DNA from: Bradyrhizobium sp. B124
GTDB taxonomy: Bacteria > Pseudomonadota > Alphaproteobacteria > Rhizobiales > Xanthobacteraceae
Length of the DNA stretch: 64,000 nucleotides
Direction of reading: 5' to 3'
Assembly: GCF_038967635.1 (NCBI RefSeq)
Contig: NZ_CP152413.1
Span: 6,080,001-6,144,000 of the forward strand
Shown one piece after another: positions 1 to 64,000 of this stretch. A model generated the notes under the pieces. That model made no database searches and was not told where the DNA came from. It was given only the letters and a program-made list of their open reading frames with translations. The stretch's first letter is position 1. The number at the start of each line of letters is the position of its first letter. The translations under genes and the position numbers were made by a program.

Positions 1-495
1 CATCAGCGTCACCAGCCAGACCAGGCCGAAGGTGACGTGCAGACCGTGGGTGCCGACCAGCGTGAAGAACGACGACAGGAAGGCGCTGCGCTGCGGCGTC
101 GCGCCCTCATGGATCATGTGGGCGAACTCGGTCAGCTCGATGCCGAGGAAGGCGAGGCCGAACAGCCCGGTGATGGCGAGCCAGGCCTGCGTTGCGCCGA
201 TCCTCGATTTCTCCATCGTCAGCATGGCAAAGCCATACGTGATCGAGGAGAGCAGCAGCATCGTGGTGTTGAGCGCGACCAGCTTGAGGTCGAACAGGTC
301 CTTCGGCGCCGGGCCGGCGGCATAGTTGCCGCCGAGCACGCCGTAGGTCGCAAACAGCATCGCGAAGATGAGGCAGTCGCTCATCAGGTAGATCCAGAAG
401 CCCAGCATGGTGCTGGCGCCTTCCGGATGCGCGTGCTCGTCGATGACGTGGAAGATCGGTTCGGAGCTTTGTGTGGAGACGGTAGCAACGGTCAT
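1..495 (-). CDS. cyoC: Cytochrome bo3 ubiquinol oxidase subunit III (partial, 3' end outside window)
   Basis: Subunit III of the heme-copper quinol oxidase, a multi-pass inner-membrane protein that stabilises the CyoA/CyoB core. The visible 165 residues begin [16 protein letters not shown] and continue with the COX3-type stretch [20 protein letters not shown], then [14 protein letters not shown] and a hydrophobic segment around [13 protein letters not shown], as in CyoC. The family is about 205 residues long, so some 40 C-terminal residues lie beyond position 1. The ATG overlaps the cyoB stop as ATGA, which indicates translational coupling. Identity is secure; only the C-terminus and a following cyoD are unseen. 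Confidence 0.93.
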
Positions 496-2495
496 GTCTG
501 GGCTCCTGCGGCGAGAACGCGCGTCCGCGCGTCTTCGGTCCGCACCACCTCATCCGCCGGGATGTGGAAGTCGCGGTGATAGTTGAAGGTGTGGCCGATC
601 GCGACCGCGAGCAGCGCAACGAAGCTGACGGCGGCGAGCCACCAGATGTACCAGATCAGGCCGAATCCCATCACCGTCGCGAGGCCAGCGAGGATGACGC
701 CGGTGCCGGTGTTGGAGGGCATGTGGATCGGCTTGAAGCCGGTCAGCGGCCGCCTGTAGCCGCGGCGCTTCATGTCCCACCAGGCGTCGTTGTCGTAAAC
801 CACCGGCGTGAAGGCGAAGTTGTAATCCGGCGGCGGCGACGAGGTCGCCCATTCCAGCGTGCGCGCGTCCCAGGGATCGCCGGTGGCGTCCTTCAGCTCT
901 TCGCGGCGCAGGATGCTGACTGCGAACTGCACCAGCATCGCACCGATGCCGAGCAGGATCAGGAAGGCGCCGAAGGCCGCGATGACGAACCAGATCTGCA
1001 AGCTAGGATCGTCGAACACGCGGAGCCGGCGGGTCACGCCCATCAGGCCGAGCACATAGAGCGGCATGAAGGCGAAGTAGAAACCCGAGACCCAGAACCA
1101 GAACGACAGCTTGCCCCAGAACGGATCGAGCCTGAAGCCGAACGCCTTCGGGAACCAGTAGTTGATGCCGGCGAACAGGCCGAACAGCACGCCGCCGATG
1201 ATCACGTTGTGGAAATGCGCGATCAGGAACAGGCTGTTATGCAGCACGAAATCGGCCGGCGGCACCGCGAGCAGCACGCCGGTCATGCCGCCGATCACGA
1301 AGGTCAGCATGAACGCCACCGTCCACATCATCGGCAGCTCGAAGCGGATGCGGCCGCGATACATCGTGAACAGCCAGTTGAACATCTTCGCGCCCGTCGG
1401 GATCGAGATGATCATGGTGGTGATGCCGAAGAACGAGTTGACGCTGGCGCCGGAGCCCATCGTGAAGAAGTGATGCAGCCAGACCAGATAGGACAGGATG
1501 GTGATGACGACCGTGGCGTAGACCATCGAGGTGTAGCCGAACAGCCGCTTGCCGGAGAACGTCGCGGTCACCTCCGAGAAGATGCCGAACGCCGGCAGCA
1601 CCAGGATGTAGACCTCGGGATGGCCCCAGATCCAGATCAGGTTCACGTACATCATCGGGTTGCCGCCGAAGTCGTTCGTGAAGAAGTTGGTGCCGACGTA
1701 GCGGTCGAGCGACAGCAGCGCCAGCACCGCGGTCAGCACCGGGAAGGAGGCGACGATCAGGACGTTGGTGCAGAGCGAGGTCCAGGTGAACACCGGCATC
1801 TTCATCATCGTCATGCCCGGCGCGCGCAGCTTGACGATGGTGCAGACCAGGTTGATGCCCGATAGCGTCGTGCCGACGCCGGCGACCTGTAGTCCCCATA
1901 TGTAATAATCTACGCCGACGTCGGGACTGTAGCCGATGTTCGACAGCGGCGGATAGGCGAGCCAGCCGGTGCGGGCGAATTCGCCGACGAACAGCGACAT
2001 CATCACCAGCACGGCGCCGCCGACCGTCATCCAGAAGCTGAAATTGTTGAGGAAGGGGAAGGAGACGTCGCGGGCGCCGATCTGCAGCGGCACCACGTAG
2101 TTCATCAGGCCGGTGACCAGCGGCATCGCCACGAAGAAGATCATAATCACGCCGTGGGCGGTGAAGACCTGGTCGTAGTGATGGGCCGGGAGGTAGCCGT
2201 CGGAGCCGTTGAAGGCGATCGCCTGCTGCAGGCGCATCATCAGCGCGTCCGCGAAGCCGCGCAGCAGCATCACGATGCCGAGGATCATGTACATGATGCC
2301 GATGCGCTTGTGGTCCACTGTGGTGAACCATTCGCGCCACAGATAGGTCCAGAGCCGGAAGTAGGTGACGATGGCGAACAGCGCGAGGCCACCGGTCGCG
2401 ACCACCGCGAAGGTGCCGACCAGGATCGGCTCGTGCAGCGGCAGCGCGTCCAGATTGAGGCGGCCGAAGATCATCTTGATGAGATCGGGATTCAT
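492..2495 (-). CDS. cyoB: Cytochrome bo3 ubiquinol oxidase subunit I
   Basis: Catalytic heme-copper subunit that oxidises ubiquinol, reduces O2 to water and pumps protons across the inner membrane. The 667 residues match the family length (about 663). Visible key residues are WGHPEVY at 290-296 (CuB ligand H292 and the cross-linked Y296), the HH pair at 341-342 (CuB ligands), and the AHFHN motif with H427 and H429 (heme ligands). The [10 protein letters not shown] segment near residue 80 corresponds to the quinol-site region. A quinol rather than cytochrome c oxidase is supported by the adjacent CyoA lacking a CuA centre. The gene lies 10 nt after cyoA and overlaps cyoC. Confidence 0.97.
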
Positions 2496-2505
2496 GCGGC
2501 GCTCC

Positions 2506-3672
2506 TCAGGAGTCTGATTTCGGGCGCTGGCCGAGCAGCAAGGATGTCGACGACGGATGGGCGGGAGAGAACGGCGGGCGCTTCAGCCCGACGCCACGCA
2601 GCGGTGTCAGGTCGAGCGGCGCGAGAACGTCGCGCGACGGCGCGTCCTTGATCTCGTCCATCGCGCAGATGCCGGCGACGAAGGTCGGTGAGGCGCCGAG
2701 CGGCGCGCCGCGGCGGGCGTATTTGTCGTAAGTCAGCGGCAGCGTGTTGTTGAGGCCTTCGCGGCCGAGGCCGCCCTTGGCGTCAATCGCCATCATCTCG
2801 CTCATGCACATCTTGCCGGGCTCGACGCACATGTTGAGGATCGCCTTGTAGAGATCGCGATCGACCGAGCGGTAGAGACGGACCGGATCGTTCTGGCTCG
2901 GACGCTCGAGCTGCAGATAGTCGGTGCGGCCGAGCATGCTGCCGCTGGCCCTGGCGGTGCCGATCCACTTGTCGAAATCGGCGGTCGACAGGCTCTTGAA
3001 CTCGAAGTGCATGCCGGAGAAGCCGGCGCCGCTGTAATTGGCGGAGAAGCCGCGGAAGGTGCCCGCCTTGTTGGCGACCGCGTGCAGCTTGGTCTCCATG
3101 CCGGGCATGGCGTAGATCTGGCCGGCAAGGGCCGGGATGTAGAACGAGTTCATCACGGAAGACGCCGTGATGCGGAAGCGGATCGGGCGATCGACGGGCG
3201 CTGCGAACTCGTTGACGGCGGCGACGCCATAGTCCGGGTAGATGAACAGCCACTTCCAGTCGAGCGCGACCACCTCGACATTGAGCGGGGCGTCCTTGCT
3301 CTCGATCGGCTTGTCGGCGGCGATGCGGCCGAGCGAGCGGTAGGGATCGAGCAGATGCGTGCCCATCCAGGTCAGCGCACCCAAGCAGATGATGATCAGA
3401 AGCGGCGCCGACCAGATCACGAGCTCGAGCTGGGTGGAGTGATCCCACTCCGGCTCATAGGGGGCTGCGGTATTGGACTGGCGGTAGCGCCAGGCGAAGA
3501 AGATGGTCAGCGCCATCACCGGAAGCACGATGATGAGCATCAGGACGGTGGAGATCACGACAAGGTCGCGCTGCTGGATGGCGACGTCCCCGGCGGGGGC
3601 AAGGACGACGAAATCGCACCCGCCAAGGAGCGCCGCGAACGGCAATAAGGCCAATAATTTCAAGGCGCGCAC
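2506..3672 (-). CDS. cyoA: Cytochrome bo3 ubiquinol oxidase subunit II (lipoprotein)
   Basis: Membrane-anchored subunit II of the quinol oxidase. The N-terminus [19 protein letters not shown] is a lipoprotein signal with lipobox LGGC (Cys19). It is followed by two transmembrane segments (about residues 38-65 and 88-105) and a periplasmic cupredoxin-like domain. The CuA cysteines of cytochrome c oxidases are not seen, consistent with quinol as donor. At 388 residues it is longer than the E. coli protein (about 315); the extra length is a C-terminal tail after residue about 300. First gene of the cyoABC operon; a perfect inverted repeat lies 62-84 nt upstream of its ATG and may control it. Confidence 0.95.
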
Positions 3673-3733
3673 GGCTCACCCCACTTGAATTTTATGAGTT
3701 CCGCCAAGGGGTAGCTGCGATGCAGCAAAGTTG

Positions 3734-3756
3734 ACATTGGACAATTTGTCCAATGT
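3734..3756. promoter_or_regulatory. Perfect inverted repeat in the cyo / MFS divergent promoter region
   Basis: The arm ACATTGGACA, a 3-nt spacer ATT, and the exact reverse complement TGTCCAATGT form a 23-bp operator-like palindrome. It sits 62-84 nt upstream of the cyoA start and 145 nt before the MFS start on the opposite strand. The sequence is not a FixK/FNR box (TTGA-N6-TCAA). The cognate regulator is unknown. Binding is inferred only from symmetry and position. Confidence 0.55.
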
Positions 3757-3831
3757 TGCGCTGCGGGATAGACCGTCAGAAGGTGAGGTGGACCGCGTGG
3801 CATAGGCTGCCCGTGGCCTCATCTCTAGTCT

Positions 3832-3880
3832 GAGCATGATCTGTTCGGAAAACCGGTTTCGACTTTTCCGGATCAGGCTC
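3832..3880. repeat. Dispersed palindromic element (GAGCATGATC ... GATCAGGCTC type)
   Basis: The segment starts GAGCATGATC, carries TTCGGAAAACCGG and ACTTTTCCGGATC in the middle, and ends GATCAGGCTC, so its two halves are roughly complementary. It resembles a short intergenic element that recurs in bradyrhizobial genomes; only one copy is visible here. It lies just upstream of the MFS gene and could be part of its leader. Confidence 0.55.
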
Positions 3881-3900
3881 CAAAGGACGGTTCTCCGGCG

Positions 3901-5211
3901 ATGGCACAGGCCCCAGCAATGGCTCACGGCACCCCGACGGCATCAGGTCACGGGCAGGCGAAACCTGGCGAAATCGCCATCGGCGTCATCATCGGGCGCA
4001 CGTCGGAATTCTTCGACTTCTTCGTCTACGCGATCGCCTCGGTGATCGTGTTTCCGAAGCTGGTGTTCCCGTTCGTCAATGAACTGACCGGCACGCTCTA
4101 TTCATTCGGGATCTTCGCGCTGGCCTTTGCCGCGCGGCCGCTCGGCACCGTCATCTTCATGGCGGTCGACCGCCGCCACGGCAAGGGCGCCAAGCTCGTC
4201 ATCGCGCTGTTCCTGCTCGGCACCGCCACGGTCGCGCTCGCGTTCCTGCCCGGCTACGACACGATCGGCGTCGCGGCGATCTGGCTGCTGGCCGCCGCGC
4301 GGGTCCTGCAGGGCATCGCCTGGGGCGGCGCGTGGGACGGCCTCGCCTCGCTGCTCGCGATGAACTCGCCGGCGAATCGCCGCGGCTGGTACGCGATGGT
4401 GCCGCAGCTCGGCGCGCCGCTCGGCCTGATCGTGGCGAGCGCGCTGTTCGCGTTCTTCGCCGGCAACCTCTCGGCGGACGATTTCTTCGATTGGGGCTGG
4501 CGCTATCCGTTCTTCGTCGCCTTCGCCATCAACGTGGTGGCGCTGTTCGCGCGGCTGCGCATGGTGGCGACCGATGAATATTCCGAGCTGTTCGAAAGCC
4601 GCGACCTCGAGCCGGCGCGCGTCGGCGAGACGGTGGCGCAGGAGGGCCGCAATATCCTGCTCGGCGCCTTTGCGCCGCTGGCGAGCTTTGCGCTGTTCCA
4701 CATGGTCACGGTGTTCCCGCTGTCCTGGGTGTTCCTGTTCACCAGGGAAAGCCCGGTGCGTTTCCTGATCATCGAGATGATCGGCGCCATGGTCGGCGTC
4801 GTCGCGATCATCGCCTCCGGCATGATCGCCGACCGCGTCGGCCGCAAGCCGCTGCTGCTGGGCTCTGCGGTCGCGATCGCGGTCTATAGCGGCTTTGCCC
4901 CGCAGCTGCTCGACGCCGGTGCGTTCGGCGAGACGATCTACATGGTGCTCGGCTTCGTGCTGCTCGGGCTGTCGTTCGGCCAGTCGTCGGGTGCGATCGC
5001 CTCGAACTTCGCGCGGACCTATCGCTACACCGCCTCGGCGCTGACCTCGGATTTCGCCTGGCTGTTCGGCGCCGGCTTTGCGCCGCTCGCCGCGCTGCTG
5101 CTGGCGACGCATTTCGGCCTGATCTCGGCCGGCGCGTATCTGTTGTCGGGGGCGGTGTGGACGCTGCTCGCGCTGTGGCTGAGCGGCCTGCGCGAAGCCG
5201 AAGTCAATTAG
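3901..5211 (+). CDS. MFS transporter (metabolite:H+ symporter-like)
   Basis: A 436-residue major facilitator protein with about 12 hydrophobic segments. Family marks are the N-terminal GRTSEFFDFFVYAIASVIVFP segment typical of the sugar-porter/MHS group, the cytoplasmic-loop region near DRRHGKG, and a second loop DRVGRKPLLL at mid-protein. The first 28 residues are an Ala/Gly-rich hydrophilic tail, and the ATG at residue 7 is an alternative start. The substrate cannot be read from sequence. It is divergent from cyoABC and shares the intergenic region with it, but a functional link is not shown. A dispersed palindromic repeat follows the stop. Confidence 0.85.
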   Translation: MAQAPAMAHGTPTASGHGQAKPGEIAIGVIIGRTSEFFDFFVYAIASVIVFPKLVFPFVNELTGTLYSFGIFALAFAARPLGTVIFMAVDRRHGKGAKLVIALFLLGTATVALAFLPGYDTIGVAAIWLLAAARVLQGIAWGGAWDGLASLLAMNSPANRRGWYAMVPQLGAPLGLIVASALFAFFAGNLSADDFFDWGWRYPFFVAFAINVVALFARLRMVATDEYSELFESRDLEPARVGETVAQEGRNILLGAFAPLASFALFHMVTVFPLSWVFLFTRESPVRFLIIEMIGAMVGVVAIIASGMIADRVGRKPLLLGSAVAIAVYSGFAPQLLDAGAFGETIYMVLGFVLLGLSFGQSSGAIASNFARTYRYTASALTSDFAWLFGAGFAPLAALLLATHFGLISAGAYLLSGAVWTLLALWLSGLREAEVN

Positions 5212-5235
5212 TCCCGTAGCCTTTCTCCTTCCCTT

Positions 5236-5323
5236 GTAGCCCGGATGCAGCGCAGCGAAATCCGGGACCGCTCTCACCGCGAATGGTTCTGCCCCGGATT
5301 GCGCTGCGCTGCATCCGGGCTAC
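5236..5323. repeat. Dispersed inverted repeat, family A (TAGCCCGGATG...)
   Basis: Left arm GTAGCCCGGATGCAGCGCAG and right arm GCGCTGCGCTGCATCCGGGC are reverse complements around a central spacer. The same module occurs at 12304-12338 (short form) and 50003-50090. It lies between the convergent MFS and outer-membrane protein genes, where a folded transcript could act as a terminator or mRNA stabiliser. Confidence 0.75.
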
Positions 5324-5333
5324 AGAGCTTCGC

Positions 5334-6143
5334 TTAGCGAAACAGCCCGTCGACGCGGAACGAATAGCCGAGACCTACGATGTAGTTCGGCGAATTGCGG
5401 TTGAGCCCGAACGCGACGTGGAGATCGAGCTGCTGGGTCGGTGTAAGCCGGTACATGCCGCCGGAATTGATCAACTGGGTCGGCCGCGCGCCGTCGGGAT
5501 AGTCGCCGACATATTCGGTGAACACACTGATCCGCTCGGTCAATTTCTTCTCGATCACGAAGGTCGTTTCCGACATGTGCTGGCCGGTCAGCTCGGCGGG
5601 GCGGAAGAATTCCGTGAACATGCCGCTGACGCCCCAGCCGTCATGCAACTCCCATGACCATGGCAGCTGGATGTAGGGCTGCGCGCCGCGCCCGGCGATG
5701 GCGGCTGCGCCGGTCGGCAGCGCGACGCCGGCGGTGATCGACAGGTCGACCTTTCCCGGCACCGGGCTGATCTGCCATTTCAGTCCGGGAGCGACGTCGG
5801 AGAAGCCCGCGGCGCCCGGCGATCTCATAGTGCCGGTATAGCTCGGCAGGTCGATCAGGACCTCGAGGCAGGGCGCGATGCCGAGCCGCCAGCGGCTGTT
5901 GCTGCCGTCGATGCTGCGGCCACTGTTGCGGCCGGTGAGGTTGATGCCGTTTTCGCTCTGCAGGCTCCCGACCGGCACGACGATACTCGAATTGGTGACG
6001 TCGGGCCGGTCGGTCGCAATTTCGTCGCTCGGCTTGGGACAACCGTCCGCGCGCGCGGCGGTGGCTGCTGCGAGGGTGATCGCAGCAAGCACGCACCCGA
6101 GTTCGGCAAGTCGAGCGACGGCGCCGAACCGATTGTGAAACAC
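5334..6143 (-). CDS. Transporter-type outer-membrane protein (phenol MetA-degradation family)
   Basis: A secreted beta-rich protein. Residues 1-33 form a signal peptide ending in ATAARA, followed by TDRPDVTNSSIVVPVGSLQS, the opening of the family annotated as MetA-pathway of phenol degradation or 'transporter'. The C-terminus ends ...GLGYSFRVDGLFR, a typical outer-membrane strand. The GTG at 6143 is chosen because GGAG lies 8 nt upstream; the frame extends to a TTG at 6245, but that start would put a long polar stretch before the signal peptide. Channel or uptake function is inferred from the family, and the substrate is unknown. Confidence 0.7.
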   Translation of the reverse strand: MFHNRFGAVARLAELGCVLAAITLAAATAARADGCPKPSDEIATDRPDVTNSSIVVPVGSLQSENGINLTGRNSGRSIDGSNSRWRLGIAPCLEVLIDLPSYTGTMRSPGAAGFSDVAPGLKWQISPVPGKVDLSITAGVALPTGAAAIAGRGAQPYIQLPWSWELHDGWGVSGMFTEFFRPAELTGQHMSETTFVIEKKLTERISVFTEYVGDYPDGARPTQLINSGGMYRLTPTQQLDLHVAFGLNRNSPNYIVGLGYSFRVDGLFR

Positions 6144-6367
6144 TGGGGATGCTCCAAAAACCCGGCGCCGCTGCGGAGGTGGCAGCTTGAATAGAGATCG
6201 GCCGATGACGCGGATATTCCTCGCGGGCGGAAAAAACTTCAACAAGAAGTGCGACTGTCGGCGATCGATGCGGCCGGCGTCCAGCGCAATTATGGGTGGG
6301 GGAATTTCGGGGAATAGAATGGCGGCCTGGCGGCTCCTGTTGTGGTGGCAAACAGGAGACCCCCGGA

Positions 6368-6769
6368 ATGACCATTCGTTCGATCGCAGGCGTGCTGGCG
6401 CCGCGGCAGGCCAAAATCGCCGCGATGGCGGCTATCGCGATCTTGCTCGCGCTGAACAGCGCCCGCGCGGCGGGCGATCCGGCGCGCGGCGCCACGCTGT
6501 ACCAGGGCTGCGGCGATTGCCATTCGATCGAGAAGAACGACGTCGGTCCGATGCACAAGGGGGTGGTTGGCCGCCTTGCCGGCTCGGTCGCGGGCTACAA
6601 TTACTCGCCGGCGCTGAAGGACTCGAAGATCGTGTGGACCGAGGCGAATCTCGACAAATGGCTGACCGGTCCGGACGCGATGGTTCCGGGCACCAAGATG
6701 TTCTACGAGGTTCAGGATCCGAAGGATCGTGCCGACATCATCGCCTTCCTCAAGGAGAAGGCGAAGTAG
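6368..6769 (+). CDS. Small soluble class I cytochrome c
   Basis: A periplasmic electron carrier of 133 residues. A signal peptide (MTIRSIAGVLAPRQAK ... ALNSARA) precedes one CGDCH heme motif; a C-terminal Met in the VPGTKMFYEV segment supplies the second axial ligand. This is the layout of cytochrome c2/c550. The ATG is preceded by AGGAGA, which fixes the start although the frame is open further upstream. It is divergent from the outer-membrane protein gene and stands alone. The redox partner is unknown, and the nearby quinol oxidase would not use it directly. Confidence 0.9.
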   Translation: MTIRSIAGVLAPRQAKIAAMAAIAILLALNSARAAGDPARGATLYQGCGDCHSIEKNDVGPMHKGVVGRLAGSVAGYNYSPALKDSKIVWTEANLDKWLTGPDAMVPGTKMFYEVQDPKDRADIIAFLKEKAK

Positions 6770-6784
6770 AGCGTTCTCTCTCAG

Positions 6785-6907
6785 CGTCGTCCCTGCGGAA
6801 GCAGGGATCCATAAGCACAGGAATATGTTGTTGGGGCGCGCTGAGGCCCCAGCTTTTTCCATCAATCGATAACGGTGGTTGGGGGTCCCGGCGTTCGCCG
6901 GGACGAC
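6785..6907. repeat. Dispersed inverted repeat, family B (GTCGTCCC... / ...GGGACGAC)
   Basis: The element opens GTCGTCCCTGCGGAAGCAGG and closes GTTCGCCGGGACGAC. Related copies with the same outer ends lie at 16495-16613, 41699-41821, 59288-59399 and 63042-63176. All five are intergenic, and this one separates the convergent cytochrome c and M48 protease genes. Confidence 0.75.
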
Positions 6908-6929
6908 GGTGGTGAGGGTGCGTGCAGCC

Positions 6930-8438
6930 TCAATCCACCACGATCTTGACGCGGTCGCGCGGCTTCACCTGGGCGTGGGCGTCGAGGCCGTTGAGCACGC
7001 GGAAGCGCTCGGCCGGGTGATCGATGCCGGCCATGCGGTGCGACAGCGATTCCACGGTGTCGCCGGGCTGCACGTTGATGACCTTGATGCGCAGCGGGCG
7101 CGCGGCCTGGATCTCGTCAAGGGTCAGGCGGCGGAACGAATTGACGGTCTCGCGCGCGTTGCGCTCGCTCTCGGTGGATTTCTGCTTGGCGGCGAAGATG
7201 AAACGGTAGACGTCGCTGCCGAAGCGCAGCGCGTAGACCTTGAACTGCCACTGGTCGCCATGCGCGGTGGCCGATGCCGCCGGAAAGCCGTTGATGTTGA
7301 GGTCCTCGGTCGAGGACTTCTCGACGCCTTCCATCCACCCGGAATTCAGGTAGTCGCCGAGCGACTGTTCGGCCGGCACCCGCACCACGTCGAAGCGCAT
7401 CGCCTGGCTGCCGCCCTCGCGCACGCCGATCACCGCCTGCGCGGTGTTGTCGAGCGTGAAATTCTCGGGCGCGGTGAAGGTGAAGCCGAGCTTGGGATGC
7501 AGGAAGCGGCGGCCGCGCACAAAACCTTCGCTGGGATCCTCGCCATAGACGATGTTGTCGATCGCGGCGAGATAGGTCTCGCGGTCGCGCTCGTTGCTCT
7601 CGGGCGACGAGTATTGCCGCGCGGTGGTCTGCGCATTGGAGATGCGCTCCGGCGTTGCCGGATGCGACGAGGTGAAGTCCTGCGCGCGCGGATCGAGCGC
7701 GGTCTTGCCGATCTTGAGCGCGGCATTGCGCTCCATCGCGGTCAGGAAGCGCGCCGCGCCGTAGGGATCGAAATGCGCGCGGGCGGCGATCCCGACGCCG
7801 ATGCCGTCGGCCTCGAACTCCTGCTGCCGCGAGAAGCTCGCCATCGTCAGCTTGGTCTTGGCGAGCGCCAGCGCGGTGAGATCGGGATCGGTGCTCATGT
7901 CGGTGACGACGCGCGTCACCACCGCCGCCTGGCGCGCCTGGTCCTCGCGCATCGCGGCGTGCTTGGCCAGCACATGCGCCATCTCGTGGCTCAGCACCGA
8001 GGAGAGCTCGGAAGTGTCGCTGGCGAGCGCAATCAGGCCGCGCGTGACGTAGAGCTGGCCGGTCGGCAACGCGAAGGCATTCACCGCGCCGGAATTGAGG
8101 ATCGTGACCTTGTAGGCCTGGTCGGGCCGTTCGGACGCGGCGACCAGCCGGTCGACGGTCTTGCCGATCAGCGCCTCGAGCTTCGGGTCGTCATAGGCGC
8201 CGCCATAGGACGACAGGATGCGCTCATGCTCGCGCTCGCTGTTGGGCGTCTGCTGCACCACCCGGTTCGGCTTCACCGGCGCCGCCGCCGCGGTTGGCGC
8301 GACCTGCTCGAAGCGGCCGACATTGCCGCAGGCCGACAGCGTCAGGGCCGCGCAGACGAGCGCCAGCGCAGCCGAAAGCCGGCGGCCAGTTCCATCTTCA
8401 CGCGGTCCAGCGCGCTCAATCACGTCAAAAACCCACAA
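6930..8438 (-). CDS. M48-family zinc metalloprotease, lipoprotein with LysM-like C-terminus
   Basis: Periplasmic peptidase of the BepA/YfgC type. Residues 20-37 are a lipoprotein signal ending LSAC (Cys37). The HEMAH zinc motif is at 151-155, and the third ligand glutamate lies in RQQEFEADGIG. A conserved HPATPERI segment follows, then a domain of about 150 residues, then a C-terminal LysM-like module (VQPGDTVESLSHRMAG). The family acts in outer-membrane protein quality control. The listed start is a TTG; a GTG five codons later is an equal alternative, and neither has a strong ribosome site. It lies 38 nt after the thermonuclease gene, probably in one operon. Confidence 0.87.
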   Translation of the reverse strand: MWVFDVIERAGPREDGTGRRLSAALALVCAALTLSACGNVGRFEQVAPTAAAAPVKPNRVVQQTPNSEREHERILSSYGGAYDDPKLEALIGKTVDRLVAASERPDQAYKVTILNSGAVNAFALPTGQLYVTRGLIALASDTSELSSVLSHEMAHVLAKHAAMREDQARQAAVVTRVVTDMSTDPDLTALALAKTKLTMASFSRQQEFEADGIGVGIAARAHFDPYGAARFLTAMERNAALKIGKTALDPRAQDFTSSHPATPERISNAQTTARQYSSPESNERDRETYLAAIDNIVYGEDPSEGFVRGRRFLHPKLGFTFTAPENFTLDNTAQAVIGVREGGSQAMRFDVVRVPAEQSLGDYLNSGWMEGVEKSSTEDLNINGFPAASATAHGDQWQFKVYALRFGSDVYRFIFAAKQKSTESERNARETVNSFRRLTLDEIQAARPLRIKVINVQPGDTVESLSHRMAGIDHPAERFRVLNGLDAHAQVKPRDRVKIVVD

Positions 8439-8476
8439 CTTGTCCCGTAATCGGCCAGGCCGTGACCTGTGGGCCC

Positions 8477-9262
8477 CTAGTTCCCGCCGAGTACTTCAAT
8501 CTGCCCCACCCGGAGCAATTCGATTCGCGGCCCACGTCGTGCTTCCACCCAGCCTCGGACACGAATCCTACGATTTTCCAGAGACTTGGGCGCAAGGCCA
8601 GCCGCCTCAAACGCAGGGACTATGCGCCTTGAAATAGTCAGAGCAAAGTCCCGTGTCCAGTTTCGGCCGAAATTCAGGTAGGTCGTCGCCCCCGCCTGGC
8701 GCACGGACAAAACCCTGCCCTCGACCACGGTAAAGCGCCCAATCCCGGCCAAAATATCGTCCGGACTTTCGGCGTTTTTTATGACGGCGGACTCGGCCCA
8801 GGTTCCCGATCGGGCGGCCCGCGCCTCGGCCTCCGCTGCCATCAGCGCCACAGCACAGTCCTTGTCGGCAATCTCGGACGACACCAGCGCGAGGCCCTGG
8901 CGCAGCAGCTCGCTTTGCACGGGATGCTCGCTGCCTTCGAGGAATGCGTAGGCCGACTGCCGGCCGTAGCGGTCCGGCGTGTCGTCCTGTCCGCGCAGCG
9001 TCACCTCGCGGCCGACCAGCAGCGCCGACAGCGCTGCCATGGCCTTCGCCCGGTCCGCCACCTCGATGCCGGCGAGCTTGACCTCGCGACCGTCATCCAG
9101 CCGCAGGCTGCGCGCATCGATCACAGCAGCGACGCGACCTTCGCCCTGAATCTCGAAATTGCATCCGGCCGCATGACTTGCCCCGCAGGCAAGCAGCATC
9201 GTGTAGGCGAGGAGAGTGCCGCGAGCCAGCATCGACAGATTCTGCATCGACAATATCTGCAT
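8477..9262 (-). CDS. Thermonuclease-like (SNase) secreted protein
   Basis: A protein of about 261 residues with an N-terminal signal peptide (MLARGTLLAYTMLLACGASHA) and a staphylococcal-nuclease-like domain: the start VAAVIDARSLRLDDGREVKLAGI and the later DRYGRQSAYAFLEG resemble the SNase fold, in which YGR is the conserved turn. The usual catalytic Arg/Glu pattern is only partly visible, so nuclease activity is not certain. The C-terminal third is an added domain containing RIRVRGWVEARRGPRIELL. Start choice is weak: ATGs at 9289 and 9280 are in frame and none has a clear ribosome site. Confidence 0.75.
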   Translation of the reverse strand: MQILSMQNLSMLARGTLLAYTMLLACGASHAAGCNFEIQGEGRVAAVIDARSLRLDDGREVKLAGIEVADRAKAMAALSALLVGREVTLRGQDDTPDRYGRQSAYAFLEGSEHPVQSELLRQGLALVSSEIADKDCAVALMAAEAEARAARSGTWAESAVIKNAESPDDILAGIGRFTVVEGRVLSVRQAGATTYLNFGRNWTRDFALTISRRIVPAFEAAGLAPKSLENRRIRVRGWVEARRGPRIELLRVGQIEVLGGN

Positions 9263-9409
9263 GGCTCGATCTTCGCACATCTTGACCATTCCGTTCAGCG
9301 GAAAACACGTGTCAGCTCCGCGGCTTGCCGCTCTGCATGGCATGCGGCATGATCCGGCCCTCGACACGGACCTGATGGAATGAGGTCTGTTCTTCAAGGG
9401 AGGATCTGA

Positions 9410-10615
9410 ATGAGACGGGTTTTGGCCGGCGTGTTGGCCTGTGTGTTTGCGATCTCGGCGAATGCGTCGCTGGCGCAGGACAAGCCTCCGCTGAAGCTCG
9501 GCGGTATCCTCGATATGTCGAGCCTCTATGCCGACATCACCGGTTCCGGCAGCGAAACCGCCGCCAAGATGGCGGTGGAGGATTTCGGCGGCACGGTGCT
9601 CGGCCGCAAGGTCGAGATCGTGGTCGGCGACCATCTCAACAAGGCCGACCTTGCCGCCAACATCGCCCGCGACATGATCGACAACCAGGGCGTTGAGATG
9701 ATCTTTGACGTCGCGGCGTCCGCGACCGCGCTCGCCGCCGGCGAGATCGCCAAGGCCCGCGGCAAGATCATCATGTTCAACGGCCCGGGCTCGATCCGCC
9801 TCTCCAACGAGGCCTGCGGCCCCTATACCGTGCATTACGTGTTCGACACCTTCGCGCAGGCCAATGTGACCGGCCTTGCCGCGGTGAAATCCGGCCTCGA
9901 CACCTGGTTCTTCCTGACCGCGGACTACGCGTTCGGCCAGGATCTGGAAAAGGACACCAGCAATGTCGTGGCGAAGTCGGGCGGCAAGGTGCTCGGCAGC
10001 GTGCGGCATCCGATCAACACCTCGGACTTCTCCTCCTTCCTGCTGCAGGCGCAGGCCTCGAAGGCCAAGGTGATCGGGCTCGCCAACGCCGGCGGCGACA
10101 CCATCAACGCGATCAAGCAGGGCGCCGAGTTCGGCATCACCAAGGGCGGCCAGAAGATCTCGCCGCTCTTGGCTTTCGTGACCGATATCGACAGCGTCGG
10201 GCTCGAGACCGCGCAGGGGCTGCTGCTCGCGGAAGCGTTCTATTGGGATCTCAATGATGACACCCGCGCCTTCACCAAGCGCTTCATGGAGCGCACCAAG
10301 CGGGTGCCGACCTCGGCCCAGGCCGGCGTCTACTCCTCCGTGACGCATTACCTGGAGGCGGTGAAGGCCGCCGGCACCACCGATGCGGCCGCCGTGATGA
10401 AGGTGATGAAGGAGACCCCGATCAACGACATGTTCGCCAAGAACGGCCGGATTCGCGAGGACGGCCGCATGGTGCACGACATGTATCTGTTCGAGGTCAA
10501 GAAGCCCTCGGAGTCGAAGGGCCGCTGGGATGATTACAAGCTGCTTGCGACCGTGCCGGGCGACCAGGCGTTCCAGCCGCTGTCGGAGTCGCGCTGCCCG
10601 CTGGTGAAGAAATGA
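9410..10615 (+). CDS. ABC transporter substrate-binding protein (branched-chain amino acid / LivK type)
   Basis: A periplasmic binding protein of the Peripla_BP_6 family, 401 residues. The signal peptide ends ANASLAQ and is followed by LKLGGILDMSSLYADITGSG. The start has a good ribosome site (GGGAGGATCTGA). The C-terminus CPLVKK closely resembles that of the second binding protein in this window (CPLLKK), so the two are paralogues. No permease or ATPase genes are adjacent. In bradyrhizobia this family often binds aromatic or other carboxylic acids rather than amino acids. The following enoyl-CoA hydratase suggests its ligand feeds CoA-dependent catabolism. Confidence 0.9.
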   Translation: MRRVLAGVLACVFAISANASLAQDKPPLKLGGILDMSSLYADITGSGSETAAKMAVEDFGGTVLGRKVEIVVGDHLNKADLAANIARDMIDNQGVEMIFDVAASATALAAGEIAKARGKIIMFNGPGSIRLSNEACGPYTVHYVFDTFAQANVTGLAAVKSGLDTWFFLTADYAFGQDLEKDTSNVVAKSGGKVLGSVRHPINTSDFSSFLLQAQASKAKVIGLANAGGDTINAIKQGAEFGITKGGQKISPLLAFVTDIDSVGLETAQGLLLAEAFYWDLNDDTRAFTKRFMERTKRVPTSAQAGVYSSVTHYLEAVKAAGTTDAAAVMKVMKETPINDMFAKNGRIREDGRMVHDMYLFEVKKPSESKGRWDDYKLLATVPGDQAFQPLSESRCPLVKK

Positions 10616-10619
10616 CGAA

Positions 10620-10704
10620 GTCATCCCGGGGCGATGCGCAGCATCGAACCCCGGATCTCGAGGTTCCGGGTCTGGTGCTTGCGCACCATCCCGGAACGAC
10701 GGGG
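10620..10704. repeat. Dispersed inverted repeat, family F (GTCATCCCGGGGCGATGCGC)
   Basis: A GC-rich element opening GTCATCCCGGGGCGATGCGC and ending in the complementary ATCCCGGAACGACGGGG. It lies between the binding-protein stop and the enoyl-CoA hydratase start. Only one copy of this family is seen in the window. Confidence 0.6.
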
Positions 10705-10733
10705 TAACCAACAACAACGAAAGGCAAAACGCC

Positions 10734-11528
10734 ATGACCGATAATCAGATGGTTCTCCAATCCCTCGACAAGGGCCTGCTCACCATCACCATGAACCGCC
10801 CGGATCGGCGCAATGCGCTCAATCCGGACATGACGCGCGGCCTGGTCGAGGCGGCGCGGCGGGCGCAGGACGATACCGAGGTGCGCGCGGTGCTGATCCG
10901 GGGCGCCGGCGGCACCTTCTGCGTCGGCGGCGACGTCAAGTCGATGGCGGAAGGCCGCGCGCCGCTGCCGTTTGAGGCCAAGATGGCCAATCTGCGCCGG
11001 GGCATGGAGGTCTCGCGCATCCTGCACACGATGCCGAAGCCCGTGGTGGCGCAGCTCGACGGTGCGGCGGCCGGTGCCGGGCTCTCGATCGCACTGTCCT
11101 GCGATCTGCGCGTCGCCAGCGCCTCCTGCAAGATCACCACGGCTTTTGCCAAGGTCGGCTTCTCCGGCGACTACGGTGGAACGTATTTCCTGACCAAGAT
11201 GCTCGGCAGCGCCAAGGCGCGCGAGCTCTACATGATGTCGCCGGTGCTGTCGGCGCAGGAGGCCTATAACCTCGGCATGGTCTCCAAGGTGGTGCCCGAT
11301 GCCGAAATCGAGGCCGAGACGCTGGAGCTGGCGCGGTCGCTGGCGCAGGGCCCGTCGGTGGCGCTCGGCTACATCAAGCGCAACATCAACAATGCCGAGA
11401 CCATGACGCTGGAAGCCTGCTTCGACGGCGAGGCGATCCACCACACCCGTGCCGGCGAAACCACCGACCACAAGGAAGCGGCCAAGGCCTTCGTCGAGAA
11501 GCGCAAGCCCACCTTCCAGGGGCAGTAG
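10734..11528 (+). CDS. Enoyl-CoA hydratase/isomerase family protein
   Basis: A crotonase-fold protein of 264 residues. The oxyanion-hole segments are GTFCVGGDVKSM (about 58-69) and GAAAGAGLSIALSCDLRVAS (about 103-122). The position where hydratases carry the second catalytic acid reads GFSGDYGGTYFL, a form seen in isomerase-like and atypical members, so hydration of enoyl-CoA is likely but not certain. The ATG follows an AACGAAAGGC leader. It is followed after 3 nt by a VOC-family gene and is probably co-transcribed with it. The CoA substrate is not predictable. Confidence 0.88.
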   Translation: MTDNQMVLQSLDKGLLTITMNRPDRRNALNPDMTRGLVEAARRAQDDTEVRAVLIRGAGGTFCVGGDVKSMAEGRAPLPFEAKMANLRRGMEVSRILHTMPKPVVAQLDGAAAGAGLSIALSCDLRVASASCKITTAFAKVGFSGDYGGTYFLTKMLGSAKARELYMMSPVLSAQEAYNLGMVSKVVPDAEIEAETLELARSLAQGPSVALGYIKRNINNAETMTLEACFDGEAIHHTRAGETTDHKEAAKAFVEKRKPTFQGQ

Positions 11529-11531
11529 GCC

Positions 11532-12299
11532 GTGACCAATCTCATGGCCGAGTACATGCGGTTGCGCCAGATCTGCCTGGTGGCGCCGCAGCTCGCGCCG
11601 GTGATCGCGGACATTTCTGCGATCATGGGCCTCGATGTCTGCTATCGCGACGGTAACGTCGCCAAATACGGCCTCGAGAACGCGCTGCTGCCGGTCGATA
11701 CCATCCTGCTGGAAGTGGTCGCGCCGTTCCAGCCGGGTCCGGGCACCGCGGCCGGCCGCTTCATCGAGAAGACCGGCGGCCGCGGCGGCTACATGGCGAT
11801 CTTCTGCTGTGAAGATCCCGACGCGCGGGGCGCCAAGGCCAATGCGATCGGCGTGCGCACCGCCAACGTGATCACGCACGCGCCCTATCACGGCGTGCAA
11901 CTGCACCCGCGCGACTGCCGCGCTGCCTTCATCGAGTTCAATCACACCGACGGCAGCGACGATATTCTTGGGCCATATCCGCCGGCCGGCCCGGACTGGC
12001 AGAAGTCGATCCGCAAGGACACGACTTTGGCGCTGACCGAGGTCGAGATGCAGAGCCCCGAGCCCGAGGGGTTGGCGGTGCATTGGGGGAAGATCGTCGG
12101 CATTCCCGCGGCTGATGCCGTGGTGAAGCTGCCGAACGCGACCTTCCGCTTCGTCAAGGGCGACGGCGAGATCATGAGCGGCTTGACCTTTAAGGTCGCC
12201 GACAAGGCGAAGGTGCTGAATGCCGCGAAAGCGAGGGGCTGTGCGGTGAAGGGCGATGAATTCCAGCTTTGCAGCGTGACGATCAAGCTGACGGCATGA
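11532..12299 (+). CDS. VOC (glyoxalase/extradiol-type) superfamily protein
   Basis: 255 residues with a vicinal-oxygen-chelate fold. The N-terminal half opens LRQICLVAPQLAPVIADISA, and a second module after about residue 150 contains HWGKIVGIP. Metal-ligand positions are not all obvious, so catalytic function is left open. The listed start is GTG at 3 nt from the upstream stop; an ATG four codons later is an alternative. Tight spacing to the enoyl-CoA hydratase implies one operon and perhaps a shared pathway. Confidence 0.7.
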   Translation: MTNLMAEYMRLRQICLVAPQLAPVIADISAIMGLDVCYRDGNVAKYGLENALLPVDTILLEVVAPFQPGPGTAAGRFIEKTGGRGGYMAIFCCEDPDARGAKANAIGVRTANVITHAPYHGVQLHPRDCRAAFIEFNHTDGSDDILGPYPPAGPDWQKSIRKDTTLALTEVEMQSPEPEGLAVHWGKIVGIPAADAVVKLPNATFRFVKGDGEIMSGLTFKVADKAKVLNAAKARGCAVKGDEFQLCSVTIKLTA

Positions 12300-12303
12300 T
12301 GTC

Positions 12304-12338
12304 GTAGCCCGGATTGCGCTCCGCTCCATCCGGGCTAC
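12304..12338. repeat. Dispersed inverted repeat, family A (short form)
   Basis: GTAGCCCGGATTGCG and GCTCCATCCGGGCTAC form a compact hairpin directly after the VOC gene. It keeps only the outer arms of the family A element found at 5236-5323 and 50003-50090. Confidence 0.7.
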
Positions 12339-12352
12339 GCGAAGATATCCTT

Positions 12353-12462
12353 CCCCGTCATCCTGAGGTGCGAGCGGAGCGAGCCTCGAAGGATGCACGG
12401 CCACAGACGGGCCGATTCATCCTTCGAGACGGCCGCATTGCGGCCTCCTCAGGATGACGGGG
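12353..12462. repeat. Dispersed inverted repeat, family E (CCCCGTCATCCTGAGG)
   Basis: Left end CCCCGTCATCCTGAGGTGCG and right end CCTCCTCAGGATGACGGGG are reverse complementary over about 16 nt. The interior repeats CATCCTTCGAG in inverted form. It lies upstream of the ADP-forming synthetase gene. Confidence 0.7.
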
Positions 12463-12529
12463 TAAGGTTGAGCCCGCGGCCACGATCCAATATCGTTGAG
12501 CGCAACAAGAACAATTGGAACACGCCCCC

Positions 12530-14641
12530 ATGCCGCATCCGCTCGATTCCTTCTTCGCCCCAAAGAGCATCGCGCTGATCGGCGCCTCGCGCGATCACGA
12601 GAAGATTCCCGGGCGGCTGCTCGCGATGCTGCGCAAGAACGGCTATCCGGGCGGGCTCTATCCGATCAATCCGAACTATGACGAGATCGACGGGCTGAAA
12701 TGTTTCAAGTCGATCGCCGACGTCGTCGCGCCGATCGATCTTGCCGTCATCGTCATTCCAGCGCGCGCGGTGCTGCCGGCGCTGGAGCAATGCGCGGCTG
12801 CCGGCGTCAAGAACGCGGTCATCATTTCGTCCGGCTTTGCCGAGGAGGGCGGCGACAGCGCAGACATGCAGGACGCGATCGTGGCGCTGGCGAAGCGGAC
12901 GGGGATGCGGATCTCCGGTCCGAACGCCGAAGGGTTTTACAGCCAGGTGCAGAAGGTCGCCGCGACCTTCAGCCCGACCGTCGACGTCAAGCCGGATGCA
13001 CCTGACTTGGCTGCGAGCCAACGGCGGATCGGTATCGTCGCGCAGAGCGGCGGCATCGGCTTTGCGATCTATCATCGCGCCAAGGCGCTCGGTGTCGCGC
13101 TCAGCTATGTCGTGAGTGCCGGCAATGAGAGCGATCTCGGCGCCGGCGAGTTCCTCGACTACATGGTGCAGGATCCCGCGACCGACGTGATCCTGCTCTT
13201 CATCGAGGGCATCCGCGACGTCGACAAGTTTTTGGCGGCGGCGAAGCGCGCGGCAGAGCTCAGGAAGCCCGTCATCGTAACTAAAGTGGGCCGTTCCGGC
13301 GCCGGCGAGCGCGCGGCGGCCTCGCACACCGCGAGCATGGCGGGCTGGTCGGCGGCTTATGACGCGGTGTTCGCGAAATATGGCTTCATCGTCTCCAACG
13401 ACCTCGACGAGGCGGTGACGATTGCGGCCGTGTTGACCACCAATCCGCTGCCGAAGGGCGATCGCGTCGCGGTGCTGACGGTGTCCGGCGGCGCCGGCAT
13501 CTGGGGCGCCGATACGGTGTCGATGCAAGGCCTGCGTGTGCCGGAGCTCTCGGCCACGATTCAGAGCCAGATCAAGCAATGGATGCCGTCCTATGGCGCG
13601 GCGGGCAATCCGGTCGACGTCACTGCGCAGGGCGTCTCCTCCGGCGGCCTGCAGAAGAGCATCGAGCTGTTCGACGCGTCAGATGAAGTGGATGCGACCC
13701 TGGTCGTGCTGTCGCTGTCGAGCGAGACGCGGATGCCGTTCAAGGAGGCCGAGCTGAGGCCTCTGATCGCGGCGCAGAACAAGCCAGTGGTGTTCTATTC
13801 CTACACGCTGCCGTCGCCATTCGCGCGGCAGGAGCTCGCGAAGTCGGGCGTGGTGGTGCTCTCCGGGCTGACCCACGTCGGCGTCGCGATGCGGCGGCTG
13901 GCGGATTATGCCGCCTTCAGGCCCGCCCCCGAGATGGCGGCATCGGCCTCGCGGACGCACGATCTCTCCGCGCATCTCAGGGCGAAGACGCTGTCCGAAC
14001 ATGACAGCAAGGCGGTGTTGCGCGCGGCCGGCATCGCATTGCCGGACGAGGTGCTGGTGACCGACCGCGACGGGCTCGACGCGGCGATCGATCGGGCCGG
14101 ATTTCCGCTGGTCATGAAGATTCAGTCGCCTGACATCGCGCACAAGAGCGAGGTCGGCGGTGTCCGCGTCAACATCGCCGCCAAGGGCGCCGCGTTCACC
14201 GCCTATCGCGATATGCTGGAGAGCGTGCAGCAGCAGCGATCTGAAGCAAAAATCCAAGGCGTGCTGGTCGGGCCGATGGCCAAGAAGGGCGTCGAGATCA
14301 TCGTCGGCACCATGACGGATGCGACCTTTGGCCCGATGGTGATGGTGGGGCTCGGCGGCATTACCACCGAGCTGTTCAAGGACGTGGTCTATCGTCCGGC
14401 GCCGGTGAGCCCGCTAGAGGCGACCGCGATGCTGGAGACGCTGCAAGCCGCGCCGCTGCTGCACGGCTTCCGTGGCGCGCCGAAGGCCGATGTCGCGGCG
14501 CTCGCGCGGCTGATCTCGCAGATTTCAGTGCTGGCGGCGCAGCACCGCAGCGAGATCGCCGAGATCGAGGTCAATCCCGTGCTGGTACATCCGGAGGGGC
14601 AGGGCGTGACGATCGTCGATGCGCTGGTGGTGCCGAAATAG
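12530..14641 (+). CDS. ADP-forming acyl-CoA synthetase (acetate-CoA ligase family, fused alpha/beta)
   Basis: A fused NDP-forming acyl-CoA synthetase of about 703 residues that couples carboxylic acid plus CoA to ATP hydrolysis through a phosphohistidine. An N-terminal CoA-binding Rossmann domain (FFAPKSIALIGASRD) is followed by succinyl-CoA-ligase-like domains. The SHTASMAG segment carries the expected phosphorylated His. The C-terminal ATP-grasp domain starts about residue 470 (LSEHDSKAVLRAAGI) and includes HKSEVGGV. The ATG is preferred over a TTG five codons upstream. The last 88 nt are duplicated, in decayed form, 1.8 kb downstream beyond the peroxidase gene. The carboxylic acid substrate is unknown. 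Confidence 0.88.
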   Translation: MPHPLDSFFAPKSIALIGASRDHEKIPGRLLAMLRKNGYPGGLYPINPNYDEIDGLKCFKSIADVVAPIDLAVIVIPARAVLPALEQCAAAGVKNAVIISSGFAEEGGDSADMQDAIVALAKRTGMRISGPNAEGFYSQVQKVAATFSPTVDVKPDAPDLAASQRRIGIVAQSGGIGFAIYHRAKALGVALSYVVSAGNESDLGAGEFLDYMVQDPATDVILLFIEGIRDVDKFLAAAKRAAELRKPVIVTKVGRSGAGERAAASHTASMAGWSAAYDAVFAKYGFIVSNDLDEAVTIAAVLTTNPLPKGDRVAVLTVSGGAGIWGADTVSMQGLRVPELSATIQSQIKQWMPSYGAAGNPVDVTAQGVSSGGLQKSIELFDASDEVDATLVVLSLSSETRMPFKEAELRPLIAAQNKPVVFYSYTLPSPFARQELAKSGVVVLSGLTHVGVAMRRLADYAAFRPAPEMAASASRTHDLSAHLRAKTLSEHDSKAVLRAAGIALPDEVLVTDRDGLDAAIDRAGFPLVMKIQSPDIAHKSEVGGVRVNIAAKGAAFTAYRDMLESVQQQRSEAKIQGVLVGPMAKKGVEIIVGTMTDATFGPMVMVGLGGITTELFKDVVYRPAPVSPLEATAMLETLQAAPLLHGFRGAPKADVAALARLISQISVLAAQHRSEIAEIEVNPVLVHPEGQGVTIVDALVVPK

Positions 14642-14664
14642 CTTTCTCTTTCGTGACCCCGATT

Positions 14665-14699
14665 CTTGAGCCGCCGCGCAAACTGTGCGGCGGCTCAAG
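14665..14699. terminator. Strong hairpin between convergent genes
   Basis: Arms CTTGAGCCGCCGC and GCGGCGGCTCAAG are perfect reverse complements, and the stem can be extended inward by GCA/TGT pairing with one wobble. There is no T-run, so it may stop RNA polymerase only with help, or protect 3' ends. It lies 23 nt after the synthetase stop and 31 nt before the peroxidase 3' end on the other strand. Confidence 0.65.
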
Positions 14700-14730
14700 G
14701 GTTGTGAACCGGCTTGCCTGGCGCTCGGCG

Positions 14731-16227
14731 CTATTTTCCGAGAGCGATCCGGACGAGGTCCTTCAGCGCGAAATTGGGGCCGGATCCGGGGAACCAGTTC
14801 TTGTTCATGTTGAGGATCGAGCTGTTGTCACCGAACATCAGCCCGACGAAGACTTCCGCGACGATCCGCCCGCCGACCGGTCCGAGCCGCGGCGTCGTCA
14901 CCTCGACGTCCGATTTGACCGGAATTTTCACCTTCACCGCGTGATGCATCGCCTCGGCGAGAATGTAGGTCCACAACGGACAATTCTTGCGGAAGACCGG
15001 ATCCACCGAGAGGATGTTCGGCAGTGCGGTGTCGGGCTTGTCCACGCCCTGACCGATCAGAATCTCCTCGTCGTTGAGCGGCTGAACGCCCATCGCGTAG
15101 GCGATGTCCTGGCCCGACGGCAGGCCCAGTCGCCAGCCACGCAGCAGGTTGCGCTCCGCAAGCACCGACGGGTTGGAAGCGACCGCGGGGGGTAGATTCG
15201 CCAGCGGATTGACCAGCGCAGTATCGATGCGATAGGCGAACTGCAGCCGCTTGGCCTTGACCGCGTCGTCGCCGTCATAGTCGCGCGTGTCGATGTCGAT
15301 GAAGCGGCCCCAGTCGATGGCCCAGGCCGGGTTCATCTCGCGGAAGCCGGTCAAGCCATCCTTGTTCTGGCCGCTCGGAAAGATCGGAAGCAGGACGCCG
15401 TCGTTCAAACGGTATCCCGGCCGGATCATCGAATGACCGAGCCGATAGCCCGCAACCGAGAACTCGACGGGCATGAAGGGCTCGTTCTTCCAGTGGAAGT
15501 ATTTCAGCTTCGACTGGTCATATCGTCCGCCGGTCTTGAGCTGGTCGAGCACGCCGTGATCGACGATCCGCGGCAGGAAGTCGTACAGCACTATATACTG
15601 GTAGTAGTGTCGCACGATCCGTTGCAGGTCGGAGAATTCGGCGTCGGGGTGCCGCTTCAGCATCGCATTGTGAAAGCGATGAAACAGGCCCTGCAACTGC
15701 GAGACGATCGCGTTTTCGTCGTTGCGCGGATCGCCGATCAGGGCGCGTTTCACCGGCGCTTCGTTCCTCGGGAGGTCGTGGGCGTCCGGGTCGCTGGCGC
15801 CATGTATGGGGTTGCCGAGCAGGAAGCCGTTGCTGCCGTCATACAGATAGGGCTGGTCGTCCGGGCCGCGGCCGTAGATGCAGTCGAGATCGAATGCAGG
15901 CGTCCGGTAGTCGGTCAACGCATCCGGGTCGTTGCGCTTCTGCAGTGAGCTGTTCGGGTCGAATGTCAGGTCGTGGTCGATGAACTGGCCGAAATACGTA
16001 TAGAGCGCGGGGATCCCGCTTTCCTCGTCGTCGCGTCCGTCCTTCGCATCATCGGGGGGCGACGTCATCGCCTTCGCAAGCTTGGCAAGCGCGTTCTGCG
16101 CCTCGGTGTCGGTCTTTCCAAATGTCGCGGGCTCCATGCGGAACATGCGACCGAAGCGACCCTGAAAAAGCGGCGAACTGGCCGTTGTGGACAGCCCGCG
16201 AACGGGAACGGAATGCTTGGCAGTCAT
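14731..16227 (-). CDS. Animal-type heme peroxidase family protein
   Basis: A 498-residue member of the peroxidase-cyclooxygenase superfamily. Catalytic marks are GQFIDHD (distal His85 with Asp86), GDPRNDE (Arg168 and Glu171), and the proximal-heme segment YRLGHSMIRPGY (His265). No signal peptide is seen, so secretion would need a non-classical route or the protein is cytoplasmic. Family members oxidise halides or organic substrates with H2O2; the substrate here is unknown. The gene interrupts an acyl-CoA catabolic block and is flanked by direct copies of the synthetase 3' end, which suggests later insertion. Confidence 0.88.
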   Translation of the reverse strand: MTAKHSVPVRGLSTTASSPLFQGRFGRMFRMEPATFGKTDTEAQNALAKLAKAMTSPPDDAKDGRDDEESGIPALYTYFGQFIDHDLTFDPNSSLQKRNDPDALTDYRTPAFDLDCIYGRGPDDQPYLYDGSNGFLLGNPIHGASDPDAHDLPRNEAPVKRALIGDPRNDENAIVSQLQGLFHRFHNAMLKRHPDAEFSDLQRIVRHYYQYIVLYDFLPRIVDHGVLDQLKTGGRYDQSKLKYFHWKNEPFMPVEFSVAGYRLGHSMIRPGYRLNDGVLLPIFPSGQNKDGLTGFREMNPAWAIDWGRFIDIDTRDYDGDDAVKAKRLQFAYRIDTALVNPLANLPPAVASNPSVLAERNLLRGWRLGLPSGQDIAYAMGVQPLNDEEILIGQGVDKPDTALPNILSVDPVFRKNCPLWTYILAEAMHHAVKVKIPVKSDVEVTTPRLGPVGGRIVAEVFVGLMFGDNSSILNMNKNWFPGSGPNFALKDLVRIALGK

Positions 16228-16387
16228 TGCGTTGCTCCATGCTGTGACGAATACGGAGCGCCCAATGTCGGACTGTATGGCCGGTAGCGGACTTCAAATG
16301 TGAATTATCTCTCAGGAGTCGCATAAATACATAATACCACTCATGATCGTGCGAATGGATTGGTCGGCGATCACGCGTGATGCATGC

Positions 16388-16478
16388 ATCGCCGAGATTG
16401 AGGTTAATCCCGTGCTGATGCCATCCGGAGGGGCAGGGCGTGACGATCGTCGATGCGCTGGCGGTGCCGAGAAGTTAG
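16388..16478 (+). pseudogene. Decayed 3'-end copy of the ADP-forming acyl-CoA synthetase gene
   Basis: About 90 nt align with the last 88 nt of the synthetase gene (14554-14641): ATCGCCGAGAT, CAATCCCGTGCTG/TAATCCCGTGCTG, and CCGGAGGGGCAGGGCGTGAC are shared almost exactly. One inserted base (GATGCC against GGTAC) shifts the frame, and the stop region reads GAGAAGTTAG instead of GAAATAG. There is no upstream similarity, so only the terminal piece was duplicated. With the intact copy it brackets the peroxidase gene as an imperfect direct repeat. Confidence 0.8.
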
Positions 16479-16494
16479 CGAGCCATCTCCCGAG

Positions 16495-16613
16495 CGTCGT
16501 CCCGGGCTTGACCCGGGACCATACGCCGCGGCCCGCGGAAAGGGCACAAGGGGAGACGGCTTGTCTCGCCACTCCCATCGGTGGCTACGGGTCCCGGCTT
16601 TCGCCGGGACGAC
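16495..16613. repeat. Dispersed inverted repeat, family B
   Basis: The element opens GTCGTCCCGGGCTTGACCCG and closes TTTCGCCGGGACGAC, as in the other family B copies. It fills most of the gap between the synthetase fragment and the enoyl-CoA hydratase 3' end. Confidence 0.75.
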
Positions 16614-16640
16614 CGTGTTGATAGAGCAGCGCTTGCGGTC

Positions 16641-17441
16641 TCACCGGCCCTTGAAGTTCGCGACGCGGCGCTCGGCGGTGGCTTTGACGCCTTCCTTGAA
16701 GTCTTCGGTCGCGCGCAGCTTGGTCTGCTCTTCGAGCTCATGGTTGGTCGCGGCGAGCACGCGGTCGGCGAGGCCGGCGCGCATGGTGGCGCGGGTTGAG
16801 ACCAGGCCGAGCGGCGAGCATTCGGCGATCTCCTGCGCGAGCTTCATCGCCTCGGCGCGCACTTGGTCCTGCGGCACCAGCACGTTGGCGAGACCCCAGC
16901 GATAGGCCTCTTCGCCGGTGACGCGGCGGCTGGTGTAGAACATCAGCTCGGCGTTGTTCTTGCCGATCAGTTCCGGCAGCGTGGTGGTGAGGCCGAAGCC
17001 CGGATGGAAGCCGAGCTTGGTGAAGTTCGCCGCGAAGCGCGCCTCGGGGCAGGCGACGCGGAAGTCGGCCGACACCGCAAGGCCGAGGCCGCCGCCGATC
17101 GCGGCGCCGTGGATCGCCGCGACGATCGGCTTCTTGTTGCGGAAGATGCGCACCGCTTGAACATAGAGATGGTTGATCGGCAGGTTCGAGGCCGGATCGC
17201 TCTTGGCGCGCTCTTCCTGTTCCTGGCGGACAGGATCGCCGAAATTGGCGCCGGCGCAGAACGCCTTGCCTTGGGCGGCGAGCACCGAGGCGCGGATCTC
17301 GATGTTGTTGTCGAACTCCTCCAGCGCGTCGGCGATCTGGTTGATCAGCGCGACGTCGAAGAAATTCAGCGGCGGCTTGCGGATCTCGATCAGGCCGACA
17401 TGGCCGTGGGTTTCGACGCCGATATCAGTATATTTGGTCAT
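16641..17441 (-). CDS. Enoyl-CoA hydratase/isomerase family protein
   Basis: A 266-residue crotonase-fold protein starting MTKYTDIGVETHGHVGLIEI. Oxyanion-hole segments are GKAFCAGANFGD and AIHGAAIGGGLGLAVSADFR; the catalytic acid region reads KLGFHPGFGLTTTLPE, which lacks the usual Glu before the PG turn. It may therefore be an isomerase or an atypical hydratase. The ATG at 17441 follows GAGGACAGATC; the frame is open further upstream but without a ribosome site. It lies 17 nt downstream of an acyl-CoA dehydrogenase gene, as part of a three-gene minus-strand operon. Confidence 0.9.
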   Translation of the reverse strand: MTKYTDIGVETHGHVGLIEIRKPPLNFFDVALINQIADALEEFDNNIEIRASVLAAQGKAFCAGANFGDPVRQEQEERAKSDPASNLPINHLYVQAVRIFRNKKPIVAAIHGAAIGGGLGLAVSADFRVACPEARFAANFTKLGFHPGFGLTTTLPELIGKNNAELMFYTSRRVTGEEAYRWGLANVLVPQDQVRAEAMKLAQEIAECSPLGLVSTRATMRAGLADRVLAATNHELEEQTKLRATEDFKEGVKATAERRVANFKGR

Positions 17442-17458
17442 GATCTGTCCTCGTTGAA

Positions 17459-18619
17459 TTAACGCAAGCCCAAACCGCGGGCGATGATGCCGCGCAGCAC
17501 TTCGGTGGTGCCGCCCTGGATCGTCAGCTTGGGCGCGGTCTTGATGGCGAAATCGAGCTGCTTTTCCAGCGTCTCGCGATTGGTCGCGGTCTCCTCGACG
17601 AACGCCGCGAGATCGCGGACGCGATGCGGCAGCTGCTGCTCCCACACCGTGCCGATGTCCTTGACGATGGAGGCCTCCACGACCGGCTCCTTGCCGGCCT
17701 GCAGCATGCCGGCGACCGACACCGACATGCGGCGCATGGTGTGCACCTGCGCCACCAGGCGGCCGATGCCTTCGGCGCTGCGGGTGTCCGGGTTCTTGCC
17801 GACGGCGCGCACGAGCTCGGTGAGCACGTAATAGGTTTCGAGGAAGCGCTCGGGGCCGGAGCGTTCATAGGCGAGTTCGGACGTCGCCTGCTTCCAGGCG
17901 CCGTCGACTTCGCCCAGCACGTGATCGTCGGGTACGAAGTAGTCGGTGAACACCACTTCGTTGAATTCGAACTGGCCGGTGATCTGGCCGATCGGATTCA
18001 CCTGGATGCCGGGCTGCTTCATCTTGACCAGGAACTGGGTCAGGCCGTGGCGGCGGTTTTCCTTGGTCGGCGGCGAGGTCCGGAAGATCGCGATCATGTA
18101 GTCGGCGATGTGCGCCGACGAGGTCCAGATCTTGGTGCCGTTGATCAGATAGCCGCCATCGGTCTTGGTGGCGCGGGTCTTCGCCGCGAACAAATCGGAG
18201 CCGGAGTTCGGCTCGCTCATGCCGATCGCGAAGCAGACCTCGCCGCGGCAGATGCGCGGCAGGATATCCATCTTGATGTGCTCGGGCGCGTATTTCAGAA
18301 GCACCGGCCCGCTCTGGCGATCGGCGACGAAGAAGCGCCGGGTCGGCGCGTTCGCCACCCGCATCTCCTCGGTCACCACATAGCGTTCGAGGAACGAGCG
18401 TTCCTGGCCGCCATATTTCTTTGGCCAGGTCATGCCGAGCCAGCCCTTGGCGCCGACGCGGCGGGAGAATTCCGGCGCGTCATTGTCCTCGCGGTTCGGC
18501 GCGTGGGGATCGAAGGTGCCGGCGGCGATTTCCTCGGCGAGGAAGGCGCGCACCTCCTTGCGGAGCTGCTCGCACTTTTCCGGCAGGCGGATCGGATCGA
18601 AACGAAGGGCTGCAGTCAT
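17459..18619 (-). CDS. Acyl-CoA dehydrogenase (large-subunit-like)
   Basis: A 386-residue FAD-dependent acyl-CoA dehydrogenase. Family signatures are CFAIGMSEPNSGSDLFA (FAD/substrate binding), the TKIWTSSAHIADY segment, and the C-terminal QGGTTEVLRGIIARGLGLR. The catalytic base region in the classical position is not clearly a Glu, and AYERSGPERF may contain it. It is paired with a second, smaller dehydrogenase immediately upstream. In actinobacteria and proteobacteria such pairs can form alpha2beta2 enzymes acting on bulky CoA thioesters such as steroid side chains; that role is an inference here. Confidence 0.9.
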   Translation of the reverse strand: MTAALRFDPIRLPEKCEQLRKEVRAFLAEEIAAGTFDPHAPNREDNDAPEFSRRVGAKGWLGMTWPKKYGGQERSFLERYVVTEEMRVANAPTRRFFVADRQSGPVLLKYAPEHIKMDILPRICRGEVCFAIGMSEPNSGSDLFAAKTRATKTDGGYLINGTKIWTSSAHIADYMIAIFRTSPPTKENRRHGLTQFLVKMKQPGIQVNPIGQITGQFEFNEVVFTDYFVPDDHVLGEVDGAWKQATSELAYERSGPERFLETYYVLTELVRAVGKNPDTRSAEGIGRLVAQVHTMRRMSVSVAGMLQAGKEPVVEASIVKDIGTVWEQQLPHRVRDLAAFVEETATNRETLEKQLDFAIKTAPKLTIQGGTTEVLRGIIARGLGLR

Positions 18620-18649
18620 GATGTCCAGTCCTGATCTTTCTGCCTGATC

Positions 18650-19717
18650 TCAGCGCGAAGCCACCAGAGGCCACAATTCATCGGCGCCACGCTCGGCGAC
18701 GAGCTTGCCGAGCTCGACCGCCCAGTAGCTCTCCGAGCCGAAATCGTCGCGCCACGCCAATGCGCGCAGCGAATAACGGTGCAGGATGTGCTCGTTGGTG
18801 AAGCCGATCGCGCCATGCACCTGGTGCGCGATGCCACTGCCTTTCTCGGCGGCTTCCGAACAGCGAATCTTGGCCGCCGCCGCTTCGAGGAACACCGCGT
18901 CATTGTCGAACGATGCCGCACTGGCGATGGTGTCAGCCGCGGACGTCGCGGCGGCCAGCGCCGCGGCGGACTCGCCGGCGAGGCGGGCGAGGTTGTGCTG
19001 CACCGCCTGGAACTTCGAAATCTTCTTCTCGAAGGCGACGCGTTCGTTGGAATAGCGCACCGAGATGTCGAGCATCGCTTCCAGCGCGCCTGCGATCTGG
19101 AGCGCCCGCACCACCCCGCCCATCAGCATCAGCGTGGTCTGGTCAAAACCCTTCGGCGCCGATTTGGTCGTGACCGGCTGCACCTTGTCGAGCGTGACGG
19201 TGTCGTTGTGATCGCCACCGAGCCCGATGCCGGATTCGATCCGGCACTTCGCGGCATCGACCAGCGCGATCGAGATGCCGCCATTGCCGCTCGCCAGCAC
19301 CGCGAAATGTTTCGCGTCTTTCGCGAACGGTACGCCGCGGGCGCGACCGGAGAGCGAGCCGTCAGCGCCAACCGTGACGCGGTCCTTCGGGCTTGCCGGC
19401 AGCACGGTCATCTCGCCTTCCGGGGAGGTGATCTTGGCTTGCGTCAGCAGCCAGCCGGCCAGCATTGTTTCGGCCAGCGGAACAGCGATCGCATGCCGTC
19501 CGGCGACGTTGAGGACGCTGAAACCTTCCGCGAGACTGGCGCCGGAACCACCGAGATCATCGGGCACCCAGGACAGCGGCAGGCCGGCTTCGGTCAGCGC
19601 CCGCCACAGCGGCGCCTTCCATGCGCCGTGCTTGTCGTGATTGATGGTTTGGGCATCCGCGAGATCGGCGAAAATCTTTTCCGCGGTCTCGGCGACGATG
19701 TTCTCACTCTCCGCCAC
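18650..19717 (-). CDS. Acyl-CoA dehydrogenase (small, possibly non-catalytic partner)
   Basis: 355 residues. The N-terminal domain contains LGGSGASLAEGFSVLNVAGR and the C-terminal helical domain contains VRYSNERVAFEKKISKFQAVQ and HQVHGAIGFTNEHILHRYS, typical of the smaller subunits of paired acyl-CoA dehydrogenases. The start is GTG, supported by CGAGGAACGCT directly upstream. It is the first gene of the minus-strand operon with the larger dehydrogenase (30 nt apart) and enoyl-CoA hydratase. Whether it has its own active site or only contributes FAD-binding residues to its partner cannot be told. Confidence 0.88.
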   Translation of the reverse strand: MAESENIVAETAEKIFADLADAQTINHDKHGAWKAPLWRALTEAGLPLSWVPDDLGGSGASLAEGFSVLNVAGRHAIAVPLAETMLAGWLLTQAKITSPEGEMTVLPASPKDRVTVGADGSLSGRARGVPFAKDAKHFAVLASGNGGISIALVDAAKCRIESGIGLGGDHNDTVTLDKVQPVTTKSAPKGFDQTTLMLMGGVVRALQIAGALEAMLDISVRYSNERVAFEKKISKFQAVQHNLARLAGESAAALAAATSAADTIASAASFDNDAVFLEAAAAKIRCSEAAEKGSGIAHQVHGAIGFTNEHILHRYSLRALAWRDDFGSESYWAVELGKLVAERGADELWPLVASR

Positions 19718-19947
19718 AGCGTTCCTCGTGTTGATTGGCTTGGGGCTCGCCGTTCGGCTGGCCCTGCTTGCGATGTTGTCTTGCGCTCAATGATGCGGAA
19801 AAGCCATAGCCGTGACAAGCGTTGCCCGCAGGGCCACTTGCGCGGATGGCATGAAGCCGGACGAGGCGCATGAATTCCGCATAGTGAACTTTCGACCGCC
19901 CCGGTTTGTATGCCACGCGCGGCAGTAAATTGACGGGCAACATGCGT

Positions 19948-20799
19948 TCAGTCCGCCAGATGAAACTCGATCGCCTTCCGCATCAGGTCGGCGAACTCGG
20001 TTTCCTGGGTGACCAGCGCATCGTTTAATCCGGCCACGCACAGCACCAGCGGCTCGTTCGATTCCGCTGATGGCGGCAGGTTCATGGCAACGGCGCCGGC
20101 GCCCGGCGTGACCAGGCCGAGCGAGAAGGCATGCCCCTTGGCGCGGACCTTCTTCAGCTCCAGCAGCAACGCCTTGATGTCGATCTGCCGATCAGGTCGC
20201 GGCTCGTTGGCGTTGATCAGGCGCACCAGGCGGCGGACCTCCTTGTCCGGATAGGCCGACAGCAGCGCGTAACCCGATGCGGATCGCGCAAGCGGCCGCA
20301 GCGTTCCGGCCTTGACATAGAGCCGCATCGGCAGTCTGGCCTGAACGATATGGACATATTGCGCGCTGAGCCCGTTGCGCACCGCGAGCATGATGGTCTC
20401 CCCGGTTTTCTCGGAGAGCTCGTTCATCAGATTGATCAGGCGCCCCCGCGTGAACAGAGCCGGGCTCAGCCAGTGCCCCAGCATCGAGATCCGCGGCGTC
20501 GGGATATAGGTGCGGCGGCTGGTGTCGTAATGCAGATAGCCGAACGCGGTCATCGTCCGCATCAGCGCCGAGGTGCTGGACTGCGGGAATTTGAGCGCGG
20601 CTGCGACCTCGATGGCGGAAGCGGCGCGCTGGTGCTCCTCGAAGAATTCGAGCACGTCGAACACGCGCCGCGCCGACTTGACCGCATTGTCCATCTTCGG
20701 CAGGTCGCGCGAGGTATCACCGGGGAAATCGGGGCCGTCGAAAGACCGCAAGCCGGCGGTCGCGCCGGCTTTCGCTGCATCTTTCTTCGCCACCGGCAT
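19948..20799 (-). CDS. IclR-family transcriptional regulator
   Basis: 283 residues with an N-terminal winged helix (SARRVFDVLEFFEEHQRAASAIEVAAAL) and a C-terminal effector domain containing TGETIMLAVRNGLSAQYVHI and ASGYALLSAYPDKEVRRLV. About 30 residues precede the DNA-binding domain, a slightly long N-terminus. The ATG is only 2 nt after the stop of the old-yellow-enzyme gene, so it is the last gene of that operon. It probably senses a pathway intermediate. An inverted repeat in the divergent promoter at 24996-25016 is a candidate binding site, but the pairing is a guess. Confidence 0.9.
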   Translation of the reverse strand: MPVAKKDAAKAGATAGLRSFDGPDFPGDTSRDLPKMDNAVKSARRVFDVLEFFEEHQRAASAIEVAAALKFPQSSTSALMRTMTAFGYLHYDTSRRTYIPTPRISMLGHWLSPALFTRGRLINLMNELSEKTGETIMLAVRNGLSAQYVHIVQARLPMRLYVKAGTLRPLARSASGYALLSAYPDKEVRRLVRLINANEPRPDRQIDIKALLLELKKVRAKGHAFSLGLVTPGAGAVAMNLPPSAESNEPLVLCVAGLNDALVTQETEFADLMRKAIEFHLAD

Positions 20800-20801
20800 C
20801 G

Positions 20802-21935
20802 CTATCGTCCCTGCTGTGCCACCCGCCGCTTCAGCCACCAGCCATATTGCTCGGGCCAGCTCGTCCACTCGGGATCGCATCCGAGCGCGAGTGCCGTCTG
20901 CGCGGGCCAGTTCGGATTCCACAGCAGTTCGCGGCCGAGTGCAATAAGCGTCGCCTTGCCGTCCCGCAAGATGGCTTCGGCGTAGTCCGGCTCGCGGATC
21001 AGCCCGACCGCGACCGTCGGCATGCCGGCCTCCTTCTGGATGCGCTCGGCGAACGGCACCTGGAAGCCCGGGGTGCGTGACACCAGCGAGTTGCCGCGCG
21101 GCAGCTTCATGCCGCCCGAAGAGCAGTCGACCATGTCGATCCCGATCGCCTTCAGCTCGGTGGCAAATGCGATCGAGTCTTCGATCGACCAGCCGATGTC
21201 GACGCCGTCGACCGACGAGATGCGGACGAAGGCGGGCAGGTGGTCGGGCCATTCCTCGCGCATGATGCCTGCGATCCGCAGCGGCAGGCGCATGCGATTT
21301 TCGCGCGACCCGCCGTATTCGTCGTTGCGGTTGTTGGCCAGCGGCGACAGGAAGGAGTGCATCAGGTAGCCGTGCGCGCAGTGCAGCTCGATGACGTCGT
21401 AACCGGCAGCCCTGGCACGGCGAAACGCCTGGCGGTAGTCGTCCACCAGGGCATCGATCTGCTCTGACGTCAGCATCTGCGGTGCCGGCCAGCCGTCGTC
21501 GAACGGAATGCCGCTCGAGGCCGCGATCCGCCACGGGCCTTCACCGCGGGCCGTGATGTCGGCTTCGCCGAGCGGATTGCCGCCTTCCCACGGCCGCTGC
21601 GCCGAGCCCTTCCGGCCGCCATGTGCGATCTGGATCGCGGCCTTGGCGTTGAAGCTGTGGATCAGCGCGGCGAGGGCGGCATGATCTGCGATGTGCGTAT
21701 CATCCCAGATGCCGAGGCAGCCATGGGTGATGCGTCCCTGGATGTTCACCGAGCTCTGCTCGACGAACACGAGGCCGGCGCCGCCGGCGGCGAGCTTGCC
21801 GACATGCGCGGTGTGCCAATCGGTCGCGCGCCCGTCCTGCGCCGAATAGGTCGCCATCGGCGAGACCATGATCCGGTTCTTCAGTTCGAGGTCGCGGAGT
21901 TGCAGCGGGGTGAAGAGCAGCGGCAGTTCGGTCAT
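20802..21935 (-). CDS. NADH:flavin oxidoreductase (old yellow enzyme, YqjM-like class)
   Basis: A 377-residue FMN-dependent TIM-barrel ene-reductase. Family signatures are the N-terminal LFTPLQLRDLELKNRIMVSP, the active-site HCAHGYLMHSFLSPLANNR with following NDEYGGS, and the phosphate-binding GLIREPDYAEAILRDG. The length matches the thermophilic-like YqjM class (about 340-380). It would reduce activated C=C bonds of enones or enoyl-type substrates. Lies between a LivK-type binding protein and the IclR regulator in one minus-strand operon. The substrate is unknown. Confidence 0.9.
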   Translation of the reverse strand: MTELPLLFTPLQLRDLELKNRIMVSPMATYSAQDGRATDWHTAHVGKLAAGGAGLVFVEQSSVNIQGRITHGCLGIWDDTHIADHAALAALIHSFNAKAAIQIAHGGRKGSAQRPWEGGNPLGEADITARGEGPWRIAASSGIPFDDGWPAPQMLTSEQIDALVDDYRQAFRRARAAGYDVIELHCAHGYLMHSFLSPLANNRNDEYGGSRENRMRLPLRIAGIMREEWPDHLPAFVRISSVDGVDIGWSIEDSIAFATELKAIGIDMVDCSSGGMKLPRGNSLVSRTPGFQVPFAERIQKEAGMPTVAVGLIREPDYAEAILRDGKATLIALGRELLWNPNWPAQTALALGCDPEWTSWPEQYGWWLKRRVAQQGR

Positions 21936-21993
21936 GCGATATCCAGCCTTGCTTGTGATGTCTTGCCTGTGGTCCTGCGAATTCGTGAGAGCA

Positions 21994-23211
21994 TCATTTC
22001 TTCAGCAGCGGACATGCGCTCTCCTCCGGCGTCGCAAATGCCTCCTTGCCCGGGATGACCTGAACCAGCTTCTCGTAGTCCCAGGCGCCCTTGGATTCGG
22101 CCGGCGATTTCACCTGCACGAGATACATGTCGTGGATCAGCTGGCCATCCGCGCGCAGGAAGGCATTGCGGGCAAAGAAGTCATCGATCGGCATGTCCTT
22201 CATCTGCGCGATCACCTTGGGACCATCGTCGGTGCCGGATTTCTCCACCGCCTTGAGGTAATTCATGACTGCGGAGTAGAGCCCGGCCTGCACCATGGTC
22301 GGCCGCTTGTTGGTCCTGGCCATGAAACGCGCGGCGAAGTCGCGGGTCTTGTCGTCGAGATCCCAATAGAACGCGGTCGCGAGTTGCAGCCCCTGGGCGG
22401 CCTGCAAGCCGATCGCGTGGATGTCGCTGGTCTGCATCAGGAAGGCCGCCAGCTTCTGCTGCTGCGCCAGCCCGAATTCCTGCGCCTGCCGGATCGAATT
22501 GGCGAGGTCGCCGCCGGTGTTGGCGAAGGCGATCACATCCGCCTTCGAGCTCTGGGCCTGCAGCAGATACGACGAGAAATCCATGCTGTTGAGCGGATGC
22601 CGCACCTCGCCCGCGATCGTGCCGCCGACCTTCTCCACGGTCTTGGCTGCATCGTTGCGCAAAGCGTGCCCGAAGGCGTAGTCGACCGTGACGAAGTACC
22701 AGCTCTTCGCGCCTTCCTTGGCCAGTGCCCGAACTGTGCTGTTGGCGAGCGCATAGGTGTTGTAGGTCCATTGCACCGAATTGGCCGAGCAGCCCTTTCC
22801 GGTCAGATCGGAGGAGCCGGCCGACGACACCAGCATCGCCTTGTTCTTCTGCTTGGTGAGTTCGAGCACGGCGAAGGCGACGGCGGAGTTGGCGAAATCG
22901 ACGATGACGTCGACATTCTCCTGCTCGTACCAGCGCCGCGCGATGCCGGCGCCGATGTCGGCCTTGTTCTGATGGTCGGCATCGACCATCGCGATCGGCT
23001 TGCCCAAAACCTTGCCGCCGAAATCCGCGATCGCCATCCGCACCGCCTCGACCGCACCGGGGCCGGCAGCGTCGGCATAGAGGCCGGCCTGATCGGTCAG
23101 CACGCCGATCTTCACCACGTCGTCGGAGATCTGCGCGTGCGATGGCGCTGCTGCGAAGGTGGCCGACAGGATTGCAGCGCCCGCGGCGATCCATCCGTAA
23201 CTCGATGTCAT
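21994..23211 (-). CDS. ABC transporter substrate-binding protein (LivK type)
   Basis: 405 residues with a signal peptide (MTSSYGWIAAGAAILSATFA to PSHA) and a Peripla_BP_6 fold (VVKIGVLTDQAGLYADAAGP). Paralogous to the binding protein at 9.4 kb: the SSYLLQAQSSKADVIAFANT region, the FYWDLDD stretch and the CPLLKK end all correspond. No cognate permease or ATPase genes are adjacent. It sits between a CoA ligase (15 nt upstream) and an oxidoreductase, so its ligand is probably a carboxylic acid activated by that ligase. Confidence 0.9.
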   Translation of the reverse strand: MTSSYGWIAAGAAILSATFAAAPSHAQISDDVVKIGVLTDQAGLYADAAGPGAVEAVRMAIADFGGKVLGKPIAMVDADHQNKADIGAGIARRWYEQENVDVIVDFANSAVAFAVLELTKQKNKAMLVSSAGSSDLTGKGCSANSVQWTYNTYALANSTVRALAKEGAKSWYFVTVDYAFGHALRNDAAKTVEKVGGTIAGEVRHPLNSMDFSSYLLQAQSSKADVIAFANTGGDLANSIRQAQEFGLAQQQKLAAFLMQTSDIHAIGLQAAQGLQLATAFYWDLDDKTRDFAARFMARTNKRPTMVQAGLYSAVMNYLKAVEKSGTDDGPKVIAQMKDMPIDDFFARNAFLRADGQLIHDMYLVQVKSPAESKGAWDYEKLVQVIPGKEAFATPEESACPLLKK

Positions 23212-23226
23212 TGTCCCTGGTTTCCT

Positions 23227-24855
23227 CTAGTTCGATTGCCTTATGGCGTTGGTCTTTTCTTGCCGCAGGTCGATCATGCCGGGATGCGACAGCGGGTCTT
23301 TGTCCGGGCCGAGCAGCGTGTGCTTCTGGATCTTGTTGGTCGAGGTCAGCGGCAGGTCGCCGACGAAGGCGATCCACGCCGGCAGCTTGAACGGCGCGAG
23401 GCGCTCGTGGCAGAAGTGGAAGATGTGCTGCGCAAGTTCGCGCGAAGCGGCGGCGCCGTCGTTGATGACGATGAAGGCCGCAACCTCCTCGTCGCGGATC
23501 GGATCGCGCGCGGCGACGACGGCCGCCTGTTTGACCAGGTCGGATGTTGTCAGGACGGCCTCGATCTCCGCCGCCGAGATGTTTTCCCCGGCGCGCCGCA
23601 CCAGATGCTTCAGCCGGTCGACGAACACGAACGCGCCATCCTCGTGCTGCCAGGCGCTGTCGCCGGTATGAAACCAGCCACCGCGCCAGGCCTGCTCGGT
23701 GGCCTCGGGGTCTTTCAGATAGCCCGAGAAGAAGCCGCGCCGCGGCGTCGGTGCCGAATGGCGCACGCAGAGTTCGCCGACCGCGCCCGGCGGCAGCGCA
23801 TTGCCGTCGGCATCGAGGATGGTCATCTCGAGGCCCGGTACGCTGCGGCCGATCGTGTTGGTTTCGAGATGGCGCGGCTCGGCCGTGTTGAAGGGGCTGC
23901 GTCCGGTCTCCGTCATGCCCCAGCCCTCGACGAAGGGGATGCCGAAGCGTTCGCGGGCTCGCGCGCGTTGCTCGGGGTTGGCGCCGACGCCCATCGAGAA
24001 GCGCAGCGCATGGGCCTTCTCGTCCGGCGTTTCCGGCTGGGCGAGCAGGGCCGCGACGATCACGCCGAGATAATGCAGCACGGTTGCGCGGCAGCAGACG
24101 ATGTCGCGCCAGGCCGATTTCGCGTTGAAGCGCTCCGGCAGGATGAGGCAGCCGCCGGTCAGCATCATCGCGATCGGGGTCAGCGTCAGGCCGGCCATGT
24201 GGAATAGCGGCAGCGGGCTGTAGAGGCGCTCCGCTCCGGCATGATACGTTGCCTCGCCGCCGTGGCTGACGTACCAGCGGCCGGTCGAGACCACGTATTC
24301 GTTGGTGAGGATGCAGCCCTTCGGACGCGCCGTTGTGCCCGACGTGTAGAGCAGCGCGGCCTCGGTCTCGCTTCCCGGCTCGCCGGCGTGCGGTGGCGGT
24401 CGCCGGACAAGCGGGATTTTCTGCACACTCGCGCCGAGATCGTCGCCGGACACCTCGAGCACCGGCACCGCGCCGGTCAGTGCCTTCTGCAATTCCTTCT
24501 GATCGTGCAGCGTGACGATCAGGTCGGGCTCGGCATGCGCAATGAGATACGCGATCTCCGCCGCGCGATAGGCCGGGTTGATCGGAACGATCGAGACCCC
24601 GAGGCCGTTGAGCGCCAGCCAATGCACGATGAAATCCGGCCGGTTCTCCAGCAACAGGCAGGCGCGGTGTCCGTGACCGAAGCCGGCTGCGCGGTAGTGT
24701 TCGCGCAATGCGCAGACCTGCCGCGCAATGTCGCCATAGGACAGTTCGACGCCATCGGGAAAATAGCCGCGGTCGGGACGCGCGGGAATACAGAGGAAGG
24801 GTTTGAACGCTGCCGCATCTGCAGTCGCAGCGAACACGCTGAACACGGTGTACAT
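23227..24855 (-). CDS. AMP-dependent acyl-CoA synthetase/ligase
   Basis: 542 residues of the ANL superfamily. The AMP-binding P-loop-like motif is LLYTSGTTARPKG (169-180), the A5 region is GWGMTETG, the A7/A8 segment is GWFHTGD and the A10 lysine lies in NKIQKHTLL near the C-terminus. It forms an acyl-adenylate and then an acyl-CoA; the acid is unknown. The first nine residues are variable, so the ATG start is provisional. It heads the minus-strand operon ligase - LivK protein - oxidoreductase - IclR and is divergent from the lactonase-like gene. Confidence 0.92.
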   Translation of the reverse strand: MYTVFSVFAATADAAAFKPFLCIPARPDRGYFPDGVELSYGDIARQVCALREHYRAAGFGHGHRACLLLENRPDFIVHWLALNGLGVSIVPINPAYRAAEIAYLIAHAEPDLIVTLHDQKELQKALTGAVPVLEVSGDDLGASVQKIPLVRRPPPHAGEPGSETEAALLYTSGTTARPKGCILTNEYVVSTGRWYVSHGGEATYHAGAERLYSPLPLFHMAGLTLTPIAMMLTGGCLILPERFNAKSAWRDIVCCRATVLHYLGVIVAALLAQPETPDEKAHALRFSMGVGANPEQRARARERFGIPFVEGWGMTETGRSPFNTAEPRHLETNTIGRSVPGLEMTILDADGNALPPGAVGELCVRHSAPTPRRGFFSGYLKDPEATEQAWRGGWFHTGDSAWQHEDGAFVFVDRLKHLVRRAGENISAAEIEAVLTTSDLVKQAAVVAARDPIRDEEVAAFIVINDGAAASRELAQHIFHFCHERLAPFKLPAWIAFVGDLPLTSTNKIQKHTLLGPDKDPLSHPGMIDLRQEKTNAIRQSN

Positions 24856-24995
24856 CGTGACGAAGCTTCCCTCTGGCGGCCGCAGGTCGATGTCAACGAT
24901 GCCGGTCCATAGAGAGCTGCTTCGTTGAGCGCGTTGCCGCGATCGCGGCGTTGCGCGGAAGCTATAAGGGCGGGTAATGTGCTGTCAAATTGATA

Positions 24996-25016
24996 ATGAG
25001 TTTCCAAAAAACTCAT
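24996..25016. promoter_or_regulatory. Operator-like inverted repeat between CoA ligase and lactonase genes
   Basis: Arms ATGAGTTT and AAACTCAT flank a 5-nt spacer CCAAA. It lies 34 nt before the lactonase ATG, inside a locally AT-rich stretch of the divergent promoter region. The adjacent IclR gene makes an IclR-type site plausible, but this is not shown. Confidence 0.5.
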
Positions 25017-25049
25017 ATGTAGTTTGGGGCCAAATCGGGAGGTAACGAG

Positions 25050-25811
25050 ATGAAGATGCATATGCTGTCGGGCGGGCGTTTGCGGATGTCCAGGCGGACC
25101 TATTTGCCTGATGCCGCACGCGGCGAGATGATCGATCTGCCGGTCGCCTGCGTGCTGTTGCGGCACACGCAGGGCAATGTGCTGTTCGACACCGGATGCC
25201 ATCCCGATGTCGCGACCGATCCCGAAGGGCGGCTCGGCACGCTCGCCAAATACATGCAGCCGATCATGCCGGCAGACGATCATGTGCTGACGAGCCTGAA
25301 GGCCGTTGGCCTTGGCCCCGACGATATCGATGTGGTGATCTGCTCTCACCTGCACACCGATCATTGCGGCTGCAACGCCTTCTTCAAGAAGGCGACGATC
25401 TTCGTTCACGCGCTCGAGGTCGAGGCCGCGAACGCCGATAACGCGCTCGATCGCGGATACATCAAGGCGGATTGGGATCATCCGCTGAAGATGGAGATCT
25501 TCGACCGGCAGATGGATGTGTTCGGCGATGGCAAGTTGACGCTGGTCCCGCTGCCGGGACATTCGAAGGGAACGACCGGCGCGCTGGTCAAGCTGGATCA
25601 GAGCGGCGAATATCTGCTGGCGTCCGACTCGCTCAGCGTGCGCGCCAACCTCGATCAGCGGACCTCACCGCGCAACAGCCTCGATGTCGACCAGTTCCTG
25701 AACTCGCTCGACGAGATCGCCAGGCTCGAGGCATCCGGCGTCAAGATCATCTGCGGGCATGACGACGCACAGTGGGCCAGCCTGCAAAAGGGTCCGAACG
25801 CGTATACCTGA
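25050..25811 (+). CDS. Metallo-beta-lactamase-fold hydrolase, N-acyl homoserine lactonase family
   Basis: 253 residues, the length of AiiA/AttM lactonases. The dinuclear-zinc motif is SHLHTDHCG (H100, H102, D104, H105), with further ligands in LPGHSKGTTG, LLASDSLSV and ICGHDDAQW. The N-terminus MKMHMLSGGRLRMSRRTYLP also follows the lactonase pattern. The active-site Tyr of AiiA, three residues after the bridging Asp, appears to be Ser here, so activity on acyl homoserine lactones is uncertain; another lactone from the neighbouring catabolic pathway is possible. Good ribosome site (GGGAGGTAACGAG). Confidence 0.82.
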   Translation: MKMHMLSGGRLRMSRRTYLPDAARGEMIDLPVACVLLRHTQGNVLFDTGCHPDVATDPEGRLGTLAKYMQPIMPADDHVLTSLKAVGLGPDDIDVVICSHLHTDHCGCNAFFKKATIFVHALEVEAANADNALDRGYIKADWDHPLKMEIFDRQMDVFGDGKLTLVPLPGHSKGTTGALVKLDQSGEYLLASDSLSVRANLDQRTSPRNSLDVDQFLNSLDEIARLEASGVKIICGHDDAQWASLQKGPNAYT

Positions 25812-25915
25812 GGCCCTGTACGTGAGGTTTTGGCGCGGTTTGCAGATGGCATCCCGCGCGATATGGTATGCCGCCGCCGGAGTTCATCTGGCTCACAACA
25901 ACAAGGAAAATGCAG

Positions 25916-26698
25916 ATGTCCAAGGATGGTTTGTGCGCGATCGTGACGGGATCGGCATCGGGCCTCGGCGCCGCCACCGCGCAAATCCTCGCCACGCCGG
26001 GCGCGCGCCTCATCATCAACTATTCCAACAGCAAGGCGGAAGCCGAGGCGACCGCGGAAGCCTGCCGCAAGCAGGGCGCCGAAGTGCTGGTGGTGCAGGG
26101 CGACGTCTCGCGCGACGAGGACTGCAAGAAGATCGCAGCCGCTGCGCAGCGCTGGGGCCGCCTCGACGTGCTGGTCAACAATGCCGGCACCACGAAGCAT
26201 GTGCCGCATCACGATCTCGACGGCCTGACGGCGGAGGATTTCCAGCGCATCTATGCCGTCAACACCATCGGCCCGTTCCAGATGGTCCGTGCCGTGCGCG
26301 CTCTGCTCGAGACCGGTGCAAAGGCATCCGGCCGTCCCTCGGCGGTGGTCAACGTCTCCTCGATCGCCGGCATTTCCGGCGGCGGTTCGTCGGTGGCCTA
26401 TGCCGCGAGCAAGGGCGCGCTCAACACGATGACGCAGTCGCTGGCGCGCGCGCTGGCGCCGTTGATCCGCGTCAACACGGTGTGCCCGGGCTATATCGAT
26501 ACGCCCTGGTTCACCAAGGGCCGCGGCGAGGACGGCGCGAAGCAGGTGCGTGATACCGTGATCGCGCGTGTCCCGCTGAAGGTCGCGTCAACGGCCGAAG
26601 ATATCGCCAATCTCGTCTGCTTCCTGGCGAGCCCGGCGTCGAGCAACATGACCGGCGAATTCGTCCGCATGGACGCCGGCATGCATCTCATTCAGTGA
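25916..26698 (+). CDS. Short-chain dehydrogenase/reductase
   Basis: 260 residues with a classical SDR layout: TGSASGLGAA near the N-terminus (NAD(P) glycine motif), NNAG, catalytic Ser in NVSSIAG and the YAASK pair. The fold-closing CPGYIDTPWFTKG segment is also present. The ATG is the one 7 nt after AAGGA; an ATG two codons upstream is too close to it. It follows the lactonase gene by about 100 nt on the same strand and probably shares its promoter. The alcohol/ketone substrate is unknown. Confidence 0.9.
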   Translation: MSKDGLCAIVTGSASGLGAATAQILATPGARLIINYSNSKAEAEATAEACRKQGAEVLVVQGDVSRDEDCKKIAAAAQRWGRLDVLVNNAGTTKHVPHHDLDGLTAEDFQRIYAVNTIGPFQMVRAVRALLETGAKASGRPSAVVNVSSIAGISGGGSSVAYAASKGALNTMTQSLARALAPLIRVNTVCPGYIDTPWFTKGRGEDGAKQVRDTVIARVPLKVASTAEDIANLVCFLASPASSNMTGEFVRMDAGMHLIQ

Positions 26699-26735
26699 GC
26701 TAGCCATCCACGTCTTCGGAGTGGTTGCAGAAACG

Positions 26736-26763
26736 AAAATGCCCGGGCAGGCCCGGGCATTTT
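26736..26763. terminator. Bidirectional rho-independent terminator
   Basis: Arms AAAATGCCCGGGC and GCCCGGGCATTTT are perfect complements separated by AG. The A-run and T-run at the ends provide a U-tract in both directions. It lies between the SDR stop and the 3' end of the convergent membrane-protein gene and should serve both. Confidence 0.88.
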
Positions 26764-26791
26764 GATTTTGAACCAGTGTTCGGCTACGGCG

Positions 26792-27070
26792 TCACCTGTT
26801 GCCGATGTCCGGGATCACGCGCGCCGCGACCAGCCGGTTCCAGATGAACAGCACCACCAGCGCGCCGATCGTGGCGGTGATGAAGCCGGCGCCCTGTTCA
26901 GGACCGTAATGGCCGATGGCCTGGCCGATGAAGGTCGCGAGAAACGCGCCGACGATGCCGAGCACGGTGGTGAGAATGAAGCCGCTTGGATTGTTGGGTC
27001 CCGGCGACAGGAGCCGCGCAATGATCCCCGCGACAAAGCCGACGATGATGACCCAGATGATGCCGCCCAT
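26792..27070 (-). CDS. GlsB/YeaQ/YmgE-family stress-response membrane protein
   Basis: A 92-residue protein of three hydrophobic segments with the family signature GGIIWVIIVGFVAGIIARLL and the GxxGAFLATFIGQAIG middle helix. These small inner-membrane proteins are linked to general stress in proteobacteria; their molecular role is unknown. ATG start with GAGGACGACAGTC upstream. It lies 35 nt after a YidB-like gene on the same strand. Confidence 0.88.
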   Translation of the reverse strand: MGGIIWVIIVGFVAGIIARLLSPGPNNPSGFILTTVLGIVGAFLATFIGQAIGHYGPEQGAGFITATIGALVVLFIWNRLVAARVIPDIGNR

Positions 27071-27105
27071 GACTGTCGTCCTCCTCAGATGGAATCAACC
27101 CGGCG

Positions 27106-27714
27106 CTAAAGCCGGCCGCTCAGCTCGTCGCCGCTCGGCAGCCGGCCGTCCGGCGTCAGATGATTGATCGCGTCGGGCAGATACTGGCTCAGGCCCTGCA
27201 GCAATTGGTCGCGCGACATGCCGCTCTGCGACGCCAGCGAGTCGATCTGGTCGGCGCCGAGAGCGTTGGCAAGATCGCCGGGCGCGATCTGCTTGTTGGG
27301 GCCGTTGCTGACCCAGGAATTGGCCGCGTCGCCGTGGCCCTTCTGCTGCAATTGGCTGAGCAGATCGCCGAGGCCGCCGCTGAGCACGGTGCCGGCTGCG
27401 CCGCCGGCGAGCAGGCCGCCAAGGCCGCCCTTGAGCAGATCACCGAGCCCGCCACCACCGGCGCCGCCGGGCAGGCTCGCGGTGACGTTGCCGGGGAGTG
27501 ACGGCGCTTGCGCTGGCGTCGGCGGAGGGGCGGTTGCGCCCGGTTGGCCGCCGGAGAAATGCTTGACCGCCTTCCAGGCGAGCAACGCCAGGATAGCCAT
27601 CGTCATCGGCGACATTCCGCTTCCGCCGCCGCTGGAGCTGTCGGATGGTGTGCTTGGCGCGCTTGGACCGCGTGGGCCGTTCTGCATGCCGTTGAGTACG
27701 TCGAGTAAACCCAT
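27106..27714 (-). CDS. YidB-family (DUF937) protein
   Basis: 202 residues opening MGLLDVLNGMQNG. A Gly/Pro-rich linker and a short hydrophobic segment (MSPMTMAILALLAWKAVKHF) precede a Gly-rich region (GGLGDLLKGGLGGLLAGGAA) and the conserved C-terminal domain ADQIDSLASQSGMSRDQLLQ, typical of YidB/DUF937. Function is unknown. The ATG at 27714 follows GCAGGAGACGATC; six upstream codons in frame are discarded. Probably in one transcript with the following GlsB-like gene. Confidence 0.85.
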   Translation of the reverse strand: MGLLDVLNGMQNGPRGPSAPSTPSDSSSGGGSGMSPMTMAILALLAWKAVKHFSGGQPGATAPPPTPAQAPSLPGNVTASLPGGAGGGGLGDLLKGGLGGLLAGGAAGTVLSGGLGDLLSQLQQKGHGDAANSWVSNGPNKQIAPGDLANALGADQIDSLASQSGMSRDQLLQGLSQYLPDAINHLTPDGRLPSGDELSGRL

Positions 27715-27827
27715 GATCGTCTCCTGCCGCAACCGTGCCCCGAGCCGGAAACATAGCTTCGGGCCATGACGGTTACAAGGCGGGCCACCCGGGGCGGCGG
27801 CGCGTGGAAATAGGCAGGCAACCCCAG

Positions 27828-27866
27828 TTCTGCTATCGAGCTCTGCTATCGAGGTCTGCTATCGAG
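27828..27866. repeat. Three tandem 13-bp repeats upstream of panE
   Basis: Three consecutive units of nTCTGCTATCGAG (first bases T, C, G) end 25 nt before the panE ATG. This is a perfect 13-bp period apart from the first base. It may be a replication-slippage tract or a repeated regulator half-site in the leader. Confidence 0.8.
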
Positions 27867-27891
27867 CCCTGATGAACGGACATTTAGCCAG

Positions 27892-28899
27892 ATGAACGCG
27901 GACCGGCCGATCGCCATCGCGGGCGCCGGAAGCATCGGTTGCTTCGTCGGCGGCATGCTGGCTGCGTCCGGCCGCCGCGTCGTGCTGCTGGCGCGGCCGC
28001 GGTTGATCCAGGAGATCGCAGGCAACGGCTTGCGGGTCAGCAGTTTCGACGGCTCGGAGCGGATGGTATCCGCGGACCGGCTCGTTCTGTCCGACGATCC
28101 GTCGAGCCTGCGCCACGTCGAGACGGTGCTGGTGACGGTGAAGAGCGCCGATACCGCCGAGATCGCCGAATTGATCGCGCGCCACGCGGCTGCCGACGCC
28201 GCGGTGATCAGCCTGCAGAATGGCGTCGGCAATGTGCCGCTGCTGCGCGACCGCCTGCCGGGCCGCAAGGTGCTCGGCGGCATGGTGCCGTTCAATGTGG
28301 TCGCGCTCGGCGACGGCCGCTTCCATCGCTCGACCTCGGGCGACATCGTGATCGCGCAGGACGATGCCGGCACCGCCGCGCGGCTTTCGGCGCCGGGCCT
28401 TGCGATGAAGGCGACCTCCAACATCGACGGCGTGCAGTGGGGCAAGCTGATCGTCAATCTCAACAACGCGCTCAACGCGCTGTCCAACATTCCGCTGCGG
28501 CAGCAGCTCGCACAGCGCAGCTGGCGACAATTATTCGCCGACCAGATGGCCGAGGGTTTGGCCGCGATCCGTTCCGAAGGGATTGTGCCGGTGTCGCCGA
28601 CGCCGCTGCCTTCGAGCTGGATGCCGGCATTGCTGCGGCTGCCTGACGCGCTGTTCGACATGCTGCTCGGCCGCACCATGAAGATCGATCCCGAAGCGCG
28701 CTCCTCGATGTGGGAGGATCTGCAACGTGGCCGGCGCACCGAGATCGACTATCTGCAGGGCGTGATCACCGCGATCGCGGATCGCCGCGGGCTGGAGGCG
28801 CCGCTGTCGAGACGTATCATCGCGCTGATCCGGAAGGCGGAGGCCGACGGCAAGGGGTCGCCGGGGCTGACGCCGGAGCAGATTCGCGATGGCCGCTGA
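27892..28899 (+). CDS. panE: 2-dehydropantoate 2-reductase (ketopantoate reductase)
   Basis: NADPH-dependent reduction of ketopantoate to pantoate in coenzyme A synthesis. The 335 residues show the nucleotide-binding IAIAGAGSIGCFVGG, the VLVTVKSADT and SLQNGVGN segments, the catalytic Lys region NIDGVQWGKLIVNLNNALNA, and a C-terminal EIDYLQG motif, as in the ApbA/PanE family. Because the window has a second homologue at 51.7 kb, one of the two may act on another 2-oxo acid; this one keeps the canonical motifs. A tandem repeat lies in its leader. Confidence 0.85.
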   Translation: MNADRPIAIAGAGSIGCFVGGMLAASGRRVVLLARPRLIQEIAGNGLRVSSFDGSERMVSADRLVLSDDPSSLRHVETVLVTVKSADTAEIAELIARHAAADAAVISLQNGVGNVPLLRDRLPGRKVLGGMVPFNVVALGDGRFHRSTSGDIVIAQDDAGTAARLSAPGLAMKATSNIDGVQWGKLIVNLNNALNALSNIPLRQQLAQRSWRQLFADQMAEGLAAIRSEGIVPVSPTPLPSSWMPALLRLPDALFDMLLGRTMKIDPEARSSMWEDLQRGRRTEIDYLQGVITAIADRRGLEAPLSRRIIALIRKAEADGKGSPGLTPEQIRDGR

Positions 28900-28955
28900 C
28901 CGTGAGCGCCGACGATCGTCTGGCATAGCGTTCGGACAACCGAGGAGGTGACATC

Positions 28956-29159
28956 ATGAAACGATCCTGCATCATGCTGCTCACGTTTGCTGCGCTTGGC
29001 ACCGTGCCGGTCCGCGCCGCGCCGCCGACCGTGACACCTTCACCAGGCTATGATGCGCGTTTGCAGGAGCAGCGCGCGGCGGCGGCGTCGAGCCAATCGG
29101 TCAGGCCTGCGCGCAAACCGGTCACGCATCGACACAACAAGCGCGGTCGCGCGCACTGA
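28956..29159 (+). CDS. Small secreted protein of unknown function
   Basis: 67 residues: a signal peptide (MKRSCIMLLTFAALGTVPVRA) and a short basic tail rich in Arg, Gln and His. A very good ribosome site (GAGGAGGTGACATC) supports expression. No domain is recognisable. It is 22 nt upstream of the CAP-domain gene, which also encodes a secreted product, so the two may be co-transcribed. Confidence 0.65.
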   Translation: MKRSCIMLLTFAALGTVPVRAAPPTVTPSPGYDARLQEQRAAAASSQSVRPARKPVTHRHNKRGRAH

Positions 29160-29181
29160 TCCATTGCAGAGAAGACCTCAG

Positions 29182-29604
29182 ATGAAGCTGCTGTTCCTCG
29201 CGCTCACCTTCGTGCTCGGCATCGCTACGACTGCCGACGCCGCCGACTATGCCGGTTCGATCAGTGCCTACCGACGCGCCAACGGCATGCCTGCGGTGAA
29301 GCTCGACGCGAAGCTGAATGCGATGGCGCTGAAGCAGGCGCAGGCGATGTCGGCGACCGGATCGGTCAGCCACTCCGCGGGCGGCAGCTTCTTCACCCGC
29401 ATCGCGCCGCTGAAGAAGCAGCGCGCCGCCGAAAATATCGGCGCCGGTTTCATCGCCTTCGCCGAGATGCTGCAGCAGTGGGAGAACTCGGCGGGGCACC
29501 GCGAGAATCTGCTGATGCCGGGCGCGAAGCGCGTCGGCGTGGCCTTCGTCGACAATCCGAAGTCGCCGTACCGCAGGTTCTGGGCGATGGTGATTACCGA
29601 TTGA
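29182..29604 (+). CDS. CAP (SCP/PR1-like) domain secreted protein
   Basis: 140 residues: signal peptide ending ATTADA, then a compact CAP domain. Recognisable parts are AYRRANGMPAVKLDAKLNAM, QAMSATGSVSHSA (first His region), AAENIGAGF and WENSAGHRENLL with the conserved Gly-His, ending RFWAMVITD. Bacterial CAP proteins are extracytoplasmic; function is not established. The ATG at 29182 is selected because the signal peptide begins there. Confidence 0.85.
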   Translation: MKLLFLALTFVLGIATTADAADYAGSISAYRRANGMPAVKLDAKLNAMALKQAQAMSATGSVSHSAGGSFFTRIAPLKKQRAAENIGAGFIAFAEMLQQWENSAGHRENLLMPGAKRVGVAFVDNPKSPYRRFWAMVITD

Positions 29605-29608
29605 CCAT

Positions 29609-29712
29609 AGCGTTTTCGAGCGAAGTGGACGCCGGTTCGCGTGAAGAAAACGCGTCAAAACAAGAATCTAGAGCACTTCGGTTCTGATTCAATCAGAACC
29701 GAAGTGCTCTAG
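29609..29712. repeat. Dispersed repeat, family D, with terminal perfect hairpin
   Basis: The left part reads AGCGTTTTCGAGCGAAGTGG and then CCGGTTCGCGTGAAGAAAACGCGTC. The right end (29668-29712) is a perfect palindrome with 22-nt arms starting CTAGAGCACTTCGG and a 1-nt loop. Related copies are at 34160-34262 (inverted), 56416-56516 and 60554-60655; the left part is conserved and the hairpin arms vary in sequence while staying self-complementary. Here it separates convergent genes and could terminate both. Confidence 0.8.
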
Positions 29713-29714
29713 CG

Positions 29715-30380
29715 TCAGTTTCGCTTCGCAACCTTGGTCGGCGGCGGAGATGCCGGCGTGAACAATTTCTTCAGGCCGTCCAATCCTTCGGAAAGCCGCG
29801 GCCATTCGCAGGAGAACGTACCCTTCACGCAACTCGCTGCCTGCGGCCGTACCCTGGGAAGAGGGGCAGCAGCAACCCGCGGCTTGACCGGCCGTGCGAC
29901 CGGGGCCGGGACTTTCGCCGGCTCGCTGTGCACCGGCTCGCCGTGCAGTGACGCCTGCTGAAGCGGCGGCGGCCGCACCGGCTGCTTTTCCTGCCGCTCG
30001 AGCTGCTTGGCATTGAACGCCGCGACGATGCTCGAGCGGCGCTCCTTCTCGAGATAACCGGTATATTCCTGGTCGATCTTCCTCTGCTCGTCCGGCGTCG
30101 GATTGGGGCCGGCGATGTCGAAGCTGCGGTCCTGCATGAAGTCGTAATAGGTGTAGCCGCCGCCGGGCTTGCGGCGTCCGGCAAACTTGGCATTGCAGTC
30201 GGCGAGTTGCGCGGTCTTGTCTTCCCTGGACTTCGCCTTCTCGGCGAGGTCGGCGCAATCCTCAAAATCCTTCGGCGCGCTGCGCCACCATTGCGCGTGC
30301 GCGGTCGTCGGCGCCAGCGCGAACGCGGCGACAAAAGTGGCAATAGCCAACGTCGATGATCGTGACGGCATCACGGACAT
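29715..30380 (-). CDS. Secreted protein of unknown function
   Basis: 221 residues: a signal peptide (MSVMPSRSSTLAIATFVAAF ... TTAHA), then a domain with DFEDCADLAEKAKSREDKTA and GGYTYYDFMQDRSFDIAGPNP. Next comes a charged helix and a Pro/Ala-rich linker before a short Cys-containing C-terminus (SCVKGTFSCEW). No known enzyme motif is visible. ATG at 30380 is preferred over an upstream TTG, and the ATG at 30371 is also possible. Conserved Cys pairs fit a periplasmic location. Confidence 0.7.
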   Translation of the reverse strand: MSVMPSRSSTLAIATFVAAFALAPTTAHAQWWRSAPKDFEDCADLAEKAKSREDKTAQLADCNAKFAGRRKPGGGYTYYDFMQDRSFDIAGPNPTPDEQRKIDQEYTGYLEKERRSSIVAAFNAKQLERQEKQPVRPPPLQQASLHGEPVHSEPAKVPAPVARPVKPRVAAAPLPRVRPQAASCVKGTFSCEWPRLSEGLDGLKKLFTPASPPPTKVAKRN

Positions 30381-30480
30381 TGCAACCAAATCCGAACGAC
30401 ACAGAGTGACCAGATTGTCGCCATTTTAGTGACGCTTGTCACCCCGGAACCGGACGATTTCCCTGATCATTTAAGTCGCA

Positions 30481-30500
30481 GATCAGCCGTTGGGCTGATC
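30481..30500. promoter_or_regulatory. Perfect inverted repeat between unknown secreted gene and LuxR gene
   Basis: GATCAGCC and GGCTGATC are perfect complements with a GTTG loop. It is 100 nt upstream of the secreted-protein start and 87 nt after the regulator stop on the same strand. It could be an operator for the former or a weak terminator for the latter; there is no T-run. Confidence 0.35.
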
Positions 30501-30586
30501 GAGTAATCGCTGTACGCAATTGCAATTTATCAAGAATTCTTACCGTAACGGCGCGCCGGAAATTGGAACAATTCGCCTCGAATAGT

Positions 30587-31765
30587 TCATTTCACCCGGT
30601 GCAGCAATGCGACGAGTTCCGCCTGCCGATGCGTGCCGGTCTTCTGGAAAATCGTCTTGAGCTGATTGCGCGCGGTGGCAAGGGCAATGCCGGCTTCCCG
30701 TGCGGCCGCCTCGATCGAATCGCCGCGCGCAAGTCGCGTGGCAAGGCGCGCTTGCGCCGGCGTCAGCTCGAACGCCGCCGCCAGCAGCGCCTGATCGAAT
30801 GCGGCGTTGCCCTCGAGATCACGGATCAACAGGATCGCGCGCGCGCCCAAGAACGGTGAGCGTGCGGCCGGAGGCACCGGCTGCATCTGGATCACGATCG
30901 GCCGCTTGTCGATCCTGCGCACCACGATCGGCGATGTCGGGAGCGGGTGCAGGTCCGAGCTGTGGGCCAGCAGATCGATCAGCCTGGTCAGATCGATATT
31001 GGCCTGCCGGTCGAGCAAAGTGAGGCGGTTGTTGCGGATCGCAAGTTCATGGCCGAGGCAGGCTTCCGCCTGGCTGTTCATGCCGATGACGGCGCCGAAG
31101 CGGCCGACGGCAATCGCCGCGACCTGGATCAGGTCGAGCGCGCTGGTGATGCCCGAGATTGCGGAGCGCCCGACGACGGTGGACAGCGTCGCGGCTTCGG
31201 TCAGCCGCGCCGATATTCTCGAGAGTGCCTTGACCTCGTCGGCATCGAACATGCCTTCCTTTGGCGTGCGCTGGATGCTGAGTGCCCACAATGCCGGGCC
31301 GGCGCGGAAGCCGATCCCCGCGAACCATTTCAGCCCGAACTCGCCGAGCGTGGCATAGAGCGGGTCGCGCAGCATCTCGGTTTCGCCGCCGAACAGGTCG
31401 GCGTCGGTGATGACGTTGGTGCCGGCGAGCATCAGCGGCACGCCGCGCGCCGCGCGAATGTCGGTGAGATGAAAATTCTGCGGGAAGTAGGTCTTGGTGA
31501 AATAGTCGGTGATCGATTGCGTGCGCGGAATGTCTTCGGTGCGGATATCGCTCTGAAGCATCGCAGCCCCGGTCGCGCCGACGGCCGCGCAGACCTCGTC
31601 CATAAAGGACGGCCAGGTCGCGGGATCGAGAACCACGTCGCCAAGGCGCGCGGTCACGTCGTCCAGCCTGTGCACGTCGACCAAAGGCTCAGCTCCGCCT
31701 GATGCTGTTTTTGTTGTTTCACAGGACGAAACAGGTCGGACCCGTTTGCTCCCGCTACCGTGCAT
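30587..31765 (-). CDS. LuxR-type helix-turn-helix transcriptional regulator
   Basis: About 392 residues. The C-terminal 60 residues form a LuxR/GerE-type DNA-binding domain (FELTPAQARLATRLARGDSI ... ARNQLKTIFQKTGTHRQAEL). The long N-terminal part has no acyl-homoserine-lactone-binding pattern and contains a PAS-like stretch around residue 230. The start is unsettled: an ATG at 31765 has no ribosome site, while a TTG at 31684 has GGAG 8 nt upstream and would remove 27 residues. The effector and targets are unknown. It is convergent with nothing nearby and stands alone. Confidence 0.82.
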   Translation of the reverse strand: MHGSGSKRVRPVSSCETTKTASGGAEPLVDVHRLDDVTARLGDVVLDPATWPSFMDEVCAAVGATGAAMLQSDIRTEDIPRTQSITDYFTKTYFPQNFHLTDIRAARGVPLMLAGTNVITDADLFGGETEMLRDPLYATLGEFGLKWFAGIGFRAGPALWALSIQRTPKEGMFDADEVKALSRISARLTEAATLSTVVGRSAISGITSALDLIQVAAIAVGRFGAVIGMNSQAEACLGHELAIRNNRLTLLDRQANIDLTRLIDLLAHSSDLHPLPTSPIVVRRIDKRPIVIQMQPVPPAARSPFLGARAILLIRDLEGNAAFDQALLAAAFELTPAQARLATRLARGDSIEAAAREAGIALATARNQLKTIFQKTGTHRQAELVALLHRVK

Positions 31766-31878
31766 AAGAAAGCCCGGACCGCCAGATATGCAAGCTAAAT
31801 CAGCGGCACGGCCGAGGGGCGGGCCCGCAAACCCTGACGAAACATGATCGAAAATCGGCGAGTGGCGCGAGCCCACCG

Positions 31879-32553
31879 CTACAGCAAATGCAGATCCCGG
31901 CGGCGATCGGCCTCGGTCAATGCCACGCGGCAGAAGCTGGCGGCGATCGCGACGACGTCCTCGACGGCTTGCGGATATTGCTTCGAGACCCAGCGCAGCG
32001 CGATCGAGATGACCGCGCCGACCATGCCGATCGAGAGCAGCGTGGCAGCCGCGGCCTTGTCGCCGTGTTTGGGATCGAGCGTCGGCGGCACCAGGATGTC
32101 GCTGAAGACGCGCAGGGCGTCGAGCTTGACGGCGTCGACCGCCGGACTGATGCCGGAAATCTCGAGCAGGAAGACCCGCGCGGGCTTCGGGTGCTCCTTC
32201 AAACGCGTGAAATACAGCGTCAGCGCGGCGCGCAGCCTCATCTCGGCATCACCGCCGGCGGCCGCCGCGGCAGCCGTCATCTCCTCGTGGAGGTGGCCGA
32301 CGACATGGTTGTAGGCGGCGATCAGCAGGGCTTCGCTGTTGGAAAAGGATTCGTAGAAATAGCGTTCGGTGAGCTCGGCCGCCTCGCAGATCGCCTTCAC
32401 GGTGGCGACCCGATAGCCGACCTCGCCATAGACCTCGATCGCCGCATCGATCAGCTTCAGCCGCCGCTCGGCGCGGCGTTCCTCGGCGTCCATACCGCCA
32501 TAGAGGCGGGCTTTCCGGCTGCTTGCCATGAAATGTGTATTGACACGCGCCAT
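31879..32553 (-). CDS. TetR-family transcriptional regulator
   Basis: 224 residues. The N-terminal helix-turn-helix is AAIEVYGEVGYRVATVKAIC ... AELTERYFYESFSNSEALL, and the rest is an all-helical ligand domain. Divergent from an EthA-like monooxygenase, like EthR/EthA in mycobacteria. A perfect inverted repeat overlaps the first codon, so autorepression is likely. If the ATG at 32553 is used the mRNA would be almost leaderless; an ATG eight codons later is the alternative. The inducing ligand is probably a substrate of the neighbouring enzyme. Confidence 0.88.
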   Translation of the reverse strand: MARVNTHFMASSRKARLYGGMDAEERRAERRLKLIDAAIEVYGEVGYRVATVKAICEAAELTERYFYESFSNSEALLIAAYNHVVGHLHEEMTAAAAAAGGDAEMRLRAALTLYFTRLKEHPKPARVFLLEISGISPAVDAVKLDALRVFSDILVPPTLDPKHGDKAAAATLLSIGMVGAVISIALRWVSKQYPQAVEDVVAIAASFCRVALTEADRRRDLHLL

Positions 32554-32578
32554 TGTCAGATGTCAAGTTATCTGACAA
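32553..32578. promoter_or_regulatory. Probable TetR operator in the regulator/monooxygenase intergenic region
   Basis: Perfect 9-nt arms TTGTCAGAT and ATCTGACAA flank an 8-nt spacer GTCAAGTT. A further partial half-site GATTGTCAA lies a few bases to the right. The site starts at the regulator's first codon and is 37 nt before the monooxygenase ATG, suited to repress both genes. Confidence 0.68.
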
Positions 32579-32614
32579 TACAGATTGTCAATTCTGTCGC
32601 GGGAGGGTCAGGGC

Positions 32615-34120
32615 ATGTCTGCTCATTTCGACGTGTTGATCGTGGGTGCCGGGCTGTCGGGCATCGGTGCCGCCTATCATCTGCAGGCCAACTGCCCGGA
32701 CCGCAGCTACGCCATTCTCGAAGGCCGCGATTGCATCGGCGGGACCTGGGACCTATTCCGCTATCCCGGCATCCGCTCCGACTCCGACATGTACACGCTC
32801 GGCTATTCGTTCCGGCCCTGGACCGAGCCGAAGGCGATCGCCGATGGCCCGTCGATCCTGAATTATGTGCGCGAGACCGCGCGCATGTACGGCATCGACA
32901 AGAACATCCGCTTCAACCACCGCGTGGTGCGCGCCGACTGGTCGTCGGCCGACTCGCAATGGACAGTCGAGGTCGAGCGCGGGCCGGAGAAGACGATCGA
33001 GCGTCTCACCTGCAGCTTCCTGTTCATGTGCAGCGGCTACTACAAGTATGAGCACGGCTACACGCCTGACTTCCCCGGCATCGCCGATTTCGCCGGCCGC
33101 GTCGTCCACCCGCAGAAGTGGACCGATGACATCGACTATGCCGGCAAGAACGTGGTGGTGATCGGCAGCGGCGCGACCGCGGTGACGCTGGTGCCGGAAA
33201 TGGCCAAGACCGCCGCCCATGTCACGATGCTGCAGCGTTCGCCGACCTATGTCGTGGCGCGGCCCGACGAGGACAAGGTCGCCAACTGGCTGCGGGCGCG
33301 GCTGCCCGCAAAACTCGCTTACGGCCTCACGCGCTGGAAGAACGTGCTGTTCGGCATGTATTTCTACCGGCTCTGCAAGCGCGATCCGGAGCGCGTGAAG
33401 AAGCTGATCCTCGGCGGCGTGCGCCACGCGCTTGGCCCCGATTACGACGTCGCCACCCATTTTACGCCGAGCTACAATCCGTGGGACCAGCGGCTCTGCC
33501 TGGTCCCGAACGGCGATCTCTTCCAATCGCTGCGCAGCGGCGGCTCGTCTGTCGTGACCGACCAGATCGAGACCTTCACGCGTGGGGGCATCAAGCTCAA
33601 GAGCGGCAATGTGCTCGATGCCGACGTCGTGGTGACCGCGACCGGCCTCGATCTTCAGGTGCTCGGCGGGCTCGAGATCAAGGTCGACGGCGTGCCGGTC
33701 GATCTGTCGAAGACCATGAACTACAAGGGGCTGATGTATTCGGGCGTGCCGAATCTCGCCGCGGCCTTCGGCTACACCAACGCATCCTGGACGCTGAAAT
33801 GCGACCTGACCTGCGAATATGTCTGCCGCATGCTCAACCACATGAAGGCGAACGGCTACGCGCAAGTGACGCCGCGGCGGAACGATCCGACCGTGGCCGA
33901 ACTGCCCTGGGTGGATTTCTCCTCGGGCTATATCCAGCGCGCCGCCGCCAGGTTCCCCAAACAGGGCTCGCGCCGGCCGTGGCGGCTCTACCAGAACTAT
34001 GCGCTCGATATCATGACGCTGCGTTTCGGCTCGCTGAAGGACGAGGCGATCGAGTTTCTGCCGGCGCGCCGGGCCAGCGCGGCGAATGCTGCTGCGAATC
34101 CGGCCCGGCAGGTGGCGTAG
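32615..34120 (+). CDS. FAD/NADPH-dependent Baeyer-Villiger monooxygenase (EthA-like)
   Basis: 501 residues. FAD-binding GAGLSGIGAA is near residue 10. The Baeyer-Villiger fingerprint region reads FAGRVVHPQKWTDDIDYAGK, followed by the second nucleotide motif VVVIGSGATAV, closely following EthA of mycobacteria (489 residues). It inserts oxygen into ketones or oxidises sulfur and nitrogen centres; the natural substrate is unknown. Strong ribosome site GGGAGGG. Divergent from a TetR gene with a shared operator. A family D repeat follows the gene. Confidence 0.9.
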   Translation: MSAHFDVLIVGAGLSGIGAAYHLQANCPDRSYAILEGRDCIGGTWDLFRYPGIRSDSDMYTLGYSFRPWTEPKAIADGPSILNYVRETARMYGIDKNIRFNHRVVRADWSSADSQWTVEVERGPEKTIERLTCSFLFMCSGYYKYEHGYTPDFPGIADFAGRVVHPQKWTDDIDYAGKNVVVIGSGATAVTLVPEMAKTAAHVTMLQRSPTYVVARPDEDKVANWLRARLPAKLAYGLTRWKNVLFGMYFYRLCKRDPERVKKLILGGVRHALGPDYDVATHFTPSYNPWDQRLCLVPNGDLFQSLRSGGSSVVTDQIETFTRGGIKLKSGNVLDADVVVTATGLDLQVLGGLEIKVDGVPVDLSKTMNYKGLMYSGVPNLAAAFGYTNASWTLKCDLTCEYVCRMLNHMKANGYAQVTPRRNDPTVAELPWVDFSSGYIQRAAARFPKQGSRRPWRLYQNYALDIMTLRFGSLKDEAIEFLPARRASAANAAANPARQVA

Positions 34121-34159
34121 CGCGCGCAGCGCCGAACTCAGCGCAACTTCGCGCCCGCC

Positions 34160-34262
34160 TCGAGCAGCGGTTCTGATTGGATCAGAACCGCTGCCCTAGC
34201 TTCTTGTTTTGACGCGTTTTCTTCACACGAACCGGCGCCCACTTCGCTCGAATACGCTCTAG
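34160..34262. repeat. Dispersed repeat, family D (inverted orientation)
   Basis: The hairpin comes first (arms GCAGCGGTTCTGAT and ATCAGAACCGCTGC with loop TGG at 34164-34194), followed by TTTTGACGCGTTTTCTTCAC and CCACTTCGCTCG, the reverse complement of the family D body. It lies between the monooxygenase and tRNA-Arg, and the hairpin may terminate the monooxygenase transcript. Confidence 0.78.
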
Positions 34263-34338
34263 TGTGGCGCGGGCTGGCGATCATTCGGCACCTCTGCTAT
34301 GGGAGGGCGACGCCCGCATGCTTTGCAGCGGGCGGTGC

Positions 34339-34415
34339 GGTCCCGTAGCTCAGCCGGATAGAGCGACGGTTTCCTAAACCGTAGGTCGGAAGTTCGAGTC
34401 TTCCCGGGATCGCCA
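34339..34415 (+). tRNA. tRNA-Arg (anticodon CCU)
   Basis: Cloverleaf read by eye: acceptor GGTCCCG pairs with CGGGATC (one G-T), D-stem GCTC/GAGC, anticodon stem ACGGT/ACCGT with loop TTCCTAA (anticodon CCT), and T-stem GGAAG/CTTCC with loop TTCGAGT. The discriminator is G and the CCA end is encoded. Reads AGG codons. tRNA-Arg genes are common integration sites, and a short patch of different composition follows directly. Confidence 0.95.
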
Positions 34416-34565
34416 TTTTTCCGATGAAAGAAACCCAACATTTACCGGCGTGCTTTGCGATTTCGCTTTTTGTACGGCCGTTGACGCGTCGGACCTCGCG
34501 AACCGTTCGGGGGCGTATTGGGGGCACGGCGCGAAGCGGGCGTGGGGTCGGATTGGAATAATGTC

Positions 34566-35141
34566 ATGTCGTTGATGCCCTGCTTCAAGGAGTCCGAGGC
34601 CTTTCAGGAGGGCGTCATACTCGGGCGGTTGCTAGCCGGCTACGGCGAAGTCGAGACCTCGATGCTGAACTGCCTCGTCGACGTGGAAGGCCAGTTCGTC
34701 ACTCCAATCAAGGAGCTGTTCGGCGTCAGGTCTGCCGAGCGTAGGATCACGATTGCGGGCAAGCTGCTCACGCCCGAATTGACCAAGGCGGGGCTACAAA
34801 CTGAGCTCGCAAATGTGCTCGATGACATGGATTGGTGCCGGCAGATCAGGAACCAGTACGCGCACTGCACATGGTACTGGACCAGCCATGAAGGCCTGTG
34901 CTTCGTCAATCTTGAAGAGCTGGCGGGGCAGGGCTCATTCACGAGCCTCTTCGCCAACAAGCAGCCCATCGACGTCGCACTGCTGTCCGCCCAAGAAGAC
35001 TTCTTCAACTACGTCAAGGAAAGCTTCTTCCATCTTGGGAGCGCGTATAAAGATTGGGACATGAAGCGGGTTGACTCTAGGCGAACAGTCTACGTTTTCC
35101 CGAAGCCTCAGCTGGTATCTCGCCCAGCTTTGCACAACTGA
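34566..35141 (+). CDS. Protein of unknown function in tRNA-adjacent patch
   Basis: 191 residues, soluble, no signal peptide or membrane segment. Contains CFKESEAFQEGVILGRLLAG and a DMDWCRQIRNQYAHCTWYW stretch; an Arg-Asn-x-x-x-His arrangement (RNQYAH) recalls HEPN-like or RiboL-PSP motifs, but the match is too short to assign. Codon use is visibly less GC-biased than the neighbours, which suggests acquisition with the adjacent tRNA as site. ATG follows GGAATAATGTC; an upstream TTG in frame is less likely. Confidence 0.6.
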   Translation: MSLMPCFKESEAFQEGVILGRLLAGYGEVETSMLNCLVDVEGQFVTPIKELFGVRSAERRITIAGKLLTPELTKAGLQTELANVLDDMDWCRQIRNQYAHCTWYWTSHEGLCFVNLEELAGQGSFTSLFANKQPIDVALLSAQEDFFNYVKESFFHLGSAYKDWDMKRVDSRRTVYVFPKPQLVSRPALHN

Positions 35142-35147
35142 GATTAT

Positions 35148-35177
35148 CGTTCGGGCGATCCAGAGATCGCCCGAACG
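35148..35177. terminator. Perfect hairpin between two convergent unknown genes
   Basis: Arms CGTTCGGGCGATC and GATCGCCCGAACG with loop CAGA. It starts 7 nt after the stop of the plus-strand gene and ends 13 nt before the stop of the minus-strand gene. No T-run follows on either side, but its position suggests 3'-end formation. Confidence 0.65.
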
Positions 35178-35189
35178 CGCCGTATCAGT

Positions 35190-35372
35190 TTACGCCGAGC
35201 GTCTTGAAGCAGCGATCTGCTTGCTTCCGACGTGCGCCTTCTCCTTCAGCACGTGGTTCACAGCGCGCACGTTGATGACATAAGCAGCGGCGATCTGGTG
35301 CTGGTACTGACCGGCCCAATATCGCAGCCACACGTCGATGGCTTCGTCCTCAGTGAACTTGGTCTTGTTCAA
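35190..35372 (-). CDS. Small DNA-binding-like protein of unknown function
   Basis: 60 residues from a TTG start: contains KTKFTEDEAIDVWLRYWAG and QHQIAAAYVINVRAVNHVLK, a helix-turn-helix-like pattern seen in small accessory-region proteins. The TTG is chosen because GAGGA lies 8 nt upstream; a longer reading back to 35471 or 35531 is open but has no ribosome site. Less GC-rich than flanking core genes. Function is not known; a DNA-binding role is inferred only from the helix pattern. Confidence 0.45.
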   Translation of the reverse strand: MNKTKFTEDEAIDVWLRYWAGQYQHQIAAAYVINVRAVNHVLKEKAHVGSKQIAASRRSA

Positions 35373-35779
35373 CGTCTCGGTCCTCGTATCGGACCCTTGA
35401 CCTTTCCGAATCACAGACGCACTGTTACCTCTGGTGAACACAGAAGGTCTTAGGGCCTCAGGTGTGGACATGAAGACCGGGCAGCCTGGGGAGGTGTCGC
35501 CCGGTTTTTTCATGAGCAGGCGAATCGCCACCTACCAAGGTCAATTCTACGCATGCGGGAACCACGGAGTCCCGCTTTGTTCGCTTTTCCCGGTTATGCA
35601 CAGGCCGCGACAGAGGTCTGGAAAACTCTGCTGCCGAGCAAGTGGCCGGTTGGCCGCCGCCGCCCACCGCGAGGCGCAGGTACCTGCGTTCCCGGTCTGC
35701 CGGGCGTCCGCCCCTCAGTTCACCCCAAATTAGGGAAAGCCCGGGACAATGGGGAGGGGGCCACCGGAAAACCGCGCGC
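35373..35779. other. Gap between the tRNA-adjacent patch and the arabinose cluster
   Basis: About 400 nt without a supported gene. It holds one terminator-like hairpin (35476-35510) and a stretch GTACCTGCGTTCC... with no open frame of good codon use. It probably contains the cluster's promoter, but no -35/-10 pair is convincing by eye. Confidence 0.5.
35476..35510 (+). terminator. Hairpin followed by a T-run
   Basis: ACCGGGC and GCCCGGT pair around a 22-nt loop region, then six T residues follow. This is a terminator layout on the plus strand, though no plus-strand gene ends just upstream. It could be a relic of a lost gene or an attenuator in the leader of the downstream cluster. Confidence 0.45.
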
Positions 35780-37189
35780 ATGCGAGCCAGCGTTCCAGAA
35801 CGGGTTGAAGAGGGCGGCAGCGACGCCCTTCGCGATCCGCTGCGCTCGAAGGGCCGGCCGCTCGTTGTCGATGTCGACGAGGTGATGGTCCCGCGAAGCT
35901 CCTTCCCGGCGGATATCGCTTCCGAGATCGCTGGCCGCTTTCGCGCCGTCACCACGGCGATCGCCACCGCCTTGGGACTGGCAGCGCGTATTGCCGATGC
36001 ATCGGGCTTCGATCCATCCCGCGCACGGTTCGACCACGACGTTGTGACCTTCCTTTTGCAGGTGCTGGGCGAAGGCCGCCCGGTCTATCTCTGTTCGGAA
36101 ACCCATCCCGAGCCGTTCGTCAGCGCGGTTGCCCAGCATCTCGGCGTCTTCACAGCCTGGGCTGCCGCTTCGGGCGGCCGTTCGCCCGCTTCGCGGAGCG
36201 ACGACCTGCCGCCCGTGCTCCGGCACGGCTTCGACTACATCGGCGGCGAAGCGGTTGCGCTGCCCGGCTTCGCGTCACGCGTGGCGGGCCCCGGTCGATC
36301 CGCCCCGGCTGCACCTGCGCCGGCCGGTGTGCGCAGCTGGCTGAAGCTGCTTCGGGTGCATCAATATGCGAAGAACGCTCTCGTGCTGGTGCCGTTGCTG
36401 ACCGCGCATAAATTTGCATTCGGGTCGGCGGCGACGTCGCTGTTTGCGGTGATCGCATTCTCGCTCTGTGCGTCGGCCGCCTACATCCTGAACGACATTC
36501 TCGACATCAACGCCGACCGCGCCCATCCGGCCAAGCGCAACCGTCCGATTGCAAGCGGCGCCATCGCGGCGCCGCAAGCTGCCGGCGCGATGGCCCTGGC
36601 ATTAGTCGCCGCGTTCGTGATCGCACTGTGCATATCGGTCGAATTCAGCGGCGTCCTGCTCGGCTATTTCGCGCTGACCACATCCTATTCATTGTGGCTC
36701 AAGCGCATTGCGATCGTCGACGTCGTCGTGCTGGCGACGCTTTACACCGTCCGCGTGATCGGCGGCGCGGTCGCGATCAGCGTGCCGATGTCGGAATGGC
36801 TGCTCGCGTTCTCGCTGTTCATCTTCATGTCGCTGGCGCTGGTGAAGCGCCATATCGAACTCGCGAGCCAGCCGGACGGCGCGGTGCTGGCTGCGCGCGG
36901 CTACCGGATCGAAGACAAGTCGATGGTCGCGATCCTCGCCGCCGCGTCGGGCTTCAATGCCGTCGTGATCTTCACGCTCTACATCTCGTCCGATACGGTT
37001 CGCGCGCTCTACAGCCATCCGCAACTGCTCTGGGCCTGCTGTCCGATCCTGATGTACTGGATCGGCCGCGTGATGCTGTTCGCGCAACGCGGATTGATCG
37101 ATGATGATCCGGTGATGTTCGCGCTCCGCGATCGCGCCAGCTGGGTCGCGCTTGGCGCGATCGGCGTCATCATGCTCGCCGCCATCTAG
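35780..37189 (+). CDS. UbiA-family prenyltransferase with degenerate N-terminal HAD domain (DPPR synthase / NoeC-like)
   Basis: 469 residues. The C-terminal 280 are a multi-pass UbiA domain with N238-D239-x2-D242-x3-D246 (LNDILDINADRAHP) and RPIASG, matching decaprenyl-phosphate 5-phosphoribosyltransferase (first step of polyprenyl-phospho-arabinose synthesis) and Azorhizobium NoeC. The N-terminal 165 residues align with the HAD phosphatase domain often fused to this group, but are degraded: DVDEV (31-35) replaces DxDGT, and the motif IV region reads FDYIGGEAVAL without the metal-binding Asp pair. Start ATG has a weak ribosome site. Followed after 2 nt by the DprE1-like gene. Confidence 0.85.
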   Translation: MRASVPERVEEGGSDALRDPLRSKGRPLVVDVDEVMVPRSSFPADIASEIAGRFRAVTTAIATALGLAARIADASGFDPSRARFDHDVVTFLLQVLGEGRPVYLCSETHPEPFVSAVAQHLGVFTAWAAASGGRSPASRSDDLPPVLRHGFDYIGGEAVALPGFASRVAGPGRSAPAAPAPAGVRSWLKLLRVHQYAKNALVLVPLLTAHKFAFGSAATSLFAVIAFSLCASAAYILNDILDINADRAHPAKRNRPIASGAIAAPQAAGAMALALVAAFVIALCISVEFSGVLLGYFALTTSYSLWLKRIAIVDVVVLATLYTVRVIGGAVAISVPMSEWLLAFSLFIFMSLALVKRHIELASQPDGAVLAARGYRIEDKSMVAILAAASGFNAVVIFTLYISSDTVRALYSHPQLLWACCPILMYWIGRVMLFAQRGLIDDDPVMFALRDRASWVALGAIGVIMLAAI

Positions 37190-37191
37190 CG

Positions 37192-38577
37192 ATGCCGACC
37201 GTAGCGTTGTCAGGACGTGCAAGCGGGATCTCCGATCCAGGCGGGATTCGTCTCTCCGGCTGGGGCAACTATCCCAAAATATCGACCGAACTGCTGGCGC
37301 CGCAGTCGCCCGCAGCCGCACGGGATGATCTGCTCGGGCGCTCCGGCGTCGTCGCCCGCGGAGCGGGCCGCGCCTATGGCGATGCGGCGATCGGCACGCA
37401 AGCCACGATCTCGTCGCGCGGCCTGAACCGGATGCGGCGCTTCGATGCCGCGACCGCCCAGTTGACGATTGAAGCCGGCGTGACCATCGCCGACATCCTT
37501 GCCGCGTTCGAGCCGCGCGGCTTCTTCCTGAAAGTCGTGCCCGGCACGAAATTGGTGACGGTCGGGGGCGCGATCGCGGCCGACGTTCATGGCAAGAACC
37601 ACCATCGCGACGGCGGCTTCGGCACGATCGTCGATTCATTCCGCCTTGCGTTGCCCGGCGGTGAGATCGTTTGCTGCTCAAGGTCGGAGAACGTCGCGCT
37701 GTTCGCGGCGACGCTGGGCGGCATGGGCCTGACCGGCATGATCCTCGACGCGACACTGCGGCTGCTTCCGATCGAGACGGCCTGGCTGCGGCAGGACACG
37801 CGCGTCGCCGGCAATCTCGACGCGGCGATCGATCAGTTGGAAAGCAACGCGTCCTCGACCTATTCGGTGGCATGGATCGACTGCCTTGCGCGCGGCGCGG
37901 CGCTCGGACGGTCGCTGGTCTATCTGGCCGAGCATGCCACGCGCCGCGACATCGATAGGTTGGGGCCCGACCTCGCGCCGTTCCCCAACCCTCGCACCCA
38001 GCGTCTGTCAGTGCCGGAGCTGTTTCCCGCTTGGTTGCTCAATCGCGCATCGATGCGGATGTTCAACGAGCTGTATTTCCGTCGCGGCGCCGCGCACCAG
38101 GGTGAGCCGCGGCTCGTCCACTGGAATCCCTATTTCTTTCCGCTCGATGCGATCGCCGACTGGAACAGGATCTACGGCCGGCGCGGCTTCGTGCAGTACC
38201 AATGCGTGATCCCGCTCGAGCGCGCCCGCCGCGTGCTTGCCGACATCCTGGATCGGGTGTCCCGGCGCGGCGATGCGTCGTTTCTTGCGGTGCTCAAGCA
38301 GCTCGGCGACGGCGGCGGGCCGATGTCGTTTCCGCTGCGCGGCTACACCCTGACGATGGACTTTCCCGTCAGCGACACGCTGTTCGCGTTTCTCGATCAG
38401 CTCGACGCGCTGGTGGTCGATGCCGGCGGCCGGCTCTACCTCGCCAAGGACGCGCGGCAATCCCGCGCGACATTCGAATCCGGATATCCCGGCCTTGCGG
38501 CCCTGCGGGACATCCGCCAGCAGACCGGGGCGACCACGCGCCTTGCGTCCCATCTTTCAGCACGGCTTGGAATTTGA
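37192..38577 (+). CDS. DprE1-like FAD-dependent oxidase (polyprenylphosphoryl-ribose 2'-oxidation)
   Basis: 461 residues, end-to-end similar to mycobacterial DprE1, which oxidises decaprenylphosphoryl-ribose to the 2-keto form. Shared marks: RGAGRAYGD (56-64), VPGTK and TVGGAIAADVHGKNHH (to residue 138) for FAD, FVQYQCVIP, MSFPLRGYT and LYLAKDAR with K419 for the catalytic Lys. The position of the well-known DprE1 Cys387 is Thr388 here (LTMDFP). Tightly coupled: 2 nt after the UbiA gene and sharing one base with the next start. Polyprenyl chain length and product are inferred. Confidence 0.87.
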   Translation: MPTVALSGRASGISDPGGIRLSGWGNYPKISTELLAPQSPAAARDDLLGRSGVVARGAGRAYGDAAIGTQATISSRGLNRMRRFDAATAQLTIEAGVTIADILAAFEPRGFFLKVVPGTKLVTVGGAIAADVHGKNHHRDGGFGTIVDSFRLALPGGEIVCCSRSENVALFAATLGGMGLTGMILDATLRLLPIETAWLRQDTRVAGNLDAAIDQLESNASSTYSVAWIDCLARGAALGRSLVYLAEHATRRDIDRLGPDLAPFPNPRTQRLSVPELFPAWLLNRASMRMFNELYFRRGAAHQGEPRLVHWNPYFFPLDAIADWNRIYGRRGFVQYQCVIPLERARRVLADILDRVSRRGDASFLAVLKQLGDGGGPMSFPLRGYTLTMDFPVSDTLFAFLDQLDALVVDAGGRLYLAKDARQSRATFESGYPGLAALRDIRQQTGATTRLASHLSARLGI

Positions 38578-39323
38578 TGACCGGCACAAAATCAATTTTG
38601 GTGATTGGCGGCAGCTCGGATATCGGGCACGCGACTGCGCTGCGTTATGCGAAGGAGGGGTGGCGCGTGACGCTCGCCGCCCGCGATCTTGCGGCCGCGC
38701 AGCGCAACGCGGACGATATCAGGACGCGAAGCGGCGTCGACACAACGGTTCAGTCGCTCGACGTGCTGCAGACCGGGCAGCTTGCCGGCTTCGTCGCCGG
38801 CCTTTCCGTGCTTCCGGACACCGTCGTGTGCGTTGTCGGAGAACTCGGCGATCAACTGCGTGCCCAGACCGATCCCGAGCTTGCGACGACAATCATACGG
38901 ACCAATTTCGAGGCCCCCAGCCTGCTGCTCGAACAGTTCGCGCAAGCCTTCGCGGCGCGCGGCTCGGGAACGATTGTCGGGGTCAGCTCGGTCGCCGGCG
39001 ATCGCGGGCGGGCGTCGAACTACTACTACGGCGCGGCCAAGGCCGGCTTCACGCAATTCCTGTCCGGCCTGCGCAACCGCCTCGCGCTCGCGGGCAAGGT
39101 CCGCGTCGTCACCGTCAAGCCCGGATTCGTGCGCACCAAGATGACGGCGCATATGAAGCTGCCGGCGCCCCTGACCGTGCAGCCGGATCGGGTCGCGGAG
39201 GATATCTACCGGGCCGACGTGACGAGGCCGCGGGACGTGATCTATGTGGCCAGGCGATTTTGGCTCGTGATGGCGATCATCTGCGCGCTGCCGGAGACGA
39301 TCTTCAAGCGGATGCGCATCTGA
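38577..39323 (+). CDS. DprE2-like short-chain dehydrogenase (2-keto-ribose to arabinose reduction)
   Basis: 248-residue SDR. The start (ILVIGGSSDIGHATALRYAK), the SSVAGDRGRASNYYYGAAKAG active site, VRVVTVKPGFVRTKMTAHMK and the unusual C-terminal membrane-associating helix ending ALPETIFKRMRI follow Rv3791 (DprE2) rather than ordinary SDRs. It would reduce the keto-sugar to polyprenylphosphoryl-D-arabinose. The ATG overlaps the upstream stop by one base (TGATG). Its last 20 nt overlap the 3' end of the convergent GT87 gene. Confidence 0.87.
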   Translation: MTGTKSILVIGGSSDIGHATALRYAKEGWRVTLAARDLAAAQRNADDIRTRSGVDTTVQSLDVLQTGQLAGFVAGLSVLPDTVVCVVGELGDQLRAQTDPELATTIIRTNFEAPSLLLEQFAQAFAARGSGTIVGVSSVAGDRGRASNYYYGAAKAGFTQFLSGLRNRLALAGKVRVVTVKPGFVRTKMTAHMKLPAPLTVQPDRVAEDIYRADVTRPRDVIYVARRFWLVMAIICALPETIFKRMRI

Positions 39324-40557
39324 CGCTGGCTTCGCTGATTGCTTCCGCTCTTGAGCTGCGTAGCAGCACAATTCCGACAATGAGCGCGATCAGCGGAATG
39401 ATCGCGAAGCCGCCGATCGAGAGCGTGCCGAGTGACTGCGCACCCGGGTGAGCGGTCGTCATCTGCGTCGCTTGCAGGTAGCCGAACGCTCCGATCGGGA
39501 TCGGCAAGGCGTAGATGATGCCTCGTTCCCACTCTCGCGCGCTCGCCAGCAGCGCCGGCAACAGCAGCGCCAGGCCGACGCTGAAGATCAGAAAGTCGTA
39601 GTCGTAGGCGTAAGGGCTGATGCAAACCGACACGATCGCAACCAGGCCGAGGCGCTCGCGCGCAGGTATCGCCCGGAAGGCGGCGATGAGAACGACGGCA
39701 AGCGCCAGGACCGCAACAGTGCCCTGGGCGACAAACGCTGTCGACGCGGACATCCCTGCCGTTCGCAACGCGGCATAGATCGAGATCATGCGATGCATCG
39801 GGTAATTCCCTTGCCCCAGGAACACCGACGAATCGCGCACGCTCTGCAGGAACGCGCTCCAGATCTCCGCGCCGAAAACCGCCGTGCAGATCGCTGAGCT
39901 GATCAGCACGACGGCGGCCGCAATTATCACCACGATCCAGGAACGCCGCAGCATGGCGTAGACCGCGAACGCGATGGCGAGATGCGGCTTGATGATCATC
40001 AGACCGAGGGCGGCCCCGGCGAGGATTGGCCGCTCTTCAAAAAACAGACAGACCATTCCGATCAGCGCGGCGGTCAACAGGCCGTTCTGTCCGCAGGCCA
40101 GCGTGATCCCGATGGTCGGAAAGAAGACGATGAGCAGGAGCACAAAGTTCTCGCCTGCGAGACGGCGCAGCACGGCAAGGTAAAGCGCCAGCGTCGAGGC
40201 GGCGAACAGCAGATAGGCAATCCCGACCGGAATCAGCGCGAACGGCGCCAGCAGCAGGCTGAACTGCGGCGGATAGGTCCACGACATGAAGCCATCGTGC
40301 CCGCCCGATGCCTCCCTCTGGATGACGATAAGCTTCGCGAACTGATAGGCCTGATCCACGGTGCCCAGCCACACCAGCTTTGCGGTGATGTAGAAGGCGG
40401 CAAAGTCGACGAGCTCGCGGCCATGCCCGAGCCCCACTTGGGTGAGCCACACCGCCTTGAAGACGATGGCGATGACCAGGAGCGCGAGGATTCCACGGAT
40501 GTAGGCGGTCCGCTTCGACGTGGTCGACCGAATTGCTTCGAGGGTAGTTGCGAACAT
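39304..40557 (-). CDS. GT87-type membrane glycosyltransferase (DUF2029, GT-C fold)
   Basis: 417 residues with about ten hydrophobic segments, a polyprenyl-phosphate-sugar-dependent glycosyltransferase layout. The first loop carries ELVDFAAFYITAKLVWLG with the acidic D typical of GT-C catalytic loops, then GFMSWTYPPQFSLLLAPF. The family includes PimE-type mannosyltransferases. Its convergent overlap with the DprE2-like gene and the flanking donor pathway suggest it uses polyprenyl-phospho-arabinose. The acceptor (lipid, LPS, hopanoid, glycan or Nod-type molecule) is unknown. An ATG directly after a TTG is taken as start. Confidence 0.8.
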   Translation of the reverse strand: MFATTLEAIRSTTSKRTAYIRGILALLVIAIVFKAVWLTQVGLGHGRELVDFAAFYITAKLVWLGTVDQAYQFAKLIVIQREASGGHDGFMSWTYPPQFSLLLAPFALIPVGIAYLLFAASTLALYLAVLRRLAGENFVLLLIVFFPTIGITLACGQNGLLTAALIGMVCLFFEERPILAGAALGLMIIKPHLAIAFAVYAMLRRSWIVVIIAAAVVLISSAICTAVFGAEIWSAFLQSVRDSSVFLGQGNYPMHRMISIYAALRTAGMSASTAFVAQGTVAVLALAVVLIAAFRAIPARERLGLVAIVSVCISPYAYDYDFLIFSVGLALLLPALLASAREWERGIIYALPIPIGAFGYLQATQMTTAHPGAQSLGTLSIGGFAIIPLIALIVGIVLLRSSRAEAISEASVRCASA

Positions 40558-40780
40558 CAAGCCGGGCCCTGTTTCGGCCGTTCAGGCTAGGTCGAATAGG
40601 TTAAGCAGTCGAAAAATCGCGCAGGAGAGCGTGGTTCGGCGCCTGTCGCCTGACAGCCGCCGGGACACATCACATCGGCCCGTGCGGGCGTTGCCGGAAC
40701 CGGGCGGTATCTTGGTGCAGGGGTGCGACTTTCGCTGGAGCTCCGTCGGCGGCAGTGATAACGGCTGGGGAAACCATCTC

Positions 40781-41629
40781 ATGACGGGCCGCATGCCGAA
40801 ACCTCCGCCTCCTTCCCATCGCGGGCCCAGCCCACCCCCGGCTCTGCAACGCGCCATGGTCGCGTTGCAGATGGGGCAGGTCGTCGAAGCCGAGCGGCTG
40901 GCGGCGGAGGTGTTGAAGGCAAACCGGACCGATGTCGGCGCGGCCTCGATCCTGGCACGGGCGCTGATGGCCCAGCGGCGCAACGAGGAGGCGATCGCGC
41001 CGCTCGAGCGCGCCACGCGCCGCGTCGAGGATGCCGGCCTCGAAACCCTGCTCGGCGCGGCACTCGGCGGCGCCGGTCGCCGCAGCGAGGCAATCGATCT
41101 GTTGCGGCGAACCACCGCGCGGCGGCCGCCGTTCCTTCCCGCATTTCAGGAGTTGGCAGGGCAATTGGCCGCGGCCGGCCGCTTCGACGAGGCGGTTGCC
41201 GTCATCGATAGCGCGCTTGCTCTCGCGCCCGCAAGCCTCGAATTGCAGCTCCTGCTCGCGCAGATCCTGCCCCATCGCAATGAGCGCGGCCGCGCGCGCG
41301 AGATTCTGGAGAAGCTGCGCACGGTGGCGCCGGGCCATCCCGATATTCTGGCCGCGCTCGCGCGCGTGCTGCTGCTCGATGGCGAATACGCGGCTGCGGC
41401 GGATCTCTACCGCCAAGTGCTGGCGCAGCGCCCCGACGATCCCCTGACGCGTACCAGCTTCTCCGCCTGTCTCCTGGAAATGGGCGACCGCGCTGCCGGC
41501 GAAGCCAATCTGCGTCTGGCGCTGCGCGGCCGGCCGCAAATGATCGGCCGCACCACGTCCGCGCTGGCCATGGCATCGCATGGCCGCTTCTTCTTCCGTC
41601 CCAGCGCAGTTGCGAAATTTCTGAGCTAA
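40781..41629 (+). CDS. Tetratricopeptide-repeat protein
   Basis: 282 residues: a Pro-rich start (MTGRMPKPPPPSHRG) and then about six TPR-like helical pairs, e.g. ALQRAMVALQMGQVVEAERL, NEEAIAPLERATRR, RSEAIDLLRRT and FDEAVAVIDSALALAPAS. A C-terminal extension follows (ALAMASHGRFFFRPSAVAKFLS). TPR proteins are usually scaffolds; no partner is evident. The ATG has GGGGAAACCATCTC upstream. It may be linked to the glycosylation cluster upstream by position only. Confidence 0.8.
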   Translation: MTGRMPKPPPPSHRGPSPPPALQRAMVALQMGQVVEAERLAAEVLKANRTDVGAASILARALMAQRRNEEAIAPLERATRRVEDAGLETLLGAALGGAGRRSEAIDLLRRTTARRPPFLPAFQELAGQLAAAGRFDEAVAVIDSALALAPASLELQLLLAQILPHRNERGRAREILEKLRTVAPGHPDILAALARVLLLDGEYAAAADLYRQVLAQRPDDPLTRTSFSACLLEMGDRAAGEANLRLALRGRPQMIGRTTSALAMASHGRFFFRPSAVAKFLS

Positions 41630-41698
41630 GCAAGGCTCGGGCAAATCGTGTCGCGAGACTGTGGGTCTATGATTCACAAGCGGCGCAACACACTCGGT

Positions 41699-41821
41699 GT
41701 CGTCCCTGCGCAAGCAGGGACCCATAACCACAGCTAGTCATTGTTGTGCGATCGTGGAATGACGAGTCTCGTTCACAATTCGGGCCGCGGAGTATGGGTC
41801 CCTGCTTGCGCAGGGACGACG
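41699..41821. repeat. Dispersed inverted repeat, family B
   Basis: Opens GTCGTCCCTGCGCAAGCAGG and closes TGCTTGCGCAGGGACGAC, so the outer 20 nt are nearly perfect complements. It lies between the TPR gene and a convergent unknown gene and likely folds in the 3' ends of both transcripts. Confidence 0.78.
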
Positions 41822-41862
41822 AATGGAGGGAGCCGCCCCGAACGCGGCCACGCCCGCCCGCT

Positions 41863-42576
41863 CTAGGTCCGAAACTGGCGGCGATAGAGTCCGGGCTCGC
41901 GGGCCATCCTGTTGGACAGTTCCTGTGCGCGCGACGTTTCATCCGGCGTCATCGCCGCGGTCTGCGCGACCCAGTTTTCGCGCTTCACCGGGAAACATTG
42001 CGCAACCGGCGTGCCCTTGGGCAAGGTGCCGCTGAAATTGGTGTCGTGCCAGCGCGCCGGGAAATGAATCCAGCTGTCGTGAAACTGATCGCAATCGACC
42101 ATGCCGGTCAGTGTGGTGAACGGCAGGTCGAACCGATTGACCGGATGGGTGAAGAACAGCGAGTAGCCCGCCGGCGCCTCGATGGTCCACAGATTGACGA
42201 ACTTGATGAGGAAGCGGTCCTGTTCGAACAGCGGCGAGCCGATCACCTGGCTTTCGTCGTGGAATCCGACCGGCGAGCGCGGGAATTCGAGCACGCCCCC
42301 GGACGGAAGGTCGTTGTCCCATGTGATCTCGCCATTCTCGATCTTGAGATCGCAGACCAGCGGCATCAGGAAGCCCGATGTCATCGCATCGACGAATGGC
42401 GGGCAGCGCTTGACGGTATCCTCCTCGCGGTTGCTCATCGCATTGAAGGCCTGCGTCGGCATCGCCTTGAGCCATCCGGGAAGGCCCAATGACGCAGGCA
42501 CTGGCGCTGGAATCTTACCCTCGAGCTCCGCTGGGCAGCGGAATTTGATGGCTAACGCTTCGTTGTTGTTGGACAC
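41863..42576 (-). CDS. Conserved protein of unknown function (DUF6065-like)
   Basis: 237 residues, soluble. The strongly patterned parts are LPGWLKAMPTQAFNAMSNRE, KRCPPFVDAMTSGFLMPLVC, SLFFTHPVNRFDLPFTTLTG and LPKGTPVAQCFPVKRENW. I recognise the pattern as a conserved family of unknown role, sometimes near glycan genes or phages. No catalytic set is evident. GTG start, with AAGGG 7 nt upstream. It stands alone on the minus strand. Confidence 0.6.
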   Translation of the reverse strand: MSNNNEALAIKFRCPAELEGKIPAPVPASLGLPGWLKAMPTQAFNAMSNREEDTVKRCPPFVDAMTSGFLMPLVCDLKIENGEITWDNDLPSGGVLEFPRSPVGFHDESQVIGSPLFEQDRFLIKFVNLWTIEAPAGYSLFFTHPVNRFDLPFTTLTGMVDCDQFHDSWIHFPARWHDTNFSGTLPKGTPVAQCFPVKRENWVAQTAAMTPDETSRAQELSNRMAREPGLYRRQFRT

Positions 42577-42897
42577 GGTTTGGCCCTTGGTTCGTTCAGT
42601 GTCGGCAGCGCCCTTGCGCCAGTCGATGCTGATCTAGCACGCGATGAGGGGGCGGAGAAAGCAGCCGCATCTCGCGCAGCGCGAGCCGCGGTGTAGATCT
42701 ATAAGTAGTTGTTATCATGACGGATAAGGTACGCCCTCAATTCTCCGTGCGGCGCGCATGCCGATCCCGTTTTGACGCGTCTTTTCGTTCGCCGGTGTGC
42801 AAGACTTTGCCGATAGGCATTGGCTTTCGATGCCTGTCCGGCGCATCATGGCTGGTGTCGCCGACGACGAGATCTGCAGCAGGTAACGGAGGGACAG
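42577..42897. other. Gap upstream of aspartase
   Basis: About 320 nt with no supported gene. A short frame (42717-42917) on the plus strand has poor codon use. Small partial dyads (TCTCGCGC/GCGCGAG and AGGCAT/ATGCCT) are present but weak. It must hold the aspartase promoter; I cannot place it with confidence. Confidence 0.4.
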
Positions 42898-44442
<1,545 letters not shown>

Positions 44443-44638
44443 GAGCAGGCGTTACCGATCCCGCGCGACGAACATCCATTTTGACCTTTGCAGGACGGAC
44501 CTGCCGGCCGCATGCCGACGCGTCCGTGATGGCGCTTTGTGAAGCCGATCACACGTCCATCGGAGATGTATGATACGATGAAGCAACTTTAGATAATTGA
44601 TGTACCGCGCTCGCGGCACAGGGATTGCGAGGTTTGCC

Positions 44639-45727
44639 ATGGCCACGCCGAACCTGCCGACGCCAGATTTTGCCTTCGATCCCGATCAGCCCGGCGCCTG
44701 CATTGCCGGCGTGCGGCCTTATCGCAACGGATCGTACCGGCTCGATGCCGAAACCATCTCGCAGAGCTTCATCGTGCATAATTACGGCCATGGCGGCGCC
44801 GGCATCACGCTGAGTTTTGGCTGCGCCGCGAAGGTCCGCGACATCGTCAGGGATCATCTGGCCGCAAGCCGTGGGGTCACCGAAGCCGCCGTGCTCGGCG
44901 CCGGCGTGATGGGTCTGACCGCCGCGACATTGCTGCTCGATCTCGGGCTCAAGGTCACGGTCTATTCCGATCGCGCGCCGCTCGAGACCACCTCCGCGAA
45001 GGCCGGCGGCCAGTGGGCCGTCTCGGTGGTGGAATTCGCCGGCAAGGAGCGCGAGCTCACCGACATCATCAAGAGCGCCTATCGTGCGTTCAAGGATCGG
45101 ATCGGGCAGGGGTTCGGCGTGTTCGAGCGGCCGAACTACACCGCGACGCGTGCGCACAATCTCGACATCGTGCTGCAACTCGCGCCCGGCCTGATCCCGC
45201 CGCGGCAGCCGCTGCAGCGCTTGCCGTTCGCGCACCACACCAAGCCCGGCTTCGTTTACCAGACCCTGCTGATTGAGCCGCCGGTCCTGCTCGCCAGGCT
45301 GAAGGCCGATCTCGACCAGCGCGGCGTCAGCTTCGTGTCGAAGCGGTTCGTCAACCGTTCGGATATCCTGGCCAGCGTGCCGCAGCCGATCATCGTCAAC
45401 TGCACCGGGCTCGGATCGATGACGCTGTGGAGCGACACCAAAATGATGCCGATCAAGGGACAGCTTGCGCTGCTGCGGCCGCAGCCGGCGCTGCAATATC
45501 TCTACGGCCAGAACGGCTACCTGTTCCCGCGCAGCGATCACGTCGTGATCGGCGGCACCTTCGAGCCCGGCGTCAACAACGAGACCCCGGACAAGGCGGT
45601 GTGCCAGGGCCTCGTCGATCACATCGCCTCGCTGTTCGGCAAGGCACCGGCGAGGCCGCTGCCCGACATCCATATCCACAACCCCGTCCACGCGCCGATC
45701 GTCAACCCGGCAATTCCCGAGGTCTGA
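44639..45727 (+). CDS. FAD-dependent D-amino-acid-oxidase-like protein
   Basis: 362 residues. The nucleotide motif is EAAVLGAGVMGLTAATLLLD (about 85-105), unusually far from the N-terminus, preceded by a leader domain. Later segments GGQWAVSVVE, VNCTGLGSMTLW, PIKGQLALLRP and HVVIGGTFEPG follow the DAO fold. It could deaminate an amino acid. The C-terminus ends at IPEV, where typical DAOs continue with a GLRP region, so the protein is shorter than usual and catalytic completeness is uncertain. It is followed 9 nt later by a BBE-like flavoenzyme and probably co-transcribed. Confidence 0.75.
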   Translation: MATPNLPTPDFAFDPDQPGACIAGVRPYRNGSYRLDAETISQSFIVHNYGHGGAGITLSFGCAAKVRDIVRDHLAASRGVTEAAVLGAGVMGLTAATLLLDLGLKVTVYSDRAPLETTSAKAGGQWAVSVVEFAGKERELTDIIKSAYRAFKDRIGQGFGVFERPNYTATRAHNLDIVLQLAPGLIPPRQPLQRLPFAHHTKPGFVYQTLLIEPPVLLARLKADLDQRGVSFVSKRFVNRSDILASVPQPIIVNCTGLGSMTLWSDTKMMPIKGQLALLRPQPALQYLYGQNGYLFPRSDHVVIGGTFEPGVNNETPDKAVCQGLVDHIASLFGKAPARPLPDIHIHNPVHAPIVNPAIPEV

Positions 45728-45736
45728 GGGGTCGCC

Positions 45737-47206
45737 ATGGAACATCCGCTTCGCGTCGGCGAGTTCTTGCCCTCCGATGCGCCGGTTGCCGCCGCCGACG
45801 CCGAGATCGCCGCGCCGCCGGCGGAGGCCGTGGCACCGCTGCCGCCATTGCCGAACCTGCCGGCGACCGACGTTGAGTTCCTGCGGCCGCAGGACGCGCA
45901 CTATGCGGATTACCTGCCTGCCGCGAGCAAGCGCAAGCAATTGGCACCGGCGCTGCGTGCGGTCTGCAAGACCGAGCACGCGGTTGCCGTGATGGTCGAC
46001 TGGGTGCGCAGCAACGGATTGAGCTTCGCCGTTCGCTGCGGCGGGCATTCCTATGAAGGCCTGTCGCAATCGTCCGGGGTTGCGATCGACGTGCGTGGAT
46101 TGAAGCAGATTGTGGTCGACAAGGCCTCGAACCTCGTCACGGCAGGCTCCGGCGTATCGCTCTACGAGCTCTATTCCGCGTTGGCCGCCCAGGGCCTCGC
46201 ACTGCAGGCAGGGAGTTGCCCGACCGTCGGCATCTCCGGTCATCTCACCGGCGGTGGCCACGGCCTGCTCGCGCGCTCGCATGGACTGACCTGCGACGGC
46301 CTGCTGCAGGCGAATGTCGTCGACGCCCAGGCGCGTGTGCTGCAGGCCAATGCGACATCGGAGCCGGACCTCTGGTGGGCCTGCCGCGGCGGCGGTGGTG
46401 GCAGCTTCGGCATCGCGACCGAGTTCAGGATCGAGGTGTTTCCCCTGAAGACGGCGCGGGTGTTCGGTGTCTCCTGGAAACTGTCGCAGGCCCACGCCGC
46501 GCAATTGTTCGCCGCCTGGCAGGACTGGGCGCCGAATGCGCCGTCGAACATCACCTCGATCATGAAGGTCGGCCCGGCCGGCCACGGCCTGATCACGATG
46601 CGCTGCATTGGCCAGTCGGTCGGCAGCGAGAGCGAGCTGCGCAGCGAACTCCGGCGATTGACGGCGGTGCGGCCGCCGTCATCGGCGCTGTCGGTGCAAT
46701 CGCTCGCCTTCCTCGATGCGGTCAAGCACTTTGCCGGACCGCTCGCCTACGAGTCGGTGCTGATGAAGGCGAAGTCGGACTACGTGCTGACGCCGCTCGC
46801 CTCCGACGGCATCGAAGCCATGATGGCGGCGGTCGCGCCGATCGCGCCGGGCGGCATCGTGCTGCTGTGCGATTCCTATGGCGGTCGGATCGCCGATGTT
46901 GCCGCCGACGCCACCGCATTCCCGCGCCGCGCCGGCACGCAGTACTGTATCCAGTACTTCTCGAGCTGGAGCCGATCCGCCGACACCGCGGCGCATCTCG
47001 CTGACGTCGCGAGGGTCTATGCGGCGATGCGCCCTTTCATGCCGGGCGCGTCCTACGTCAATTATTGCGATCTCGACCTCGACGGCTATGCGTCAGCCTA
47101 TTGGGGCAACAACCTCGCCCGGCTGGTCGCGGTGAAGCAGCAATACGATCCCGATGATCTGTTCCACCACGCCCAAAGCGTGCCGCTCAGCGTCCCGACG
47201 GCATGA
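45737..47206 (+). CDS. FAD-linked oxidase with bicovalent flavin motifs (BBE-like)
   Basis: 489 residues of the VAO/berberine-bridge-enzyme type. Likely bicovalent FAD links are His104 in RCGGHSYEG and Cys161 in GSCPTVGISGHL. The C-terminal BBE segment contains YVNYCDLDLDGYASAYWG. An Ala/Pro-rich leader of about 45 residues precedes the catalytic domain; no clear signal peptide is seen. Such oxidases act on sugars, alcohols or alkaloid-like amines; the substrate is unknown. It sits between the DAO-like gene and a convergent RoxA-like gene. Confidence 0.85.
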   Translation: MEHPLRVGEFLPSDAPVAAADAEIAAPPAEAVAPLPPLPNLPATDVEFLRPQDAHYADYLPAASKRKQLAPALRAVCKTEHAVAVMVDWVRSNGLSFAVRCGGHSYEGLSQSSGVAIDVRGLKQIVVDKASNLVTAGSGVSLYELYSALAAQGLALQAGSCPTVGISGHLTGGGHGLLARSHGLTCDGLLQANVVDAQARVLQANATSEPDLWWACRGGGGGSFGIATEFRIEVFPLKTARVFGVSWKLSQAHAAQLFAAWQDWAPNAPSNITSIMKVGPAGHGLITMRCIGQSVGSESELRSELRRLTAVRPPSSALSVQSLAFLDAVKHFAGPLAYESVLMKAKSDYVLTPLASDGIEAMMAAVAPIAPGGIVLLCDSYGGRIADVAADATAFPRRAGTQYCIQYFSSWSRSADTAAHLADVARVYAAMRPFMPGASYVNYCDLDLDGYASAYWGNNLARLVAVKQQYDPDDLFHHAQSVPLSVPTA

Positions 47207-47221
47207 GGAGCAGGCCGAAGC

Positions 47222-49057
47222 TCAAAGCGTCTTGATGAACTCGATCAGGGCGCGGCGCTCGTCTTCCTTCAACTCCGGCCCGATCACGCCGAGGCGCTTC
47301 TCGTTCGAGAATTCGTGCCCGGAATTGCTGTTGCCGCGTTTGCTGGTGTCGAGCACGAAGGCGTTCTTGATATTGTCCTTCCAGACATGGCCGAGATCCT
47401 TGGGGTCGTACTCCCGGTTGCCGAGATAGAAGGTCGAGGGACGATCCTTCACCGGCGACAGCAGCGCGTAGATGGAGGGCACCGATCCGTTGTGCAGATA
47501 GGGCGGGGTGGCCCAGATGCCGTTGAGCGGCCGGACCTTGTAGGCCAGCGGCGCCTGGATCTCGTTCGGCCGGTAGCCGTTGATGCGCTTGCGATCCTCC
47601 GGCGGGGTCTTGTTCTGGTCGTACCAGGTGTCGACGGTCTTCTCGACCAACTCGCCGAGCGCGGGTCCGAAACCACCGTCCTTGATCTTCAGATTGGCGG
47701 GCGTCTCGACGGTGCGGCTCGCAAGGCCCTCGGCCTGCGCGCTGTCGGTGCCGATATGGCTGATCGGAATCATCTCGACGTCGAGCAGCGGCTGGCCGGC
47801 GTCGTTCTTGATCCAGCGCTTCTTGTCCTTGAACAGCGCAAAGGCTTCGCTCGCGGGCAGCGCCTTGCTGTCGATCGCCGGGCCATGGCAGCCCTGGCAG
47901 TGCGTCTTGTAGAGCTCGCCGCCCTTCTTCGCGAGATCCATGTTGATCTGCCCCAGGATATTCTCCGGCCATTTCGGCGACGCCAGGCCGCCAAAGCCCT
48001 TGTCCTCGCTGGGCGGCTCGCCGGCGATCATCCGCTCCATCTCGTGCAGCACGTCGATCCGCGCGCTGGATTTGAACAGGCCCCTGGACTCGTCGAGCAG
48101 ATTGAGCTCGGCGCTGACGCCGAGCGCCTCGCCGGCATTGCGCACCATCGGCTGCATGATCGAGCCGTCATACTGCACCCAGCTGAACCACGGCGCGTTC
48201 CAGATCCGCGGGAAATGCACCGGCGCCGAATGCGAGGCATAATTGTTCGGATTGTTCAGATCGATCGAGAACACCTGGTTGCCGATCCGGTTCAGTGCGT
48301 CGAGCCGCGCATAGCCTTCCTCGACGCTGTTGGCGGCGACCTTGGTCTCCAGTGCATTGATGTTGGCGTATTGCTTCAGCACGAGATCGAGCTGGCTGCG
48401 CAGCGCCATGCGCTCGTCGAGGCTGGCATCCTTGCCGAGGATCTCGTCGGCGAAGCGCGAGAAGCGGCCCGGCCAGAACCGCGTCAACAGCAGCGAGACG
48501 CCGACGCTCTTCTGGAATTCGAACAAATTGGTGTTGGCGGGCCCGCCGTCGATCACGATCTCGGTGCCGCGGTAGCTGAAGCTTCCGGTGTGGCAGGCGG
48601 AGCAGGTCAGCCCGACCCCGTTCATGTCGGCCTTGCTATGCGGGTTGCGCCAGGGCGCGCCGTTGGCGTCGGCCATCGGGCCACTCGGCGCGAAGCCGAT
48701 CGGCAGTGCATCGGGGCTACCCGGAATCACAGTGTCGGGAATAAAGCCGAAGCGGCCGAGATAATTGGTCTCGCTGAGCCGCGGTGCCGCTGTGAGCAGT
48801 GGCCAGATCGTCGGCTGCTCCAGCGCCATGAACCATTCAAGGGGAATGCCGAAAGTCCGCGTGCCCTGGTCGGCGTGATAGAACCAGCGCAGCCGCTCGG
48901 CGCTGACGTTCTGATCCAGCCACACCGTCTTTGCCGGCGGCTGGTAGTCGACGACCTTGACGCGGAAGCCGCTCGCCACCGTCTCGATATCGTCCTTGAG
49001 GTAGAGGACGCCGGCGACAATCAGCAGCCCGATGAAGAAGATCGTCTTGCGAGGCAT
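47222..49057 (-). CDS. Diheme c-type cytochrome peroxidase-like protein (RoxA-like)
   Basis: 611 residues with an N-terminal anchor (MPRKTIFFIGLLIVAGVLYL) and two heme motifs, CSACH (152-156) and CQGCH (387-391). The long spacing and segments such as WPENILGQINMDLAKKG and RPLNGIWATPPYLHNGS recall the RoxA/RoxB rubber oxygenases rather than classical short bacterial cytochrome c peroxidases. Probable periplasmic location. The substrate could be an isoprenoid or another hydrophobic molecule; this is inferred only by family. ATG at 49057 follows GGGGAATGGGGC. Convergent with the BBE-like gene (15 nt apart). Confidence 0.8.
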   Translation of the reverse strand: MPRKTIFFIGLLIVAGVLYLKDDIETVASGFRVKVVDYQPPAKTVWLDQNVSAERLRWFYHADQGTRTFGIPLEWFMALEQPTIWPLLTAAPRLSETNYLGRFGFIPDTVIPGSPDALPIGFAPSGPMADANGAPWRNPHSKADMNGVGLTCSACHTGSFSYRGTEIVIDGGPANTNLFEFQKSVGVSLLLTRFWPGRFSRFADEILGKDASLDERMALRSQLDLVLKQYANINALETKVAANSVEEGYARLDALNRIGNQVFSIDLNNPNNYASHSAPVHFPRIWNAPWFSWVQYDGSIMQPMVRNAGEALGVSAELNLLDESRGLFKSSARIDVLHEMERMIAGEPPSEDKGFGGLASPKWPENILGQINMDLAKKGGELYKTHCQGCHGPAIDSKALPASEAFALFKDKKRWIKNDAGQPLLDVEMIPISHIGTDSAQAEGLASRTVETPANLKIKDGGFGPALGELVEKTVDTWYDQNKTPPEDRKRINGYRPNEIQAPLAYKVRPLNGIWATPPYLHNGSVPSIYALLSPVKDRPSTFYLGNREYDPKDLGHVWKDNIKNAFVLDTSKRGNSNSGHEFSNEKRLGVIGPELKEDERRALIEFIKTL

Positions 49058-49317
49058 GCCCCATTCCCCAATTCGCGGTACTCGCGCGTCATATTGATGA
49101 GATATTAAAAATCGCCGAAACAGGTTCGCGTTAAGCGTGTGATGCGCTGTGTGCCATCCTACAGTGGCGGCGCTCGGTCTACCAACGGAAATGTTGCAAA
49201 GGAAATGTTGGTTGGCTGTGAGCCAGTTCACTTGCGGCGTGTTCGCCTCGGCGGCATTTGCGCGCATGGCTGCCCGCGGCTAGAAATGACGGAGCAACAA
49301 TTCTTCGAGATGTCATC

Positions 49318-49998
49318 TTGAACGCGCCAAGTGCACAACCGCTCACGATCACGGTCTCGGACGACAACTCGGTGTCCGCACTGCTGCTGCGCCCGGCGCA
49401 GGCCCGTAGCGCCTATGTGTTCGCGCATGGCGCCGGCGCCGGCATGGCGCATCCGTCGATGGAGACGATTGCGGTCGGCCTCGCCGAGCGCGGCATCGCG
49501 ACCTTGCGCTATCAGTTTCCCTACATGGAGAGGGGCAGCAAGCGGCCCGATCCGCCCGCCGTCGCGCAGGCGACGGTGCGCGCCGCGGTGGCGGAGGCCG
49601 CGCGCCGTTGCGGCGAACTGCCGCTGTTCGCCGGCGGCAAGTCGTTCGGCGGACGCATGACCTCGCAGGCGCAGGCCAAAGCGCCGCTCGCCGGCGTGCG
49701 CGGGCTGGTGTTCCTCGGCTTTCCCCTGCATCCCGCCGGCCAGCCGTCGAGCGAGCGGGCCAAACATCTCGCCGAGGTCAAGGTCCCGATGCTGTTCCTG
49801 CAGGGCACGCGCGATGCGCTGGCCGAGCTCGATCTGCTCGAGCCCGTCGTGAAGGGGCTGGGTGCGCGCGCCACGTTGCAGTTGGTGCAGGAGGCGGATC
49901 ACTCCTTCCATGTCCTCAAGCGTTCCGGCCGCAACGACCGCGAGGTGATGGCCGAGGTGCTCGATGCGTTCGCGGCCTGGGTCGCGAAGCATGTGTAG
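49318..49998 (+). CDS. Alpha/beta hydrolase of the KANL3/Tex30-like family
   Basis: 226 residues. The start region [26 protein letters not shown] has the HGAGA oxyanion-type motif; the nucleophile is in GKSFGGR; the catalytic Asp and His are plausibly in [11 protein letters not shown] and EADHSFHVL. This matches the family annotated as KANL3/Tex30 or dienelactone-hydrolase-like. The TTG start is chosen because GAG lies about 8 nt upstream; an in-frame ATG 20 codons upstream would prefix a stretch of different codon use. The substrate is unknown. Confidence 0.8.
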
Positions 49999-50002
49999 GT
50001 GG

Positions 50003-50090
50003 GTAGCCCGGATGCAGCGAAGCGAAATCCGGGGCCGGCCTTTCCACCTGTGACACCGTCCCGGATTGCGCTTCGCTCCATCCGGGCTAC
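50003..50090. repeat. Dispersed inverted repeat, family A
   Basis: GTAGCCCGGATGCAGCGAAG and TGCGCTTCGCTCCATCCGGG, ending GGCTAC, are complementary arms. It lies in the gap between the hydrolase and the racemase genes, and the racemase ATG follows 13 nt after its right arm. Confidence 0.78.
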
Positions 50091-50102
50091 TAATCTCGAC
50101 TC

Positions 50103-50837
50103 ATGACCAAGATCCTGATCGTCAATCCCAACACCACCGCGTCGATGACCGCGACGATTGCCACTGCGGCCCAGGCGGTTGCCGCTGATGGTACCGAGAT
50201 CGTGGCCGTCACATCGTCGATGGGACCCGCCTCGATCGAGGGCTTCTACGACGAGGCGTTCGCCGTTCCCGGGCTGATCGACGCATTGCTGAAGACGCCG
50301 GACGCTGATGCCGGCATCGTCGCCTGCTTCGACGACACCGGGCTCGATGCCGCGCGGTCGGCAGCGCGTTATCCGGTGGTCGGCATCTGCGAGGCGGCGC
50401 TGGTTACGGCCGGGCAGATCGCCAAGCGCATCGGCATCGTCACCACGCTGCCGCGCTCGATCGTGCCGCTCGAGGAACTGGTCCGCCGCTACGGCTTTGC
50501 CGATCGCGCCACGGTCACCGCCTGCGACGTCGCGGTGCTCGATCTGGAGAAACCGGGTTCGGGCGCCAGGCCAAAGCTGGAGGCGGAGATCGCCCGCGCA
50601 CTGGAGAAGGGCGCCGACGCCATCGTGCTCGGATGTGCCGGCATGGCCGATCTCGCCCATGAGCTGTCCGCGCAATTCGGCGTGCCTGTCGTCGACGGCG
50701 TGGCCGCCGCGGTGAAACAGGCGGAAGCGCTCGCCGGCCTCAAGCTCACGACTTCGCGCCGCGGCGCCTATGCTTCGCCTGGAGTGAAGAGATACACGGG
50801 TCTGCTCGAAGGATTCGCACCAGGTCTCAAGGAATGA
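50103..50837 (+). CDS. Aspartate/glutamate-racemase-superfamily protein (hydantoin racemase-like)
   Basis: 244 residues with the paired catalytic cysteines of the superfamily: Cys75 in VACFDDTG and Cys178 in LGCAGM. Other landmarks are ILIVNPNTTASMT and AVTSSMGPASIEGFYDE. The pattern is closest to hydantoin racemases, which interconvert enantiomers of hydantoins or related compounds. No hydantoinase is adjacent. The ATG follows a family A repeat, with no clear ribosome site. Confidence 0.82.
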   Translation: MTKILIVNPNTTASMTATIATAAQAVAADGTEIVAVTSSMGPASIEGFYDEAFAVPGLIDALLKTPDADAGIVACFDDTGLDAARSAARYPVVGICEAALVTAGQIAKRIGIVTTLPRSIVPLEELVRRYGFADRATVTACDVAVLDLEKPGSGARPKLEAEIARALEKGADAIVLGCAGMADLAHELSAQFGVPVVDGVAAAVKQAEALAGLKLTTSRRGAYASPGVKRYTGLLEGFAPGLKE

Positions 50838-50840
50838 CCT

Positions 50841-50923
50841 CGTCATTGCGAGGAGCGTAGCGACGAAGCAATCCATTTCTCGGCAAGTGGTGATATGGAT
50901 TGCTTCGCTTCGCTCGCAATGAC
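50841..50923. repeat. Dispersed inverted repeat, family C (CGTCATTGCGAGGAGCG)
   Basis: Opens CGTCATTGCGAGGAGCGTAG and closes TTCGCTTCGCTCGCAATGAC, with AAGCAATCCAT and ATGGATTGCTT as inner arms. A second copy is at 57555-57640. It lies between the racemase and the convergent SDR gene. Confidence 0.78.
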
Positions 50924-50933
50924 AGTGAGATCG

Positions 50934-51713
50934 TTATGACGCCGCGCCGCCATAGATCCGGTCGCGCAGGCGGCGCATGCCGGACAGCCAGCGCTCGCGA
51001 TTGGTGGCCTTGCGCTGCATGTATTCCTGCACCTGGGGATGCGAAAGGATCAGGAAGCGCTCCTCGGCCATCGCCTCGATCACCATCCGTGCCACTTCGC
51101 CGGGTTGCAGCACGCCGTCGACACGCGCCGCGCTCGGGCCCGGCGTGGTCATCCCCGTCTGCACCGATTGCGGGCAGAGCACGGAGACGCGGATGCCGCG
51201 ATCGCCATACTGGATGGCGAGATGCTCGGCGAGCGCGACCGCCGCGTTCTTGGTTACGCCGTAAGGCATCGAGTTCAGCGAGGCCAATAGCCCCGCCGCC
51301 GACGCGGTGTTGATGAGATAGCCGGAGCCGCGCGCGAGCATGCCGGGCACCAGCGCGCGCGCCGCGAACACATGGCTCATCACATGCACCCGCCAGCTCA
51401 CGTCCCAGTCGGCATCGGACGCGGCTTCCTGTCCCTTGCGCGACAGCCCGGCATTGGAGAAGAACACGTCGACCGGGCCATACTTGTCCTCCGCCGCGGC
51501 GATCAGCGCCTTGACGTCCTCCTCGAGCCCGACATCGGCGGTGACCGCGAGCCCGTCGATGTCGCCGGCAACGCTGGCGAGCCGGTCGCGCGAGGTCTTG
51601 AGATCGGCGACCACGACGCCGCGGGCGCCGGCGTCGGCATAGGCCCGCGCCACCGCTTCGCCGATCCCGCTCGCGCCGCCGGTGACGATGCAGACCTTGT
51701 CCTTGACTTGCAT
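50934..51713 (-). CDS. Short-chain dehydrogenase/reductase
   Basis: 259 residues with TGGASGIGEAV (nucleotide binding), NAGLSRKG, NTASAAG with the catalytic Ser and YGVTKNA with Tyr/Lys, then VLCPQSVQTGM. ATG at 51713 follows AGGGATATCGAACC; the upstream frame lacks a ribosome site. It is downstream of the ketopantoate-reductase-type gene (40 nt) and likely co-transcribed. The substrate is unknown. The C-terminus RERWLSGMRRLRDRIYGG is characteristic of an SDR subgroup linked with acyl-CoA metabolism. Confidence 0.88.
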   Translation of the reverse strand: MQVKDKVCIVTGGASGIGEAVARAYADAGARGVVVADLKTSRDRLASVAGDIDGLAVTADVGLEEDVKALIAAAEDKYGPVDVFFSNAGLSRKGQEAASDADWDVSWRVHVMSHVFAARALVPGMLARGSGYLINTASAAGLLASLNSMPYGVTKNAAVALAEHLAIQYGDRGIRVSVLCPQSVQTGMTTPGPSAARVDGVLQPGEVARMVIEAMAEERFLILSHPQVQEYMQRKATNRERWLSGMRRLRDRIYGGAAS

Positions 51714-51753
51714 GGTTCGATATCCCTGCTTGTTAGCGTCGTGGGGCGGATTG

Positions 51754-52728
51754 TCAGCTCTGATAGAGCCCCTTGTCACGCGCCTTCTGGATCGCGAGCG
51801 CGGCCATCAGGTCGAGCATCGGGGTCGGAAGGTTAGCTGCGCGGGCAAACGCCGCCGGTGCGCGCACCAGCACATCGATCTCCATGGCGCGTCCGAGCTC
51901 GTAGTCCTGCAGGATCGATGGCTTGTGGTCCGGCGCCGGGCCTGAGCGGGTGACGCGCTTGACCTCGGGAATGTAGTGCGTCGCCACCGCATTGGCCTCG
52001 TCGAGCAGGCGCGGGATCACGTCCTGCATGTCAGCATCGTCGCGGACGCCGCGTGCGGTCAACCCCGTCAGCAGGCAGAGCACCGACATCGACATGTTGG
52101 TCAATAGCTTCGACCAGATCGTCTCGCGGATCTCGTTGACCGCGGGCGATTCGATCGATGCGTCATTGAGTGCCGCACGCAAATTGGCGATGCGCTCGCT
52201 CCGTCGGTCGTCGCATTCGCCGATCAAAAGCCGGTTGCGATCCGGCGACAGGTTCGCCGCCACGCCGGGCGCAACCACCTCATTGGAGGAGAAGATCACG
52301 CCGCCGATGATCCGCTCCTTCGGGATGGCGCTGCGCAGGCGCCCGCCGGGATCGAGGAAGCCGAGATCGGGGATGGCGGGATGCCGCGGCGGCAGGCCGA
52401 GATCGTACCACCAGGGAATGCCGTTCTGCGCGAACACGATTGATGTGTCGTGCTGAAGCAGCGGCGGCAGTCCGGTTGCGAGCGCGCCGATGCCGGTGGC
52501 CTTCAGCGTGCTGATGACGACGTCCTGCGGCCCCAGTTCGGCAGGATCGGCCGACGCCTTCACCTTCGCGGTGACGCTGGTGTCGCCGACCTTCAGCGTC
52601 AATCCGCGGGATTTGACCGCGTCGAGATGCGGCCCGCGCATCACGCAGGACACATCGTGGCCGGCGCGTGCCAGCCGGACTGCGAAATGGCTGCCGACCG
52701 CGCCCGCGCCGAAAATGCAGATACGCAT
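51754..52728 (-). CDS. Ketopantoate reductase family protein (PanE/ApbA homologue)
   Basis: 324 residues. Nucleotide-binding RICIFGAGAVGSHFAVRLAR, IVFAQNGIPWWYDLGLP and the conserved ETIWSKLLTNMSMSVLCLLT with a likely catalytic Lys. Divergent from canonical PanE: the middle insert after residue 120 (LGFLDPGGRLRSAIPKERI) is long. A second ketopantoate reductase lies at 27.9 kb, so this one may act on another 2-oxo acid, consistent with the adjoining SDR and the divergent enoyl-CoA hydratase. Confidence 0.82.
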   Translation of the reverse strand: MRICIFGAGAVGSHFAVRLARAGHDVSCVMRGPHLDAVKSRGLTLKVGDTSVTAKVKASADPAELGPQDVVISTLKATGIGALATGLPPLLQHDTSIVFAQNGIPWWYDLGLPPRHPAIPDLGFLDPGGRLRSAIPKERIIGGVIFSSNEVVAPGVAANLSPDRNRLLIGECDDRRSERIANLRAALNDASIESPAVNEIRETIWSKLLTNMSMSVLCLLTGLTARGVRDDADMQDVIPRLLDEANAVATHYIPEVKRVTRSGPAPDHKPSILQDYELGRAMEIDVLVRAPAAFARAANLPTPMLDLMAALAIQKARDKGLYQS

Positions 52729-52907
52729 GGGTGGAACAATTCCTTCCAACGTGCCGCATCAGTTTCCACAAGCGCAGGGCATCGCGCAACCCGTCATGCG
52801 CGGGGCGCGGTCGCACGCGCTCGAAAGTGATGGATCAAGCCATCTCCGCTCGCCATAGTGCAAGGCTAGTACAAGACAGCAGCAATACCGAACGAGGGAG
52901 AAACGTC

Positions 52908-53708
52908 ATGTCGGCCAGCCCAGTCCTGTGGAGCCTCGATGCGCGCGGGGTCGCGACCGTCACGCTGAATCGCCCCGAGGTCAACAACGCCTATGACGGC
53001 GCACTGATTGCGGGCGTGCTGGCCGCGATCGACGATCTCTCGACCAGGCCGGTGCGCGTCGTCGTGCTGAACGGCAACGGCAAGCATTTCCAGGCCGGCG
53101 CCGACCTGAAATGGATCAACGGCGTGCGGCCGAAATCATCCGAGGAGAACGAGGCGGCGTCGCGCGCCACCTTCGAGGCCGTGCAGCGCCTCAACACGCT
53201 GCCGGTGCCGACCGTGGCGCTGGTGCAGGGCGGTTGCTTCGGCGGCGGCACCGGCGTGATCGCGGCCTGCGATATCGTGATCGCGGCCGACAACGCGCTG
53301 TTCTCGATCACCGAGGTGCGCTGGGGCCTGACGGCTGCGATCATCATCCCGCAGCTTTGCGACGCCATCGGCGCGCGCCAGGTGCGCCGCTACGCGCTGA
53401 CCGGCGAACGTTTCGGCGCTGAGGATGCCCGCCGCATCGGCCTGGTCCATGAGGTGGTGCCATCAGCCGATCTCGAGAGCGCAGGTGCCAAGGTCGTCGA
53501 GCAGCTGCTCGGCAACGCGCCGGATGCGATGGCCGAGACCAAGAAGCTCGCGATGGAGAGTTCGTTCGGCGGCATGGGCGTGGATGATGAGGCCTACAAG
53601 CGCCTCGTCCATCTGCATTCGGCCAAGCGGCAGACCGCCGAGGCGGCCGAAGGACTCGCGTCCTTTGCCGAGAAGCGCGCGGGCCGGTGGGGCGGCGGCG
53701 GGGCATAG
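52908..53708 (+). CDS. Enoyl-CoA hydratase/isomerase family protein
   Basis: 266-residue crotonase. Oxyanion-hole segments are KHFQAGADLKWIN and VQGGCFGGGTGVIAACDIVI. The catalytic region reads SITEVRWGLTAAIIIP with the first Glu present, in the style of methylglutaconyl-CoA hydratase (LiuC/MenB-like). The C-terminus ends GRWGGGGA. Good ribosome site (GAGGGAGAAACGTC). Divergent from the ketopantoate reductase homologue. The CoA substrate is unknown. Confidence 0.9.
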   Translation: MSASPVLWSLDARGVATVTLNRPEVNNAYDGALIAGVLAAIDDLSTRPVRVVVLNGNGKHFQAGADLKWINGVRPKSSEENEAASRATFEAVQRLNTLPVPTVALVQGGCFGGGTGVIAACDIVIAADNALFSITEVRWGLTAAIIIPQLCDAIGARQVRRYALTGERFGAEDARRIGLVHEVVPSADLESAGAKVVEQLLGNAPDAMAETKKLAMESSFGGMGVDDEAYKRLVHLHSAKRQTAEAAEGLASFAEKRAGRWGGGGA

Positions 53709-53723
53709 GCCCGGCCGCTCAGC

Positions 53724-53990
53724 TCAGCAGCCGCGGCAGATGCCACGCATGCTGCGATAGACCTCTTCGTCGTCACGACGCATCTGCTGCAACTGATCGA
53801 ACGTCTTCGATTCGCTCGACTGGGTGATCGGCGGCGGCTCGGGCTTGCGCTTCGCCGCCAGCTCCTGCTCCTGGCGATGGTAGCAGGCCTCGCGCTCCGG
53901 CTTGGCCTCGATGAACCGGCAGGTCTCGATCGCCGCCGCGGGCCCGGCGGCGAGGATGAGGCCAAGCGACACTGACATCAGGAGTTTCAA
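53724..53990 (-). CDS. Small secreted protein of unknown function
   Basis: 88 residues: signal peptide MKLLMSVSLGLILAAGPAAA, then a charged helical region with two Cys near residues 24 and 36 and two near the end (ICRGC). Four Cys in a small exported protein suggest disulfides or metal binding, but no known motif. It lies just after the enoyl-CoA hydratase on the other strand. Confidence 0.65.
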   Translation of the reverse strand: MKLLMSVSLGLILAAGPAAAIETCRFIEAKPEREACYHRQEQELAAKRKPEPPPITQSSESKTFDQLQQMRRDDEEVYRSMRGICRGC

Positions 53991-54051
53991 AGCGGGGGAT
54001 CCTTTGGCGTCCTTGTCTCAGGTCCGTATGCGAGGGCAAGACCATCTCGCA

Positions 54052-54936
54052 TCACAGCGATTGCGCCAGTGACTTTTTCAATGTCTTCAGCAGCGCCTGC
54101 ACCGCGGCGGCATTGATGCGGCGCTCGGGAACGGCGGCCTTCACCCACAGTTCCGGGATCGGAAACTCGGCGAGGATCGGCTGCAAGGCGCCGTCGCGCA
54201 GCGCGTCCGCGACCAGATAGTGCGAGAGCAGCGCGATGCCATTGCCGGCGATCGCGCTTTGCGCCAGCACACGGCCCTCGTTCGACGAGAGAATCGGGCG
54301 CACCTGGACATTGATGCGGCCGCGTGGTCCCTCGAACGGCCATTCCGGTCCGGTCGGCAGGAAACTGAGGCAGCGGTGATCGACCAGGTCGCGCGGATGT
54401 TTCGGCGTGCCGTGCTTCTTCAGATACGCTGACGAGGCGCACAACAGCCGCGGCAGCCGGCACAAAGGCTCGTCGACGACGCCACCGAAGGAATGCGGGA
54501 AGGCGCCGATCGCGATGTCAAAACCTTCGGTCACCGGATCGACCGGACGGTCGATCATCACGATCTCGAGCTTCACGCTTCTGTTCTGCTTCTGGAAGAT
54601 CGTGAAGGCATCGGCGAGCCGCGCGACCGTTAGCGAGGTCGGCGCCTTCACGCGCAGATGATCGGTGAGATCGCGCTGCTTCTCGCCCATCCGCGACAGT
54701 AGATCGCCGACATCGGCAACCACGCCGCGGGCGCGATGGACATATTGCTGCCCGGCCTCAGTCAGCCGCAACTGACGGGTCGAGCGGTGGAACAGCGCGG
54801 TGCCGATCCGCTCCTCGAGCTGGGTCACGCGCTTGGCGACGACCGACGTCGCGACGTTGAGCTTGCGCGCCGCGGCGGAGAAGCCGCCGGCGTCGGCGGT
54901 GGCGAGGAAGGCTTCGAGATTGACCAGCGTATCCAT
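54052..54936 (-). CDS. LysR-family transcriptional regulator
   Basis: 294 residues: N-terminal helix-turn-helix NLEAFLATADAGGFSAAARK ... VATSVVAKRVTQLEERIGTA, then the effector domain ending in SLAQSL. The ATG at 54936 follows the expected LTTR start; a 44-codon upstream extension has no ribosome site. Divergent from the flavin oxidoreductase and ABC transporter genes, which it probably regulates in response to the transported compound. An inverted repeat in the intergenic region is a likely site. Confidence 0.9.
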   Translation of the reverse strand: MDTLVNLEAFLATADAGGFSAAARKLNVATSVVAKRVTQLEERIGTALFHRSTRQLRLTEAGQQYVHRARGVVADVGDLLSRMGEKQRDLTDHLRVKAPTSLTVARLADAFTIFQKQNRSVKLEIVMIDRPVDPVTEGFDIAIGAFPHSFGGVVDEPLCRLPRLLCASSAYLKKHGTPKHPRDLVDHRCLSFLPTGPEWPFEGPRGRINVQVRPILSSNEGRVLAQSAIAGNGIALLSHYLVADALRDGALQPILAEFPIPELWVKAAVPERRINAAAVQALLKTLKKSLAQSL

Positions 54937-54990
54937 CTGCGCTTCCCAATAGCCTTTCTCGATTCGCGAAAGCTGATTACATAATTTGGT

Positions 54991-55007
54991 GGATTGTACT
55001 GCAATCC
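54991..55007. promoter_or_regulatory. LTTR-like inverted repeat between LysR gene and flavin oxidoreductase gene
   Basis: GGATTG and CAATCC pair around TACTG, within the 115-nt divergent promoter region. Arm and spacer lengths are typical of LysR-type sites although the strict T-N11-A form is not met. It is 55 nt from the regulator start and 44 nt from the oxidoreductase start. Confidence 0.5.
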
Positions 55008-55051
55008 GCATCAATTCATAGTTGGCCCAATCAACTTTGTTCAGGGCGGAA

Positions 55052-56416
55052 ATGATGCTGATGAGCACGATCGAAGAACCTGCGCGACAGGTCCCGGTCT
55101 ATGGCGAATATGATGTGGTGGTGCTTGGCGGCGGTCCGGCCGGCATCGCGGCAGCGGTCGGCGCGGCACGGGCCGGGCGGCGTACGCTCTTGATCGAGCG
55201 CTACGGCTTTCTCGGCGGCATGGGCACCGCGGCGGGCGTGACGAACTTCTGCGGGCTGCACGCCAACATCTTCGGCGAGATGCATCGCGTGGTGCAGGGC
55301 ATCGCCTCCGACCTGCTGGCGCGGATCGACCGGCTCGGCGGGTTGAACGCGCCGCATCTGATCCTCGGCAAGATCCTAGCGCAGGCCTATGACACCGCGG
55401 CCTACAAGATCGCGGCGGACGATCTCTTGGCGCATCACAAGGTCGATATCCTGTTCCACGCGCTCGGCGCCGGCGTCGTCATGGATGGCGCGCACATCCG
55501 CGCGCTGATGGTGGAAACCAAGGCCGGCCGGCAGGCCGTGCGGGCCGGCATCTTCATCGACTGCTCCGGTGACGGCGACCTCGCGGTGTGGGCCGGCGCG
55601 TCCTATGAGGTCGGCGACAACCAAGGCGGAATGCTCTACCCCTCGATGATGTTCCGTCTCAATGGCATCGATCCGGCGAAAGCCGGCGATGCATGGCAGA
55701 CGATCCCGGCGCTGATGGCGGAAGCCGAGGCCGCCGGCACCCGCAAATTCCCGCGCAAGTCCGCGATCGTCCGGCCGCAGAAATCGCAGATCGAATGGCG
55801 GGTGAATTTCACCCAGGTGACGCGGAGCGATGGCGGCGCCATCTCGGGCATTGATCCAGATGACATGACGCGCGGTGAGATCGAGGGCCGTCGCCAGGCG
55901 GTCGAGGCCTTTGCGTTCCTGCGCACGGTGCCCGGATTCGAGAATTCCTACATCGTCGATCTGCCGCCGCAGCTCGGCATCCGCGAGACGCGGCGCGTGA
56001 TCGGCGGCTACATGCTGTCCGGCGAGGACGTCTTGGGCTGTGCCTCGTTCGAGGACTCGATCGGCGTCAATGGATGGCCGAAGGAATCCCACGTGCCGGG
56101 CGACGTGATCTTCGAGTTTCCGCCGATCCCGGAAAGCCGCGGCTATAACGAGTTACCGTATCGCATGCTGGTGCCTGATGGCGTCGACAACCTGCTGGTC
56201 GCCGGCCGCTGCGCTTCGATGACCCATGAAGGACAATCGGCGGCGCGCGTCTCCGGTGCCTGTTTCGTGATGGGCGAGGCGGCGGGAACCGCGGCCGCGC
56301 TGGCACTGTCGGGCAATACGATTCCGCGCGACATTTCCGTCGAAAAGTTGCAACAACAGCTTGGCAAGCAGGGTGCGTTTATCGGCCGCGATCAGGCCGT
56401 GCCCGAAGGACTCTAG
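55052..56416 (+). CDS. FAD-dependent oxidoreductase (FAD_oxidored family)
   Basis: 454 residues; FAD motif DVVVLGGGPAGIAAAVGAAR near residue 25 and GFLGGMGTAAGVTNFCGLHA shortly after. Later FIDCSGDGDLAVWAGA (second FAD segment) and DNLLVAGRCASMTHEGQSAA near the end are typical. Start is ambiguous among three nearby Met codons; AGGGCGGAA precedes the first. It lies upstream of the ABC transporter, separated by a family D repeat. Likely oxidises the imported compound. Confidence 0.85.
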   Translation: MMLMSTIEEPARQVPVYGEYDVVVLGGGPAGIAAAVGAARAGRRTLLIERYGFLGGMGTAAGVTNFCGLHANIFGEMHRVVQGIASDLLARIDRLGGLNAPHLILGKILAQAYDTAAYKIAADDLLAHHKVDILFHALGAGVVMDGAHIRALMVETKAGRQAVRAGIFIDCSGDGDLAVWAGASYEVGDNQGGMLYPSMMFRLNGIDPAKAGDAWQTIPALMAEAEAAGTRKFPRKSAIVRPQKSQIEWRVNFTQVTRSDGGAISGIDPDDMTRGEIEGRRQAVEAFAFLRTVPGFENSYIVDLPPQLGIRETRRVIGGYMLSGEDVLGCASFEDSIGVNGWPKESHVPGDVIFEFPPIPESRGYNELPYRMLVPDGVDNLLVAGRCASMTHEGQSAARVSGACFVMGEAAGTAAALALSGNTIPRDISVEKLQQQLGKQGAFIGRDQAVPEGL

Positions 56417-56516
56417 AGCGTTTTCAAGCGAAGTGGACACCGGTTCGCGTGAATAAAATGCGTCAAAACAGGAATCTGGAGCCCCATTCCGATCTAATCG
56501 GAACGGAAACGGCTCT
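56416..56516. repeat. Dispersed repeat, family D
   Basis: Body AGCGTTTTCAAGCGAAGTGG and CCGGTTCGCGTGAATAAAAT, then a partial hairpin TTCCGAT/ATCGGAA with CTA loop. It starts at the last base of the oxidoreductase stop and ends 15 nt before the next gene's start, so it lies within the likely transcript. Confidence 0.75.
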
Positions 56517-56531
56517 TGGCGGAGGACGACA

Positions 56532-57536
56532 ATGAAGGGTTGGGCGCGGCTCGCACTCGCGGGTCTCTTGGTGTGGGCCGCGAGTGGGATTGCACGGGCC
56601 GATGATCTCCTGAAGGCGAAGGTCGGTGTCTTGCGCCTGTCGTCCTCGGCGCCGGTGTTCATCGCTCAGGACAAGGGCTATTTCCACGACGCCGGGCTCG
56701 ACGTCGAGCTGAAGTTCTTCGACGCGGCGCAGCCGATCGCGGTCGCGACCACATCGGGCGATGTCGATTTCGGCATCACCGCTTTCACCGCGGGGCTCTA
56801 CAATCTCGCCGGCAAGGGCACGCTGAAGGTGATCGGCGGCATGAGCCGCGAGAAGGCCGGCTATCCCTTGATCGGCTATTTCGCCAGCAACAATGCCTAT
56901 GCCGCCGGCCTCAAGACCCCGAAGGATCTCGCCGGCAAGCGCGTGGCGGTGACCCAGGTCGGCTCCAGCTTCCACTATTCGCTCGGCCTGCTCGCCGACA
57001 AATACGGCTTCAAGCTGTCCGACGTGAAGGTCGTGCCGCTGCAGTCGCTGTCGAACGCGGCCGCGGCGCTGAAGGGTGAAACCGTCGACGCGGCGCTGTT
57101 GCCGGTTTCGACCGCGCGGACGCTGATGGACTCCAACGGCGCGAAATTCCTGGGCTGGGTCGGCGACGAGACGCCGTGGCAGTTAGGGGCCATCTTCGCT
57201 TCGCCGAAGACATTGGCCAATGCCGCTTTGGTGACCAGGCTGCTCACCGCGCTCACCCGCGCCGACCACGAATACCACGACGTGATCCTGACCGCGATCA
57301 AGGACGGCGTGGTACCGATCAACGACAAGACAAGGCCGCTGCTCGAGATCATCGCCAAATACACCAATCTTCCGGTCGAGCAGGTGGTGGGCAACTGCGC
57401 CTATGTCGATCCCGACGGCAAGCTCGACGTGAAGAACGTCGGCAACCAGATCGAATGGCTGCAGGAGCAGGGCTTCGTCGACAAGGGCTTTGACGCCGGC
57501 ACGATCATCGCCAAGGATCATGTGAAGGCGGATTGA
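56532..57536 (+). CDS. ABC transporter substrate-binding protein (SsuA/NMT1-like)
   Basis: 334 residues: signal peptide ending GIARA; then LRLSSSAPVFIAQDKGYFHD and GLDVELKFFDAAQPIAVATT, the typical opening of periplasmic binding proteins for sulfonates, nitrate or thiamine-precursor-like ligands (NMT1/THI5 superfamily). ATG with GGAGGACGAC upstream. Followed after a family C repeat by ATPase and permease genes. The ligand cannot be determined; the neighbouring flavoenzyme suggests an organic substrate that is then oxidised. Confidence 0.88.
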   Translation: MKGWARLALAGLLVWAASGIARADDLLKAKVGVLRLSSSAPVFIAQDKGYFHDAGLDVELKFFDAAQPIAVATTSGDVDFGITAFTAGLYNLAGKGTLKVIGGMSREKAGYPLIGYFASNNAYAAGLKTPKDLAGKRVAVTQVGSSFHYSLGLLADKYGFKLSDVKVVPLQSLSNAAAALKGETVDAALLPVSTARTLMDSNGAKFLGWVGDETPWQLGAIFASPKTLANAALVTRLLTALTRADHEYHDVILTAIKDGVVPINDKTRPLLEIIAKYTNLPVEQVVGNCAYVDPDGKLDVKNVGNQIEWLQEQGFVDKGFDAGTIIAKDHVKAD

Positions 57537-57554
57537 TGCGGACACGTAACGAAC

Positions 57555-57640
57555 CGTCATTGCGAGCGAAGCGAAGCAATCCATCGTGCCACATCCGCGG
57601 ATGGATGGATTGCTTCGTCGCTTCGCTCCTCGCAATGACG
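57555..57640. repeat. Dispersed inverted repeat, family C
   Basis: Opens CGTCATTGCGAGCGAAGCGA and closes TCGCTCCTCGCAATGACG. It lies between the binding-protein gene and the ATPase gene, within an operon, where a hairpin could lower expression of the distal genes. Confidence 0.78.
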
Positions 57641-57665
57641 AGCTCTATTGCGAGCAGTGCATAGC

Positions 57666-58439
57666 ATGGACCTGATCGCCGACCATATCAGCCATCGCTT
57701 CGGCGCGCTCGACGTGCTCGATGATGTCTCCTTCACGGTTCGTGCCGGCGAGATCGTCGCGATCGTCGGGCCGTCCGGCTGCGGCAAGAGCACGCTGCTG
57801 TCGATCCTCGGCGGCCTGCTGCGGCCGGCCGCGGGCGCGGCCGAGTTGCGCGGGGTGCCGCCGGCCGGCAGCCTCAATCCGTTGACCTTCGTGTTCCAGG
57901 ACTTTGCCTTGCTGCCGTGGAATACGGTCGAGGAGAACGTCGCGTTTCCGCTGCTGCACGCCGCCTTGAGCGCCGGCGAGCGCAGCGCCGTGATCGACGA
58001 TGCGCTGCGCCGCACGGGCTTGACGGATTTTCGCTCGGCCTATCCGAAGCAGTTGTCCGGCGGCATGCGCCAGCGCGTCGGCATTGCGCGCGCACTCGCG
58101 GTTCGTCCGGCGATCCTGTTGATGGACGAGCCGCTGTCGGCGCTGGATTCACAGACCCGCGAGCTCCTGATGGAGGATTTCGTCGGCCTGCTCGCCGACG
58201 GCGCGATGGGCGCGGTCTATGTCACGCATAACCTCGAGGAAGCCGTGCGGCTTGCCGACCGCGTCGTGGTGCTGTCGCGCCGCCCCGGCCGCATCAGGGA
58301 GATCGTGACCATCCCGATGACGCGCGTCGAGCGCGGCGCGGCGGATGCCCGCGGCCAGATGGCTGCCTTGCAGGGCGAGTTGTGGTCGCTGATTCGGAAA
58401 GAAGCGATCGATGCCGAGCGCGAGGTCCAGCATGCTTGA
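57666..58439 (+). CDS. ABC transporter ATP-binding protein (SsuB/TauB-like)
   Basis: 257 residues: Walker A GPSGCGKST (38-46), Q-loop FVFQDFALLPWNTV, signature LSGGMRQRVGIARA, Walker B ILLMDEPLSALD, and H-loop VTHNLEEAV. These place it in the nitrate/sulfonate/taurine importer class. The ATG is 8 nt after CGAGCAGTG without a strong ribosome site. Overlaps the permease gene by 8 nt. Confidence 0.93.
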   Translation: MDLIADHISHRFGALDVLDDVSFTVRAGEIVAIVGPSGCGKSTLLSILGGLLRPAAGAAELRGVPPAGSLNPLTFVFQDFALLPWNTVEENVAFPLLHAALSAGERSAVIDDALRRTGLTDFRSAYPKQLSGGMRQRVGIARALAVRPAILLMDEPLSALDSQTRELLMEDFVGLLADGAMGAVYVTHNLEEAVRLADRVVVLSRRPGRIREIVTIPMTRVERGAADARGQMAALQGELWSLIRKEAIDAEREVQHA

Positions 58440-59259
58440 CCGCTCCCCGCAGGAGACCAAGGACCAATCGGCAGAAGCGACGCGGCCGGTCACGTTTCGC
58501 GGCGCCGGCTTCACTCCTGGCGGCAGCCGCTATGCCGGCTGGATCGCGCTCGCGCTCGTCATCGCGGTCTGGCAGCTTGCCGGCAGTGCGGGATTGGTCA
58601 ACCCGCTGTTCCTGCCGGCGCCGTCGGCGATCGCGGTTGCGATCTATAAGCTCGCGATGTCGGGCGCGCTGTGGCAGCATTTGTCGTGGTCGATCATGCG
58701 GATCGGCACCGGCTGGATCATCGGCACGGCAGTGGGCGTCATCGTCGGCTTCGCGATCGGGCTGTCGACCATGGCGCGTGGCGTCGGCATCACCTTCATC
58801 TCGGCGCTGTTCCCGATTCCGAAGATCGCGCTGCTGCCGCTGCTCATCCTGTGGCTCGGGATCGGCGAGGAGCCGAAGATCGCGACCATTGCGCTCGGGG
58901 TGTTCTTCTCGACCGCGATCTCGGTCTATAGCGGCGTCGACGCGGTGCCGCGCAATCTGATCCGGATGGCGCAGAGCTTCAACGTGCCGTTCCGCGCCAT
59001 CGTGCGCCGCGTGATCTGGCCGGGCGCGCTGCCCTCGATCCTCGCCGGCTTCCGCATCACTTCGTCGGTCGCGCTGTTGCTCGTCGTCAGTGCCGAGATG
59101 ATCGGCGCGCAATACGGCATCGGCGCCTTCGTGCTGCAGGCCGGCAATCTGATGCAGACCGATCAGCTGCTCGCCGGCGTCGTGATCCTGTCGCTGTTCG
59201 GGCTTGTGGTCGGGAAGCTGATCAACCTGCTCGAGGTGAGGCTGCTGCACTGGCGGTGA
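58432..59259 (+). CDS. ABC transporter permease (SsuC/TauC-like)
   Basis: 275 residues with about six transmembrane helices; contains the binding-protein-dependent EAA-type loop AQSFNVPFRAIVRRVIWPGALPS, typical of SsuC-like permeases. ATG at 58432, inside the ATPase gene's end, follows GAGGTCCAGC. Starts with a polar leader of about 30 residues. Together with the binding protein and ATPase it forms a complete importer. Confidence 0.92.
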   Translation: MLDRSPQETKDQSAEATRPVTFRGAGFTPGGSRYAGWIALALVIAVWQLAGSAGLVNPLFLPAPSAIAVAIYKLAMSGALWQHLSWSIMRIGTGWIIGTAVGVIVGFAIGLSTMARGVGITFISALFPIPKIALLPLLILWLGIGEEPKIATIALGVFFSTAISVYSGVDAVPRNLIRMAQSFNVPFRAIVRRVIWPGALPSILAGFRITSSVALLLVVSAEMIGAQYGIGAFVLQAGNLMQTDQLLAGVVILSLFGLVVGKLINLLEVRLLHWR

Positions 59260-59287
59260 GGGCCACACTGCCGGCCACACCCAAGGT

Positions 59288-59399
59288 GTCGTCCCGGGAC
59301 CCATAACCACAGGGCGTGGTTGTTGGGAAAAGCTGGGCCCAAGCGCGTTCAACCAATCGAGAGTGGTGGTAATGGGTCCCGGCCTTCGCCGGGACGACG
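59288..59399. repeat. Dispersed inverted repeat, family B
   Basis: Opens GTCGTCCCGGGACCCATAAC and closes GGCCTTCGCCGGGACGAC. It lies between the permease and the convergent gentisate dioxygenase gene and probably folds at the 3' ends of both transcripts. Confidence 0.75.
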
Positions 59400-59434
59400 T
59401 GGGGTGGGTGCTGCGTGCCTTGCGACGACGGGCC

Positions 59435-60475
59435 TTATGCGTTGCCGCGATCCTCGCGGAACAAATCCAGCTTCTGCTGCACCGGGCGGTCGGAGAACGA
59501 GAACAGCACGGAGTCGGCGTCGGCCTCGTGGGTGACCCAATGCCAGCTCGGCACCACGAACAAATCGCGCGGGCCCCACTCAAATGTCTGGTCGCCGACC
59601 CGGGTGCGGCCCTTGCCCTCGATCGCCGCGAACACGGTGGCATCGGTTGACCGATAGCGCGCGGTCTTGAAACCCTTCGGCAGCAGCTGGATGAAGGTGC
59701 CGATGGTCGGCATCGCGAAATCGCCGGTCTCGGGATTGGAGAATTTCAGCTTCAGCCCATGGCAGGCGTCCCACTCGTTACTGACCCTGGCCTTCTCTAG
59801 CGCCTCGCGGGTGTATTCATATGGATAGTTGAAGATCGGCGAGGTCTTCGAGGTCCGCTTCTGGTCGATCGGCAACAAATTGTGGCCGTAGCGCGCGAAG
59901 CTGGCGCCGGCGGGCTTGGAGATCGACTGCTGATCTTCCTTGGCGCCCTCGGCGAACGAGCAATCGAAGAACTGCACCATCGGGATGTCGAGCCCGTCGA
60001 GCCAGAACATCGGCTCACTGGTTTCGTTGGAATGGTCGTGCCAGGTCATCGACGGCGTGATGACGAAGTCGCCCGGCGCCATCGCAGTGCGCTCGCCATC
60101 GACCGCAGTGAAGGCGCCCTTGCCCTCGAGCACGAAGCGCAGCGCCGACTGGGCATGGCGATGGGCGGGGGCGATGTCGCCCGGCACCACCATCTGCACG
60201 CCGGCGAACAGCGAGGTCGTGATCTTGGACTGGCCGCGCAGCCCCGGATTTTCCAGCACCAGCACGCGGCGCTCGGCTTCCTTGGCCGTGATCAATTTGC
60301 CGGCCTCGTTCATGTAATCGCGGATCTGGTCGAACTTCCACAGATGCGGGCGGCAGGCGCTCTTCGGCTCCGGCGTGATCAGATCGTTCATCACGTTCCA
60401 CAGCGCCGAGAGGTTCTGGCCGTCGATCTTCTTGTAGAACGCTTCGCGCTCGGGGGTCTTCTGCACGGCTTCCAT
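59435..60475 (-). CDS. gtdA: Gentisate 1,2-dioxygenase
   Basis: Ring-cleaves gentisate to maleylpyruvate using Fe(II) and O2. 346 residues, bicupin fold. The N-terminal cupin has PAHRHAQSALRF (His105 and His107) and TWHDHSN (His146 and His148), the iron-binding set; the C-terminal cupin has ARYRSTDATVFAAIEGKG and SWHWVTHEADADS. The ATG follows GGGAGGCTTGCC. Divergent from the isomerase/MarR/hydroxylase operon, with a palindrome in between. Identification is firm. Confidence 0.95.
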   Translation of the reverse strand: MEAVQKTPEREAFYKKIDGQNLSALWNVMNDLITPEPKSACRPHLWKFDQIRDYMNEAGKLITAKEAERRVLVLENPGLRGQSKITTSLFAGVQMVVPGDIAPAHRHAQSALRFVLEGKGAFTAVDGERTAMAPGDFVITPSMTWHDHSNETSEPMFWLDGLDIPMVQFFDCSFAEGAKEDQQSISKPAGASFARYGHNLLPIDQKRTSKTSPIFNYPYEYTREALEKARVSNEWDACHGLKLKFSNPETGDFAMPTIGTFIQLLPKGFKTARYRSTDATVFAAIEGKGRTRVGDQTFEWGPRDLFVVPSWHWVTHEADADSVLFSFSDRPVQQKLDLFREDRGNA

Positions 60476-60514
60476 GGCAAGCCTCCCATCATCATTCTTG
60501 TCGGTTCAATTGAT

Positions 60515-60532
60515 TGACAGTATACTTACAAT
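60515..60532. promoter_or_regulatory. Near-palindromic operator-like site upstream of gtdA
   Basis: The 18-mer TTGACAGTATACTTACAA has a perfectly palindromic core AGTATACT with matching TTG/CAA ends; 14 of 18 positions are symmetric. It is 40 nt upstream of the gtdA ATG. It fits the size of MarR sites, and a MarR gene is encoded in the divergent operon, but the link is untested. Confidence 0.55.
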
Positions 60533-60553
60533 ACGGCTAGCGTCAATGAAGCC

Positions 60554-60655
60554 GGAGCGTTTTCGAGCGAAGTGGATACCGGTTCGCGTGAAGAAAACGC
60601 GTCAAAACTTGAATCTAGAGCTTCGTTCCGATTCCATCGGAACGGAAAAGCTCTA
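60554..60655. repeat. Dispersed repeat, family D, within the divergent promoter region
   Basis: Body GAGCGTTTTCGAGCGAAGTG and GGTTCGCGTGAAGAAAACGC, then a hairpin CTAGAGCTTCGTTCCGAT/ATCGGAACGGAAAAGCTCTAG. It separates the palindromic site from the maleylpyruvate isomerase start by about 30 nt, so it lies in or near that gene's promoter or leader. Confidence 0.78.
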
Positions 60656-60684
60656 GCCAATGAGGAAATGCAAGGGAGGTTCCG

Positions 60685-61317
60685 ATGAAGCTGCATGGCT
60701 ATTTCCGGAGCAGCGCGTCCTACCGGGTCCGGATCGCCCTCAATCTGAAGGGGCTGACGTCAGAGCATCTGCCGCATCATTTGCGCAAGGGCGAGCAATG
60801 CGCGCCGGCCTATCTCGCGATCAATCCGCAGGGGCTGGTGCCGACCTTGGAGAGCGACGCCGGCGCAATCCTCACCCAGTCGCTTGCGATCATCGAATGG
60901 CTCGACGAGACCAATCCCAATCCGCCGCTGCTGCCGAACGACCCATTGCGGCGCGCCAAGGTGCGCGCGTTCGCACAGGCGATCGCCTGCGACACCCACC
61001 CGGTGCAGAATCTGAAAGTGCTGGCGCGGCTGCGCCAGCTCGGCCTGCCTGAGGAGCAGGTGACGGGATGGGCGGCCTGGGCCAATCGCGAGGGCCTTTT
61101 GGCCTGCGAGACCTTGATCGCGGCGGAGGCCGGGCCATTCTGCTTCGGTGATGCGCCGACGCTGGCCGATCTCTGCCTGGTGCCGCAGCTCGCCAATGCG
61201 CGGCGCTTCGGCGTCGACGTCTCGGCCTATCCGCGCCTGCTCAAGGCAGAGGCCGCGGCAAAACAAGTCAAGGCGTTCGCCGACGCCGCCCCGGACAAGC
61301 AGCCCGATGCCGAGTAG
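60685..61317 (+). CDS. maiA: Maleylpyruvate/maleylacetoacetate isomerase (zeta-class GST)
   Basis: Isomerises maleylpyruvate to fumarylpyruvate, with glutathione as cofactor. 210 residues. The N-terminal SSASYRVRIAL (9-19) is the zeta-class glutathione-activating Ser region, and INPQGLVPTL, ESDAGAILTQSLAIIEWLDE and APTLADLCLVPQL complete the GST pattern. Start has AAGGGAGGTTCCG upstream. Because the adjacent genes are gentisate-pathway genes, the maleylpyruvate role (NagL-like) is favoured over the tyrosine-pathway role. Overlaps the MarR gene start by 11 nt. Confidence 0.9.
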   Translation: MKLHGYFRSSASYRVRIALNLKGLTSEHLPHHLRKGEQCAPAYLAINPQGLVPTLESDAGAILTQSLAIIEWLDETNPNPPLLPNDPLRRAKVRAFAQAIACDTHPVQNLKVLARLRQLGLPEEQVTGWAAWANREGLLACETLIAAEAGPFCFGDAPTLADLCLVPQLANARRFGVDVSAYPRLLKAEAAAKQVKAFADAAPDKQPDAE

Positions 61318-61819
61318 CAAGCCAACACCCGTCACGATGGACGCGGTCTACACCGCGCCCGGCTATCTGTTCCGGCGCATGCAGCAGATCGCGGTCGCGC
61401 TGTTCATCGAGGAGTGCAAGGCGTTCGACCTGACGCCGGTGCAATACGCCGCGCTGGTCACGATCTCGACCCATCCCGGCATCGATGCCACAAGGCTTTC
61501 GGCGGTGATCGCGTTCGACCGCTCGACGCTCGGCAATGTGATCGAGCGCCTGCAGGCCAAGGAATACATCGTCCGCAAGCCGGCGCCCGAGGACAAGCGC
61601 GTCAAGCTGCTCTACCTCACCAAGGCCGGCGCCGCAGTGCTCAACGACATCATGCCCTCGGTCGACAAGGCGCAGGCGCGGATGCTGCAGCCGCTGAAGC
61701 CGGCCGACCGCAAGACGCTGCTGGCGCTCTTGACCCAGCTCGTCGACCTCAACAACGAGGCCTCGCGTGTGCCGCTGCGCGCCGAGGATGCGCTCGAGCA
61801 TCTCGGGAGGTCAGGCTGA
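61307..61819 (+). CDS. MarR-family transcriptional regulator
   Basis: 170 residues. Helix-turn-helix core VQYAALVTISTHPGIDATRL and the winged loop AFDRSTLGNVIERLQAKEYI ... RKPAPEDKRVKLLYLT. The start is taken as the ATG overlapping the isomerase stop; an ATG 10 codons later is possible. It is embedded between isomerase and hydroxylase genes, so it presumably represses the gentisate locus and responds to an aromatic ligand. Overlaps the hydroxylase start by 1 nt. Confidence 0.9.
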   Translation: MPSSKPTPVTMDAVYTAPGYLFRRMQQIAVALFIEECKAFDLTPVQYAALVTISTHPGIDATRLSAVIAFDRSTLGNVIERLQAKEYIVRKPAPEDKRVKLLYLTKAGAAVLNDIMPSVDKAQARMLQPLKPADRKTLLALLTQLVDLNNEASRVPLRAEDALEHLGRSG

Positions 61820-63003
61820 TGGCGGAGGGCAAGCCGGTCCTGATCGCGGGCGGCGGCATCGGCGGTCTCGCCGTGGCGCTCGGCCTTGCGCAGAAGGGGA
61901 TTCGCTCCATCCTGCTGGAGAAAGCTTCAGCACTCGGCGAGATCGGCGCCGGCATCCAGCTTGGGCCGAACGCGTTCCACGCCTTCGACTATCTCGGTGT
62001 CGGCGAGGCCGCGCGCAACATGGCGGTCTATATCGACCAGCTGCGGCTGATGGATGCGCTGACCGCCGACGAGATCACGCATATCGACCTCGGCGACAGC
62101 TTCCGCGCGCGGTTCGGCAATCCCTATGCCGTGGTGCATCGCGGCGACCTGCATGGCGTGTTCCTGCGCGCCTGCCAGAGCCATGAGCTGATCGAGCTGC
62201 GCGTGTCCAGCGAGGTGACAGGCTACGCGCAGGATGGTTCGTCCGTGACCGCAAACCTCGCCAATGGCGAGCGCATCACCGGACGCCTGCTGATCGGCGC
62301 CGACGGGTTGTGGTCCAACATCCGCAAGCAGGTGACGGCGGATGGCCCGCCGCGCGTCTCCGGCCACACCACCTATCGTTCCGTGATCCCGACCGAGCAG
62401 ATGCCCGAGGATCTGCGCTGGAACGCGGCGACGCTGTGGGCCGGTCCGAAATGCCACATCGTGCATTATCCGCTGTCGGGCTGGAAGGTGTTCAACCTCG
62501 TCGTCACCTATCACAACGATGCGCCGGAGCCGGTCGCGGGCAAGCCGGTCTCCGAGGACGAGGTGATGAGGGGTTTCACCCACGTCCATGAGCGGGCGCA
62601 GAACATCATCCGGCACGGCACCAACTGGAAGCTCTGGGTGCTGTGCGACCGCGACCCCACCGAGCGCTGGATCGACGACCGCGTGGTGCTGCTCGGCGAC
62701 GCCGCGCATCCGATGCTGCAATATTTCGCGCAGGGCGCCTGCCAGGCGATGGAGGACGCGGTGTGCCTGTCGCACATGCTGGCCAATCACGACGATCATG
62801 CGGCCGCGCTGGAAGCCTACCGCGCGCAACGCTTCCCGCGCACCGCGCGCGTGCAACTGATGTCACGCGCAATCGGCGAGCACGTCTACCATCCCGCCGG
62901 CGACCACGCCCGCATCCGCAACGCAATCATGAGCGCAAAGTCGCAGACGGAATGGTGCGACGACATCGCGTGGCTGTATGGCGGGACCGGGCTGGGCGGC
63001 TAG
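61819..63003 (+). CDS. FAD-dependent aromatic monooxygenase, probably 3-hydroxybenzoate 6-hydroxylase
   Basis: 394 residues of the class A flavin hydroxylases. FAD motif LIAGGGIGGLAVALGL at the start; a middle DG motif in LIGADGLWSNIRKQV; GDAAHPMLQYFAQGACQAME near residue 300. These are typical of salicylate and 3-hydroxybenzoate hydroxylases. Context (gentisate dioxygenase, maleylpyruvate isomerase) favours 3-hydroxybenzoate to gentisate with NADH and O2. Substrate specificity cannot be told from sequence, and salicylate 5-hydroxylase is an alternative role. Confidence 0.85.
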   Translation: MAEGKPVLIAGGGIGGLAVALGLAQKGIRSILLEKASALGEIGAGIQLGPNAFHAFDYLGVGEAARNMAVYIDQLRLMDALTADEITHIDLGDSFRARFGNPYAVVHRGDLHGVFLRACQSHELIELRVSSEVTGYAQDGSSVTANLANGERITGRLLIGADGLWSNIRKQVTADGPPRVSGHTTYRSVIPTEQMPEDLRWNAATLWAGPKCHIVHYPLSGWKVFNLVVTYHNDAPEPVAGKPVSEDEVMRGFTHVHERAQNIIRHGTNWKLWVLCDRDPTERWIDDRVVLLGDAAHPMLQYFAQGACQAMEDAVCLSHMLANHDDHAAALEAYRAQRFPRTARVQLMSRAIGEHVYHPAGDHARIRNAIMSAKSQTEWCDDIAWLYGGTGLGG

Positions 63004-63041
63004 CTGCTCGATGTGAGATGCGCAACATGCGGCACATTCTC

Positions 63042-63176
63042 CGTCGTCGTCCCGGACAAGCGAAGCGCGATCCGGGACCCATAACCACCGATAGCTGTTG
63101 TTATGACTAGCTGTGGCCCCAGCCTGCTCGCCACAAGCATTTGTGGTTATGGGTCCCGGCTTTCGCCGGGACGACA
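63042..63176. repeat. Dispersed inverted repeat, family B
   Basis: Opens CGTCGTCGTCCCGGACAAGC and closes GGCTTTCGCCGGGACGAC. It fills the gap between the hydroxylase and the convergent ligase gene and likely folds in the 3' ends of both. Confidence 0.75.
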
Positions 63177-63212
63177 CCGAATTTGCGGTGGCCGCGTCCA
63201 TCGACCCGCCCC

Positions 63213-64000
63213 TCACATCCGCATCACCGCCTGGCGATCGATCTTGCCGGTGCCGGTCTTCGGCAGCTCGTCGATGAATTTTACCTCGCGCGGATATTTG
63301 TACGGCAACAGCTTTGCCTTGACATAGTCCTGCAGCCGCCGCGTCGCTTCATTGGCGTCGAAGCCGGCCTTGTTCATCACCACCACGGCCCGCAGCGTCA
63401 TGCGGCGGTCCGGCAGCTCAGCGGCGTAGACGGCGCACTCGCGGACATCGGGGTGATCGGCAAGACACAGCTCGACCTCCAGCGGATAGACCCACTGGCC
63501 GGAAATCTTGACCAGATCGTCGGCGCGGCCGCGGAAGAAATGAAAACCGTCGCTGTCGCGCACAAAACGGTCGCCGGTGTAGATCCAGCCGTCCTCGCGC
63601 ACGGTCTCGGCGGTCTTGTCCGGTCGGTTCCAGTACAGTGGCGTCGCGGAATCGCCGCGCACCCACAAAATGCCTTCCTCATTGTCGCCGACCTCGCGGC
63701 CGTCGCTGTCGCGCAGCATGATCTCGTAGCCGGGCACGCGCAGGCCGGCGGCGCCGAGCTTCTTCTGCTCCGCGCGGTTGCTGAGATAGACGTGCAGCAC
63801 CTCGGTCGAGCCGAGCCCTTCGATGATCTCGAGCCCGGTGAGCCGCTTCCAGCCGTTGAACACGTCGGCCGACAGCACCTCGGCGGCCGAGACCGCCATC
63901 CGCAGCGAGGAGAGATCGGCCTGCTCGGCGCCTTCGGTCTTGGTCAGGGTGATGTAGAGCGTCGGCAGGCCGAAGAACACGGTCGGCCGGTACTGCGCAA
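63213..64000 (-). CDS. Benzoate-CoA-ligase-family AMP-dependent synthetase (partial, 5' end outside window)
   Basis: The visible 262 residues are the C-terminal part of an ANL ligase. GLGSTEVLHVYLSN is the benzoate-CoA-ligase form of the A5 motif, followed by GWIYTGDRF (A7), FRGRADDLVKISGQWVYPLE (A8) and LPKTGTGKIDRQA (A10 lysine). Family members activate benzoate, 4-hydroxybenzoate or 2-aminobenzoate to the CoA thioester; the substrate-binding N-terminal part is not seen. Convergent with the gentisate operon. Confidence 0.88.
   Translation of the reverse strand, partial: AQYRPTVFFGLPTLYITLTKTEGAEQADLSSLRMAVSAAEVLSADVFNGWKRLTGLEIIEGLGSTEVLHVYLSNRAEQKKLGAAGLRVPGYEIMLRDSDGREVGDNEEGILWVRGDSATPLYWNRPDKTAETVREDGWIYTGDRFVRDSDGFHFFRGRADDLVKISGQWVYPLEVELCLADHPDVRECAVYAAELPDRRMTLRAVVVMNKAGFDANEATRRLQDYVKAKLLPYKYPREVKFIDELPKTGTGKIDRQAVMRM

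Follow-up and report, generated by a model that had tools for sequence, protein, structure and literature searches.

D-Arabinofuranose is known above all as a wall sugar of mycobacteria, whose DPA pathway consists of Rv3806c, DprE1, DprE2 and the Emb/Aft enzymes. In Gram-negative bacteria, Kelly et al. (2024) described systems of a polyprenyl-phosphate 5-phosphoribosyltransferase (PPPRS), an epimerase and a GT-C transferase (Citrobacter youngae O1/O2), and their main text names DprE1/E2 homologues in Araf-containing systems and does not mention GT87 (PMC11127046). Polyprenyl-phospho-pentose/GT-C chemistry is already a known kind, both from these systems (PMC11127046) and from the rhizobial noe genes (PMC2443382, PMC5080398). 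The locus considered here joins a donor pathway of this kind to a GT87 gene, a pairing that appears to be new; among the openly licensed literature in PMC, no listed title or abstract opening reports this pairing, the two locus types or the Tad pilus link described below.

A UbiA-DprE1-DprE2 gene set beside a GT87 gene

The stretch of DNA analysed (the window) is a 64-kb part of the genome of Bradyrhizobium sp. B124, a single 9.17-Mb contig, and the four-gene cluster spans positions 35780-40557. Three genes run head to tail on the + strand and encode a HAD-UbiA fusion resembling PPPRS/DPPR synthase (35780..37189; PF01040, 78.6 bits), a DprE1-like FAD oxidase, putatively a polyprenyl-phospho-ribose 2'-oxidase (37192..38577; PF01565, 61.8 bits), and a DprE2-like SDR, putatively the 2-keto reductase (38577..39323; PF00106, 105.7 bits). 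The fourth gene, for a GT87 GT-C glycosyltransferase, is convergent on the - strand (39304..40557; PF09594, 119.6 bits, cut-off 25) and shares 20 nt with dprE2. The Pfam families of the four proteins are UbiA, FAD_binding_4, adh_short and GT87. At the ubiA/dprE1 junction the sequence TAG-CG-ATG leaves a 2-nt gap, and at the dprE1/dprE2 junction TGATG makes a 1-nt overlap. The preliminary description had placed these four genes at just these positions, with the first three nearly touching (2 nt and 1 nt), and Pfam matches and junction sequences agree with it; its reading of a three-gene donor pathway with an adjacent GT-C transferase is likewise borne out by families, motifs and predicted folds.

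The start ATG of ubiA at 35780 matches the starts of close homologues in the alignment. Its product has the predicted fold of a PPPRS, closest to DPPR synthase in a fold search, and the NDxxDxxxD active-site motif; it scores 144.5 bits against NF008977 (decaprenyl-phosphate phosphoribosyltransferase, the best of three NCBIfam models), below the cut-off of 234, and 458.5 bits against NF006088 ("UbiA family prenyltransferase"), above the cut-off of 351. The first ~175 residues correspond to the Citrobacter HAD phosphatase domain, and the alignment and motif table place here a degenerate HAD-like domain of the phosphoribose phosphatase type (35855..36310, + strand, limits approximate). Measured against DxDx(T), a motif III Lys and a motif IV Asp, which we take to be the HAD phosphatase scheme, the domain retains the nucleophile Asp and has lost the Thr, the motif III Lys and the motif IV (metal) Asp; the full motif set is present in 6 of 39 aligned homologue rows, the window protein not among them. 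The window protein has no Pfam HAD match, and a Paracoccus homologue matches PF12710 and PF00702. Because UbiA matches filled the list of the whole-protein fold search, with HAD rows first appearing at E ~0.3, that search neither supports nor excludes a family for this part. The Citrobacter HAD domain strips the 5-phosphate, and since a mutant of its nucleophile still formed some dephosphorylated product, as the main text reports (PMC11127046), the phosphatase of the present pathway may be weak, or encoded separately. The phosphatase partner that the preliminary description had asked for is partly in evidence: a domain of the phosphatase type is fused to UbiA, but its motifs are degenerate here.

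The DprE1-like protein matches NF053785 over nearly its full length (residues 20-460) with 397.8 bits, below the curated equivalog cut-off of 500, and its best nine matches in the PDB are all DprE1 (4aut, E 4.2e-85). It has a Thr where 4aut has the Cys that reacts with benzothiazinones. The DprE2-like protein scores 171.2 bits against NF053786, below the equivalog cut-off of 250, and 335.3 bits against NF005489, above the cut-off of 267; in the PDB it is closest to the DprE2 chain of 21gq (5e-26, vs 3e-14 for the runner-up). The GT87 protein combines its Pfam match with a predicted GT-C fold of the PimE type. PimE (PDB 9dm5), a GT87 mannosyltransferase, is the nearest solved fold at 16% identity, and a PDB search by sequence returned nothing real (best E 0.05).

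No linked flippase of the MATE, SMR or GtrA kind was found, with no GtrA match in the window and no transporter family among the ten scanned window proteins of 30587-42576. The sole GtrA-domain match in the genome lies at C1:2157191, in a 445-residue frame. In many surveyed loci gtrA stands between ubiA and dprE1, as it does in plasmid loci of Sinorhizobium alkalisoli (noe), Paracoccus and Rhizobium leguminosarum, and it is absent from the window locus and nine kin.

With the Citrobacter youngae system the locus shares a HAD-UbiA fusion (PPPRS plus phosphatase domain), an optional epimerase step and a GT-C transferase, but it has GT87 in place of GT136 and DprE1/DprE2 in place of ORF13, its HAD domain is degenerate, and no O-antigen genes were seen nearby. 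Viewed as a three-component pentofuranosylation system, it has the PPPRS and the GT-C transferase and is without a linked flippase. Unlike the mycobacterial pathway, the locus has a HAD fusion, no GtrA-like match and GT87 as the linked transferase, whose fold is nearest PimE instead of the mycobacterial arabinosyltransferases. The preliminary description had called the genes mycobacterial in type, a label that fits poorly, as the Gram-negative HAD-UbiA/epimerase/GT-C system is closer (PMC11127046), the GT87 fold points to PimE, and relatives of DprE1 occur in many proteobacteria and further phyla (80 loci kept, 69 of them outside Bradyrhizobium). The closest named DprE1 match among the loci kept is that of Bradyrhizobium altum Pear77, at 94%.

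Conservation, locus types and nodulation genes in Bradyrhizobium

Among 146 Bradyrhizobium genomes, the four-gene arrangement is kept in all 10 of the window type, defined by a DprE1 at least 87% identical and with the own genome counted, and it is also found in named B. altum. GT87 adjoins DprE2 in seven of these, and in the other three one further gene lies between them; in one genome, G049, the GT87 gene is cut by the contig end. In G010, G042 and G138 a gene for a multi-spanning membrane protein lies directly after DprE2, inside the operon. In G010 this protein has 533 residues and matches neither a Pfam family nor anything in the own genome, and G099, which has no strong GT87, carries a 62% relative of it in the convergent place. 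By eye these proteins are GT-C-like and we infer that they are exchanged transferases; in this module the donor pathway seems to stay constant and the final enzymes to be interchangeable.

Window-type GT87 (at least 200 bits) occurs in 49 of the 146 genomes, and a strong DprE1 accompanies it in 48 of the 49, vs 22 of the 97 genomes without such a GT87; the sole exception, G003, has GT87 and no DPA pathway. Close UbiA and GT87 homologues are named B. elkanii, B. pachyrhizi, B. tropiciagri and B. mercantei, among others. Outside the genus, 5 of the 69 loci have a GT87 of this kind within ~6 kb of DprE2, namely those of Paenirhodobacter (two copies), Novosphingobium, Erythrobacter, Solirhodobacter and Microvirga aerophila, with 40-47% identity in the matched stretch and 33-48% across the whole alignment. 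In a class-wide sample G202 has a weaker GT87 (124 bits) at a distance of 1.4 kb from DprE1, and the co-occurrence of GT87 and DprE1 outside Bradyrhizobium was not significant.

Bradyrhizobium appears to hold two diverged DPA locus types, which looks to be a new observation. In 58 of the 146 genomes DprE1 is only 51-59% identical to that of the window, with G099 (65%) and G083 (59%) counted apart from the 58. In the three loci of this other type that were read closely (L118, L121 and L124), dprE1-dprE2 directly follow uppP and a HAD-UbiA gene directly precedes rnd, followed, where the stretch reaches, by lptC-lptA-lptB; no pathway genes were found in the uppP/rnd-lpt regions taken from the own genome, G118, G099, G083, G003, G031, G053 and G076. 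In a DprE1 tree, made by a quick method with SH-aLRT support only, G099 groups with the window type (support 99) and G083 with the other type (99); the first of these groups stands apart from both the second and noeH. The DprE1 of G083 falls on the other type's branch, yet its adjoining GT87 belongs to the window's GT87 branch. None of the 70 genomes with a strong DprE1 had a second strong match (at most 11 candidates scored per genome). We rejected a single, vertically inherited Bradyrhizobium locus: in the own genome the region with uppP, NDUFA9-like, MFS and rnd-lptCAB genes is present without pathway genes (L189), while the three other-type genomes read closely carry the pathway there. A search for an empty site through the flanking monooxygenase found different neighbours in the relatives (five 20-kb stretches).

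The statement in the preliminary description that no nod genes are visible here stands for NodA, the sole nod protein searched in the window, but nodA does occur in the genome, some 1.95 Mb away from these genes (contig position 8071391). In the window genome, G118, G010 and G070, dprE1 and nodA lie at least 1.9 Mb apart on one contig, and the cluster is outside any symbiosis island in these four. NodA (over 200 bits) is present in 84 of the 146 genomes; 50 genomes have it together with a strong DprE1, 20 have only the strong DprE1, 34 only NodA and 42 neither of the two (p 0.0014, uncorrected). The pathway shows no simple tracking with nod genes, a pattern that had been raised beforehand, as 20 genomes have DprE1 only and 34 NodA only.

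The noe genes share with the window the order UbiA, DprE1, DprE2 (PMC2443382, PMC5080398), but they also include noeP and, at the position of noeN, a gtrA; they adjoin nodABC and form a separate DprE1 branch; noeC of S. alkalisoli has no HAD match. We consider it very improbable that the cluster is a noeCHOP-like set for Nod-factor arabinosylation relocated away from the nod genes. The homology of noeC, noeH and noeO to the cluster genes, the nodA of the host and the presence of NodA in 9 of 10 window-type genomes would be in keeping with relocation, but the window DprE1 branches away from noeH, the window holds no noeP or gtrA/noeN match, nodA is distant, and NodA is absent from 20 of the 70 strong-DprE1 genomes, window-type G069 included. 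The Azorhizobium noe link raised at the outset is opposed by the DprE1 tree and gene content, and on these two grounds a role in Nod-factor arabinosylation was rejected.

Proposed sugar donor and envelope acceptor

We propose, with a probability of about two in three, that the enzymes of the ubiA-dprE1-dprE2 operon synthesize polyprenyl-phosphoryl-D-arabinofuranose on the inner membrane, that an unlinked transporter would flip the lipid-linked arabinose, and that GT87, as a periplasmic GT-C enzyme, would use polyprenyl-P-Araf to place D-arabinofuranose on an envelope acceptor. This proposal is favoured by the gene families, motifs and folds, by the linkage in 10 of 10 window-type genomes, by the co-occurrence in the genus, by the window-branch GT87 beside the cluster of G083, by the GT87 genes near DprE genes in other genera, by the GT-C-like genes of G099, G010, G042 and G138, and by the published prototype of like logic (PMC11127046). 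Sequence and predicted folds show the enzyme families, the UbiA active-site motif, the GT-C fold of GT87, the linkage and the co-occurrence, whereas the sugar, the donor of GT87, the phosphatase, the flippase and the acceptor are inferred. Another way of dividing the work, in which the operon makes polyprenyl-P-arabinose for an arabinosyltransferase encoded elsewhere and GT87 draws on a different donor, for instance polyprenyl-P-mannose, would fit PimE as the nearest fold, the presence of GT87 without the pathway in G003, and the other GT-C-like gene that accompanies the pathway in G099 in place of a strong GT87; the GtrA-domain protein of the own genome could also serve a hexose donor route. 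We regard this division as rather unlikely, as it is opposed by the co-occurrence of GT87 and DprE1 in 48 of 49 genomes of the genus and by a GT87-DprE linkage that recurs in six alphaproteobacterial genera, Bradyrhizobium counted. It is improbable that the enzymes act on a related lipid and yield something other than D-arabinose, be it that the ribose form serves as it is or that a different epimer arises: DprE1- and DprE2-like genes occur together in 10 of 10 window-type loci, which argues against it, although the identity of the sugar is read from genes, the DprE scores lie under curated cut-offs, and a published GT-C of the three-component kind accepts ribose and xylose according to the text of PMC11127046.

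Relatives of the window GT87 lie in Tad-pilus loci in 3 of 20 GT87 regions that we chose from 55 strong matches (G003, G036 and G068), a link that also appears to be new. They are 45-48% identical to the window GT87 over the match and group on a single branch in the GT87 tree (99/90). In G003 the gene lies between two Flp-like pilin frames, followed by a prepilin peptidase, RcpC/CpaB, a CpaE-like ATPase, T2SSE, T2SSF and TadE; in G036 Tad genes and a pair of Flp-like pilins accompany HAD-UbiA and GT87, with frames that look transposase-like by eye in between; and in G068 GT87 occurs with a secretin and Tad genes. The Flp-like pilins of loci L137 and L145 are so named by eye and by context, as Pfam gave no match for two frames of L145 and one of L137; the L145 neighbours prepilin peptidase, RcpC, T2SSE, T2SSF and TadE were confirmed, and L137 contains members of the same clusters. 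The three Flp pilin loci of the own genome have no GT87 or UbiA match within the 20 kb around each. Clues to the acceptor diverge, the other locus type lying among uppP/lpt genes and the GT87 kin in Tad-pilus loci.

It is a bold and rather unlikely reading that the window GT87 belongs to a pentose-transferring branch that O-arabinofuranosylates pilin-type proteins, fed by the operon in Bradyrhizobium and settled inside Tad clusters in sister loci, which would make D-arabinosylated Tad pili a rhizobial trait paralleling Pseudomonas Pa5196. There, according to the cited text, a D-Araf pathway serves the pilin, but TfpW is a different GT-C and the pilin is type IVa, not Tad (PMC12369383); for the window GT87 the link to pili is visible in its relatives only. 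In B. diazoefficiens, Tad pili influence the formation of biofilms, in a report whose main text does not contain the word stem "glycos" (PMC12918737). That the sugar goes to lipopolysaccharide or some other glycolipid of the envelope, and not to a protein, is quite possible, at somewhat under even odds; this concerns the acceptor alone, and its odds overlap those of our proposed pathway. The three other-type genomes read closely have the pathway between uppP and rnd-lptC-lptA-lptB, within stretch reach, and the published prototype modifies O antigens, as its main text describes (PMC11127046), but those uppP/lpt neighbours may be accidental, no LPS protein was found by Pfam among the ten scanned window proteins of 30587-42576 with the four cluster genes set aside, and the three Tad-pilus loci with GT87 kin point elsewhere.

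In so large a plant-symbiont genus, a conserved donor pathway combined with GT87 would take GT87 beyond hexoses, and the pathway would offer another test system for DprE1 chemistry. It would also single out two missing steps, the phosphatase and the flippase, and one missing acceptor.

Surroundings of the window operon

Between the monooxygenase gene and ubiA lies a stretch of about 1.27 kb (window 34420-35693) for which no DNA match was found in the 10 other loci of window type that were compared (L025 and L105-L113; Bradyrhizobium loci with a DprE1 at least 87% identical to that of the window). It contains a 207-residue frame that gave no match in a Pfam scan, and no flanking repeats of note were found. 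Another FAD-linked oxidase is encoded about 7 kb downstream of the DprE1 gene in the window (45737-47206), and its domain makeup (FAD_binding_4 plus BBE) differs from that of this gene.

GT87 genes at other loci

In the Bradyrhizobium genome G036, one Tad locus carries an additional HAD-UbiA gene together with two frames for Flp-like pilins (L137:7523-8878 and 13836-14402), and a GT87 gene adjoins them. Additional GT87 copies of the same family, seen in G047 and G017 (L135 and L143), adjoin a LysR regulator and genes that, named by eye, are Calvin cycle-like.

Membrane proteins at putative arabinose loci

Three related membrane proteins (503 to 549 residues) are encoded in a row between dprE2 and a GT87 gene on a Paracoccus plasmid (L126:11098-15814); the one tested of the three had no Pfam match, and a Rhizobium plasmid carries related genes. 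A multi-spanning protein without a Pfam family (L108:12026-13627 and L114:6919-8409), 533 residues long in G010, accompanies the arabinose operon in G010, G042, G138, and G099, and a 39% relative adjoins dprE1 in Heliomarina (L055). This protein possibly represents a new GT-C family.

The noeN position in Sinorhizobium alkalisoli

In the S. alkalisoli noe locus, the place of noeN is taken by a gene (L125:8597-9019) whose product is a membrane protein of the GtrA family (PF04138, 36.4 bits). We infer, solely from gene order, that this gene corresponds to noeN of Rhizobium IRBG74, for which PMC5080398 proposes a phosphatase role. Judged by family membership, a flippase role would suit the S. alkalisoli gene better than that of a phosphatase.
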